DNA from: a virus
Direction: 5' to 3' (one strand)
DNA length: 43,412 nucleotides
Virus record (IMG/VR): IMGVR_UViG_3300013286_000019
Span: 1-43,412 of that record
In this document: piece after piece, positions 1 to 43,412 of the stretch
Layout of the letters: every line of letters starts with the position of its first letter
How positions within the stretch are numbered: the first letter of the stretch is position 1
The notes under the pieces: generated by a model
The model's database searches: none
Told to the model about the DNA's origin: nothing
The model's input: only the letters and a program-made list of their open reading frames with translations
Position numbers and translations under genes: made by a program

Positions 1-68
1 AAAACTTCGTGTCAAATACTTTTCTGTGGTTTTGAAAATTTTTTTACAATTTTTTTAAGTACGCAAGA

Positions 69-308
69 TCAAATCTGTAGTACACGGGTAGTGTGTATAT
101 GAAATCTGTCTAAATCCCACTGTAGGGAGAACTGTGTATAGTGTTGCTCTTGTGGTAATGTCACTATGAGTCCTAGAGTGCTGTCTAGTCTAAAGTCATG
201 AGCTATGCCAGTACGTTGACTCCATTTGACTAGATTCACTCTTAACAGCAATAGAGTGGGACCGCTATGTGCTGATTCTGGAAATGTCATATAGAGTGGT
301 GTGGTCAT
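69..308 (-). CDS. Small hypothetical protein, 79 aa
   Basis: I do not recognise this protein. It begins with ATG at 308; a second ATG six codons in could be the true start. The sequence is ordinary and globular in composition, with a hydrophobic middle (GPTLLLLRVNLVKW) but no clear signal peptide or membrane helix. No good Shine-Dalgarno site precedes it. It lies alone on the minus strand, divergent from the GNAT-like gene at 477. The 68 bases after its stop are A/T-rich with long T runs and hold no gene that I can see. It is called real because the frame is open over its whole length and the amino acid composition is natural. Its function is unknown. Confidence 0.5.
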   Translation of the reverse strand: MTTPLYMTFPESAHSGPTLLLLRVNLVKWSQRTGIAHDFRLDSTLGLIVTLPQEQHYTQFSLQWDLDRFHIHTTRVLQI

Positions 309-345
309 TGTGGTGTATAGTTATCTACTGTGATAATTCAGGTTG

Positions 346-417
346 GAAAAATTGGTTTTACCGCGGTGCGCTTCGCGCTTGGTCTGGCTCTCTCCTCCTA
401 CTCTAGATTTACCAATA
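346..417 (-). other. Structured intergenic element, possible terminator or small RNA
   Basis: Read on the minus strand, ATTGGT (417-412) can pair with ACCAAT (356-351), followed at once by a run of five T. Inside is a small hairpin GCGC-GAA-GCGC (minus strand of about 368-378) next to the palindrome ACCGCGGT. The element sits between divergent genes and is more G+C-rich than its surroundings. The long loop makes it an atypical intrinsic terminator. A small structured RNA is possible, but I could not fit a tRNA cloverleaf to it. Confidence 0.25.
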
Positions 418-430
418 TCATGGTGTTTAA

Positions 431-459
431 TTGTCGTAAAGTATAAGTAAGCGTATACT
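431..459 (+). promoter_or_regulatory. Sigma70-like promoter for the 477 gene
   Basis: TTGTCG at 431-436 and TATACT at 454-459 are separated by exactly 17 bp. They match the -35 box at 4 of 6 and the -10 box at 5 of 6 positions. Transcription would start near 466, about 11 nt before the ATG at 477. This is the best host-type promoter I found and would make the following gene an early gene. Confidence 0.5.
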
Positions 460-476
460 GCCCCGGAACCTGTATT

Positions 477-917
477 ATGCCCCTACACTGTGTTAGGTCT
501 TTAAAAGACCCCTTGATCAAATTAATTGCAGACGATCCTGTTCGACCTGATATTCCCAGAGAATTTCGGGTTGGCCCACATACTGAAGTGTTTGTACTAC
601 AAGACAATGAAGGGCGAGAACAGGCAGTTATATGTGCTGCCTATCGATCTTTAGTTCCGTCAAATGTTGTGGAACTGGCACTGGACCCGGACGTGGAACC
701 ACATGTAGCTGTGTTCTACACCATATGGAGTTATGAGTCCGGGGCTGGACGCAAGTTGATTCGGGCTGCTCGAGCACATATACAAGAGCATAGACCCTAT
801 ATCAAGAAGTTTGTTACGTTAAGTCCGCCCACTGATATGGCCCGCGTGTTTCACTTGAAGAACGGGGCCGAGGTGTTCCGAGTCAATCCAGATACTGTGA
901 ATTACCTTTATCCTTGA
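477..917 (+). CDS. GNAT-like acetyltransferase family protein
   Basis: A 146-residue protein with a GNAT-like layout. An N-terminal strand pair runs from about residue 35 (TEVFVLQDNEGREQAVICAA). A central strand then leads into a glycine-containing turn and helix (YESGAGRKLIRAARAHI, about residues 82-98), which resembles the acetyl-CoA pyrophosphate-binding motif A. The C-terminal part (LSPPTDMARVFHLKNGAEVF) resembles the segment after motif B, where a helix precedes the last strands. The glycine motif is weaker than the family consensus, so the substrate and even the activity are uncertain. The start is ATG at 477; no Shine-Dalgarno site is visible, but a sigma70-like promoter lies just upstream. 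The 3' end overlaps the convergent nucleotidase gene by 35 bp. Confidence 0.5.
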   Translation: MPLHCVRSLKDPLIKLIADDPVRPDIPREFRVGPHTEVFVLQDNEGREQAVICAAYRSLVPSNVVELALDPDVEPHVAVFYTIWSYESGAGRKLIRAARAHIQEHRPYIKKFVTLSPPTDMARVFHLKNGAEVFRVNPDTVNYLYP

Positions 918-1428
918 CAGCTTGAAACAGGATATCCAACTGTGCTAGAACTGCACTGTAGTCTGATCCCACTTTGACAGCATGACCTCCAGCAGCACGC
1001 CATTCTTCACAGTTGCTGGTGCGGTCATCAACTAGGATATCACCGGGCTTACAGTGACGATGTTTATCGTGGCTGTAAGGGCCAAAGTGGCAGACAACTC
1101 CCGGGTAGTATTCCATCATCCATTCTATCTTGTCCTGGAATACATCCGGAACTTCGTTCTTTTGGGGAATGGCTGTAAGTACACGTAGTCTCCAGCCCAG
1201 AGCGTCTTGGAACCGCAGTGCCTTGAGCATGAGTAGATCAGCTTGTGGCATCTTGGGCAAGTGGCGATAGAAGTTGGGAGCTTCTACCAGTCGTCCCCAG
1301 CTGCGTTCTGGCCAACGTCCATTGACTTCTGCTTCCTGTTCGTCTTGCTCGGTAGCGTTTAGGTACTTGCGAGCACCCGTGTTAAAATCGGCTAGCACGC
1401 CGTCCATATCTAGATAAATTGTTGGCAT
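883..1428 (-). CDS. HAD-superfamily 5'(3')-deoxyribonucleotidase-like phosphatase
   Basis: A 181-residue HAD hydrolase. Motif I is DMDGVLADF at residues 7-15, with the nucleophile Asp7 and acid/base Asp9. The GVLADF form is typical of the 5'(3')-deoxyribonucleotidase branch. Motif II is the Thr in LTAIP near residue 84, and motif IV is the acidic pair in ILVDDR. Such enzymes remove phosphate from dNMPs and are common in phages, where they are thought to adjust nucleotide pools during host DNA breakdown. Length fits the small nucleotidase family. The ATG at 1428 is good, and the gene starts one base after the nucleotidyltransferase gene ends, so the two probably share a transcript. Confidence 0.75.
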   Translation of the reverse strand: MPTIYLDMDGVLADFNTGARKYLNATEQDEQEAEVNGRWPERSWGRLVEAPNFYRHLPKMPQADLLMLKALRFQDALGWRLRVLTAIPQKNEVPDVFQDKIEWMMEYYPGVVCHFGPYSHDKHRHCKPGDILVDDRTSNCEEWRAAGGHAVKVGSDYSAVLAQLDILFQAVKDKGNSQYLD

Positions 1429-1429
1429 T

Positions 1430-2182
1430 TTATTTTAAACTTAATTCGTTATCGTGTAATCGGTCTATCAATGCAGTTATGCCTTTCAGCACATCGTCAT
1501 TGCGTAGACTCTTATAGACTAGGTTGGCTATACTAAATTCAGCATCGCGTGTTTGCAGTCCCGCCTGTCTATACCTACGTAACAATTGTACAGTCTTTCT
1601 GCAGACTTGTAAATCCCCAGTTTTCATTGCGGCCTGTAGTACACTGGTCCAACGAGTAACCATTTCTTTCAATTCAGCCTCGTTATACTGGGGCATGTGC
1701 TTGGCGGGCTGTTTGATCCATTTTTGTTGTGTTATACTGTAGCTACTGGATACAGCGGGCTGTCTATAATCTTCAACATACAACTCAACTGGGATACCAA
1801 AGATATCTATGTTGAAATCACGCTTGTATAGCAGTCGTTTGGTGTCAAACAGTTCCGCTACTTCACGATCACAGGACACTGTAGAGTAGTCTGCAATCAG
1901 GTGTAGATCAATATCACTCTTGTTGGTATAGTTGTAGTTGGCGTTACCACCTGCTATGATTATGTCCAATACTTTAAACGGAATGCCCACAAACTCCTTA
2001 AAGTCTTCGGCAATGCGTAGCAGTGCGCCACGAACTTCGGGCTTTAGCTGATCATGGTCCCAAAGTTTGGGATTCAATACTGTATTGTATTCAATGGGTT
2101 CGGAAAATTCGTTAAAGTGCATGGTCATGTATTTATTGCGGTAAATATCTTTGATATGATCAAAAACAATCTTCAAGGCCAT
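1430..2182 (-). CDS. DNA polymerase beta-type nucleotidyltransferase
   Basis: A 250-residue protein with the nucleotidyltransferase signature: GGN at residues 78-80 followed by SDIDLHL, with Asp90 and Asp92 as the metal-binding pair. The third acidic residue is probably in PVELYVEDY near residues 131-138. The helical C-terminal half is of unknown type. Family members transfer NMPs to RNA, proteins or small molecules; a MNT-type toxin or antitoxin, a tRNA-modifying enzyme or an antibiotic-type transferase are all possible. ATG at 2182. Its 5' end overlaps the divergent AlgH gene by 27 bp, so each promoter must lie in the other gene. It is followed directly by the nucleotidase gene. Confidence 0.7.
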   Translation of the reverse strand: MALKIVFDHIKDIYRNKYMTMHFNEFSEPIEYNTVLNPKLWDHDQLKPEVRGALLRIAEDFKEFVGIPFKVLDIIIAGGNANYNYTNKSDIDLHLIADYSTVSCDREVAELFDTKRLLYKRDFNIDIFGIPVELYVEDYRQPAVSSSYSITQQKWIKQPAKHMPQYNEAELKEMVTRWTSVLQAAMKTGDLQVCRKTVQLLRRYRQAGLQTRDAEFSIANLVYKSLRNDDVLKGITALIDRLHDNELSLK

Positions 2183-2713
2183 TTATTAGCAGCCAACCCC
2201 AGTAATCCCAGAGACGAGTTAGATCGTGCTGTGATATTGCTGACCAGTCATACCAGTGGCAGCAGTGTAGGACTACAGATCAACAAGGTCTTGCCCGAAC
2301 TCAGCTTGGCCAACATAGCCAACAATATAGGCATCTGGATAGATGATGATCATCCTGTATACTGTGGGGGCAGTGTGGGAGTCAACAAGATACATGTGAT
2401 ACATACCAATGATTGGCAAGGACATACCACAGTTAGAATTACCAAAGACCTATGTGTGACCAACGATATATCTGTGTTGGCCGCTATCAGTAGAGGTGAA
2501 GGTCCTGATCAGATTAGGGCCTGCGCGGGTTTTTGGTTATGGGAAGATGGACAGTTAGATCAGCAGATGGGCAACACACCTGCGGAGTTTGATCGTTATA
2601 AATGGGAAACAGTACCTGCTACTATTGAAAACGTGTTTGGATCCTTGGGCATAGAGCAGTGGCATAATACACTAGAAGCCAGTGCTCGTATGCAAGTTTC
2701 ACTATGGTTTTAA
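2156..2713 (+). CDS. AlgH/YqgE (UPF0301) family protein
   Basis: A 185-residue protein matching the UPF0301/AlgH family from end to end. The N-terminus GHLLAANPSNPRDELDRAVI corresponds to the family's leading segment, which carries a similar xPxxxDPxFxxSVV-type stretch. SGSSVGLQINK corresponds to GAMGLVINK, and PVYCGGSVGVNKIHVIHT to PVYxGGPVxxxRGFVLH. The end has the family's Trp-rich stretch (GFWLWEDGQLDQQM). Length equals bacterial YqgE (about 187). The function of the family is unsettled; it has been called a transcription regulator. The start chosen is ATG at 2156, since the open frame upstream lies in the antisense of the nucleotidyltransferase. It converges on gp41 with a 4-bp overlap. 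Confidence 0.8.
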   Translation: MIKNNLQGHLLAANPSNPRDELDRAVILLTSHTSGSSVGLQINKVLPELSLANIANNIGIWIDDDHPVYCGGSVGVNKIHVIHTNDWQGHTTVRITKDLCVTNDISVLAAISRGEGPDQIRACAGFWLWEDGQLDQQMGNTPAEFDRYKWETVPATIENVFGSLGIEQWHNTLEASARMQVSLWF

Positions 2714-4203
2714 TCCTTTTCAGGATTTAGATTACTCAACATATTTCTAATCATAGGGCCAGTTGAAGCTTTAACCTTGGGCTTCTCTATGCTCAAACCT
2801 TCTTTAGGATTGTCTCTATTGGCCCAAGGAGCACTTGATACATCCAGTTCTTCACTTGCTGTATTGTTGGCTGTGCTGACAACACTGGTCCGTTTGAAGC
2901 TGTTCATCATAGAGCTAGTGCCTTGTGCCTTTTGTTGACTAAAGCTCTGCCCTTCTTCATCCTCACCTAGGTCAGTAATCCGCAGTGTATCCACATTGAA
3001 TTCAAGTTCAACCTTTTGTCCAACCCCGCTACTTGAACGTGTCTTCATAAACTGGATTTGATAGCGTCCACGTTCCTTCATAGCTCGGCTTGTAAAGATA
3101 CCAATCACGTTATCTGCAGTCATAATCTTACTCAAACCACCTGATATGTGACTGTGATCAAACTCAATTTCTTCAACGGCAGCACGGTTTAACTGACTAG
3201 CTGTGACAGTTACACATTGGGTTTCCATAGCTAGATTTCGAATCTCTTCAGACACATATTTGTCTTTAACAAACAGATCGCTAGGACTTACCTTCACTGA
3301 TAAAGGCATCATCAAATCCAGGTAATCTATTAATAAAACGTCAGGTTTCACGCCTTTTTTGACCTGATATTCCTTCAAATAGGCTCGAATATCGTTACAA
3401 TTTTTCCCCGAGGGCATATACTTGATCTGCATACTGCCTGCCTTCTTTTCCATCATTTTAACCTTTAATTCAACATCATCGATATTCTTAAAGATCTCAC
3501 GAGTTGGGATACCTGTAGTCATACTATCCAAACGCATGGACACTAATTTCTCGCTCAATTCAAAAGTTAGGTACAGCACGTTGAGCCCTTGGAGCGCCCA
3601 GTTAACACCCATATTAGCCAGAAACAAACTCTTACCACCACCTGATCCTGCACAGAAAATATTCAACTCGCCACGGTTAAATCCACCATAGAGTTTCTTA
3701 TCAATACTAGGCCATCCAGTAGATATTTGTCCATTTCCGTCTTTCAATGCTTCCAGTCGAGCTCTCGGGTCCTCAAAGTAATCAGTACCCATATCTTTGT
3801 TTAAGCTAATTTGAATAGCATCCTTGATCAACTTTTCCACAGGACCGTAGTCTCCTGCTTCTAGTAGATCACTAGATGCAATGATAGCTCTTTCCAATCC
3901 TTTGTGACGACTAAAGTTTTCAAACTCATCCATTAGCCATTCATAGTTTTCACGAGGCAATGCTGCTGGATTAAAGTCCATCTTGCAACTGGCATTGACA
4001 ATATTAGCTTCGGGCATGACCTTGTATTGATCAACATACTTGTTGATGAATTCAGCAGTATCCTGTAGTCTTTGATCAAAGTTTTCGTGATCAAATATGT
4101 TTTGGCAGCGGACAAATGTCTCTGCATCTGACAGGAACATTTCGAGATACAATTTCTGTATCTCAAAGTTATAATTGGGTTTTGGTGTTTGGTCTTTACT
4201 CAT
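2710..4203 (-). CDS. 41: Replicative DNA helicase, gp41 (DnaB-like)
   Basis: A 497-residue RecA-fold hexameric helicase that unwinds the fork 5'-3' and works with the primase encoded just upstream. The N-terminal helical domain spans about residues 1-130. The linker leads to STGWPSIDKKLYGG at 161-174, typical of DnaB/gp41. Walker A is GSGGGKS at 186-192, followed by YLTFELSE, where the Glu is the catalytic base. Walker B is LLIDYLD at 290-296, and TASQLNR is the DnaB H3-type sensor. The last 80 residues are Ser/Thr-rich and probably disordered. ATG at 4203 overlaps the primase stop by 8 bp, indicating translational coupling. Confidence 0.93.
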   Translation of the reverse strand: MSKDQTPKPNYNFEIQKLYLEMFLSDAETFVRCQNIFDHENFDQRLQDTAEFINKYVDQYKVMPEANIVNASCKMDFNPAALPRENYEWLMDEFENFSRHKGLERAIIASSDLLEAGDYGPVEKLIKDAIQISLNKDMGTDYFEDPRARLEALKDGNGQISTGWPSIDKKLYGGFNRGELNIFCAGSGGGKSLFLANMGVNWALQGLNVLYLTFELSEKLVSMRLDSMTTGIPTREIFKNIDDVELKVKMMEKKAGSMQIKYMPSGKNCNDIRAYLKEYQVKKGVKPDVLLIDYLDLMMPLSVKVSPSDLFVKDKYVSEEIRNLAMETQCVTVTASQLNRAAVEEIEFDHSHISGGLSKIMTADNVIGIFTSRAMKERGRYQIQFMKTRSSSGVGQKVELEFNVDTLRITDLGEDEEGQSFSQQKAQGTSSMMNSFKRTSVVSTANNTASEELDVSSAPWANRDNPKEGLSIEKPKVKASTGPMIRNMLSNLNPEKD

Positions 4204-5194
4204 CTTTAATTGCTTCTAGTTTCTTTTTCAATAGTTGTATTTTAATTTCGTTGCTTACTTTGTAATGTAGGATAGTAGTTAGCACATATAATCTCCCGTA
4301 GCGTTTTACCGCATCTGCTACGTCTTTAATATTATCTTCCCACGGTGGTAAGCTAGCTGACCAATTATTCTTAATAGCTGCTGCCAACATCTTTGCACCC
4401 GGCTTGTCCTTATCCGGAACCACAATAACTTCTCGCCCTAGGTTATTCAAACGCATGATCTGGGCATCGTTAGGTTCGTTGGTCATAATGCCCACACCAT
4501 CAATAGCGATAGCATCGAACTGTCCTTCCACTACGATCACAAATTTTCTATCATATGTTTGAGCATCTAGGTTAAACACATAACCACTTTGGCTATCAGT
4601 AAGATACTTCGGCTTACCTGGTTTGATCTTACGGCCTGTATAGCCTACTACTTTACCTTCATGGTAGAATGGAATTATAACTCTATCGCGGAATCCGGGT
4701 GCAGAGCTCCACATCCAGTTGTACCAATCCCATCCCATGTTGCGTTCATCAACTAGATAAGAGATTACATCAAGTAGTTCAGCATCTTGATTACCTTCGG
4801 CTATCCAAGAGTCGATAGATTTGCAGTCATCGGGCAATGGTTTTTCCAGCATTACTAGATTCAGTGCCTTCTTGAGCACGGGTTGATCATCTTTGATCTT
4901 CAGTGCGGCTAGATTGAGTTTGCCTATATCCGCATCGTTCATACCTAACCAACCAAACAGGCTTTTGGTGTTTTTACTTAGGAGCTTGCCCGGAGTCCAT
5001 CCTGCGGCAAAGTGGCAATTGAAACAGTGGTAAACAAATCCGTCACTTTCTACACGTATTCCACCACGGAGTCTAGTGTCATGGCCTTCTCCCCTATGCT
5101 GGCAGCAGGGTGCGTCGAAACTTGTCCAACCACCGGAAGTCAGTTTTCGTTTAGGAGGCAGTAGTGCTAGTAATGCAGATTGTATATCGTTCAC
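4196..5194 (-). CDS. 61: DNA primase, gp61-like
   Basis: A 332-residue primase that makes RNA primers for the lagging strand as part of the primosome with gp41. The N-terminal zinc-binding domain has Cys30/Cys31-x-His33 and Cys57-x2-Cys60 (HCFNCHFAAGW). The Toprim core has VVEGQFDA with catalytic Glu223, and VVPDKDKPG with Asp261 and Asp263 for metal binding. Length matches T4 gp61 (342). The start is GTG at 5194; the ATG two bases upstream in another frame runs straight into TGA. It lies 9 bp after the virion-like gene. Confidence 0.9.
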   Translation of the reverse strand: MNDIQSALLALLPPKRKLTSGGWTSFDAPCCQHRGEGHDTRLRGGIRVESDGFVYHCFNCHFAAGWTPGKLLSKNTKSLFGWLGMNDADIGKLNLAALKIKDDQPVLKKALNLVMLEKPLPDDCKSIDSWIAEGNQDAELLDVISYLVDERNMGWDWYNWMWSSAPGFRDRVIIPFYHEGKVVGYTGRKIKPGKPKYLTDSQSGYVFNLDAQTYDRKFVIVVEGQFDAIAIDGVGIMTNEPNDAQIMRLNNLGREVIVVPDKDKPGAKMLAAAIKNNWSASLPPWEDNIKDVADAVKRYGRLYVLTTILHYKVSNEIKIQLLKKKLEAIKDE

Positions 5195-5203
5195 ATAGAC
5201 AGT

Positions 5204-6037
5204 TTAGCTTCGATAGAGAACTTTGTCAAGTGAACCGAAGTAATGGGGATTGTCGTTTTGTGATTCTGCAGGTGCTGTAGCAGGAACATATACAATTCTA
5301 ATGTAGCTGAATACACCGTTGAAGTTAAAGACATCAATACCGGTAAAACCAGTATATGTTTTAGATTTGATAGTGACATATCTATCAGCAGCGGCAGGGC
5401 TATTGCTCAATGTACCTTGGATGTAAACAGTTCCGCGATATGCGGTCATATATACGGCTGCGGTATGCAGACCAGAGTTACTGTTAAACGCGGGGTTGGC
5501 ATAGATGTTGCCGCTCTTGTGTTCGTATTTTCTAATGCTGTCATTATAGAAAATCTGGAAGGATGTTATCTCTTGACTAGGTTGTAGTACTGGGTAAGCG
5601 TCTTCATCTAACTGAACAGTACCAGCAAGTCCGTAATAGGTATTAGAATAAGCTGGCAAATATGATCCGTCACTTTCTAGCAATTTTACTGTAAACTTAT
5701 AGCTAGATTTTGGAATGTCGATAGTATCACTTTCTGTAAGTGTTAGCAATGCAATACCTTTAGTGCCAGTGCTTTCTTCTAAAACTTCTAATGGTTTCTC
5801 TATTAGTAGTCTTTGATTAATTGCATCAAACATAGAAAATACAAATGTTTGTGTATTAGAAATAGATACTTTTTTCTGATCGCTATTCTTAAATTGAATA
5901 CGGACCTGATTTTTAATACCTTTTTGTATTTTTAAATCGTATTGATACATAACTTGATTCGCTCCTCGAACGGTGGGATCCAAATCTAATATAACGTCGA
6001 GTGTGTTTGGATATAAATAGATTGGTAAAATTTGCAT
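5204..6037 (-). CDS. Probable virion (baseplate/fibre-type) protein, beta-rich
   Basis: A 277-residue protein of unknown family. The first half (about residues 30-130) has alternating strands and a pattern like the N-terminal Ig-like domain of phage baseplate upper proteins: a polarity-alternating KNQVRIQFKN, an FVFSMFDA strand, then ITLT-like ALLTLTESDT and SYKFTVKLLESDG. The second half is also beta-rich with many Tyr and Asn. No signal peptide or membrane helix is present. A T4-late-type box (AATAAATA, minus strand 6050-6043) lies just before the ATG at 6037, which fits a late structural gene. Its position upstream of primase and helicase is odd for such a gene. The structural role is inferred only from composition and promoter. 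Confidence 0.5.
   Translation of the reverse strand: MQILPIYLYPNTLDVILDLDPTVRGANQVMYQYDLKIQKGIKNQVRIQFKNSDQKKVSISNTQTFVFSMFDAINQRLLIEKPLEVLEESTGTKGIALLTLTESDTIDIPKSSYKFTVKLLESDGSYLPAYSNTYYGLAGTVQLDEDAYPVLQPSQEITSFQIFYNDSIRKYEHKSGNIYANPAFNSNSGLHTAAVYMTAYRGTVYIQGTLSNSPAAADRYVTIKSKTYTGFTGIDVFNFNGVFSYIRIVYVPATAPAESQNDNPHYFGSLDKVLYRS
6012..6019 (+). promoter_or_regulatory. T4-type late promoter box TATAAATA
   Basis: A perfect match to the T4 late -10 consensus, on the plus strand and inside the first codons of the opposing gene. With T4 geometry, transcription would start near 6025 and give a leader of about 34 nt before the ATG at 6059. Confidence 0.55.
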
Positions 6038-6042
6038 ATTAC

Positions 6043-6050
6043 TATTTATT
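6043..6050 (-). promoter_or_regulatory. Late-type box AATAAATA 5 nt before ATG
   Basis: Minus-strand AATAAATA followed by GTAAT and then the ATG at 6037. No Shine-Dalgarno sequence is present. It belongs to the recurrent set of late-type boxes that sit 4-7 nt before start codons in this window. Confidence 0.45.
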
Positions 6051-6058
6051 GATAACTG

Positions 6059-6442
6059 ATGTCCTTACCCAACACCTTCCAAGATAACTATCCCTTTGTG
6101 GCCTGTGTCAAATCAAATGACATAGAGTATGTGGGCATTGTGATCAATTTTGACGATTACGTAGCCAGTATCTACGATATATCTGTAATTAAAACAGATG
6201 AAGAAAAGAGGCTTTTTCTAGAGATGGGAGAAGTTTGGTGGTGGGAAAGTAATAGAAAAATTCCCATTAATATATTTCTAAAGAAAGAGATGCAGCTTTT
6301 TAGATATGCTATTAAAACATTTAATAGTAAGGATGCAGAAATAGTATTTGGACCAACAGTAAATTTAAGTGAAATTGCCGAGAAGCGTATTAAACGTAAA
6401 TCAATACAGTTAGTTAGAATCCCTAAGAATATCCGTAACTAA
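6059..6442 (+). CDS. Hypothetical protein, 127 aa
   Basis: Not recognised. The sequence is compact and mixed alpha/beta, with a Trp triplet (GEVWWWESNRKIPINIFL, about residues 58-75) and a basic C-terminus (EKRIKRKSIQLVRIPKNIRN). This would suit an RNA-, DNA- or protein-binding role, but that is only a guess. It is the only plus-strand gene between 2713 and 28827. It is preceded by a perfect TATAAATA late box at 6012-6019, so it is probably expressed late. It overlaps the end of the convergent mini-DnaE gene by 20 bp. ATG at 6059 is chosen because it follows the short intergenic gap. Confidence 0.65.
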   Translation: MSLPNTFQDNYPFVACVKSNDIEYVGIVINFDDYVASIYDISVIKTDEEKRLFLEMGEVWWWESNRKIPINIFLKKEMQLFRYAIKTFNSKDAEIVFGPTVNLSEIAEKRIKRKSIQLVRIPKNIRN

Positions 6443-7001
6443 TACCTTCGCAGATGAGATTCATCTGCACCACAATAACATGCGCATAGGCCACAGCGTG
6501 TGCCTTCTTAAAGTAATATTCATCACCGGCCGGCTTCTGCCAAACTTCGTTCTTCACGACGGACCAATCTTGCCCAATCAGATATCGTTTTGCCGGGCGG
6601 ATTACTGCCAACACAGCGGCTAATTCCTCGATAGAAGTCGGAGTCATCTTCCTCAAGATTGCCCCGTGTCCGTTCACATGAAACAGTAAATTCACAAATT
6701 CGTCTTGCAATAATAAATCCCATAGTGGTTCCGTATTAAGTAAATTGGTTAAGTGATCTTCATTTCTAACATCTTTGTATACTGATACATTTAAGAAATC
6801 GAGTTTGAAGTATCCGCGATCTTCTGCTGTCTTGTAATCAATGTTAGCAGTATCGGTTAGAGGATTGTAAGGAATAGAATGACAATACACGCCGGTATTG
6901 TGTTTCTTAAAACTTCCATTTTCCGAGATAGCTGCAGGAATATGTTTGATAACATCAAGTGCTTGTTTTCTATCAAAGAAATCTATATCTATGTCAGTCA
7001 T
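6423..7001 (-). CDS. Miniature DnaE-like (Pol III alpha) polymerase-core protein
   Basis: A 192-residue protein that keeps, in order, the motifs of the bacterial DnaE catalytic core. TDIDIDFFDR at residues 2-11 matches PDFDVDFC of E. coli DnaE, so Asp3 and Asp5 correspond to catalytic D401 and D403. NTGVYCHSIPYNPLTD (35-50) matches RNAGKHAGGVVIAPTKITD. GYFKLDFLNV (63-72) matches GLVKFDFLGL, so Asp68 corresponds to D555. VNGHGAILRKMTPTSIEELA (109-128) and the following IRPAKRYLIG (134-143) match the QLESRGM...RFRPGP-type finger region. YYFKKAHAVAYAHV (162-175) matches YGFNKSHSAAYALV. PHP, the first palm half, most of the fingers, the thumb and the beta-binding parts are missing. The start is ATG at 7001; the overlap ATGACTGA with the kinase stop indicates coupling. 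Whether it polymerises, binds DNA or is a relic is unknown. Confidence 0.75.
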   Translation of the reverse strand: MTDIDIDFFDRKQALDVIKHIPAAISENGSFKKHNTGVYCHSIPYNPLTDTANIDYKTAEDRGYFKLDFLNVSVYKDVRNEDHLTNLLNTEPLWDLLLQDEFVNLLFHVNGHGAILRKMTPTSIEELAAVLAVIRPAKRYLIGQDWSVVKNEVWQKPAGDEYYFKKAHAVAYAHVIVVQMNLICEGISYGYS

Positions 7002-7782
7002 TTCTAATCTCGTCGTATGTAGGTGCGTAGTTTCCGCGATGTTGGACAGTAATGCCCGCTGCCACGTTAGCAAATATTATAGCTTTTTCTATGTCTTTTG
7101 TAAAGAGATATTGAGTAGCCAGTGCGGACATAAAGGTATCGCCACACCCACATACATCCATAACTTCTACCTGTTTAGTTGGATAGATAGTTTCGATTTG
7201 ACTATTCTTATATAGGGCTCCGCGCCCACCTAATGTAACAATAGTATTCTTTGGAAGACTTCTACTGTTCTTATATTCTAATTCATTAATTTTTATATAT
7301 GTCCAAGCGGCACTAAATCTATGTAGGTCTGTCTTTTTAGTGTCAATGAATATAGGACAATTGGCAGATCGAATAATTTGTTCTATACTTTCATATGTTA
7401 GGAATCCTTTATTGTAATCTGATATTAGGATTGCGTCATATGATTTAATATGGTTAGGAGTGTGTCCATCCCATGGAACAACTGTTGGTTCACTATCTAC
7501 TCTTAATAGGTGATGTCCGGACTTTTGATCAATGTATCTTGTTTTTTTAATTTCGGAATTGTTGGTAATGAAGTCCGGATTGATGTTTAAGTTCTGCAAA
7601 TTCTTGAGAACGTTTGCAGACATGCCCGGCAATGAATATTCATTTGTTAGTTTTATAATAGGGACAGGTGCCTCCGGACTCAGTCTATCCACGGTTCCAA
7701 TTTTATACTCATCAATACAACTATCACCGATCAGTAATACGTTGAATGATGTTTGTTGTTGAGTAATTGTTGACGAGGTCAT
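6994..7782 (-). CDS. HldE/RfaE domain-I-like sugar kinase (PfkB family)
   Basis: A 262-residue carbohydrate kinase matching the N-terminal half of HldE (D-glycero-D-manno-heptose-7-phosphate kinase). LLIGDSCIDEYKIG (16-29) and RLSPEAPVPIIK (33-44) match GDVMLDRYWYG and RISPEAPVPVVK. GMSANVLKNL (53-62) matches GGAANVAMNI. KTRYIDQKSGHHLLRVD and ISDYNKG follow. CGCGDTF at 211-217 carries the catalytic base Asp215, with GCGD in place of the usual GAGD. It is about 55 residues shorter than the E. coli domain, with a deletion after residue 75. The ATG at 7782 is chosen over an upstream TTG at 7818; it overlaps the nucleotidyltransferase gene by 59 bp. The product would be a sugar 1-phosphate, but the true substrate is not shown. 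Confidence 0.8.
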   Translation of the reverse strand: MTSSTITQQQTSFNVLLIGDSCIDEYKIGTVDRLSPEAPVPIIKLTNEYSLPGMSANVLKNLQNLNINPDFITNNSEIKKTRYIDQKSGHHLLRVDSEPTVVPWDGHTPNHIKSYDAILISDYNKGFLTYESIEQIIRSANCPIFIDTKKTDLHRFSAAWTYIKINELEYKNSRSLPKNTIVTLGGRGALYKNSQIETIYPTKQVEVMDVCGCGDTFMSALATQYLFTKDIEKAIIFANVAAGITVQHRGNYAPTYDEIRND

Positions 7783-8119
7783 AAAATTTAATTTCTTTGC
7801 AAAGGTGAGCACCGACAATTGATTTACCTTTATAGTCGCTACCTTTGACCATGATGTTTGGTTTATATAATGTAAAGATTTGTTCTAATTCTTCTTCATC
7901 TGAAAAGAAACAAACAGTATCTACACATCTTAAACTTTGTAGCATGAACGCCCTATCCTGTTGATTGTTAATAGGACGAGTGGGACCTTTAAGTTGTCTT
8001 ACTCTAGCATCAGTATCAGTACACACTAACAGGTAGTCTCCTAGGCTTTTGGCATATTCCAACATTTCAATATGTCCGCGATGCAGAATATCAAAGGTGC
8101 CGTTGACTACAATGTTCAT
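7724..8119 (-). CDS. HldE/RfaE domain-II-like nucleotidyltransferase
   Basis: A 131-residue cytidylyltransferase-fold enzyme matching the C-terminal half of HldE, which makes ADP-heptose from the sugar 1-phosphate and ATP. NGTFDILHRGHIEML (residues 6-20) contains the HxGH nucleotide-binding motif. LKGPTRPINNQQDRAFML matches LKGDSRPVNPLEQRMIVL. MVKGSDYKGKSIVGA matches LVKGGDYKPEEIAGS. YSTTNIIQRI near the end matches the CSTTNIIKKI motif. In E. coli both halves are one polypeptide; here they are two overlapping genes in reversed order (transferase before kinase). Its ATG overlaps the cupin stop by 4 bp. Confidence 0.88.
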   Translation of the reverse strand: MNIVVNGTFDILHRGHIEMLEYAKSLGDYLLVCTDTDARVRQLKGPTRPINNQQDRAFMLQSLRCVDTVCFFSDEEELEQIFTLYKPNIMVKGSDYKGKSIVGAHLCKEIKFYDLVNNYSTTNIIQRITDR

Positions 8120-8472
8120 TTCTGACTGTCACCTTTGCCCACACGGTAATTGTCTTCTACGCTGTCAGGTGTGCTAACTTCAATGATGGTGCCGGCTTCT
8201 AAACAGGTAATACGATGAGGCACTAATGGATCATTATGATGCACCTCCCCCACGCCGATAATTTTTTTATGTATATCTGCATTGTGAGTATCGATTACTT
8301 CAATTTCAAATTTGCCAGACATTACATACCAAGTCTCTTCTTTCTCTCGATGAAAGTGCATACTGAATTTTGCACCTTCGTTGAAGTTTAAAAACTTACT
8401 ACAGTACTTGTCGTTAGTAACCCAAATTAATTCTGATCCCCAACCCTTTTTAACTTCGCCCTCTAATCTCAT
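8116..8472 (-). CDS. Cupin-fold protein, sugar-phosphate isomerase-like
   Basis: A 118-residue single-domain cupin. FSMHFHREKEETWYVMSGKF contains cupin motif 1 (HxH...E), and VPHRITCLEAGTIIEVSTPD contains motif 2, giving His, His, Glu and His metal ligands. The end (EVSTPDSVEDNYRVG) is like the C-terminus of type II mannose-6-phosphate isomerase cupins. It could be a sugar-phosphate isomerase or epimerase acting with the HldE halves downstream, but the cupin fold alone does not fix this. The start chosen is ATG at 8472, in an ATGA overlap with the preceding stop, rather than an upstream start at 8517. Confidence 0.75.
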   Translation of the reverse strand: MRLEGEVKKGWGSELIWVTNDKYCSKFLNFNEGAKFSMHFHREKEETWYVMSGKFEIEVIDTHNADIHKKIIGVGEVHHNDPLVPHRITCLEAGTIIEVSTPDSVEDNYRVGKGDSQK

Positions 8473-8648
8473 GCTGGCACCTCTGAAAATCTCTGCAGGA
8501 AACTTTCTAGATAACAACTGTATTCTTTACCATTTTTAAATTCTCCATAATGAACCCAAGTATGTCCTTCAAGTTCTATCACAGATTTAACGTAGAATAT
8601 TTTAGCATCCCCGCTCCACCATTTACTTCCAACTTTTGGCAATTTCAT
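8469..8648 (-). CDS. Small hypothetical protein, 59 aa
   Basis: Not recognised. It is rich in Trp, Tyr and Gly (KVGSKWWSGD, HTWVHYGEF) with alternating strands, which suggests a small SH3-like beta barrel. The start is ATG at 8648, preceded by AAAAGGAATTTT, a fair Shine-Dalgarno site; an upstream frame extension to 8693 would run into the preceding gene. It is coupled to the cupin gene by an ATGA overlap. Confidence 0.6.
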   Translation of the reverse strand: MKLPKVGSKWWSGDAKIFYVKSVIELEGHTWVHYGEFKNGKEYSCYLESFLQRFSEVPA

Positions 8649-8673
8649 AAAATTCCTTTTGTTAATTTTATAC

Positions 8674-9150
8674 TTATTTCTCTGTAAGGTCAACTTCTAA
8701 CCAAGTATGATCTCCCATGTATTTTACAGGAGTCATATATTTGTAATCTGGAGGGACACCGGTTGACCAATCGTCGGGTCCGTTGATCACTAGTAATGTT
8801 TTTTCTTTTTTCTTTTCCCAAACTAACCAATATATATGACCCATCATTACTTGGAATTGATATTCTGCGGCATGCACAGCATCTGTAATTTCTAACCTAC
8901 GTTTAATTTGCTGTGCTTGTTTTTCCAATACTGATACTAGTTCCATAATACGATCATACTCCTGCTGGGCATACATCCTAGCATGATTGATCATTAAGTC
9001 TTTTTGTTTAGTAACTGGTATTAGATCAAAACTTACACTGCCTGCTTCCGTAGGATACTGGGATACATTCCTATTAAAAAAATTAATAGACAAACCTGTT
9101 GTTGTGGAATCATAACTTGTTCTGCCTTTAGCAGAATTTGGTTGTGTCAC
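8674..9150 (-). CDS. DUF2452-like protein
   Basis: A 158-residue protein that resembles the DUF2452 family. A helical middle (MYAQQEYDRIMELVSVLEKQ, about residues 59-78) is followed by FQVMMGHIYWLVWEKKKEKT, like the family's PGxxYYLYxRxxG stretch. DDWSTGVPPDYKYMTPVKYM with a final TWLEVD matches the PEEWG...H.FLGAYKLExDxSW ending. The family has no assigned function that I know of. It overlaps the preceding gene by 4 bp (ATGA) and is part of the long replication operon. Confidence 0.6.
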   Translation of the reverse strand: MTQPNSAKGRTSYDSTTTGLSINFFNRNVSQYPTEAGSVSFDLIPVTKQKDLMINHARMYAQQEYDRIMELVSVLEKQAQQIKRRLEITDAVHAAEYQFQVMMGHIYWLVWEKKKEKTLLVINGPDDWSTGVPPDYKYMTPVKYMGDHTWLEVDLTEK

Positions 9151-9527
9151 AACTCTCCACTTTCAGCTAATTTCAACATTAGGCTATATTGTTCGTATGC
9201 TTTTTTCACTGCCGGGTATCTGTTCTTCAGATACTGTTCTTGTTCTTTTTGTTCTATTATAGTTTGAAACAAATTATAATGGCCAGTTTTTTTCGCATTG
9301 TTAAAAACTTGTTGTTCAAATTCCGCAATACATTCTAGTTCACTTTCAGCAATCTCGATAGTATACAACGGTTCGCTGTCGCATATAATATCTTCATAAA
9401 CTCTATTAAAATCCATGGGATCTCTAAAGTAATTTATGTTAACTTTGTGATATCGACTTGCCCGTTTATTTGTATCACGTATTTGTATACGGTGATGACC
9501 GCAAAATTCTTTTATGTTGTCGTTCAT
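9147..9527 (-). CDS. Hypothetical protein, 126 aa
   Basis: Not recognised. It is mostly helical and charged: the middle is acidic (IEIAESELECIAEFEQQ), and the C-terminal half (EQKEQEQYLKNRYPAVKKAY) looks like a coiled coil. Cys9 and the His pair (FCGHHRIQIRD) at the N-terminus could bind metal but do not form a standard motif. ATG at 9527 overlaps the zinc-finger gene stop by 4 bp, and its own stop overlaps the DUF2452 start, so it is translated within a coupled chain. Confidence 0.6.
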   Translation of the reverse strand: MNDNIKEFCGHHRIQIRDTNKRASRYHKVNINYFRDPMDFNRVYEDIICDSEPLYTIEIAESELECIAEFEQQVFNNAKKTGHYNLFQTIIEQKEQEQYLKNRYPAVKKAYEQYSLMLKLAESGEL

Positions 9528-10219
9528 TTTATGCCAACTTCTCTGCAGATTTCTTTTACTAATGCAACATCAGCAGGAATTTCTTTAAACTTACGTAGCC
9601 AGAATGGAACATCAAATGCCGGAGCAATCATTTCCAATTGTTCATCACTCATAGATTTAATCATTGTTTGTCCTGCACTGCTATTTAAAATTACCCATGC
9701 ACTAATTCGACCATTCCTGATATCATGCACCGCTTTGTTAAGACTTGCGTAGTTAAAGTAATGTGCAAATTCTGCATTGTGCTCATCAGCCCATTCCATC
9801 ATTGTCTGCAAACTTCTCTGCACTGCTGACTCAACTGGTTCCACTTTGAGCATGTCATACAAATATTTTTCATACAGTTCATCACGACACCATAGGTCTA
9901 GCTTGACACCACTTTTGATCACATAGTCGATGAACTTATCTGGATACAATGGATTTACATTGTTAATAAAACTGCCAAACTTTACAAAGGCATTGTAATA
10001 ACTGCTGTCTGCAAAGTTGTCATAGGTCTTGGGTTTCTTGGCGTTTTGTGTCAGTTGCCAGAAACGATTAAATGCTACAAATCCTGCCTGAACACGCTTT
10101 TCAGTTTCCTGCAAAGCCCTACGTTTGCGTTCGCACATGTGCGCAACAAGAGTCTTATCTTTCATAAAACTCTTATTACAATGAACACATTTATAAGGTT
10201 GTTCTACTAATTGCATCAT
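9524..10219 (-). CDS. Conserved phage protein with N-terminal zinc finger
   Basis: A 231-residue protein whose first 30 residues form a C2H2-like zinc finger: CVHCNKSFMKDKTLVAHMC, with Cys-x2-Cys, His and a final Cys, so it is a CCHC variant. The rest is helical and rich in aromatic residues, without a motif I can name. The finger suggests nucleic-acid or protein binding, and the operon context suggests a role in replication or early gene control; both are inference. ATG-ATG at 10219 overlaps the PGDYG gene stop (ATGA). Confidence 0.6.
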   Translation of the reverse strand: MMQLVEQPYKCVHCNKSFMKDKTLVAHMCERKRRALQETEKRVQAGFVAFNRFWQLTQNAKKPKTYDNFADSSYYNAFVKFGSFINNVNPLYPDKFIDYVIKSGVKLDLWCRDELYEKYLYDMLKVEPVESAVQRSLQTMMEWADEHNAEFAHYFNYASLNKAVHDIRNGRISAWVILNSSAGQTMIKSMSDEQLEMIAPAFDVPFWLRKFKEIPADVALVKEICREVGIK

Positions 10220-10503
10220 TCTGCCGGTTCGTATGTTGCTTCAAAAATATCAGGTTTACATGCATAGAATTCGCCTTGAACACCTTTAATAATCCAATCA
10301 CCTTCTGTGGCAATGTGTTGTACAGTTAAATGAATGCCATCTTCCAATGTACCAATTTCTGCTTCACCTAGAGCAGTAGGATGGCGAGCTTTTCTAATAT
10401 TGCCAATTGTGTTGCCACAAAACGCTTTTACTTTGGCAATACCTTCTTCAGTATAATCAAAACGCACTGCTTCGATTACTACAGGCTTTTTTCTAAACTT
10501 CAT
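10216..10503 (-). CDS. PGDYG-domain small protein
   Basis: A 95-residue protein of the PGDYG type common in phages. It opens with KFRKKPVVIEAVRFD and ends with GDWIIKGVQGEFYACKPDIF, where GDWIIKG is the form of the name-giving PGDYG/GDYII motif, followed by Tyr, Cys, Pro and a final FxxTYE. The role of the domain is not known. It is flanked by ATGA overlaps on both sides and so is translated as part of the long replication operon. Confidence 0.75.
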   Translation of the reverse strand: MKFRKKPVVIEAVRFDYTEEGIAKVKAFCGNTIGNIRKARHPTALGEAEIGTLEDGIHLTVQHIATEGDWIIKGVQGEFYACKPDIFEATYEPAE

Positions 10504-10964
10504 TCGTATTCCTTACGTTGCTTTTTGTCAAAACCCATCTTGTCAAATAGCTCTTTGATGTCATCTTTGTCCATCATCTTGCCCAACATTTTAATCTCAT
10601 CCATCTTCATTGCTGGATATAACTGCACCAATAACTTTTCAATCTTGTTGGCTTTTTCTTTTTTACCTGCGGCTAGATATGGATGATAACAACTAACACC
10701 TGCACCGGTTGCGGCAAACAGTTTCCACAATAGTTCTTTATGATTCTTACTCAAATCCCAATGATTCTTATTGACCATTTCGTTAGTCATTTCGATAAAC
10801 CATTCCTGCGTGTCTCTATCACCTTGGACACTTGCAGTATAACGCATTAGAATGTAAGGACTAAATGCCTTACGCTCGTCGTCAGTTAGGTTAGTGTAGA
10901 AGTCGTAGTTCTTTTGATCTACAGCATTCAGCTCACGTTTGATATCAAGTTTTGCAGTTGCCAT
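10500..10964 (-). CDS. 62: Probable sliding-clamp-loader small subunit, gp62-like
   Basis: A 154-residue, largely helical protein. Its pattern follows T4-type gp62: an N-terminal short helix with FYTNLTDDERKAFSPYILMR, then a NEMVNKNHWDLSKNHKELLW segment like the NEMN...LD..MQY stretch of related phages. A basic segment AAGKKEKANKIEKLL follows, and then a C-terminal helix pair with MLGKMMDKDDIKELFDKMG. gp62 works with gp44 to load the gp45 clamp; neither gp44 nor gp45 is in this window. The operon position among gp32, UvsX, UvsY and UvsW supports the call. Sequence similarity in this family is weak, so confidence is moderate. Confidence 0.6.
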   Translation of the reverse strand: MATAKLDIKRELNAVDQKNYDFYTNLTDDERKAFSPYILMRYTASVQGDRDTQEWFIEMTNEMVNKNHWDLSKNHKELLWKLFAATGAGVSCYHPYLAAGKKEKANKIEKLLVQLYPAMKMDEIKMLGKMMDKDDIKELFDKMGFDKKQRKEYE

Positions 10965-11202
10965 ATCTTCTTTCGTAATGATCTGTTAGGTAGTATGTTA
11001 CTTTAACACGTTCTAGGGCTGCTTGTAAAGTGGGATTTGTTTTAGCCGCACGTCTTATATTTCCCCATAGTTGATCTTCTTCAAGACCCTCGTGCATACT
11101 TTGTTTCTTGGGACTCTCTGAATGTAAGGTACGAATAGCAGAACCTACTTCTCTAGCATATATAGTTTCCCCACCATCGGAACTTTCAAATACTGTAGGC
11201 AT
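10945..11202 (-). CDS. Conserved small T4-like phage protein, 85 aa
   Basis: The sequence opens with PTVFESSDGGETIYAREVGS and ends with a helical stretch (RAAKTNPTLQAALERVKVTY). I believe it resembles a small protein found in aquatic T4-like phages near the clamp-loader gene, but I cannot give a function. ATG at 11202 lies just one base after the preceding stop codon; its 3' end overlaps the gp62-like gene by 20 bp, so the two are probably translationally coupled. Confidence 0.65.
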   Translation of the reverse strand: MPTVFESSDGGETIYAREVGSAIRTLHSESPKKQSMHEGLEEDQLWGNIRRAAKTNPTLQAALERVKVTYYLTDHYERRYGNCKT

Positions 11203-11706
11203 TTACCAGCACTTTGTATAATCTACCAATTCACTTTGACGACTAACTTCTTTAACAAAATATGCACAGGTTGGTTTTTCTCCAGCATATAATGGAGTCG
11301 TTAATAATTGGCCTGGGCGCATCTTTGGGAAATACCATTTGACATCATGATAGATATCTAGGATGTCAATTTCTAAAAACTCTGGTCTAAAACTGCTCAA
11401 TGGATTAAAACAGAATGTCTTAAAGCCACGATCATTTAAACTAGTCAGTGGTAGAATTTCCATGTCAGGTCCTTCTGGATCTCCGACAATGGTGCACCAA
11501 TCTAATGGCATTACTAATTCGTGTTTTCCTATTTTTAATGCTGCTGCGGGACCTGTAAAACTTTCAAGAAAGATCAAAGGTACAAAGAAGTGATCAGGAT
11601 TTGAACTATCACTGTTGTCTAAAACAGAAAATCGCAAGTCTTCATCAATTTCGTCCGGTAAGTCGTTTAAATAAAAAACTTGGTTTTCTAGGGTAAGTAT
11701 CTGCAT
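11203..11706 (-). CDS. Conserved hypothetical protein, 167 aa
   Basis: Not recognised by function. It is acidic and beta-rich, with several Pro-aromatic turns (HFFVPLIFLESFTGPAAAL, WYFPKMRPGQLL) and a C-terminal TKCW. No catalytic motif, signal peptide or membrane helix is visible. Its start codon overlaps the uvsW stop in a TAATG arrangement, so it is translated together with UvsW, which points to a replication or recombination setting. Confidence 0.6.
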   Translation of the reverse strand: MQILTLENQVFYLNDLPDEIDEDLRFSVLDNSDSSNPDHFFVPLIFLESFTGPAAALKIGKHELVMPLDWCTIVGDPEGPDMEILPLTSLNDRGFKTFCFNPLSSFRPEFLEIDILDIYHDVKWYFPKMRPGQLLTTPLYAGEKPTCAYFVKEVSRQSELVDYTKCW

Positions 11707-13166
11707 TATTGGTATTTGACCTTTTCAATTGTAAATGGGTATTGTGCTTCTTTATAGAAACGTTTTCGTTCAGTGAGATGTCGTTTAGCGTACTTAGTAC
11801 TAGCAGTTAAGTCCCAGATTTGCACGAAGTCTTTGTCGTCTGCTTTTCGAATGCCACGGCCAATACTTTGTATAACTCGGACAAAGCTCTTTCCGGGTTC
11901 CAAAAGAACCAAATTAAAAATACGAGGGATATTAATACCCACAGCGGCCACACCGTAAGTCGCCACAATAATCTTATTAGTAGATGTTTTAATCTCATCA
12001 TACTCTGTCTTTCTATCTTTTGTTTTTACTTCACCTGATACAAATACTGCGTCAGGATTTTTTTCGATCAAGGCCTTACCCGAATCAATTCTGTTAACTA
12101 ATACAAGTGTATTTCCGGTTTCGGCAATACCCTTGATCATGTCGCTTAGGTAATTCATTCTAGTATCATCTGTAACTAGGAATTTTAATTCTTCTGCATA
12201 ACTACCAAACTCTTTCCATTCGGCAGTCTGTACAATATTAACATGGCAGTTACTAAGTACCCCTGCTTCTTGCAAAGTATGTGCAGCAACACGGTTAACT
12301 ACTTCACCCAAACTTGCACGAATACTTTGAAATTCGTGTTCTGCTTTTGGGATAGTTCCAGTTAGTCCCCAACGTATCGGTGTATTGGAAAGATTTTTAG
12401 TTAAAAGTGTTTTGAGTACATCGGCCTTGGCCATATGTACTTCATCAACCATAACACACTGAACATTATCTAATAACATTTCCATTTTTGCACAGGCTGC
12501 TTCGTCCCAATTTTTACTGTTTTTGTCTAAAATATTTAAACTTTGCCAAGTACAAATTGTATGAGTTTTATCTAGATCTTTTCTGTCACCGTAGTACACA
12601 CCGACATCTAATTTACAGTTAATAAAATCTTCTTCAGTTTGTTCAACTAAACTTTTGTTGGGAACAATGGTTATTGTTCGACCGTATTTTTCACAAATTT
12701 TCGATAAAGTTGCAGTGGTAATTGTCTTACCAAATCCTGTGGCAATTTCTTGAATACACTGTGGATTTTTTAAGAATATATTAACTGCATCAACTTGGTC
12801 ATCTCGCAGTCGAATTTTTTCCCCTGCAAAACGATGTCCTTCTGGCCATGTTTGATCACCCCAAAAATCTTCAAAAATTTCAGGAAAATCTAATGATATA
12901 GGACGTCGCTGATCTTCAACTTCGATGTAATAATTCTTTGCCTCGAGAAATTCTAATACCTGTGGCATCATACTTAGATAAGTTGTGCCGCCGAGACCGA
13001 AGAAACTGATACTACCATCCCAACGCCCTAATTTATAGCTGGGTCTATATCGGGCAGTAGGGTCCTCATACTTGAATTTTTTGACCAAATCCTTACGTGT
13101 ATCGAGATCTAAATTTTCAATCTTGATATTGACTTCATCTTTGATAATAATTTTACAAGAGGACAA
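11706..13166 (-). CDS. uvsW: UvsW-type RNA-DNA/recombination helicase
   Basis: A 486-residue superfamily 2 helicase. In T4, UvsW unwinds R-loops and branched DNA and drives branch migration, helping the switch to recombination-dependent replication. The N-terminal substrate-binding domain has PTARYRPSYKLGRWDGSISF (36-55), typical of UvsW. The Q-motif region LRDDQVDAV precedes Walker A ATGFGKT at 142-148. DEVH is at 241-244, GLTGTIP is motif III, and the C-terminal RecA domain carries TYGVAAVGINIPR and the arginine-finger motif QSIGRGIRK. Length is close to T4 UvsW (503). ATG at 13166 overlaps the HARP-like gene by 14 bp. Confidence 0.93.
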   Translation of the reverse strand: MSSCKIIIKDEVNIKIENLDLDTRKDLVKKFKYEDPTARYRPSYKLGRWDGSISFFGLGGTTYLSMMPQVLEFLEAKNYYIEVEDQRRPISLDFPEIFEDFWGDQTWPEGHRFAGEKIRLRDDQVDAVNIFLKNPQCIQEIATGFGKTITTATLSKICEKYGRTITIVPNKSLVEQTEEDFINCKLDVGVYYGDRKDLDKTHTICTWQSLNILDKNSKNWDEAACAKMEMLLDNVQCVMVDEVHMAKADVLKTLLTKNLSNTPIRWGLTGTIPKAEHEFQSIRASLGEVVNRVAAHTLQEAGVLSNCHVNIVQTAEWKEFGSYAEELKFLVTDDTRMNYLSDMIKGIAETGNTLVLVNRIDSGKALIEKNPDAVFVSGEVKTKDRKTEYDEIKTSTNKIIVATYGVAAVGINIPRIFNLVLLEPGKSFVRVIQSIGRGIRKADDKDFVQIWDLTASTKYAKRHLTERKRFYKEAQYPFTIEKVKYQ

Positions 13167-14337
13167 ACTGTGAATCCTTTTCTTTTTTCTTTTCGGTGTA
13201 ATATATCAAATTTTCATGATTTCCCACGTATTCTCTAATAGAATAATGAACTCCGCCAAACCCCATGTTGATTACTGCATTAAATTTGATATTAGATTTT
13301 AGCACAGGTTTAGGCAATTTGCTACTGATAAAGACTACTTTGGTATTTTCTGTGATAGGAGAATTTAATTTATTTTCTTTGACAAAAATATTGAATTTTT
13401 CGTCAATTTTCGAGTCTAACCTAAACATTACAGAAATTCTTTCATTGAGAATGCCTTGTGTTTGTAAAAATTCATAGGCCTGCGTCAATTTTGCAAATTC
13501 GCTGCCCCCCGGAATTACAAACAGGCAAGGGCTCATATGTTCCACAATTGCGGAAAGGCAAGAAATTGGTGTTTTTTCACAATTTATGTGGAGATCTTCA
13601 TCAGCTTCGGTCTGTAGGAATTTTTTAACATTTTCATTAAGACCTAATGAATCGAGATGTGCCGTAATTTCTTCAGACCAGGTAAAAATTCCTCTACGCC
13701 TTGCTTCGAACACTGCCCCCAATATTTCAGTGGATTGCAAATCTGGCATATTCTTGGAAATATTGAGAAAAACCGGTTTTCCTTGGTCTAATGCCAACAT
13801 AGGAACAAACTCGCCCATGTGATCGCAAATTACTGTTGTTTGATCTGCAAAATTTTGGAACTCTTCATCACACGAAAATTCATCTGTTCGCATCAGTTTG
13901 GATAAAAAATGCGCAGCACCTTCTGTGAGAGCAAAAATCCATGCTTTTTTCTCGGGATCCCACGCTGCATGAGAAAAATCGTCTCTATGCTTTCTAATAC
14001 TCTTGACCAATTCCTCATTGTAGGGGAATTCTAACTTGATAGCGCGACTATAGACATCGTGGTCAATAATAGATATCATTTTTAGATTGTTTAACTTTCT
14101 AAAAGGATATTTGTAGATGGGATTTTCCAGAAATTTTTCAACATCCTGTTTTATTAGGCTAGATAGCAAGGTAGTATGACGTCTTAAGATTCTTACTGCC
14201 ACACCTGCCTGTTTTTCAGTGAAGCCATTGCCGCGACCAATCTGATCCGAAAAGCTATAGACCATTTGGCTATCCCAATTATTGAGTTTAACCTGTGGTG
14301 TAAATGCCAATGCGGTGATTAGTTCTTCTATATTCAT
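13153..14337 (-). CDS. HARP-like domain protein, UvsW neighbour
   Basis: A 394-residue protein without a full helicase motif set. Residues about 93-147 (LEFPYNEELVKSIRKHRDDF then AAWDPEKKAWIFALTEGA) follow the pattern of the HARP domain of SMARCAL1-type annealing helicases, in which a strand, an ELV..IK helix and WDPxxxxWxF recur. The C-terminal third has alternating strands (CLFVIPGGSEFAKL, TKVVFISSKLPK, FNAVINMGFGG) that look like a RecA-like fold with no Walker motif. It may be a DNA-annealing or fork-binding partner of UvsW, with which its gene overlaps; that is inference. The start is ATG at 14337, preceded by AATAAATC. Confidence 0.55.
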   Translation of the reverse strand: MNIEELITALAFTPQVKLNNWDSQMVYSFSDQIGRGNGFTEKQAGVAVRILRRHTTLLSSLIKQDVEKFLENPIYKYPFRKLNNLKMISIIDHDVYSRAIKLEFPYNEELVKSIRKHRDDFSHAAWDPEKKAWIFALTEGAAHFLSKLMRTDEFSCDEEFQNFADQTTVICDHMGEFVPMLALDQGKPVFLNISKNMPDLQSTEILGAVFEARRRGIFTWSEEITAHLDSLGLNENVKKFLQTEADEDLHINCEKTPISCLSAIVEHMSPCLFVIPGGSEFAKLTQAYEFLQTQGILNERISVMFRLDSKIDEKFNIFVKENKLNSPITENTKVVFISSKLPKPVLKSNIKFNAVINMGFGGVHYSIREYVGNHENLIYYTEKKKEKDSQFVLL

Positions 14338-14367
14338 GATTTATTATAACACAATTAGAGAAAAAGA

Positions 14368-14823
14368 TCAAAGACTAATATCTTCAAGTCCTGCGGCCCG
14401 TAGTTTAATAATATTGCTCAATTGCCATTGTTTAATATCGAGGCCTTTGATAATGCCCAACCATTGATTGCGTAACATGGCAAATTCGTTGATAATTTTT
14501 TCCATATCAACAACATCTGCCTCACCTTCAACGTATTTTTCACAATCACGACTGCTCAATGCACGTTGATAGTTTTCTAAATATTTCTTAAAGGCTTTCG
14601 AACGAGTGCGTCTCAATTCGATGTTAAGATATTCGAGTATAGCTTCAACTTCTTGAAGTTGATTAAATCGCTGTTCAACAATACCAGGAAGTGAGGCAGA
14701 GGCCCGCTCCACGTTGCCGTGAATTTTGACCTCTTTCCTTGCTTCTTCAATTTCGTTGTAGTAGTAGTCTAAACAACTTGGAAGGTGTGCTATGTCTTTG
14801 GAGACTTTAGCATACCAGGACAT
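14368..14823 (-). CDS. uvsY: Recombination mediator UvsY
   Basis: A 151-residue helical protein that loads UvsX onto gp32-covered single-stranded DNA. The C-terminal half carries the strongly conserved stretch of UvsY in aquatic T4-like phages: FKKYLENYQRALSSRDCEKY, EGEADVV, NEFAMLRNQWLGIIKGLD and QWQLSNIIKLRAAGLED. Length is close to T4 UvsY (137). It lies two bases after the small acidic gene and downstream of uvsX, the expected recombination cluster. ATG at 14823. Confidence 0.92.
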   Translation of the reverse strand: MSWYAKVSKDIAHLPSCLDYYYNEIEEARKEVKIHGNVERASASLPGIVEQRFNQLQEVEAILEYLNIELRRTRSKAFKKYLENYQRALSSRDCEKYVEGEADVVDMEKIINEFAMLRNQWLGIIKGLDIKQWQLSNIIKLRAAGLEDISL

Positions 14824-14825
14824 GT

Positions 14826-15071
14826 TCAGTCCTCGTCTTCGCCGTAGTCGTAATCTATTTCGTCGTCCTCATCCTCTGCATTCTCATTTACGACAAGCTC
14901 AATAGCATTGTCTAAATGAGGATCATAACCCATGAGTCCTTCGAGAACAGATAGTTCTACATCCTTGCCAACTAGGAAATCAACATAGTGATTTGCCGCA
15001 GTTTCTTTGTTTTTATCAGAGACATATTCGCGGAATATGTCCCATACTTCAATAATTAGATCTTCTTCCAT
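14826..15071 (-). CDS. Small acidic protein between uvsX and uvsY
   Basis: An 81-residue protein with a helical first part (LIIEVWDIFREYVSDKNKET, then LVGKDVELSVLEGLMGYDPH) and a tail made almost only of Asp, Glu and Tyr (residues about 66-81, ending EDEDDEIDYDYGEDED). Acidic tails of this kind often mimic DNA or bind basic proteins such as SSB partners; this is inference. Its start overlaps the uvsX stop (TAATG), and uvsY follows at once, so it is very likely co-translated with the recombination proteins. Confidence 0.75.
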   Translation of the reverse strand: MEEDLIIEVWDIFREYVSDKNKETAANHYVDFLVGKDVELSVLEGLMGYDPHLDNAIELVVNENAEDEDDEIDYDYGEDED

Positions 15072-16129
15072 TATGCTTCCTCATTTTCTTCTACAGCCGT
15101 AATTGTGGGAGTGATATCGGTCCACTCTGCCATCATAATAGTTAGTCCATCTTTCTCATTACGTTCCCAAGCCTTGCGGAATTGTTTGATAATTTCGCCA
15201 TCCTTGGTTGTGTAAACAAGACTGTTGCCTTCCTTCTTCAATGCGTTTTTAGCCTCAAATAGATCAACTAATCCGCTGAATGGACTCATACCAGTTGAGT
15301 AAGGAATTTCAACTTGGACTGACTCAAATGGTTTTGCGTAGCGTGTTTTCATAATCTTACAAGCTGAACGGATACCGTTTACAGTTGTAGTCTTATTACC
15401 ATCGGCATCAGTTTTCAATTTCAACTTGCGCATTGCAACCACAATAGATGACGCATAGATAAAACCTTGACCGCCACTAATTTTGTCATCTGGGTCAAAC
15501 ATATCCTGGCTAGCGTATGTGTGATTGGTACAAACCAATCCAACATTCCATGAACCGAACATGTTTACACAATTACGAACAAGTGATGTAAGTGCTTTAG
15601 GTTTACGACCCATATCACCTTTCATTTCACCTGCTTCAAACTGATTTACGTCTGTAGGAGTCAATAACATACCTAATGAATCGATAACAAACAATACCTT
15701 GGGACGTTGTTCATCAGGCATCAATTTGTATTCTTTCATGAATTCACTGATGGTTTTTGCCACGTCATCAATCATAGCCATGTTGAGTTTTAACAACTTT
15801 TCATCGCTAGTATCAACGCCAAGATCAATTAACCACTTCTCATCAAGAGCGTTTTCACTGTCAACTAGGATAACATAAATGCCTTGTTCCTGTGCTGCCT
15901 TAATGATGTTTCCGGAGCAGATATAAGATTTACCTGCGCCGGATTCGCCAGCAAACACAGTTACCTTACCCAGGGGAACTCCCTTAAAGAAGTCCCCTGA
16001 TATAAGATAGTTAAGGGCATAATTACCAGTTGAAATCCAGTCTGTGGGATCGTTAAAGCCAATACCTAAACCATCAATGGATTTAGTGATGCTTTTACGA
16101 AATTTAGAGATATCAAATGCTTTTGCCAT
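15071..16129 (-). CDS. uvsX: RecA-like recombinase UvsX
   Basis: A 352-residue strand-exchange protein that drives recombination-dependent replication. Walker A is GESGAGKS at residues 61-68. YVILVDSENALDE holds the catalytic Glu region, and VLFVIDSLGML is Walker B. KISGGQGFIYASSIVVAM corresponds to the DNA-binding loop and following strand of UvsX. The C-terminus is acidic, as in RecA proteins. Length matches T4 UvsX (391) allowing for a shorter C-terminus. ATG at 16129 is preceded by TAGGGAAAG, a fair Shine-Dalgarno site, 13 bp after gp32. Confidence 0.95.
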   Translation of the reverse strand: MAKAFDISKFRKSITKSIDGLGIGFNDPTDWISTGNYALNYLISGDFFKGVPLGKVTVFAGESGAGKSYICSGNIIKAAQEQGIYVILVDSENALDEKWLIDLGVDTSDEKLLKLNMAMIDDVAKTISEFMKEYKLMPDEQRPKVLFVIDSLGMLLTPTDVNQFEAGEMKGDMGRKPKALTSLVRNCVNMFGSWNVGLVCTNHTYASQDMFDPDDKISGGQGFIYASSIVVAMRKLKLKTDADGNKTTTVNGIRSACKIMKTRYAKPFESVQVEIPYSTGMSPFSGLVDLFEAKNALKKEGNSLVYTTKDGEIIKQFRKAWERNEKDGLTIMMAEWTDITPTITAVEENEEA

Positions 16130-16142
16130 TTAACTTTCCCTA

Positions 16143-17141
16143 TTAAGACTTTTGACGATTGCGAATCATCGCAATAATATCTGCTGCACGACTACCTGCA
16201 TCACCAGTTGCTGGAGCAGATTGCTCTGCCGCAACAGCTTTAGCGGGTGTTGCTACCGCAGGTTCAAAAGGGACGTCATCTTCATCTACCGGAGTAGATG
16301 CCACTGGTGTAGGAGTTGCTGCACGTGGTGCAGAACCCGTTGCTTGACCGCTACCACCATAGCCTGCTGGCTTGAAGTATTGTGCCCAACGATCTGGATC
16401 GTATGCTTCGCCATCAACTGAAGCTTCAAACATTTCTTTGATCACTTTGAGTTCAACTTCACCTGGCTTTTTAGGTAGGAAGCTCTTCAAATCGTGAAGA
16501 CCGTATTGTTCAATTGCTGCATTTTCTTCAACACTCAATGCACGTTCACGACGAGCCCAAGTAGAAGTAGAGTAGTCAGCATAGCCACCTTTAGATGTCT
16601 TTGCAATCTTGAAATCCAAACCACGGACATAGTCTGTTGGCAATTCATCAATCTCACTATCCATCAACGCATTCTTAACAATGTTAAAAATTTGTGAGCC
16701 GATGATGAATCGACGGATTGGATTTTCAGGAGTTTTGTCTTCTTGTAGTTTGCTGTCAACTACATAACCTTGGAAAAGGTAAGACTTCTTTTTCCAGTAC
16801 TTACGACCCATGTCTTCCAGACTCTTGTCTTTGAACCATGGACGAACTTCAGTCAATACTGGACATGTTTCACCCCACATCTCCATGCAAGGGACTTGCA
16901 CAGTCACTGGCTTGGAGTTGGTTTCACCTTTGACACCGGCAAAAGGCAATTTGATCATTGCACGTTCAATCCAGAAGAAAGTGTTGTTAGGATCTGCGTC
17001 AGGTAGGAAACGTACTGTAGTAGTAGTACCTTCTGCGGCATTCCAGTGAGGGTAAATTGCGTTGTCTCCACCGTTCGAGCTACCGGTGTTTTGTTGAGAA
17101 CTTGCTTGAAGTTTTGCGCGAATTTCTGCTAATGTTGCCAT
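16143..17141 (-). CDS. 32: Single-stranded DNA-binding protein gp32
   Basis: A 332-residue gp32 homologue. The N-terminal part (ATLAEIRAKLQASSQQ) is the self-association region. The core contains TTTVRFLPDADPNNTFFWIE, and VPCMEMWGETCPV with two Cys that may be part of the zinc site. RPWFKDKSLEDMGRKYWKKK and YLFQGYVV belong to the OB-fold region of T4-type SSBs. From about residue 255 the chain is rich in Ala, Pro, Thr and acidic residues, the flexible tail that binds partner proteins. It ends in a basic IRNRQKS rather than an acidic tip. It heads the long replication operon. Confidence 0.92.
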   Translation of the reverse strand: MATLAEIRAKLQASSQQNTGSSNGGDNAIYPHWNAAEGTTTTVRFLPDADPNNTFFWIERAMIKLPFAGVKGETNSKPVTVQVPCMEMWGETCPVLTEVRPWFKDKSLEDMGRKYWKKKSYLFQGYVVDSKLQEDKTPENPIRRFIIGSQIFNIVKNALMDSEIDELPTDYVRGLDFKIAKTSKGGYADYSTSTWARRERALSVEENAAIEQYGLHDLKSFLPKKPGEVELKVIKEMFEASVDGEAYDPDRWAQYFKPAGYGGSGQATGSAPRAATPTPVASTPVDEDDVPFEPAVATPAKAVAAEQSAPATGDAGSRAADIIAMIRNRQKS

Positions 17142-17164
17142 AATGTTTTGCCTTTATAAAATGT

Positions 17165-17187
17165 ATTATGCCTCTTTCTTAAAGCCA
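17165..17187 (-). promoter_or_regulatory. Possible middle-type promoter for gp32
   Basis: On the minus strand TTGGCTTTA, similar to the T4 MotA box, is followed 9 bp later by CATAAT (17170-17165). The spacing is shorter than in T4 and no MotA gene is seen here, so this is a weak candidate. Confidence 0.25.
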
Positions 17188-17200
17188 ACTGACTAAAAGA

Positions 17201-17234
17201 AAAACTGTGCATAGCGTTAACTATACACAGTTTT
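17201..17234 (-). terminator. Intrinsic terminator after the 693-aa gene
   Basis: AAAACTGTG and CACAGTTTT form the outer stem and ATAG/CTAT the inner stem around CGTTAA. On the minus strand the hairpin is followed by TTTTTCTTTT. It lies 39 bp after the stop at 17273 and would end late transcription. The stem is nearly symmetric, so it might also act in the other direction. Confidence 0.75.
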
Positions 17235-17241
17235 ATTTATA
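17234..17241 (-). promoter_or_regulatory. T4-type late promoter TATAAATA overlapping a terminator
   Basis: A perfect TATAAATA on the minus strand whose last base is the first base of the terminator stem. With T4 spacing the start site would fall near 17228, inside the 5' arm. An RNA starting here could not form the complete hairpin and would read on into gp32 with a leader of about 87 nt. Confidence 0.5.
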
Positions 17242-17272
17242 CATGCAACCTAAAAGGTTATGATAATATGGT

Positions 17273-19354
17273 TTATTTTGCCAATCCTGCTAGCTTCAAA
17301 ATGCTTTCCATTTCTGGAGATTTTTGTTCAGCTGGCATAATATTTTTATCAACTGGGCCTTGATCACCAATGCCTTCTACTTTAGTTTTGATATTGCCCA
17401 CTAGTTCTTTTAGTCTTGCCAAGCCATCATCACCGTGACTAGCTGATGCTTGTCCGTTGGCCACTTGACCGTGTTTCTGTTGCCATTCTTGTGTTAGCTT
17501 TTGAATAAATGCCTCTGCCATTTGGTGTGCCTGTTCGCCTGCTTCTTCTCCAAATTTTTCTGCAATTTGTTTCTTAACATCTAATGCGATGCCTTCTTCG
17601 CCGCGGAATGGACCAACTGTAGGATTGTCTCTGTTGTAGAAACTGCCAACAATTTTAGCAACTTCTTTGATCATAGATCCTTTGTCTTCGCCCATTGCAC
17701 CTGGAGGAGGAACCATATCTGTATTTTCATTTTGTCCCATGTGCTGTAGTTCGCTCATAGTGTCGCCAAGGAAGTCTTCACTGCTAATTAATGAACGAGC
17801 TTGGTTAGGACTCATGTTTAATTCTTTTACCAATGCCATGCCGATTGCTTTTACTAGTTCGCCTTCTTTTGCTGGATCGTAAGTGATGCCGTGGCTGAAT
17901 AGAAATTGTGCAACTTGATAGCTTGTTCTATCTTCTACGGCTTCCACTGTAGGTTGTCCTGCAGGTGCTTGTGTATTACTCATACCTAATGCTACCAATA
18001 GTTCTGGATAATTTTCATTTGCCCATAGTTGGAATACTTCGATGGGATCAGTTGTGCTGTCCAACTCTTTTGCCTGTTGAAATTTATTTTCCAAATTGTC
18101 ATCGTCTAAACCAAATTCACTGAAGAAACTATACGCTGTATCTAGATTTAATTGACCTTCTGGTAATTCTAATAATGCCTGCTTTAATGCTGCAATTTGA
18201 TCGTCTGCAAGTTTGCCTTGTTCAGTTGCCTCTGCCCAGTTTTCAAATGCGTCAAATGCGCTTTCTTTAACAGGAGAATCGCAGGCGCAAGGGTCTTCTT
18301 TGCAGTCTGGGCAGATGTCAGTTTCTTCACTAACATATGATTCAAGATCAACTTTGTTGGTCTCTCTCATGATGCTGTGTAGTAAGGGAAAGAAACCTGC
18401 TAGTTCTTCTTGGAATGTAGATTGTGTAAATTTCTGTTTGTATTCTTCCATAGTGACAGCATCAAGTTCCATGATGTCGTCGTCCATTGGGGCTTGTGCT
18501 CCTAGACCTTCTGCCCATGCTTCGTAATGATGACGCTTACCTAGTGCTTCAATTTGTGCTTTAAGTTCTTGTAGTCGGCCTACGGCCCTTTCTGTAATGC
18601 CTGTGGCGTCATCATGTAGGCTAGTCCGTTGAATTTTACGTTGGAATTCTTGTAGTTGAGCTATGTTTTCGCTCATTTTAATAATTGCTTTGCCTGCTTG
18701 ATCATGTGGGGCACCACCGTGATCTACGTGTTGTGCCATAGCAAATGCGCCTGCTGGGTGAATAAATGGATACTTAAACCGTTCACCGTCTCTGTTCTGA
18801 ATAAAAATTGCCTTGATATTGTTCTTCTGACTGCGGCTTCCAGCAAATGTTTCATCTACCGGTTTAGCGTGGCGAACAATAACTTCTGTGCTGCCTTTAA
18901 CTGCTCTACTGGTTTTCTTTGTACTCTTGTGGTTCCAGCGTGATTCGTTCATGTTCATAGTAGGTTCTTCCTTGGGGCCCTGTGTAGCGGCCAAATGTTG
19001 AAAATCGTTTTTGTCTAGATTTGTCTTTGCGATGTCGCGCGTATCAAATCTTAATAGTCTACGCATTGCAAAGTAGCGCATTTCCTTTAGGAAACTATAC
19101 CACATCTTCTTGGCCACATCGTCTTGATTTTCTGTAATACCCTGGCTGTAGTAAATCTTTAAACTGCCCAAATCATTTAAACTAATACTAACACGGCCTA
19201 GATCAGTGCCTTCCATTACGAAGTCAAAGTCAAAGAATCGTGCATCTGCAGGGTCAATAGTGACTGCACCGGCTTCGTCGCCCATTTCTAAATTGCTGAA
19301 ACGGCTACGAACCTTGTCGAATAAATCTTGGGAAATAATTTGGATAGCGTTCAT
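17273..19354 (-). CDS. Large unknown head-block protein, 693 aa
   Basis: Not recognised. The N-terminal 110 residues look globular (FFDFDFVMEGTDLGRVSISL, then MWYSFLKEMRYFAMRRLLRF). A second basic region (about 140-260) contains VKGSTEVIVRHAKPVDETF and FKYPFIHPAGAFAMAQHVDH. The rest is acidic, helical and low in complexity, with a Cys cluster CPDCKEDPCAC that may bind zinc. It ends in ESILKLAGLAK, a peptide shared with the protein two genes upstream. The start is ATG at 19354 (MNAIQIIS), since a longer frame to 19408 would overlap gp17; a late-type box overlaps the gp17 stop just before it. It is probably a virion or prohead-core protein, by position only. Confidence 0.65.
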   Translation of the reverse strand: MNAIQIISQDLFDKVRSRFSNLEMGDEAGAVTIDPADARFFDFDFVMEGTDLGRVSISLNDLGSLKIYYSQGITENQDDVAKKMWYSFLKEMRYFAMRRLLRFDTRDIAKTNLDKNDFQHLAATQGPKEEPTMNMNESRWNHKSTKKTSRAVKGSTEVIVRHAKPVDETFAGSRSQKNNIKAIFIQNRDGERFKYPFIHPAGAFAMAQHVDHGGAPHDQAGKAIIKMSENIAQLQEFQRKIQRTSLHDDATGITERAVGRLQELKAQIEALGKRHHYEAWAEGLGAQAPMDDDIMELDAVTMEEYKQKFTQSTFQEELAGFFPLLHSIMRETNKVDLESYVSEETDICPDCKEDPCACDSPVKESAFDAFENWAEATEQGKLADDQIAALKQALLELPEGQLNLDTAYSFFSEFGLDDDNLENKFQQAKELDSTTDPIEVFQLWANENYPELLVALGMSNTQAPAGQPTVEAVEDRTSYQVAQFLFSHGITYDPAKEGELVKAIGMALVKELNMSPNQARSLISSEDFLGDTMSELQHMGQNENTDMVPPPGAMGEDKGSMIKEVAKIVGSFYNRDNPTVGPFRGEEGIALDVKKQIAEKFGEEAGEQAHQMAEAFIQKLTQEWQQKHGQVANGQASASHGDDGLARLKELVGNIKTKVEGIGDQGPVDKNIMPAEQKSPEMESILKLAGLAK

Positions 19355-19360
19355 ATTCTT

Positions 19361-19368
19361 ATATTTAG
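19361..19368 (-). promoter_or_regulatory. Late-type box CTAAATAT 6 nt before ATG
   Basis: Minus-strand CTAAATAT followed by AAGAAT and the ATG at 19354; it includes the gp17 stop codon TAA. Nearly identical to the site before gp14 (CTAAATATAAGACTATG). No Shine-Dalgarno site is present. Confidence 0.5.
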
Positions 19369-20954
19369 TACGAACTAATGTATATGGGCATGGGTAAGTC
19401 GTGATCATCCATTCCCGTATGATCTCGCATCTTGTCGTAAATTGCAGGATCCCAGTCTTGCAATAGCATGACCATGCGTATAACTAATAATAATGCAGCT
19501 ACTAAATCGTCGTGCTGGCCTACTTTGGCTTTGAAAGTAATACCCTGTGCTACAAATGTTTTCAACTCGCTAACTAAAACTTTACTGTTAACTTTGATCT
19601 GTTTTGTTTCAATTAGCTGTTTAAGTTTAGCACAAGCTGATATTTTTGCGGCGTGTGTAGTGTTAAATCCCTTGCGGAACCGACGTACATGACCTTTCTT
19701 AATTGGCTCACTTAAGAACAATCCTGGGAATGTTTCTTCACCTAATTCGTTGATAGCTACCAGTGCAGCTTCGCCTAGAGTATTATTTTCCACGCTGTAA
19801 TAGATGTTAGGGGCAACACCCGCTGCCTGACATTTGTCGTCAATGTGTTTCAACAAGTCTCGCAAAATACGGGCCTGTGCCTGCACTGGGGTCATGTTGT
19901 GATGCCATTCGCACACTTGATCCATGCTAGGTAATTCTAATATTTCAATAGCAGCGTAGTCACCACCTGTGCCTAAACTAGGATCTAATGCCACAAGATA
20001 CATACTGTTGGGATTGATTCTCTTATACCACCTGGCCTGTCCCATCTTCATAGTGGGCTCACGCCCTTCCATATCAGAAAGGCTAATACTGTTGATCAAT
20101 GTTTCGTCAAAGATCAAGAATTCACATTCGTGTTCTCGCTGGAATCGTTCATATCCCACACGAGATACTTCTTCGTTTTTCCACTTTTCATCACGGTCTG
20201 GGTGCTCTGACCAAATGGCAATACAAGGATAGAATCCGTTACGGCCTAGTTCTTGAGCATTGCCGTGTTCGTCAAATCTCTTGTTAGCCTCGTTCCATAT
20301 TTGTGCAAACTGGTCTTCATCACTGTTAGGAGTTGATGTAATAATTGCCTTACCACCAGTTGCTAGTGTAGGCGAAATGGATGTCCAAAACTCTACGGCA
20401 ATGTTTGGTTCAACATAGGCAAACTCGTCGCAGTACAGCAAAGATACAGACATACCACGACCTGTTGTTTCAGTTGTTGTCTGTGCAACAATGCGTGATC
20501 CGTTGTCAAATTCTAAACTTTGTTTGTTGTAACTTGTAACACCAGCACGAATAAAGTCGGGACATGTTTCGTATGCATAACGCAGACGTTGCATAATTTC
20601 TTGAGCACCTGTGTATTTGTGCGCCGAGATAAGAATTGTACTATCAGGTACAAACATTGCGTACCATAGTAAATAGCCTACGGCTGTTGTGGTCTTTCCC
20701 ATCTGGCGCCCAAGCATATTTACACTGAAACGGTGTCCGTGATAGCTATCCAATAACCGCTTTTGGTATACAAATGGTTTGTATTGTATCTTACCTTTTG
20801 TGGGGTGTTGAATAAAGAAAAAGTTGTCTAAAAAGTATTCTGGACCGCTGATCATATCACTGCATTTGAGCATGTGCTCAACATCTTCGTCAGTCCAACG
20901 CTGTGTAGCGTTTGCTTTTTTAACTAAATTACCGTCTAAACTTCTTGTGGCCAT
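19365..20954 (-). CDS. 17: Terminase large subunit gp17
   Basis: A 529-residue packaging motor that pumps DNA into the prohead with its ATPase domain and cuts it with its nuclease domain. The Walker A motif is LGRQMGKT at residues 81-88, the variant typical of T4 gp17. SLLYCDEFAYV is Walker B with the catalytic Glu, and ITSTPN is the coupling motif. The RNase H-like nuclease has VALDPSLGTGGDYAAIEI with the metal-binding Asp, and a later HDDLVAALLL with the distal acidic residues. T4 gp17 is 610 aa, so this one lacks some terminal parts. ATG at 20954 has a late-type box just upstream. Confidence 0.95.
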   Translation of the reverse strand: MATRSLDGNLVKKANATQRWTDEDVEHMLKCSDMISGPEYFLDNFFFIQHPTKGKIQYKPFVYQKRLLDSYHGHRFSVNMLGRQMGKTTTAVGYLLWYAMFVPDSTILISAHKYTGAQEIMQRLRYAYETCPDFIRAGVTSYNKQSLEFDNGSRIVAQTTTETTGRGMSVSLLYCDEFAYVEPNIAVEFWTSISPTLATGGKAIITSTPNSDEDQFAQIWNEANKRFDEHGNAQELGRNGFYPCIAIWSEHPDRDEKWKNEEVSRVGYERFQREHECEFLIFDETLINSISLSDMEGREPTMKMGQARWYKRINPNSMYLVALDPSLGTGGDYAAIEILELPSMDQVCEWHHNMTPVQAQARILRDLLKHIDDKCQAAGVAPNIYYSVENNTLGEAALVAINELGEETFPGLFLSEPIKKGHVRRFRKGFNTTHAAKISACAKLKQLIETKQIKVNSKVLVSELKTFVAQGITFKAKVGQHDDLVAALLLVIRMVMLLQDWDPAIYDKMRDHTGMDDHDLPMPIYISSY

Positions 20955-20959
20955 AATCT

Positions 20960-20966
20960 TATTTAC
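20960..20966 (-). promoter_or_regulatory. Late-type box GTAAATA 5 nt before gp17 ATG
   Basis: Minus-strand GTAAATA, then AGATT and ATG at 20954. It follows directly on the T run of the upstream terminator, so gp17 needs its own promoter here, which supports the box as a real promoter. Confidence 0.5.
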
Positions 20967-20972
20967 TGAAAA

Positions 20973-20996
20973 AAATAGCCTCCGAAGAGGCTATTT
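20973..20996 (-). terminator. Strong intrinsic terminator with TTCG loop
   Basis: A perfect 10-bp stem AAATAGCCTC/GAGGCTATTT with a four-base loop. On the minus strand the loop reads TTCG closed by C and G, the stable tetraloop favoured in T4 terminators, and the stem runs into seven or more T. It ends the transcript of the acidic 307-aa gene, 19 bp after its stop. Confidence 0.92.
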
Positions 20997-21014
20997 GGAT
21001 TACATCCTAATGTA

Positions 21015-21938
21015 TTACTTTGTCAAACCAGCTAGTTTTAACATAGAATCAAATTCTTCGTTAGTTCTGTTGCTGGACCAAACTTTAGCACCAGACGATT
21101 TATTACGGTCATCAGTTGCCTTTTGAGCAGTGTCTTGGCTCTTTTCTTTTTGCTTGCGAATAAATGCAGGAACTTTGTCCATATCTGCACCTTCTTCCAT
21201 TTCTTCGTCGTCTTCAGCAGCTTCGTCCATTTCTTCTTCAGAAGATTCACCAATGAACTTTTTGTATTCTTTCATCAAGTTTTCAAATGTAGCTGTAGGC
21301 TGTGTTCCGATACGCTTCTTACCTTCTTCATCGTTGCCGCCACCTTGTGGGTTATCTTGTTTGGCAAAATTGTTGGAACCAAATGCTGGAGGTTTTGTAG
21401 GATCAGCAGGACTGTTGTCGTATTGACTTTCGTCTTCTGGCTCATCATCTTTCTCTGCATCGTGGTCGTCCATGTCGTGATCGCCGTCGCCGTCGATATC
21501 ACCGTGTGCTTTGCTAACACCGTCATCATCGCTACCAAACATACCACCTTGATCGTTGCCGCCTTCTTCATCACCGCCGTCTAATTCTGGATTCAATTTG
21601 TCGATTACAGAACGCATCATGTCGCTGTCAGTAGCAGCAGGTCCAACGGCTGTAACTGGTTCAGCAGTCATTACTGTTGGTTCAGGTTCCATGCCCAAGT
21701 GCTCTGGTTCTACTTTGTTCAAACCTGCTAGAGACATAATGTCTTTTAGCATACCGCTCAATTCTTCACCGCTAGCAGCAGTCATATTGATACTGGCAGG
21801 AGTGTTTGGAGCGCCGCCCATGCCGTCCATCATGCCCATTGGGCCGCATTCTGCTAGGTCTGCACCTTCTCTAACCATGTTAGGGTTTTTTGCATCTAGC
21901 TCAGCTAGGCGTTTCATTACGTCGATCATTTTCATCAT
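21015..21938 (-). CDS. Acidic, low-complexity head-internal or core protein candidate
   Basis: A 307-residue protein, very acidic and largely disordered. GDIDGDGDHDMDDHDAE in the middle resembles a calcium-binding Asp-rich loop of the EF-hand/dockerin/TSP3 kind. ATFENLMKEYKKFIGESSEE and a long Glu/Asp run follow. It ends in DSMLKLAGLTK, and an internal copy, MLKDIMSLAGLNK, lies near residue 65. The gene lies between gp16 and gp17, where T4 has none. The abundance of acidic residues and a helical segment suit a scaffold or packaged internal protein; this is inference. ATG-ATG at 21938 has AAGGAAAT upstream as Shine-Dalgarno and is 2 bp after the previous gene. Confidence 0.65.
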   Translation of the reverse strand: MMKMIDVMKRLAELDAKNPNMVREGADLAECGPMGMMDGMGGAPNTPASINMTAASGEELSGMLKDIMSLAGLNKVEPEHLGMEPEPTVMTAEPVTAVGPAATDSDMMRSVIDKLNPELDGGDEEGGNDQGGMFGSDDDGVSKAHGDIDGDGDHDMDDHDAEKDDEPEDESQYDNSPADPTKPPAFGSNNFAKQDNPQGGGNDEEGKKRIGTQPTATFENLMKEYKKFIGESSEEEMDEAAEDDEEMEEGADMDKVPAFIRKQKEKSQDTAQKATDDRNKSSGAKVWSSNRTNEEFDSMLKLAGLTK

Positions 21939-21940
21939 GA

Positions 21941-22534
21941 TTATTTCCTTGGGTCTTCTGCCAATTTTAATACACCACCTTGTGTATCTGATGGCGTATC
22001 GGTGCTATATTTTGCAGCACCCTCTGTTGGGATTTCTTCTCCGCGGGCTTTACGTTGTAACTTTAAAATGTCGTTTAATTCTTTAACAAATCCAGTATTG
22101 TATTTGTCTCCGTAGTAATCTTCAAATTGAGGATTGCCTGCTTCTTTGTAATCGGGATCATTTAACAAAGCTCCTTCGCGCTCAACAACAGGAGTTTGAT
22201 ATTCTTCACTTGGTTCGCCCGGGCGACGAACAACTAAATTCTGTTTGCTAACACCTAGTTCTGTTGCTAGGTATTCTGTAAGTTCTTGCTGTGTAGTTGG
22301 GTAATCTAATGTAACTTCATAGATACTAACTTCGCAATTCTTAACTTGTGGAAAATCTAAAGGAAGTGCTTGAATCGGAGTTTTAGCAGACCTTTTGAAT
22401 CCACTCATTGCATATCTGTCTAACAATGTTTTCATTGCTGCTTCTTGCTCTGTTGTGAAGTCACCGGCTACTTTAACACGGAAGTCATACTTCTTTGAAG
22501 ATTCGGAGAGGTATTCTTTGAATGTCTTGGTCAT
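21941..22534 (-). CDS. Hypothetical protein with capsid-targeting-like N-terminus
   Basis: A 197-residue protein, not recognised as a family. It starts MTKTFKEYLSESSKK, close to the T4 capsid-targeting sequence of internal proteins (MKTYQEFIAEA), which directs proteins into the prohead. A small alpha/beta domain follows (about 15-110, KYDFRVKVAGDFTTEQEAAM), then an acidic, flexible C-terminus with GGVLKLAEDPRK at the end. The ATG at 22534 is preceded by AATAAATA and has no Shine-Dalgarno site. A head-internal role is inferred from the N-terminus and the gp16-gp17 location. Confidence 0.6.
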   Translation of the reverse strand: MTKTFKEYLSESSKKYDFRVKVAGDFTTEQEAAMKTLLDRYAMSGFKRSAKTPIQALPLDFPQVKNCEVSIYEVTLDYPTTQQELTEYLATELGVSKQNLVVRRPGEPSEEYQTPVVEREGALLNDPDYKEAGNPQFEDYYGDKYNTGFVKELNDILKLQRKARGEEIPTEGAAKYSTDTPSDTQGGVLKLAEDPRK

Positions 22535-22538
22535 AGTG

Positions 22539-22546
22539 TATTTATT
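22539..22546 (-). promoter_or_regulatory. Late-type box AATAAATA 4 nt before ATG
   Basis: Minus-strand AATAAATA covering the gp16 stop codon, then CACT and the ATG at 22534. Part of the recurrent short-spacing set. Confidence 0.45.
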
Positions 22547-23024
22547 TATTCAGATTCTTTAGTTTTTCCAGGATGCTATTACGATCTGTTATAATATATC
22601 CCTGTCCCTCTACGGTTTCTGCACCTGTGTCGTTACCGTTTTTCTTGTCAATGGCCAACTTCTTTAACTGTAGATCGACCATTTTTAGCTTCTTATCAAT
22701 CTTGTTGGTCTTGGCTGTAATGGCTGCATTCATCATCTGTGCCGCAATTTCAAACATACGCGAACCATAACGTGGGTCAACGTTCATACCCAAGTCCATT
22801 AGATCGTCGTATGCTTGTTCTGCTTTACTAGCAAGCCCGTCTAATTCAGCATCACTAATGTCACCGAGGCCTTTTACACGGGGTAATGCTGCGGCAATCT
22901 TGTCAAATTCTTCTAACCTATCTTCTAAACTAATTGGTATAGTTTCTGTGGGAGTAGGCTCCGGAGCGATATAATCCGACTTATCGGGGGCGATATTTAA
23001 AACTTCTTCTAAACGTTTGGTCAT
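22542..23024 (-). CDS. 16: Terminase small subunit gp16
   Basis: A 160-residue protein with the T4 gp16 layout: a Pro/Glu-rich N-terminal part, a central coiled-coil pair (about residues 70-125; RMFEIAAQMMNAAITAKTNK, then MVDLQLKKLAIDKKN), and a short C-terminal segment after GYIITDRNSIL. T4 gp16 (164 aa) has the same order, including a segment with PRHMEVFATLMGQM that corresponds to PRYGSRMFEIAAQMM. It forms a ring that recognises DNA and controls gp17 ATPase and nuclease. It lies 8 bp after gp4. Confidence 0.8.
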   Translation of the reverse strand: MTKRLEEVLNIAPDKSDYIAPEPTPTETIPISLEDRLEEFDKIAAALPRVKGLGDISDAELDGLASKAEQAYDDLMDLGMNVDPRYGSRMFEIAAQMMNAAITAKTNKIDKKLKMVDLQLKKLAIDKKNGNDTGAETVEGQGYIITDRNSILEKLKNLNK

Positions 23025-23032
23025 AATATTAC

Positions 23033-23476
23033 TTATTTTCTTTTGGAGCCGCCGCTGTAAATATCAGTCTCATTCATGATTCTAAAACGTATACCCTGTT
23101 GTTTGCACCAATTGCTGGCCGCTGCCCACTTGGCCATATTTTTAACATACTGGGCTTGATTGTAGGGATTTTTACCAACTTTTTCTTTTAACATTTGGTT
23201 AGCTGGTTTGATTTCGATTAGCTCAACATGCTTACTCATGTTCTTATCAACGTAGGTGATTAAGAAATCGGGAACATAAATTGTCTGTTTTCCTGTTAGT
23301 GGATCACGATATGGGATCTTAACGCACTCGCTGGCCCATTGTTGGATGCTGGGGTTGTTATCGCAGAATGTCATAAAAGTGTATTCCCAACTTGACCTGT
23401 ATGTAGGGGTACGACCTCCTACAAATTTTTCAGGGTTTTTTACTTTGTAAACACCTTGACTGAACTTTAAGCTCAT
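23033..23476 (-). CDS. 4: Head completion protein gp4 (gp50)
   Basis: A 147-residue nuclease-like head completion protein. The TYRSSWEYTFMTFCDNNPSI stretch matches YRSLWELKCMMYFDKHPNI of T4 gp4. IPYRDPLTGKQTIYVPDFLI matches IPYRSPIDGRVHRYFPDFLV. IEIKPANQ matches VEVKPKSQ, the endonuclease-type E-x-K motif. KWAAASNWCKQQGIRFRI matches KWKAAQDYCNERNMEFKI. In T4 the protein (150 aa) finishes filled heads. Start ATG at 23476 overlaps the previous stop (ATGA). Confidence 0.93.
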   Translation of the reverse strand: MSLKFSQGVYKVKNPEKFVGGRTPTYRSSWEYTFMTFCDNNPSIQQWASECVKIPYRDPLTGKQTIYVPDFLITYVDKNMSKHVELIEIKPANQMLKEKVGKNPYNQAQYVKNMAKWAAASNWCKQQGIRFRIMNETDIYSGGSKRK

Positions 23477-23844
23477 GCTATGACCGTACGTTTTACTTCA
23501 AAGTGGGGAGTGAATTCTCGAGCATATCCCAAGAAGCTAGTCTTTACTCTATTGTAGTTTAAAATCTCAGATACTAGTGCTGATATTTCTACGTTATCAA
23601 TACCTTTTAATGTATCTAAAATTTGCATAGGATTATATCCGTCTTTTTTAGCCTGCTTCATGATAATAACTGCAACAGATTCTGCTGATACATTATTAAA
23701 CCCTCTGCTGGTAAAAAATCCAGTCATTGCTACTAGTGTTGACGCATTTAATTCTAAAGGTTGTGCATAATAGTTGTCAAATGCCTGTACTGTGGCATCT
23801 GCTGTTGATTTTGTTGCAGGTAAATTGCTATAAAGATTTGTCAT
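23473..23844 (-). CDS. Conserved small late protein, 123 aa
   Basis: I believe this resembles a conserved protein of aquatic T4-like phages, in which FDNYYAQPLELNASTLVAMT, FFTSRGF, KKDGYNPMQILDTLKG and VSEILNYNRVKTSFLGY are the steady elements. No function is assigned. It is helical in its middle and ends with a short strand pair. It sits between the tube-like protein and gp4, one base after the former, and so is expected to be a late virion or assembly protein. Confidence 0.65.
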   Translation of the reverse strand: MTNLYSNLPATKSTADATVQAFDNYYAQPLELNASTLVAMTGFFTSRGFNNVSAESVAVIIMKQAKKDGYNPMQILDTLKGIDNVEISALVSEILNYNRVKTSFLGYAREFTPHFEVKRTVIA

Positions 23845-23845
23845 T

Positions 23846-24964
23846 TTATTTGCCTGTTAATTTAGATGGTTGTGCTAGTGTTGTACCATTAACACTGTAA
23901 TTTAGACCCGAAAATAAATTAATACCAAAGTTTCCAGATTGCCCAATTGAACTTTGTGCTAGGCTAGATCCTAATGCTCCTGTTATTCCACCAGGTTGAT
24001 TTCCTGTTGCTTGAATATTACCAAGTACGCCACTAACAATACTGTAACCTTCTTGTTTTAAATTTATATTTTTTGCATTTTTAAGTGTAGTCGCCGCCGT
24101 TATGGCCGCTCCTAAAAAGTTTCCAGAATCTAATTGGCCAAATACCGAATCAACTCCTGCTATAACTCCACCTGCACCAAATAATGAATTTGTACCGTTG
24201 CCGCCAACACTCAACGGACTAGGGGATTTATCATAATAAACTGCGGTAAATGCTGATGCTTCAGCGGAACCTTTTATTTTGCCACCATTGTAAATAACAT
24301 CTTCGTATGCTACTGACATTTTGTTAGATAAAATTTTAGCACCGTCATTTTGATCTAAACTGTCATGCGCCCATTCTGTAACTATAGGATTGATCAACGT
24401 AATTTGTGTGAATTTTTGTTGATGCATTACATAGATATCAATCGATGTAAAAAACGGCGTTGTTTGTCCGTTGTTTAAACCGTATGCATTATTTTTAATC
24501 CCGTATTTTGTATCTCCAAATTCCACAGGTGTTTGTTTATTACTTGCACCGTAATTGCTATCTGCAAAATAATATTTGTAATAATTTTTCCATAAGTTGT
24601 TGGTAATATCACTATTGTCATCGTGAAAGTCTATGCTAATAGGACTATAGGATAATTTAGTTTGAACAACAGTTTTTCTATTATATTGATTTACTACTTC
24701 TGTTCCAATAGTGAATTTTGGAAGATCTAATTTTTTAACAAGTAATCCCACAGAGGACATATCTCTTCCAGCCCATACAGGATCTGTTACAGCATTTCGA
24801 TTTATGTTAAAAGAAACAAAATATAAGAAACCAACTTTTGGTGCTCTAGCATATGTATTTCTTACATATAATCTATTTGCGTGTTGATAATCCTTTAAGT
24901 TGCCAGAATTGCCGAAGATTCCGTCACTCATGCCACTTAAGAAATTTGTAAAAGCATTACTCAT
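23846..24964 (-). CDS. Second tail-tube-like protein (gp19/gp54 superfamily)
   Basis: A 372-residue protein. Residues about 45-240 look like the gp19/gp54 tail-tube fold: FLYFVSFNINRNAV, LVKKLDLPKFTIGTEVVNQY, a TKLSYSPISIDFHDD strand pair, NLWKNYYKYYFAD, PFFTSIDIYVM, then ITLINPIVTEWAHDSLDQ, and the long strand KMSVAYEDVIYN. The last 120 residues are Gly/Ser/Ala-rich and low in complexity. T4 gp54 starts the tube on the baseplate and is a gp19 relative; this could be its counterpart, or a tube variant. The start is ATG at 24964 with a CTAAATAT box just upstream. Confidence 0.6.
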   Translation of the reverse strand: MSNAFTNFLSGMSDGIFGNSGNLKDYQHANRLYVRNTYARAPKVGFLYFVSFNINRNAVTDPVWAGRDMSSVGLLVKKLDLPKFTIGTEVVNQYNRKTVVQTKLSYSPISIDFHDDNSDITNNLWKNYYKYYFADSNYGASNKQTPVEFGDTKYGIKNNAYGLNNGQTTPFFTSIDIYVMHQQKFTQITLINPIVTEWAHDSLDQNDGAKILSNKMSVAYEDVIYNGGKIKGSAEASAFTAVYYDKSPSPLSVGGNGTNSLFGAGGVIAGVDSVFGQLDSGNFLGAAITAATTLKNAKNINLKQEGYSIVSGVLGNIQATGNQPGGITGALGSSLAQSSIGQSGNFGINLFSGLNYSVNGTTLAQPSKLTGK

Positions 24965-24968
24965 AGTA

Positions 24969-24976
24969 ATATTTAG
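24969..24976 (-). promoter_or_regulatory. Late-type box CTAAATAT 4 nt before ATG
   Basis: Minus-strand CTAAATAT, then TACT and ATG at 24964, directly downstream of the gp19 terminator. The gene therefore needs its own promoter at this spot. Confidence 0.5.
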
Positions 24977-24985
24977 TCAAAGAAA

Positions 24986-25007
24986 AAGCCGGGGGTAAAC
25001 CCGGCTT
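24986..25007 (-). terminator. Intrinsic terminator after gp19
   Basis: Stem AAGCCGGG/CCCGGCTT with a six-base loop, followed on the minus strand by TTTCTTT. It lies 20 bp after the gp19 stop and separates gp19 from the tube-like gene. Confidence 0.9.
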
Positions 25008-25026
25008 ATTTTACTACTTGACAGTA

Positions 25027-25668
25027 TTAAGCTGCGCCAGTAGCTAGTGTACGGATTGTACGACCAACCGATGCACCTAGTCCACTCAATGCACCTGCTG
25101 CATCAAGTTGTACAGCGTTATCATAAGTGATGGTCATTGCAATATCTAACGGATCAGTTGAGGAGTTATAGTCGCCACCTTGATAAGTTGCAACTTTTAG
25201 GAAACAACCATACAACTCAAATGCTTCTAATACTGCGGGAGTATAAGCACCGTTACCACCGTCTAAAATTTCAATTCTCATTGTAAACTTATAATCGATA
25301 CCGGATGCTGCACCACTTTGCTCATAGAAGTCAAATTGCTTCTGTAGTTGTTCGCCAACTTTTTTGCTCACTGTGTTAGATACATCGTCACGCACAGTTA
25401 GTTTAGCATCTGCAAAACTATGTTTACCTGCCAGCTTGATTGTGCTGTTATATACAGGTAACTTAATTTCCTCGAATGTTACTTCTGGACGGGTTACGTT
25501 CATAACCTGTTTGGTCAATTCTGTACTTGGTGAGCTTGCAACACCAAATCCGTCTAGTGTGACACGGAAACGGTATTTTAGCTTGGGCATTAGAAGGCCC
25601 TGGTTTGCCGAACTTTGATCAGTCGACAAAGGTACTCCAAAATTCTTTAAACTTGCGGAAATTGTCAT
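25027..25668 (-). CDS. 19: Tail tube protein gp19
   Basis: A 213-residue tail tube monomer. LKYRFRVTLDGFGVA (about 30-44), then VTRPEVTFEEIKLPVYNSTI, which is typical of gp19, and KLAGKHSFADAKLTVRDDVS follow the T4 gp19 order. FDFYEQSGAASGIDYKFTMR and a C-terminal DPLDIAMTITYDNAVQLD complete the tube fold. T4 gp19 has 163 residues, so this one carries insertions and a longer C-terminus. It follows gp18 after 34 bp, as in T4, with TAAGGAG as Shine-Dalgarno and its own late-type box upstream. A strong terminator follows, giving a high-level single-gene unit. Confidence 0.9.
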   Translation of the reverse strand: MTISASLKNFGVPLSTDQSSANQGLLMPKLKYRFRVTLDGFGVASSPSTELTKQVMNVTRPEVTFEEIKLPVYNSTIKLAGKHSFADAKLTVRDDVSNTVSKKVGEQLQKQFDFYEQSGAASGIDYKFTMRIEILDGGNGAYTPAVLEAFELYGCFLKVATYQGGDYNSSTDPLDIAMTITYDNAVQLDAAGALSGLGASVGRTIRTLATGAA

Positions 25669-25691
25669 TTTATAAATGCTCCTTATTCTTT

Positions 25692-25699
25692 GTATTTAC
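25692..25699 (-). promoter_or_regulatory. Late-type promoter GTAAATAC for gp19
   Basis: Minus-strand GTAAATAC in the gp18-gp19 gap, 23 nt before the ATG, with TAAGGAG in between. Here the box is at normal promoter distance and the gene has a Shine-Dalgarno site, unlike the short-spacing cases. Confidence 0.5.
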
Positions 25700-25702
25700 C
25701 TA

Positions 25703-28700
25703 TTATAGTCCAGCTGCAATTGCGCCAGTATTTTTAATACGTAACGGAATGTAGATAAACTCAACTGCCTTAACAGGTTCGATAGCGATATCCATGTATA
25801 GCTCAGAACGGTCAATTCTAGCAGGTGTGTTATTTGTAGAATCGCATACAACTACAAAGTCATAAAGAGCACGTTGTCCTACCAACTCTAGCAGTAGGCT
25901 TTCTGCGGCTGCTTTAATTTCACGGCGTGTCTGTTGATCATTTGGTTCAAATAGATACGGTTTAGATAGAATAGTCAACTGTCTACGTAAGTAGGCAAGT
26001 AAACGAACTACGTTAATACGATCTAATGAACTAGCGTTTTTAGCACGGGTATATTGACCAAAGTTAGCAATACCTACACCCGGCAGGGTTGCGATTGGGT
26101 TAATTTTAACATCATGTAATACGTTGCGTAGACCTTCATACAATGCAGCAGCTTTGAACTCACCTTCTTCTGTAATGTAACCTACATTAGTTGCGTTGTC
26201 GACACCACCGCGACGTGTACCAGCTGGAGCAAACCATTGGTAGCTCTTGGCATCACTATTAATAATTGTACGTAACATCATGTGGCTTGGAGGAACAACA
26301 ATATGATTACCACTATTGTCAGTTGTATAACCACTTGGGTAGAACAAACCTAAATATTCGTCGTATGTAACTGCACCAGCATCACCATTATCTAATGCCG
26401 CTGTGTTACTACCCCATGCCTGCAATGTAGTTGCAGTTGGTTCTAAACGCATAGGAGTGTCACCGACAACAAAAGCAGTTTGACCACGATCAATGTTAAA
26501 TGCAACCATTTCAGCAATAGCTTCTGGATAACCAGGAGTAGCAATCAAGTTGAATACCAATGTATCTGAATCACGGATAGCAGCATTAGTATTGATTAAT
26601 GCTTTTAATTTAGATACAACATATCCGCGTTGTGCATGACGACCAAATGTACCTGAACCATTTGCATTGTTAGGACTTACAGACACCCAACGATCTGCAT
26701 TATAGATTGAACGACCAGTAGCCGGATCAATCATGTAGTCATTTTGATATCTAGTGTTTTTACCTAGATTAGCTTCTAAATTCAAATGTCCTTTTACAAA
26801 CTTCTTGACATTATATCCACTGCGGCGTAGATTCCATAACTTTATACCTTTTGGATATAATGCTGGATCTACACAGTCCGGATCAACATAATCGCTGATT
26901 AACAAATCAGTAATAGATGTAATATAGTTAGGACCGTCTACACCGTTATCAGACCAACGTGCATCAGCAAAAACCCAACCGGTTGGAGTATGTTGATCAG
27001 TAGTATCTTGCAATACCCACTTTAATGTAGAAATACCGTCGTATACATAAATGTTCTTTCCGTACATTTCTGTATCAGCAGTAGAAATCCAAATATCACC
27101 GTCAACTAAATCACTACCGTCAGTTTGTGTAGTAGGTTGAGTTGCGCTAATAATAGGACCAGTAGGGTTAGTATTGGAATAACCACCATAATTTTGATAA
27201 CCTACCCACTTTGTACCATCATGGATCATAATATCAACTTCACCGACAGCAGAATCATACCATAAACGTCCGTTGTCCGGATTTACTGTAGGAGTATTTT
27301 TCTTGGCTTCATAAACTAAAGGTTTCCAGTTTGTAGCAATAAATGTAAAACCGTCTTGAGTAGGAGCAGTATACAAGTTGACAGTACCTAACTTTGTAGT
27401 CATGTCATAAGCTGTTAGGCCAATAGTAGCCAACGGAGTATTAAGTCCATCGGATAATTCAAAATCTCCACCGAATGCATGAGTAAATGTAACCTTGTTT
27501 GTAGCTGCATCATAAGTTGCAGTAACGTTCACTAATCCGGCTGCACTTAATGCTGCAGGAATTTGTGCTCCTACAGTTACACTATTGCTTGCAAGAACTT
27601 CAACAGTTTTTGTTGCGCCCCATGCACCACTACTAGCTAATGTTTCTCTAATTGTAAATCGGCTGTTATTACCGGATTTAACAATACTTGAACCACTTAC
27701 AATAGTAGTAGGACTTGTAGCATTACGTCTCCAAACTTTAAAAGTTGCACGGGCAGCAGTTGGATCTGCTAACCCATAATGATTATAATCAGACTCGATA
27801 AACACTGTTCCTACGGGAATATTTTTGCCGCCACCTGTGTAGTCAAGTTTTTCTAAAGCCTGACGTGCGCTGTTATATATTGAGGCATTTATTGTAGTCC
27901 AAGATTTAGTACTACCATTGTAATATTTTACAAGCCAATTTGCGCCAGCACCTGGGGTAGTTGTTTGAACCCAAACACTACCTGTTGGAGCTGTGCCAGT
28001 GGCCCATGTTGGATAATCTGTATGAGGGCTTAATTGTACCTTTTTACCACTATCGAACCCGCCATATACATAAGTCCAAGCAGGTGATCCACTTGCTGTT
28101 TTATAAAATAATGCATTTGTATTTTGGCTAATAACAACCATTGCATAATCGCCACGCTGTCCGAATGAATCTGCAGGTTTTGAAGTATTAGTATTCCATA
28201 CCAAAGGATCATTAATATTGTCGTTATCAATGATCAAGGGAGTCTTTGTAACAAATTTTCCTACAGGACCACTTGCATCAAATTCTTTAATACCATATAG
28301 ACTAGAATCACTATCAATCCAGTATGTTCCTGCAACTGGAGTACCAGTTGGAATACTTGTGCTAGGTATTAATTGACCTAAATCAACATCAGCACGAACA
28401 ACATATGCCCTAGAACTTACACCTAGTGAGCTATACGCGGCTTGTAACCCGTATTCATTTAATTCGTTACCGTGTATTGGATTGCCGCTTGCATCTGTAT
28501 AGAAATGCGGAGTACCAAAAGTATCAGTCAAATCACGTTGACTTGTAATAACATAAACTTTACCTGCATTGGCAGCAGTTGTACCTTGTGCGGTACCTGT
28601 TGCAGAAGCGTTGCTTTTGTCTTGTGCAGTAGCAACAAAAATAATTGGTGTTGTGCCAGGTGCTGATGGAGTATAGAAACTCTCGTCAATAACTGATACG

Positions 28701-28729
28701 CTTACGCCTGGTGAACCTAATGTGGCCAT
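25703..28729 (-). CDS. 18: Tail sheath protein gp18, enlarged
   Basis: A 1008-residue contractile sheath subunit. It opens with ATLGSPGVSVSVIDESFYTP, the typical gp18 N-terminus. The C-terminal part has LWNLRRSGYNVKKFVKGHLN, FVVGDTPMRLEPTATTLQAW, WFAPAGTRRGGVDNATNVGY, GVGIANFGQYTRAKNASSLD and INVVRLLAYLRRQLTILSKP, all as in T4 gp18. T4 gp18 has 659 residues; the extra 350 lie in residues about 120-590 as a surface insertion with five short Trp/Tyr and Asp-Gly repeats. The start is ATG at 28729 (MATLGSPG) with AAGGAG upstream; an extension to 28798 would have no ribosome site. Confidence 0.95.
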   Translation of the reverse strand: MATLGSPGVSVSVIDESFYTPSAPGTTPIIFVATAQDKSNASATGTAQGTTAANAGKVYVITSQRDLTDTFGTPHFYTDASGNPIHGNELNEYGLQAAYSSLGVSSRAYVVRADVDLGQLIPSTSIPTGTPVAGTYWIDSDSSLYGIKEFDASGPVGKFVTKTPLIIDNDNINDPLVWNTNTSKPADSFGQRGDYAMVVISQNTNALFYKTASGSPAWTYVYGGFDSGKKVQLSPHTDYPTWATGTAPTGSVWVQTTTPGAGANWLVKYYNGSTKSWTTINASIYNSARQALEKLDYTGGGKNIPVGTVFIESDYNHYGLADPTAARATFKVWRRNATSPTTIVSGSSIVKSGNNSRFTIRETLASSGAWGATKTVEVLASNSVTVGAQIPAALSAAGLVNVTATYDAATNKVTFTHAFGGDFELSDGLNTPLATIGLTAYDMTTKLGTVNLYTAPTQDGFTFIATNWKPLVYEAKKNTPTVNPDNGRLWYDSAVGEVDIMIHDGTKWVGYQNYGGYSNTNPTGPIISATQPTTQTDGSDLVDGDIWISTADTEMYGKNIYVYDGISTLKWVLQDTTDQHTPTGWVFADARWSDNGVDGPNYITSITDLLISDYVDPDCVDPALYPKGIKLWNLRRSGYNVKKFVKGHLNLEANLGKNTRYQNDYMIDPATGRSIYNADRWVSVSPNNANGSGTFGRHAQRGYVVSKLKALINTNAAIRDSDTLVFNLIATPGYPEAIAEMVAFNIDRGQTAFVVGDTPMRLEPTATTLQAWGSNTAALDNGDAGAVTYDEYLGLFYPSGYTTDNSGNHIVVPPSHMMLRTIINSDAKSYQWFAPAGTRRGGVDNATNVGYITEEGEFKAAALYEGLRNVLHDVKINPIATLPGVGIANFGQYTRAKNASSLDRINVVRLLAYLRRQLTILSKPYLFEPNDQQTRREIKAAAESLLLELVGQRALYDFVVVCDSTNNTPARIDRSELYMDIAIEPVKAVEFIYIPLRIKNTGAIAAGL

Positions 28730-28757
28730 TTTCAATCTCCTTAATGGATTACTGCTA

Positions 28758-28765
28758 TTATTTAG
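28758..28765 (-). promoter_or_regulatory. Late-type promoter CTAAATAA for gp18
   Basis: Minus-strand CTAAATAA 28 nt before the gp18 ATG, followed by AAGGAG as ribosome site. Spacing is that of an ordinary late promoter. Confidence 0.45.
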
Positions 28766-28789
28766 CAGGTCCGGAGAAAAATGCCTGGT

Positions 28790-28796
28790 TAAATAC
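28790..28796 (+). promoter_or_regulatory. Late-type box TAAATAC for the 28827 gene
   Basis: Plus-strand TAAATAC 30 nt before the ATG at 28827, in the same form as the gp19 box. It is back to back with the gp18 promoter, and the two genes diverge from this 97-bp gap. Confidence 0.4.
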
Positions 28797-28826
28797 ACTT
28801 GAAAAAGGGCACTAAAAGGGCGGGGT

Positions 28827-29162
28827 ATGAGAAATTTATGTAGAACGTGTGGTCAAAGACCAGTTGCTGTTAATTACTACAAAGAAGGTAAGCCTTTCTA
28901 TAGGTCAAAATGCGATCACTGTGCTAGAGGGAGGAGAGAAGGTAAGCCATTATGGGAACTAGCAGGCTATAAGAAAAAAACTACTTGTGATAAATGTGGA
29001 TTTAACAGTAAGTATCCCGATCAATTTAATGTCTTCAATATAGACGGAGATCCTGCAAATTGTAGATTTACTAATTTAAAAACGGTATGCGCTAACTGTC
29101 AACGCATATTGCATAAACTTAAACTACCCTGGAAGCAGGGAGATCTTACTCCTGATTTTTAA
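28827..29162 (+). CDS. Zinc-ribbon, HNH-like small phage protein
   Basis: A 111-residue protein with paired Cys motifs: CRTCGQRP (5-12), CDHCARG, CDKCGF (54-59) and CANCQR near the C-terminus. The segment FNVFNIDGDPANCRFTNLKT resembles the HNH fold, in which an Asn/His-rich strand pair (HIDGDxxNNxxxNL) precedes the last CxxC. The usual catalytic His is replaced by Asn (FNID for HID), so nuclease activity may be lost. I believe related proteins occur in aquatic T4-like phages next to gp18. It is divergent from gp18 and overlaps the gp1 kinase by 4 bp at the 3' end. Confidence 0.75.
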   Translation: MRNLCRTCGQRPVAVNYYKEGKPFYRSKCDHCARGRREGKPLWELAGYKKKTTCDKCGFNSKYPDQFNVFNIDGDPANCRFTNLKTVCANCQRILHKLKLPWKQGDLTPDF

Positions 29163-29839
29163 CCGAGTAAATCTAGTGCAATCTTTGTGCTAAATGGGAG
29201 GTCTTTTCTAGGCAGTAAACTTTCTATCTGTGAATATAACTCGTCGATAGTAGTATCATTAAACACAACGTGATCAATATCACCACCTACCCATGCTGTT
29301 TCGCTAGCGTGAATTTTAAGTTGTTCTAATTTGTTCTTACTCAACGACCAAGAAGCATTACCGTCCGGACCTTTATTCACACTTTCAGCAGCATCATACC
29401 ATTCGGGATCATCGCCACGTTTGATACGGACCACAATGCCGCCTGCATTGTGAATAGATTGTATCTCATTAGGAAAGCGGACATCACTGATAACAATATT
29501 GTCGCCTGTTTTGCGCATCTTGTTTTCTACCGATGCAATCCAAATATCATCATGGAAGCCTTTGCGGCATACTTCTGTACCCCAATATTGTAGTACCCAG
29601 CGTGGAGTTAGTGTGGGCATGTTAAGACGCTGTGCCCACCATTCATCAACTTGCTCTCGCCATTCGCGAGCTTCTGCTGTGCGACCTTCTAGTAGTGTGC
29701 GGTCCCAACCAAATACGTTTGCGACAGCATCTTTGAGTGTGTTGGCAAAACTGTCTCGCCTAAATCCATGAAAATTAACCAAGTAATCTGCGGCGGTGTC
29801 TTTGCCGCTACCGATGAATCCAACAAACCCTACAATCAT
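29159..29839 (-). CDS. 1: Deoxynucleoside monophosphate kinase, gp1-like
   Basis: A 226-residue dNMP kinase that converts dNMPs to dNDPs for phage DNA synthesis. The P-loop is GFIGSGKDT at residues 7-15, the form with Asp-Thr used by T4 gp1. FANTLKDAVANVFGWDRTLL follows, as does TPRWVLQYWGTEVCRKGFHD, the nucleotide-binding stretch, then VISDVRFPNEIQSIHNAGGI and VVRIKRG, all in gp1 order. Length is near T4 gp1 (241). Its start lies behind a 6-bp hairpin. Confidence 0.9.
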   Translation of the reverse strand: MIVGFVGFIGSGKDTAADYLVNFHGFRRDSFANTLKDAVANVFGWDRTLLEGRTAEAREWREQVDEWWAQRLNMPTLTPRWVLQYWGTEVCRKGFHDDIWIASVENKMRKTGDNIVISDVRFPNEIQSIHNAGGIVVRIKRGDDPEWYDAAESVNKGPDGNASWSLSKNKLEQLKIHASETAWVGGDIDHVVFNDTTIDELYSQIESLLPRKDLPFSTKIALDLLG

Positions 29840-29860
29840 AGCATCTCCAAGCGTGATGCT
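29840..29860 (-). promoter_or_regulatory. Hairpin directly before the gp1 start codon
   Basis: AGCATC and GATGCT form a 6-bp stem with a nine-base loop that ends at the base before the ATG at 29839. On the minus strand the loop holds the only Shine-Dalgarno-like bases (TTGGA). It could influence initiation, but the stem is short. Confidence 0.3.
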
Positions 29861-29901
29861 TATAATTATATTACGTGTAGATTACAGTGTCAATAACTGA
29901 A

Positions 29902-30660
29902 TTAGCCAATGACAAAAGTTAGTGGCTCTCCACCTTCTTTGTAATTGATTAGGTCCTGCTCTAGCATTTCCATTTCAGCTTTGCCTTCAGCTTTTAAGGC
30001 AGTTCCGTTAAGTGTGGTGCTGCCTTGTGGACTGGCAATGCTGCTAAACTTCTCACGTGCCTCACCTAACATTAATTTGCAACCAGCCAAACTATAGTCT
30101 CTTAACCATTGACTTGCGGCAGGATCTTGTAGTAGATTAAAATCAGGACGATAGTTATACATCCAGACTAGCAGTTCTTCCTCACTACGAGGACGTTGCA
30201 TTATGGTCAATAATTTTGTAGTTTTATTAAATGTAAAATTAACATCACTACCGAACATTTTACCCACTAGTTTCTGATAGCTGGCAAAGGCATAATAGGT
30301 TGCTAAACCGCCCATATTAGAACTTGTCAGCAAATAGGTATTAGAATAGGCCAAATTGAAGGGTTCAAACAATGTTCCCCCATTTCCACCGCCACTTCTA
30401 CTACCGATACTACGACGGAATAGTTGACGAACATTCATTACTTCTTTGGGCAATATGTAATCATTTTGATCTACTTGCAGAGTAATAAATCCAAAACTTT
30501 CTTCTACGGAGTTTGAACTTCGTTGACGGAATTTGTTTAGGGCGCGATCTATTGCCGTATTGTAGTGAATAGGATCTAATTCTACGTCCACCATACCTGA
30601 TCCCAGCATGGTCTGCACATATTCAATAACTTTTTGTCGTTCGTTTTCAGTATCGGTCAT
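29902..30660 (-). CDS. 13: Neck/head completion protein gp13
   Basis: A 252-residue head-tail connector. It begins TDTENERQKVIEYVQTMLGS, followed by VDVELDPIHYNTAIDRALNK and RQRSSNSVEESFGFITLQVD, with DYILPKEVMNVRQLFRRS, all typical of gp13 in T4-like phages. LLTIMQRPRSEEELLVWMYN and LRDYSLAGCKLMLGEAREKF complete the pattern. T4 gp13 has 309 residues, so this is a shorter version. The ATG at 30660 (MTDTEN) is chosen over an upstream start at 30768. It lies head to head with gp14 across 40 bp. Confidence 0.9.
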   Translation of the reverse strand: MTDTENERQKVIEYVQTMLGSGMVDVELDPIHYNTAIDRALNKFRQRSSNSVEESFGFITLQVDQNDYILPKEVMNVRQLFRRSIGSRSGGGNGGTLFEPFNLAYSNTYLLTSSNMGGLATYYAFASYQKLVGKMFGSDVNFTFNKTTKLLTIMQRPRSEEELLVWMYNYRPDFNLLQDPAASQWLRDYSLAGCKLMLGEAREKFSSIASPQGSTTLNGTALKAEGKAEMEMLEQDLINYKEGGEPLTFVIG

Positions 30661-30665
30661 ACAAA

Positions 30666-30673
30666 TATTTATC
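30666..30673 (-). promoter_or_regulatory. Late-type box GATAAATA 5 nt before gp13 ATG
   Basis: Minus-strand GATAAATA, then TTTGT and the ATG at 30660, with no Shine-Dalgarno site. One of two back-to-back boxes in the gp13-gp14 gap. Confidence 0.5.
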
Positions 30674-30686
30674 AGTTTATGGTACG

Positions 30687-30694
30687 CTAAATAT
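30687..30694 (+). promoter_or_regulatory. Late-type box CTAAATAT 6 nt before gp14 ATG
   Basis: Plus-strand CTAAATAT, then AAGACT and ATG at 30701. It is nearly the same 17-mer as the site before the 693-aa gene (minus strand, CTAAATATAAGAATATG). Confidence 0.5.
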
Positions 30695-30700
30695 AAGACT

Positions 30701-31909
30701 ATGCCAAGACTAAGTTTATATAAGCCAAATAAAGGCGCCGATTTTAAGTTTTTAGATCGTGTGATCAACGAAGAATTTCAAGTTGGCGGCACTGATGTCT
30801 ATGTTCACAAATACATGGGCCCGGTAGATCCGCTGGCAGGTGAGAGCACCCCGGGTGTTCCGAATAATAACAATCCTATTCCAGAACTAGGGATACAGGA
30901 TTTGATATTCATGGAAAACCGTGATCGTCACTATGATCCAGACATCTATATTATGCGTGGAATTTACACCATGCAAGATTTAGATTTTAACTTGAGTCAA
31001 TTTGGTCTATTCTTACAAAACGACAATATCTTCATTATGTTCCACTTGCGCAACACTGTTGATACATTGTTGCGCAAAATCATGCCTGGTGATGTTATTG
31101 AGTTGCCGCATCAGAAAGATGAATATGCCCTAGACGATAGTCTAGTAGCATTAAAGAGATTTTATGTAGTACAGGATGTTAGTCGCCCTGCCGCAGGTTA
31201 CAGTCAAACATGGTATCCGCACTTACTACGTGCTAAATGTGTTCCGCTAGTTGATAGTCAAGAATTTAAAGAAATACTAGACAGTGATGCAGGAGCGGGT
31301 GATGGTAGCACATTACGAGATTTATTGAGCACTTATCAAAGAAGTATTGAGATTAACAATCAAATCATTGCACAGGCAGAAACAGATGTTCCTAAAAGCG
31401 GTTTTGATGCTAGTAAATTGTTCATCATACCTACTACAACTTCAACAGGGTTAGTCAATGTTGCAGATGCCAGTATTGCAAATACAGATGCCAGTGTTCA
31501 ACAAGCTATGCTAGATGCTAGTGCAGTATTGCAAACTCCTAACAATGATTTATATGTTGGTTACTTAACCGGCGACGGAGTTGCTCCAAATGGTGTGCCG
31601 TATGGATTTGGTATTTCGTTCCCTAATAATCCTATTATCGGTCAATTTTATCTACGAACAGATTATTTGCCTAATAGGCTATTTAGATTTGACGGTAGAC
31701 ACTGGATCAAGTTTGAAGACAATGTTAGAATGACTATAAACAACTTTGGAATACAAGATGTTTCTACGGGCACATTTGCAGGACAAGCTATCAAGCAGAC
31801 AGAAAAGTCCAGTTTTATCAATAACAATAACACAGCTACAATTGCTGGTAAAGTTGTTCAAGAAAAACAGGCGTTAAGTAAAGCATTAAAACCTCAAGCG
31901 GACGCATAA
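30701..31909 (+). CDS. 14: Neck protein gp14, enlarged
   Basis: A 402-residue neck protein that, with gp13, closes the head and joins it to the tail. The gp14 core is seen as LDRVINEEFQVGGTDVYVHK, LIFMENRDRHYDPDIYIM, MQDLDFNLSQFGLFLQNDN, LLRKIMPGDVIELPHQKDEY and LVALKRFYVVQDVSRPAAGY with a following Trp-Tyr-Pro. T4 gp14 is 256 aa. The extra C-terminal part contains a GQFYLRTDYLPNRLFRFDGR module also found in gp18 and gp15. ATG at 30701 (MPRLSLYK) is the first in frame after the gp13 divergence. It is followed 1 bp later by gp15. Confidence 0.9.
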   Translation: MPRLSLYKPNKGADFKFLDRVINEEFQVGGTDVYVHKYMGPVDPLAGESTPGVPNNNNPIPELGIQDLIFMENRDRHYDPDIYIMRGIYTMQDLDFNLSQFGLFLQNDNIFIMFHLRNTVDTLLRKIMPGDVIELPHQKDEYALDDSLVALKRFYVVQDVSRPAAGYSQTWYPHLLRAKCVPLVDSQEFKEILDSDAGAGDGSTLRDLLSTYQRSIEINNQIIAQAETDVPKSGFDASKLFIIPTTTSTGLVNVADASIANTDASVQQAMLDASAVLQTPNNDLYVGYLTGDGVAPNGVPYGFGISFPNNPIIGQFYLRTDYLPNRLFRFDGRHWIKFEDNVRMTINNFGIQDVSTGTFAGQAIKQTEKSSFINNNNTATIAGKVVQEKQALSKALKPQADA

Positions 31910-31910
31910 T

Positions 31911-33314
31911 ATGTCAGATTTTTTTTACGATGGTCAAACCAAACGTTATATAACGCAGTTCATACGCATTATGAGTAACTTTAGTTACAAAGATGTCAAG
32001 GGAAATTTGACTCGTATTCCTGTTCGCTATGGTGATATGAGTAGGCAAGTAGGAGCTCTGTTAAAGAAGAACAGTGAAAATACTATACCGTCTGCACCAT
32101 TTATTTCCTGCTACATTAAAGACATGCAGTTTGATCAATCAAGGATGCAAGATCCTACATTTATCAGTAAGGTGCAAATTAGAGAACAAGCACTTGATCC
32201 AGTGACTGGTCAATATGTAATTAATCAACAAGGTGCAAATTATACCGTAGAACGTATGATGCCGTCTCCTTATCTTGCTACATTTAATGCAGACATATGG
32301 ACTACCAACACCGATCAAAAATTACAAATATGGGAACAATTAGCCGTATTGTTTAATCCTAGTTTAGAATTACAAACAACAGACAACTACATTGACTGGA
32401 CTAGTATTAGTGTTATTACCCTGAAGAGTCATATATGGAGTAGTCGCAGTGTTCCGCAAGGCCTTGAGCAAGATATAGATGTATTAAGCATGACATTTGA
32501 GACTCATGTGTGGATTACTCCGCCTGTTAAGGTTAAGAAGTTAGGTATTATTACTAAAATTATTGCTAGTGTGTTTTCCACAACACAAGGAACTATTGCA
32601 AACGATTTTTCTAACCCAAATGCTGTATTAGAATCTTTAGGTAACGAGCAACAATCAGTCATTGTTACACCTGGTAATTTTGATCTGCTGGTATTGGATA
32701 ATGTTGCAAGTTTATTAAGCAATAATGGTTCAGGTGTTGCCGCAAATCTTTCAGCAGCCGGAGTAAAGAGTTCGTGGGTTACTTTGTTAAATTTATATCC
32801 AGGACAGTTTCGAGCAGGATTAAGTCAGATAAGATTAGCTAAACCCGACGGTAATGAAATTGTTGCACGTATAAGTTTAGATCCATTAGACGAATTTAAG
32901 ATGATGTTATCATTTGATCAGGATACTATTCCTACAAATACTGTCATCGAAGGACCAGCAAGAAACAATAATAGTTGGGGATCAGTTGACGCTATCATTA
33001 ATCCTGAAACTTATAATCCTACTAATAAAGTTGCAGGCACTAGATACTTAATTTTAAATGACATTTCTAGTGATCCTATTGACGGTCCTGTTGCATGGTT
33101 GCAAGATAACGGTGACGGATTTATTGCTAACGGAAACGATATTATTGAATGGCACGGCACTAGTTGGGTAGTAGTATTCAATTCATCCACTACTAAAGAA
33201 ATCACCTATATAACTAATGCATATACCGGCGTACAATACAAATGGGATGGATCATCCTGGAGTAAGAGTTTCGAAGGTATCTATAGTAATGGTGCATGGC
33301 GTCTAATTCTCTAA
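31911..33314 (+). CDS. 15: Tail sheath stabiliser/terminator gp15, with C-terminal extension
   Basis: A 467-residue protein whose first 220 residues are gp15. FFYDGQTKRYITQFIRIMSN, LTRIPVRYGDMSRQ, PFISCYIKDMQFDQSRMQD, YTVERMMPSPYLATFNADIW, then QIWEQLAVLFNPSLELQTTD, and DVLSMTFETHVWITPPVKVK match T4 gp15 element by element. gp15 caps the tail and binds gp14. T4 gp15 has 272 residues; the extra 200 form a C-terminal extension ending in VQYKWDGSSWSKSF and similar modules. It overlaps the Nudix gene by 19 bp. Confidence 0.92.
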   Translation: MSDFFYDGQTKRYITQFIRIMSNFSYKDVKGNLTRIPVRYGDMSRQVGALLKKNSENTIPSAPFISCYIKDMQFDQSRMQDPTFISKVQIREQALDPVTGQYVINQQGANYTVERMMPSPYLATFNADIWTTNTDQKLQIWEQLAVLFNPSLELQTTDNYIDWTSISVITLKSHIWSSRSVPQGLEQDIDVLSMTFETHVWITPPVKVKKLGIITKIIASVFSTTQGTIANDFSNPNAVLESLGNEQQSVIVTPGNFDLLVLDNVASLLSNNGSGVAANLSAAGVKSSWVTLLNLYPGQFRAGLSQIRLAKPDGNEIVARISLDPLDEFKMMLSFDQDTIPTNTVIEGPARNNNSWGSVDAIINPETYNPTNKVAGTRYLILNDISSDPIDGPVAWLQDNGDGFIANGNDIIEWHGTSWVVVFNSSTTKEITYITNAYTGVQYKWDGSSWSKSFEGIYSNGAWRLIL

Positions 33315-33736
33315 ATCAAATCATATGTAGTGGTGGTCTTTTTCTTGCAAAAGACACGCAAAGATTCCTATTTTTGTTAAGAACACAGGGCAAAACTGCC
33401 GGAACTTGGGGACTAGTAGGCGGAAAAAAAGAGCCTACAGACCCTACTGCCGTTGATGCATTAAAACGAGAAATAACAGAAGAAGTAGGCAAAACACCTC
33501 AAATAAAAAAAATAGTTCCATTAGAACTATTCACAAGCAACGATCAAAATTTTCAATACAATACGTATGTTCTACTTGTTGACAAAGAATTTATTCCTGT
33601 ACTAAATGAAGAACACAGTGGCTATGCGTGGTGTAGTTATGATGGATGGCCAAAACCGTTACATCAGGGTGTAAAAAATAGCCTTAATAACAAAAGCATT
33701 AAGGCTAAATTAGAAATACTATTAGAATTACTTTAA
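33296..33736 (+). CDS. Nudix hydrolase
   Basis: A 146-residue Nudix hydrolase. WGLVGGKKEPTD begins the Nudix box and ALKREITEEVG ends it, so the REITEEVG core with its metal-binding Glu pair is intact. The first spacer has Asp in place of the usual Glu, and the next spacer is one residue longer than the GX5EX7REUXEEXGU consensus. Family members split nucleoside diphosphates linked to X; possible substrates here include modified nucleotides, sugar nucleotides or capped RNA. The gene is translationally linked to gp15 (19 bp overlap) and convergent with the glycosyltransferase. Confidence 0.85.
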   Translation: MASNSLNQIICSGGLFLAKDTQRFLFLLRTQGKTAGTWGLVGGKKEPTDPTAVDALKREITEEVGKTPQIKKIVPLELFTSNDQNFQYNTYVLLVDKEFIPVLNEEHSGYAWCSYDGWPKPLHQGVKNSLNNKSIKAKLEILLELL

Positions 33737-34381
33737 TAGATTGGGACCAAACGCCCAGGTCCCTAGGTGTCTTAATTCCATACTTAACACTGTATCAACT
33801 TTAACGGCATGTCCTTTATTAGCCATTTTTTGACAAAAAATCATATCTTCTCCCAAATGGTCATTGCTTTCCGGAGCCCATTTAAATTCAAACCACGGTT
33901 GTTCTATTTCTTGTAGTATACTAGTTTTCATTAACATACATCCCATACCAATGCCCTCTACAGGAACAAGATTATCTTGTGGTTCAAACGCTAGTGGATT
34001 CTGCCAATCACCAATTTTCTCATAGGCAACACCTTTTGCAGGTAATTGTCTGCGAATATAATTTGCAGCCACAACATCTTCGTTATGTGCCATTAGTCGC
34101 ATAGCAGTGGTAGCAGGGAATACCATATCGCTATCTAGCCATAGCATGTATTCTGCGCCAATGTTCTGCGCTTCCAATGCTAATCGTTCACGTTGTGTTA
34201 GTAATACTGTACTTGCATCATAAACAACATGTGTATCAATGTTGTTCATTGTATTAAGTTTAACAAGTTCAATTAGACATTTACTAAATGCGCTGTGTAA
34301 CATATCACGGCACGGAACTAAAACTGCTAATTTACTTTTTTTAAGACTCCATTTAGAGGAGGCAAATACACTTTTTGTCAT
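33728..34381 (-). CDS. GT-A-type glycosyltransferase
   Basis: A 217-residue glycosyltransferase. The N-terminal strand LAVLVPCRDMLHSAF (about 19-33) is the nucleotide-binding start of a GT-A fold. LWLDSDMVFP holds the metal-binding D-x-D motif. VEGIGMGCMLMKTSIL matches the acceptor-binding loop, and GEDMIFCQKMANKGHAV the conserved ED motif of GT2-like enzymes. It might decorate the fibre or virion proteins, or modify host surface sugars; neither is shown. It follows a 4-bp ATGA overlap with the preceding gene in the fibre operon. Confidence 0.8.
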   Translation of the reverse strand: MTKSVFASSKWSLKKSKLAVLVPCRDMLHSAFSKCLIELVKLNTMNNIDTHVVYDASTVLLTQRERLALEAQNIGAEYMLWLDSDMVFPATTAMRLMAHNEDVVAANYIRRQLPAKGVAYEKIGDWQNPLAFEPQDNLVPVEGIGMGCMLMKTSILQEIEQPWFEFKWAPESNDHLGEDMIFCQKMANKGHAVKVDTVLSMELRHLGTWAFGPNLLK

Positions 34382-34854
34382 GCGCCCGCCACATCGTTGC
34401 TGAGCGTTTCTCCCTGTATTACTAGCTCATGAATAGCATTAATTAGATCTTGTGTGCGTTTGGCACATAGTATAAAATCATTCGGACTTAACTTGCAGGT
34501 AATGTTCATAGTTTCAAAACTAACTCTTTCGTTAGTTAAAACTTCGATGGCACTTTGTCGAGCTAGATTTTCTATAAAACGTTGTTGTGCAAGTTCGTCA
34601 TCGTCGGATAACAATTCTATACATTCGGCTTCATCTAAATCATTGGCCAAATCAATTAATATATCTAATTCTTTTTCTTGATTAGAATCTAGATCTTTTT
34701 GCTCTTGCAAATAATTAATTCTAGATAAAAAATTTAATAAAGTTTTAGGATTCGATGTTCGATCGTTCCAAACAATATTATCAAGTTCCCATCTTGATAA
34801 CCCAACTTGTGATTGTGATAAAATGTGATCTATGTTTAGTTTTAAGTTTGTCAT
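34378..34854 (-). CDS. Hypothetical protein, 158 aa, in fibre operon
   Basis: Not recognised. It is helical, acidic and rich in Asn, Gln and Leu (LDSNQEKELDILIDLANDLD, then EAECIELLSDDDELAQQRF). A small conserved-looking segment is SFETMNITCKLSPNDFILCA. No membrane segment is visible. The gene is locked between the small fibre-associated protein and the glycosyltransferase by ATGA overlaps at both ends, so it is made together with them. Confidence 0.6.
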   Translation of the reverse strand: MTNLKLNIDHILSQSQVGLSRWELDNIVWNDRTSNPKTLLNFLSRINYLQEQKDLDSNQEKELDILIDLANDLDEAECIELLSDDDELAQQRFIENLARQSAIEVLTNERVSFETMNITCKLSPNDFILCAKRTQDLINAIHELVIQGETLSNDVAGA

Positions 34855-35051
34855 GAGTATGTATACGGTGCTGTTTTGCCACCAAACGTACTAGAAAGAC
34901 TAATTTGAGATCCTGCCGCTTTACCGCCATAATTAGCACCCAATGTAGCACTGAGGTTAATATTTGCACCGGCTGTGGGGGCTACGTTAGTATATGCCTG
35001 GTTAACGCCTCCCATTTTAATTGCCGATCCTGTTGCTGGTAAAACTGACAC
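34851..35051 (-). CDS. Small Gly/Ala-rich virion-type protein, 66 aa
   Basis: A 66-residue protein made of short Gly-, Ala-, Ser- and Thr-rich strands (TAGANINLSATLGANYGG, then GSQISLSSTFGG). This resembles small proteins often found after tail-fibre genes in T4-like and other phages, perhaps a fibre tip or assembly factor. The start is GTG at 35051 with TAAGGGAAT as ribosome site, 22 bp after the S74 fibre stop. Role is inferred from position and composition. Confidence 0.6.
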   Translation of the reverse strand: MSVLPATGSAIKMGGVNQAYTNVAPTAGANINLSATLGANYGGKAAGSQISLSSTFGGKTAPYTYS

Positions 35052-35073
35052 TGGTTATTCCCTTAGTGGCTGA

Positions 35074-38000
35074 TTATTTATTGATCAACTTGTTGACCAT
35101 CTCTGTAAGCTGGGCAATCTGCTGTTGTTGCTCTTTGATTGCTTCAATTAGCACCGGAACTAATTTTTCATAACGAACAGTTTTATAATTTTCTCCAGAT
35201 TTTGAAATAGTTTTACCAGTTTCTGGATCTGTTGTTATGTCAAATGGCGCTATTGTAACAATTTCTGGAAATAACGCTTCTATTTCTTGTGCGTCGACAC
35301 CTAGTTGAACTTTTTCATCAGTGTAGCCAAAAGTTTTTGCCAGCTCGTTGTTAGTATACCTAAATCCATTTAGTTTAGTTACCGCGTCTAATGCACCTGT
35401 GATATTTCCTAAATTAGTTTTAAGTCTACCGTCGGAGTAGTATGCTATAATTTCACTAGTTGCGAATAATTGTCCACCGGAAACACCTACATAGGTAGAA
35501 CCTGCACTCCAGCCTCCAATTTTGAAAATGTTATCTGTATCAAGACCCATGTTAATAGCATATATACCGGGACGATGAAATGACATTATTGCACCGTTGC
35601 TACCGTCTCCGCGAACGCTCATCGAACCACTATCGTTAGATCCAACATAGCTACCGCCGGTATTAGTTTTGCCTACTATTAGGCCAGTCATTGTACCGCC
35701 AGCTAGTGGTAATGCACTAATTGCTGATAATACGGCGGCGGCCGTATAACTTCTTATGTAATAGTCACTGCTATTAAATCCTGCAAAATATCCTATACCA
35801 GATGCGTTTCGTTCACTTCCACCACCGCTAGTATAAAAATAATTGTTAGCAATGTAACCGTTGGCATCTGCTACCACAACACGGTTAGCGGTGCCGCCAG
35901 TTTGTGAAGGAGTAAATCCACCAACTGTTGCTGAGTTTCCGCTGATGTTTGCTCCTTGAATAATAGAGCCAGTGTCATTCCAATATAGAGCAGATTTATT
36001 ATAAACTGTGGCATAGGCATTTGTACCGTTACCTAACAATAGTCGATAAGTACCGGCACTTGGGTCAGTAGATTGATATATATTAATTGCATTAATTGAA
36101 TTGCCAGCTGTTATTCCAGAAGTATTGACCCACGTAGGTGACGCATTACCATTGCTTTGCAGGAGTTGACCACTAGAGCCATATGCCGATCCACTTGATC
36201 CAAAGCTCAGTGCGCCAGCAGTTGTAAATCTAGCAAGTTCAGTTATTGAACCACCGGATGCTGTGTAATAAAAACCAAACCCGTTTGACGGAGTAGCGCC
36301 ACTTCTAATATTACCTATTGAAAATAAATTACCGTACCAATCAAAGTTTAATAATTTAACAGGTTTATCGGTGTTATAGCCCGGTGCTGTAATGTAAATA
36401 GAGTTTGATTCTGTGGCCGCTGCTAACTGCGGAGCACTAGCAGTAAGGTTGCCGGAGATATTAATACTCCATGTACCACTAGCATTAGCACCCGATGTGC
36501 TCGGAGCTCCCACTGTATTGTAGGAAATTGTAATAGCAGACGAACCGTTAAATGTTACACCACTTGCAGATCCACTTCCACCGTTGTTAATTGTTAGTGA
36601 GTTAACAACACTTCCAGCCTGACCGGTAGTATTTTGATTTAATGTTGGAATATCAGCAGCTACAATTGCACGAAATGTAGGAGCACCTGCACTACCGTTT
36701 GGTGCAGCCAAGAAATAATTTGCTGTTTTACTAGCATATGGGTTTTGTGTATCTCCATAACCAGAAGCTAGTGCAATTGTTGTATTTGAACTATTGTTGA
36801 AACTTGTACCGCTTAATGGTGAACTGATAGTCAATGTGTTGGCTAATGGTCCAGAGAATGTTGTAGCTGTTACTGTACCATTAAAGTATCCAGCACCGTT
36901 AACACTTAATCTTGCACTAGATTGAGCAGTGCTGTAACCAAACATGCCATTGCCGCTGGCAAGAATGTCTCCTGCATTAGCTGTTACTGCATAACTACCA
37001 ACTGCTAGAGATGTTGTAACTTTTTCACTTCCACCAACAAAACTGTTACCTTGATTATAGATACCCCAGTTATTAGTAAATGATACATTTGTTCCCGCAA
37101 CCGGTGCTTTGACATATAAGTTTACAGCATCAGTAATTACTACACCAGCGTTATTAGCAGTAAATGAGGGGTCCAAGAAACTTATAGCAACTCTAGCAGA
37201 TACCGTAGCACTTGCTGCCGACGAAGTATCATTAAACGCATTAGCACCACTACTGAAAGTTGGACTGGTTGTAGTCCAAGAACTTGCATTAACTGCTCCT
37301 GTTCTAGAGAACACAGTAGCCTGTACCGTACCAGTGACGCTCAATATACTATTAGAACTGCTCCAGTTTGCATTGGTCATAAAACCAGTTGTGCCGGGCC
37401 CGGTTTGGTATGGAATTTGTCCAGCAGTACCGCCTGCTAGGTTAGTAGCAGTAGTTGCATTACCGACAGTTGCCGCATTAAGACCAACCCAGGTAGGTGC
37501 TGCATTGCCATTACTTTGTAAAATTTGCCCACTTGAACCATAATTACTTGTTCCGTTAAACGATATAGCACCGTTTAAGTTGACACCACTAGAGTTCCAG
37601 GATAGCATTGTGGTTCTTGCTGTACGATCAATAGTATCTGAAGTACCTGCTTGTAAATTGCCGCCGCTGTACCCTCCAATCCATAATTGATCGCCGCCCC
37701 CGCCGGCATTTCCAAATAATACATAACCACCAATGTTGTTGTCTTGGAACGCAATACCGGAATAAGTTCCATTGTCTATTGTATTGCGGAACAATAGATA
37801 GTTGTTGGTATTACTATCCATTATTGCAGTAGTTCCAGCTGGGACACTACCTATGCCTGTTGCGGCTGTTGCTACTACATGCAATCTTGCGGAGCCGGGT
37901 GTTGCCCCGTTTCCAATAGCAACGGTGCCTCCGTTAGGTACTAGATTTGTTGCACCAGTATGGTATGCACCAGTTCCGCCGCTGGCAGTCATTATGTTAC

Positions 38001-40239
38001 TAAAGAGTACCTGTCCAGAAGAAGCAATAGTTCCAACTTCAGATGTATTATACCTAACTTCTACAGTACACATCATGTACGGTGGTAGATCAACAAATAC
38101 TGGTTTATATTGACAATTTGCGTTGACACTAACTTCTGAACCTAAATAGACACGAAGCATGCCGCTGCCGCCTCCGGCATAGGTACATACCAACGTACCA
38201 GTATCTCCATATCCATAGGATAGTAGCCATTTGGTATAGCCGCCTGATGTATAATACGAACTATAAACAGTAATCTCGTAACTAGTATTTGTACTCCAGT
38301 TTACGGCGTCACGGCTTACCTTCATGATTTCGTAGACTGCGTTAACGTTGCCTTGACCAGTTGTTTGTACGCTATAGGTTTTTAGGCCGCCTGCGTTTTG
38401 TAATCTACCATTCACATACAGTGTGGTACCGTTCCAGGTTAGATTACTACTGCCAGTTAGCAAGTTACTACCTGAACCAAAACCAACATAGGTGTTGGTT
38501 AATGAAGTTGCACCAGATGTAATACCACTTGCATTTACCCACGTAGGTGCCGCATCGCCGTTGCTCTGTAGCAATTGTCCACTACTACCAAAGTTGGATG
38601 TGCCACCAAATGCTACAGCTCCGGTATTCTTAAAAAACACTAAATCTCTGTAAGTACTTGCGGTCAGTAATTGTTGGAATCTAAAACCAGTGTTGGCATA
38701 AGAACTCGGATATACAGTATTCCATATATTAGCTTCAACGTTGCCGCCACTAAAGTTATCAGCAATAGCAATTGGACCTGTGCTATTTACTGTAAACGGT
38801 GTCGGATATATTACACTAGATGGATTTGTATTGTATCCACCGATATACAAATAGCCACTACCACCTAATGTAGCTGATGCTGCTAAATTGTTAGCAGTAA
38901 CCGCAGTGGTCATTAGCGTAGCGGTATTCAATGACCATGTAACTGCGGCAGATCCGTTATATGCAGATCCAATTAATCCTGTGCCAGTAGAATGAGGGTA
39001 AACAACGGAACCAGCAGTAATCGTGCTTTGGTCAACCCATGTTGGACTTGCATTACCTGCGCTCTTTAGTAGCTGACCACTTGTACCGTAATTTGTAGAT
39101 CCGCCAAATGCTATACCCTTTGAGCTGGTAATTCTTAATGCTTCAGCAGTTCCGTTGGCAGAAAATATTAAATCACTATTAACAGTAGAGATGGTTGCAG
39201 TGGTTGAATTAGTGGTATCACCTAAAATTAACTGCGCTAATGTCGATGCTGCGCCAATATAAGTCTGGCCTCGAACATCTAATCTATAGTTTGGTCTGTT
39301 GGTATTGATACCAACTTGTTGAACTGAATCAACGCGAATTGCTTCGGTAGCATTAGTTGTTATCGATACGTTGGACGAATTTGGCAATATTGTAAATCCG
39401 TTAGCACTTGTACTATCAAGAAATGCTAATTGTGTACCATCTGAATATAATACCCCAATTGATCCAGTTGTAGCACCGCGGAATTTTATTATGGAGTTAC
39501 CGGAACTAACAATATGTAATGGAGAAGTGGGAGTAGCAATGCCCATGCCGACATATCCGCTATTGGGCAAATATGTTAACCCAGTAGTAGCAGCAACTTT
39601 AAGTACCGAACTGCCTGCACTTATAGAAGTAAATGTAATGTATTGTACTGTTGATGAAGTAGTTTCATTAGCAATGGTTACGTTAGTAGCAGTAGTAGCA
39701 GTACCCACACTTAACCCACTAAATGAAGACCATTGCGGAGCACTTGCACCAGCAGTTAGTACATACCCACTAGTTCCAATTGCTAGCATAGTAGTTGCAC
39801 CTGCACCTGTCTGATAAGGGATACTTCCAGCAGAACCACCAGATAAATTATTAGAAGTATTTGCAGTTGTAGAAGTAGTTGCCGAATCAGCTAAAGCAGC
39901 ACGACCAACATATATACTAGAAGTATTTGTATAGACAGGAGCACTTGTACCGGAACTTAAAAGAATTTGACCAGCAATACCCGGGCCAGCAAAACTTGTA
40001 GCACCTGGACCAGTTTGATAAACTAATTGACCAGCAGTACCTGCGGCTATGTTTGTTGCAGTTGTAACTGTTCCGTATATTGTGCCGCCAACATACAGGT
40101 TTCCGCCTATGCCAGCACCGCCAATCACTTGTAATGCACCTGTAATAGTCGACGATGCGGCATTCGAACCGCTTACAAATATTTGAGTATCAACGGTTGC
40201 GGTGCCGTAAATTCGTGTTCCAGATAAGAGTTTTGCCAT
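35074..40239 (-). CDS. Long tail fibre with C-terminal peptidase S74 chaperone domain
   Basis: A 1721-residue host-recognition fibre. Most of the chain is a beta-rich repeat rich in Thr, Ser, Gly and Asn. Modules of the type GSSGQLLQSNGNAAPTWV and ATNLAGGTAGQIPYQTGPG recur at least four times each, together with TGALQVIGGAGIGGNLYVG. The last 120 residues form an S74 intramolecular chaperone: YSDGRLKTNLGNITGALDAV, VQLGVDAQEIEALFPEIV and a final coiled coil EAIKEQQQQIAQL. Ser1602 in SDGRLK is the expected self-cleavage site. The ATG at 40239 follows a perfect TATAAATA box. It shares modules with the fibre at 41621. Confidence 0.92.
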   Translation of the reverse strand: MAKLLSGTRIYGTATVDTQIFVSGSNAASSTITGALQVIGGAGIGGNLYVGGTIYGTVTTATNIAAGTAGQLVYQTGPGATSFAGPGIAGQILLSSGTSAPVYTNTSSIYVGRAALADSATTSTTANTSNNLSGGSAGSIPYQTGAGATTMLAIGTSGYVLTAGASAPQWSSFSGLSVGTATTATNVTIANETTSSTVQYITFTSISAGSSVLKVAATTGLTYLPNSGYVGMGIATPTSPLHIVSSGNSIIKFRGATTGSIGVLYSDGTQLAFLDSTSANGFTILPNSSNVSITTNATEAIRVDSVQQVGINTNRPNYRLDVRGQTYIGAASTLAQLILGDTTNSTTATISTVNSDLIFSANGTAEALRITSSKGIAFGGSTNYGTSGQLLKSAGNASPTWVDQSTITAGSVVYPHSTGTGLIGSAYNGSAAVTWSLNTATLMTTAVTANNLAASATLGGSGYLYIGGYNTNPSSVIYPTPFTVNSTGPIAIADNFSGGNVEANIWNTVYPSSYANTGFRFQQLLTASTYRDLVFFKNTGAVAFGGTSNFGSSGQLLQSNGDAAPTWVNASGITSGATSLTNTYVGFGSGSNLLTGSSNLTWNGTTLYVNGRLQNAGGLKTYSVQTTGQGNVNAVYEIMKVSRDAVNWSTNTSYEITVYSSYYTSGGYTKWLLSYGYGDTGTLVCTYAGGGSGMLRVYLGSEVSVNANCQYKPVFVDLPPYMMCTVEVRYNTSEVGTIASSGQVLFSNIMTASGGTGAYHTGATNLVPNGGTVAIGNGATPGSARLHVVATAATGIGSVPAGTTAIMDSNTNNYLLFRNTIDNGTYSGIAFQDNNIGGYVLFGNAGGGGDQLWIGGYSGGNLQAGTSDTIDRTARTTMLSWNSSGVNLNGAISFNGTSNYGSSGQILQSNGNAAPTWVGLNAATVGNATTATNLAGGTAGQIPYQTGPGTTGFMTNANWSSSNSILSVTGTVQATVFSRTGAVNASSWTTTSPTFSSGANAFNDTSSAASATVSARVAISFLDPSFTANNAGVVITDAVNLYVKAPVAGTNVSFTNNWGIYNQGNSFVGGSEKVTTSLAVGSYAVTANAGDILASGNGMFGYSTAQSSARLSVNGAGYFNGTVTATTFSGPLANTLTISSPLSGTSFNNSSNTTIALASGYGDTQNPYASKTANYFLAAPNGSAGAPTFRAIVAADIPTLNQNTTGQAGSVVNSLTINNGGSGSASGVTFNGSSAITISYNTVGAPSTSGANASGTWSINISGNLTASAPQLAAATESNSIYITAPGYNTDKPVKLLNFDWYGNLFSIGNIRSGATPSNGFGFYYTASGGSITELARFTTAGALSFGSSGSAYGSSGQLLQSNGNASPTWVNTSGITAGNSINAINIYQSTDPSAGTYRLLLGNGTNAYATVYNKSALYWNDTGSIIQGANISGNSATVGGFTPSQTGGTANRVVVADANGYIANNYFYTSGGGSERNASGIGYFAGFNSSDYYIRSYTAAAVLSAISALPLAGGTMTGLIVGKTNTGGSYVGSNDSGSMSVRGDGSNGAIMSFHRPGIYAINMGLDTDNIFKIGGWSAGSTYVGVSGGQLFATSEIIAYYSDGRLKTNLGNITGALDAVTKLNGFRYTNNELAKTFGYTDEKVQLGVDAQEIEALFPEIVTIAPFDITTDPETGKTISKSGENYKTVRYEKLVPVLIEAIKEQQQQIAQLTEMVNKLINK

Positions 40240-40246
40240 AGTCTAG

Positions 40247-40254
40247 TATTTATA
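40247..40254 (-). promoter_or_regulatory. Perfect late box TATAAATA 7 nt before fibre ATG
   Basis: Minus-strand TATAAATA, then CTAGACT and ATG at 40239. By T4 geometry the RNA would start at or within a few bases of the ATG. Confidence 0.55.
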
Positions 40255-40259
40255 TAGTT

Positions 40260-41621
40260 TTAAAATGGTGCAATTGTGTAAGTGTATTCATCAAAGTAAC
40301 CACTTACTAGATACGTTCCAGTGCTGGTTCTACGTTCAGCAAAATCAGGTGTTACTATTACACCAGCAGCACCGATACCCTGATAAGGAGTTACCGTAGA
40401 ATTATCTTCAAGTTGAGCACCCCATATGTACAATCCACTTACGCCGTTGCCTGTGTATGAAAATACGCTACTTGATTGAAATATACCCAATCTAATAGCG
40501 TAGTTAGTGCCGCTAGTTGTTGCAGTTGCTGATAATCGATACCACCCGTTGCCAGCATTGGTAAGCGTACCGTAGGCAGCGCCAGTTACAATTGCGCCAG
40601 TTGATAAATCCACAACAAACGAATTTGAGGCAAAGCCTCCGCCACTATTAAGAATTATTCGTAATTCACAAAATGTTCTCTCTCCGGCTTTGACATATAT
40701 CGATCCAGTTGGTAACCCAACTGATGTTGCGTAGGCGCTATTTATATAATGTGTCGATGTTGCAGTGGCGTCTTCAATAAATTTTTCAGCAGTTAGCGTA
40801 CCATTTGGTGCAGCAATTGTATCTATTGCACCTATGCTTGATCGCTGTTTACCATAAACTGATTGATTAAATTGTTCGGTATATGTAAGTAAGTTCTTTA
40901 TAGGTGAAGGTGTTACTTCATCGAACTGTGCAGCATATACTCCGGTAGGACTTAATTTGACAGAATAATCCGGAGTAACTACAACGCCAGAAGCACCTAT
41001 ACCTTGATAGGGAGTTGCCACAGATCCAAGTTCAACCTGAGCGCCCCACACATAAATGCCAGAAACACCATCACCTGCAAAATTTGTGCTATATGTATTA
41101 TCCAATGGCACTATTCTAAATACATAATTGCCTCCGCTGGTATTACTAGTTGCTGTTACACTTACTCTATACCATCCATTGCCGGCATTTTGCACAGTCA
41201 CAGTTGAACCACCGAGGATAGTATTAATTGTGCCGGTTGCTAAATCAATATTTGCGCCATAACTAGTATTATTAAATGCACTATTTGAAAATCCAACATG
41301 TACTTTTGAATAGCCACCTGCTTTAATATATATTGATCCGCAATATGCTGTATTGATTGCACCAGAAAATACTTTAAAGGATATTGAGCTAGATCCCGCA
41401 CCAGTACTTTTAATAATAAGATCAGCAGTAATTGTACCATTTGGTGCTGCTATTACATTAGCAGTTACGGTATAGTCGTTTGGGGCAGTATTTTTACTCC
41501 ATTGTGTAAAATCTTCAGTGTATGTTAATAAATTCTTAATCGCAGATTGAGTAACCTCATCAAACGCCACGCTTGACTGTAATATCCCAGTAGGGAACAG
41601 TTTAGTTATAGTTGTTGCCAT
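40260..41621 (-). CDS. Tandem jelly-roll-like fibre/spike protein
   Basis: A 453-residue protein with two copies of a domain of about 200 residues, residues about 30-225 and 230-435. Each copy starts with NLLTYTE and AAPNGT(I/L)TA and has GSIYIKAG, an (I/V)DLxTG strand and NAGNGWYR. Each ends with the motif GVSGxYxWGAQxE followed by TPYQGIGA. This pattern is common in phage tail appendages and has the look of a carbohydrate-binding jelly roll. Both copies retain the Trp of NGWYR and of WGAQ. The ATG at 41621 overlaps the end of the upstream fibre gene by 1 bp, and the gene lies between two fibre genes, so it is likely a fibre or spike component. Confidence 0.75.
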   Translation of the reverse strand: MATTITKLFPTGILQSSVAFDEVTQSAIKNLLTYTEDFTQWSKNTAPNDYTVTANVIAAPNGTITADLIIKSTGAGSSSISFKVFSGAINTAYCGSIYIKAGGYSKVHVGFSNSAFNNTSYGANIDLATGTINTILGGSTVTVQNAGNGWYRVSVTATSNTSGGNYVFRIVPLDNTYSTNFAGDGVSGIYVWGAQVELGSVATPYQGIGASGVVVTPDYSVKLSPTGVYAAQFDEVTPSPIKNLLTYTEQFNQSVYGKQRSSIGAIDTIAAPNGTLTAEKFIEDATATSTHYINSAYATSVGLPTGSIYVKAGERTFCELRIILNSGGGFASNSFVVDLSTGAIVTGAAYGTLTNAGNGWYRLSATATTSGTNYAIRLGIFQSSSVFSYTGNGVSGLYIWGAQLEDNSTVTPYQGIGAAGVIVTPDFAERRTSTGTYLVSGYFDEYTYTIAPF

Positions 41622-43412
41622 TATCCAAACACCGTGTCTAAACTGCCAGTTGCAGCATTGTAATATTGATATACTGTACTAACATTACCTGTGTTAACAA
41701 ATCCAACTCTGTTACCAACATAGACACTGTCTGCAACTCCAATTCCACCAACAACTTGTAAGGCACCTGTAGTTGTTGAGTATGCCGATACTGTACTTGA
41801 AACAGTGAGTGTATTTGATACCAATACCTGCCCAACAACATCTAATGCCACTGTAGGATCTTTACCAATACCTACCCAACCAGTAAATCTATTCTGGGCT
41901 GAACCCGAAGCATATATATTATATCTAGTTCCACCACCTGCACTAGAAATTAAACTAGTGAAACCAATTACGTTTGTGGCAGTAATAGCACTTGGATCTT
42001 GTGCTCTAAATCCGTAATGATTGGTAAAGCGCACATCAGCAGCCGCATTTCTAATAGGATTTTCACTGCTAAATCCCGTCCACGTTGTCACGCTTCCACT
42101 AGTTGCAGCGGCATTCATGTCAATACGTGCAAATGAACCATACATACTACTGTAGTTTGCGGTATTACCTAATGTTGGCAAGAATAACTGACCATAATAA
42201 TTAGAAATTGTTGCTGTAGTCACAGGTGCTAATGTATGCTGATAGTTAAACGCATAGATATTGGTAGAGGCGATAGTTCCAACCAGTGTTCCGTTAGCTG
42301 TAATGAATCCAGGAACTAACTGACTATAGCTACCATTCATCATTATAGGATTGTTTGCAGTGCTTCCTAATATTATGCCGTTGTTTAAGTTCAATTGATT
42401 AGTTGTACTTGCACCGCGGCCGGTTACAGTTTGTAATGTTCCAGTATTCCAAATAGTTACGGCACCAGTACTTGCACTAACTGCTGTATCAGTTCCTGCA
42501 AATATAGTAGTTTGACTAGCATATTGATTAACAGTAGCAGTTGTTATTATTTGTGCGCCGTTAATAAAACTAGCCGTGTTAACATACAAGGCCCCACCAA
42601 TACCAACACCTCCAGAAACAGTTAATGCTCCGGTTGTTGTTGAATTACTAGAAGTTGTATTAGTAATCGAAATAGTATTTGTAGTGCTATTACCACGATT
42701 AGTTACCGACTGTAGTGTACTGGTATTCCAGATGGTTATATTACCAGTACTGGTATTGATAGCAGTATCAGTTCCTGCAAATATAGCTGTTTGATTAGCA
42801 TAAGAGTTAATAGTAGTAGTGGTAATAACCTTTTGATTGTTAGTGTATATATCACCACCAACATATAATGCTCCGCCTATTCCAACACCGCCTGTTATTA
42901 CCAAAGCACCAGTAGCAGTTGATGCGGATATAGTTGTTCCAGTTAATGTTAATGTATTGTTATAAGAAGGCGCGCCTGTACCGTTACTCACTAGCACATT
43001 ACCGGCAGTACCCGGACCGTAGAAACTAGTTGACCCGGGACTTGTTTGATAAGGAACCTGCCCTTGTGTACCTCCAGCAATGTTTGTTGCTGTTGTAGCT
43101 TGTCCTGCACTTAATCCGCCGATTGCAGTCCAACTTGGCAATAAACCATTAGACGTTAACACAAATCCGTTATTACCAATTGCTAACATGGCAGTTGTGC
43201 CAGTAGCTGATTGATAATGTAAAGATCCGGGTGCACCTCCAGCTAAATTAGTAGCTGTTGATGCAAATGTAGAAGTAGTAGCAGTTGTAGCATAACTTGA
43301 AGTACCTGCTACTATTGCATAGTTAGATGTATTTGCATATGTAGCAGTAAATGCATAGGTAGAAGTAGTAGCAGTGGTTGCATAACTTGAAGTACCTGCT
43401 ACTATTGCATAG
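41621..43412 (-). CDS. Tail fibre protein, 5' end beyond the window
   Basis: The frame stays open from the stop at 41621 to the window edge at 43412, so the true start is outside; an ATG at 43189 is only internal. The visible 597 residues are fibre-like: TGALVITGGVGIGGALYVGG and a second copy TGALTVSGGVGIGGALYV, about 75 residues apart. GTDTAINTSTGNITIWNTST and GTDTAVSASTGAVTIWNTGT are the matching partners. GGTQGQVPYQTSPGSTSFYG is shared with the fibre at 35074. The C-terminal part (MYGSFARIDMNAAATSGSVT) is less repetitive and probably globular. No S74 motif is present at its end. Confidence 0.85.
   Translation of the reverse strand, partial: YAIVAGTSSYATTATTSTYAFTATYANTSNYAIVAGTSSYATTATTSTFASTATNLAGGAPGSLHYQSATGTTAMLAIGNNGFVLTSNGLLPSWTAIGGLSAGQATTATNIAGGTQGQVPYQTSPGSTSFYGPGTAGNVLVSNGTGAPSYNNTLTLTGTTISASTATGALVITGGVGIGGALYVGGDIYTNNQKVITTTTINSYANQTAIFAGTDTAINTSTGNITIWNTSTLQSVTNRGNSTTNTISITNTTSSNSTTTGALTVSGGVGIGGALYVNTASFINGAQIITTATVNQYASQTTIFAGTDTAVSASTGAVTIWNTGTLQTVTGRGASTTNQLNLNNGIILGSTANNPIMMNGSYSQLVPGFITANGTLVGTIASTNIYAFNYQHTLAPVTTATISNYYGQLFLPTLGNTANYSSMYGSFARIDMNAAATSGSVTTWTGFSSENPIRNAAADVRFTNHYGFRAQDPSAITATNVIGFTSLISSAGGGTRYNIYASGSAQNRFTGWVGIGKDPTVALDVVGQVLVSNTLTVSSTVSAYSTTTGALQVVGGIGVADSVYVGNRVGFVNTGNVSTVYQYYNAATGSLDTVFG
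43270..43412 (-). repeat. Direct repeat in fibre gene, 90-bp period
   Basis: Bases 43270-43322 recur at 43360-43412 with three changes. Both copies encode YAIVAGTSSYATTATTST on the minus strand. The 90-bp period is a whole number of codons (30), so loss or gain of a unit keeps the frame. The array is cut off by the window edge. Confidence 0.8.

Follow-up and report, generated by a model that had tools for sequence, protein, structure and literature searches.

A C-terminal LKLAGL peptide common to two proteins beside the terminase gene and to the gp22-position scaffold of T4-superfamily giant phages

The window analysed in this study, a stretch of 43,412 bp, is a fragment of a T4-superfamily giant phage whose terminase large subunit (TerL) is 55% identical to that of the Pseudomonas phage PA5oct and 49% identical to those of Phosso (Sinorhizobium) and Atu_ph07 (Agrobacterium). 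In the order of transcription on the minus strand, the fragment carries tail tube genes, a gp4-like head closure gene, a gp16-like gene, the genes for proteins C and B, TerL, the gene for protein A and genes for gp32-like and UvsX-like proteins, the last two labels being taken from orthologue annotation. Protein B is the upstream neighbour of TerL and protein A its downstream neighbour, and the orthologues of A begin at the same Met as the 693-aa open reading frame (ORF). The gp22-position scaffold gene lies outside the fragment. The features that concern us here are as follows, with scores from the position matrix described below.

17273..19354, minus strand: protein A, 693 aa, virion structural family phrog_13484 (phrog E 1.4e-7; PA5oct gp278 E 2e-18)
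17276..17311, minus strand: C-terminal motif of A, MESILKLAGL-AK (matrix score 16.2, best in the window)
19365..20954, minus strand: terminase large subunit gp17 (TerL), 529 aa, between A and B
21015..21938, minus strand: protein B, 307 aa, acidic (ORF list)
21018..21053, minus strand: C-terminal motif of B, FDSMLKLAGL-TK (matrix score 15.8)
21243..21269, minus strand: B motif EYKKFIGES, putative gp21-type L/I-x-E site about 76 aa before the end (fits the rule of PMC9026906)
21720..21749, minus strand: inner copy in B, LKDIMSLAGL (matrix score 14.6)
21897..21926, minus strand: N-terminal copy in B, IDVMKRLAEL, residues 5-14 (matrix score 12.1)
21941..22534, minus strand: protein C, 197 aa, virion structural phrog_14802, with a tail that is not the motif
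22499..22534, minus strand: N-terminus of C, MTKTFKEYLSES, resembling the T4 capsid targeting sequence MKTYQEFIAEA (N-terminus scan)
22542..23024, minus strand: terminase small subunit-like protein (gp16), 160 aa (phrog_445, E 0.004)

The sequence-only reading of this DNA had claimed that A and B end in a common peptide, and our analysis confirms that A carries PEMESILKLAGLAK and B carries EEFDSMLKLAGLTK at the C-terminus, and that B has an inner copy, LKDIMSLAGLNK, at residues 64-75. With the newly found N-terminal copy, B carries three copies in all. Only A and B have LKLAGL C-termini in the six frames of the window, and in an all-against-all comparison of the C-termini in the window this pair reaches 44, where the null maximum is 23-31. 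As had also been claimed, the coding DNA of the tails is not identical: four of the six LKLAGL codons differ synonymously (TTG AAG CTA GCA GGA TTG in A; TTA AAA CTA GCT GGT TTG in B). The similarity found by blastp is confined to a 13-residue C-tail, and for this reason A and B were rejected as paralogues. For A, a structure search returned no PDB match for the N-terminal half, and its matches among viral models are Atu_ph07's A and unnamed phage proteins, one match carrying the label of large polyvalent protein-associated domain protein; on these grounds no function was assigned to A from structure. For B, family searches gave no Pfam or PHROG family and tblastn gave zero matches in named phages, its homologues being close relatives only.

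The earlier reading had counted the 197-aa protein C as a third carrier, which did not hold. The tail of C (GGVLKLAEDPRK) scores below 8.0 with the matrix, outside the top matches of the window, and C was ruled out as a member of the set, its 16 orthologues having other tails (SVLKQAADPRKK, SPIKQSDYDPRKK, SLLKFQAQDLRK and LSPISGKGK). Protein C appears to carry a different signal. Its N-terminus, MTKTFKEYLSES, fits the pattern F/Y-x-x-F/Y-I/L-x-E, as does that of T4, and among 51 ORFs C alone has such an N-terminus in a scan that also recovered T4 internal proteins, pointing to a putative capsid targeting sequence (CTS) like that of T4.

Genes ending in the motif were then sought in one 322-kb relative, in PA5oct and in several large fragments, where a single motif-ending family besides A and B was found: a protein of about 365 aa whose gene has those of the gp21 protease and the capsid protein on either side. 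The gene order is gp20, gp21, the 363-aa protein and gp23 (Pfam Portal_T4 3e-108, Peptidase_S77 4e-26 and Gp23 7e-99), and in phages 121Q, Munch, Muenster and MIJ3 the tail-bearing protein is annotated as a scaffold. From these neighbours and annotations, we take the 363-aa protein to be the main scaffold at the gp22 position. This place between gp21 and gp23, that of the gp22 scaffold (phrog_10922), is held by the 363-aa protein and not by A or B. The motif stands at the end of the scaffold at 57 IMG/VR loci, at one of them shortened to KLAA, and also in PA5oct, Atu_ph07, Phosso, GAP32 and Vibrio 2.275. In the closest relatives of the window the gp22 tail reads DNILDIRKLAGLK, variants include DIRKLAGLK, ELRRLAGIK and EILKLAGLRK, and more distant tails are INDLKRLAGIKK in Atu_ph07, DEIAKLSGMDKKR in GAP32, HELRRLAGIEK in Phosso, EELRRLAGIK in PA5oct and DRLTKIAGIRK in Vibrio 2.275. 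The head genes of T4 and of cyanophage P-RSM4 lack the motif, and the tail of gp22 there is common to no other protein of their genomes. Beyond the tail no homology was found between A and B (blastp) or between A and gp22, the probability of 1.6% given by hhalign for the latter pair having led us to reject A as a gp22 paralogue; B and gp22 were compared through the motif scan.

A position matrix was built from 12 gp22 tails only and applied to all ORFs, which in the window amount to 13,574 positions. The four best matches in the window are the A tail and the C-terminal, inner and N-terminal copies of B, in this order, and the fifth scores 8.5. In Phosso, the two best matches among 548 ORFs genome-wide are gp22 and the A tail. 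The tails in the matrix were picked after the motif had been recognised, so the gp22 matches are circular and those of A and B are not. We also scanned about 2.9 million viral contigs by codon pattern at ORF ends. ORFs with the codons of L-K-L-A-G-L-x-K-stop, F being permitted for L, lie at 80 loci: 39 A, 11 B (one of which, L373, adjoins gp32 and may be A), 2 gp22, 1 truncated A and 27 remaining. The two gp22 loci encode a 528-aa scaffold with the end EILKLAGLRK. The remaining 27 divide into 12 short or out-of-frame matches and 15 others, and some unrelated viral proteins, the L342 group and L378, end in the motif too. ORFs ending in RKLAGLK lie at no fewer than 81 loci; among the matches listed, 63 are gp22 by BLAST, 14 are in the gp22 position, 1 is A and 3 are short or fragments. 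The 14, again among the matches listed, adjoin gp21 and/or the capsid gene and are not recognisably gp22 in sequence. At the level of sequence, these scans show the motif to be nearly exclusive to gp22, A and B.

The distribution of the tail among relatives indicates both its conservation and its probable origin. It is kept in 60 of the 68 orthologues of A and lost in 8; mapped on the TerL tree, this takes six changes or more. The last 12 alignment columns of A have a majority residue of 62% and an occupancy of 98%, compared with 40% and 74% in the preceding 120 columns. The C-terminal copy of B has changed at least three times within the close clade. Given these losses in some relatives, the tail is strictly required on neither A nor B. 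A marine clade among the 14 gp22-position ORFs in the matches listed, with a TerL about 30% identical, has the gp22 tail, and the motif was absent from its TerL neighbours. The scaffold tail is probably the older use, which A and B borrowed, since far relatives keep it on gp22 and have TerL neighbours without it.

We considered whether A and B gained the tail by neutral copying, through recombination with gp22 and with no role. Leucine-rich short peptides arise easily, and the C-terminal copy of B comes and goes; however, this conservation of the A tail and the synonymous divergence of the codons between A and B argue against such an origin, and they uphold the earlier view that the peptide is selected. 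That view would have been refuted had random C-termini in related genomes carried the motif equally often. In a check covering ten genomes or fragments, the motif lies within 8 residues of the end in 2 of 1,275 other genes; these two are one orthologous pair, and shuffling gives a similar rate, 0.00086 per gene. Conservation already disfavours neutral copying, which we regard as very unlikely.

In the structural models of A and of gp22 alike, the tail is predicted as a short helix at the end of a disordered tether. AlphaFold2 places it in A as a helix of residues 680-688 after a largely disordered stretch, 632-678, and in gp22 as a helix of residues 351-359 after a disordered stretch, 319-350, that contains a protease site (mean pLDDT 58, low confidence). 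This site is a conserved L/I-x-E sequence of the type cleaved by T4 gp21, about 30 residues before the end and mostly followed by G or S. Together with EYKKFIGE-S in B, it could suggest that the tail is a maturation tag by which proteins are recruited, as substrates or through docking, to gp21, the prohead protease. However, A has no conserved site near the tail and the motif does not itself form a cleavage site, and we judge such recruitment improbable. The broader idea that the peptide is a general cleavage tag is likewise not supported, given this lack in A and the N-terminal and inner copies in B.

Evidence from virions of relatives bears on the fate of these proteins. In PA5oct, the A homologue gp278 (E 2e-18) has an internal copy of the motif, gp281 at the position of B has two copies, one N-terminal and one inner, and gp249 has an inner copy; all three are annotated as virion proteins by ESI-MS/MS, and gp22 (gp330) is without this annotation. 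One would expect such a pattern if gp22 were destroyed while A and B remained. PA5oct also indicates that a free C-terminus is not essential, because its A and B proteins carry their copies internally or at the N-terminus. In the relative phAPEC6, the scaffold was detected by 2 peptides only and the 48-kDa gp205 is a virion protein (PMC7247149); by our own reading of the table in that paper, gp205 stands at the place of A, adjoining the SSB gp204 and the RecA-like gp203. These data also bear on the idea that the tail is an ssrA-like degradation signal limiting free A, B and gp22. A short hydrophobic C-terminus close to the stop codon would suit such a signal; however, the tail ends in K instead of LAA, copies occur at inner and N-terminal positions in B, and the PA5oct homologues are stable virion proteins by their MS annotation, so that a degron seems scarcely credible.

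With the main scaffold gp22 carrying the same motif at its end, docking or targeting in the prohead now leads among the roles proposed in the sequence-only reading. We consider it rather probable that the tail is a docking helix of the scaffold and that A and B reuse it as a tag by which they are incorporated into the prohead core. In this branch of the T4-superfamily giant phages, the C-terminal LxxLxxLAGL helix would be a conserved, flexibly tethered docking tail of gp22, and A and B would use their copies during prohead assembly to engage the same partner. A and B would in this way become part of the core ahead of the destruction of the scaffold by the protease and the entry of DNA. What we infer here is a causal role of the tail in incorporation and the nature of its binding partner. 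The partner would most likely be the capsid shell, on its inner face, or else another core component, our first guess since scaffolds bind shells and gp22 is abundant.

The portal is the main alternative partner. The tail could bind portal or terminase, with A and B at the packaging vertex and gp22 starting core assembly there through the same contact. The genes of A and B lie on either side of TerL, and in the T4 pathway nucleation of the core occurs at the portal vertex. A protein rod also runs along the portal axis in phAPEC6 (PMC7247149). However, gene neighbourhood is a weak argument where gp32 and UvsX are located as well, and the 576 copies of gp22 in T4 against 12 of the portal (PMC9026906) fit better with a contact to shell or core. 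We therefore hold binding to portal or terminase to be unlikely. Docking to the terminase as the primary role, also proposed earlier, is disfavoured further, the oldest and most constant carrier of the motif being the scaffold and not a terminase-linked protein.

Docking of the tail in the prohead core has likenesses in several known systems. The T4 CTS of IPI-III and Alt is likewise a short peptide common to otherwise unrelated internal head proteins, as the LAGL tail is common to A, B and gp22. The CTS brings internal proteins into the gp22 core by its affinity for the core; it is N-terminal, has 10-19 residues, fits L/I-x-E and is removed by gp21 (PMC9026906, PMC7411985). Unlike the CTS, the motif is mostly C-terminal or inner and is common to the scaffold's own tail. 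It is C-terminal in A and B, with inner and N-terminal copies besides in B, and no gp21 site adjoins it, A having no conserved L/I-x-E site and that of B lying far upstream. The tail may thus work like a CTS, from which its position and cleavage features set it apart. The scaffold of this branch resembles T4-type gp22 in lying between gp21 and gp23, but its C-terminus bears the motif, whereas the gp22 tails of T4 and P-RSM4 differ (IVSVYAKVASRF and MSKYVDALARWSK). We know of no use of the P22 coat-binding domain as a tag on separate internal proteins. The C-terminus of the P22 scaffolding protein is nevertheless also its shell-binding part, a helix-loop-helix (PMC3185693) of other fold and size than the LAGL tail. 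In SPN3US, it has been proposed that a C-terminal segment of the prohead protease gp245 directs this protein into the prohead core, but the segment is a 64-residue protease propeptide removed by cleavage, unlike the LAGL tail (PMC7411985). No published mention of the peptide was found in open-access literature from 2024 on, where the results were dominated by unrelated papers.

We tentatively extend docking in the core to a more general proposal, about which we are somewhat less than evenly confident: that the scaffold helix is a portable cargo-loading tag, that LxxLKLAGLxK would be enough for entry into the prohead core, and that the scaffold form is ancestral and was borrowed, in varied positions and copy numbers, by internal or ejected proteins. 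The heads of giant phages contain dozens of proteins, whose selection is known mainly for the N-terminal signal of T4. If the proposal is true, giant phages would have a second route for choosing internal proteins, a C-terminal tag taken over from the scaffold; such proteins would be predictable from sequence, and the contact made by the gp22 tail would be worth solving. The last ten residues also help to locate unannotated gp22 proteins of this branch, even where the scaffold has diverged beyond the reach of BLAST.

Beyond proteins A (693 aa) and B (307 aa), which adjoin TerL (gp17), and the gp22 prohead scaffold, the LKLAGL-type C-tail also occurs on proteins of other viruses in the collection. 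In four loci (L342, L324, L355 and L376) from a virus group that seems unrelated, a protein rich in E, K and P, about 519 aa long and adjoining a DNA polymerase (phrog_262), terminates in DRLLKLAGFNK or DRILKLAGLNK. On a 137-kb contig, the C-terminus of an acidic 794-aa protein is MEAMLKLAGLRK, and two weaker copies lie further inside the protein. Directly upstream of TerL in L525, a small 141-aa protein ends in LEALKKNAGVK, and the adjoining 819-aa protein carries the motif as two inner copies.
L342 2920-4479, E/K/P-rich protein
L378 11204-13588, acidic protein
L525 5621-6046, reverse strand, 141-aa protein

Other C-tails are found in the TerL region. In two relatives KKIAAAAMWKN forms the C-terminus of protein B, in a third that of protein A (KRIAAAAMWKNIKR); on sequence it appears to be a second C-tail interchangeable between A and B. 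In more distant relatives (L054, L056, L057, L065, L077, L080), several different proteins upstream of TerL terminate in GPRWKARYWSCRAW.
L005 8769-9941, KKIAAAAMWKN tail
L008 8559-9938, KKIAAAAMWKN tail
L021 11563-13974, KKIAAAAMWKN tail

The TerL ORF of L522 (2683-5259) has 858 aa; because about 300 extra in-frame residues separate its matches to window TerL residues 1-91 and 71-529, it points to an inserted intein or comparable element.

A marine T4-like clade has acidic scaffolds roughly 350 aa long (L397, L414, L435) that show no BLAST similarity to gp22 despite their C-terminus, LNEGD.MANRLRKLAGLK. TerL of this clade, where found (G013, G017), is about 30% identical.

Protein C (197 aa) starts with MTKTFKEYLSES; the observation also covers L003, L007, L012 and others.
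Window 22499-22534, N-terminal start of protein C
Since this N-terminus closely resembles the T4 capsid targeting sequence, MKTYQEFIAEA, of internal head proteins, the window phage may use a classical N-terminal signal alongside the scaffold-tail motif.
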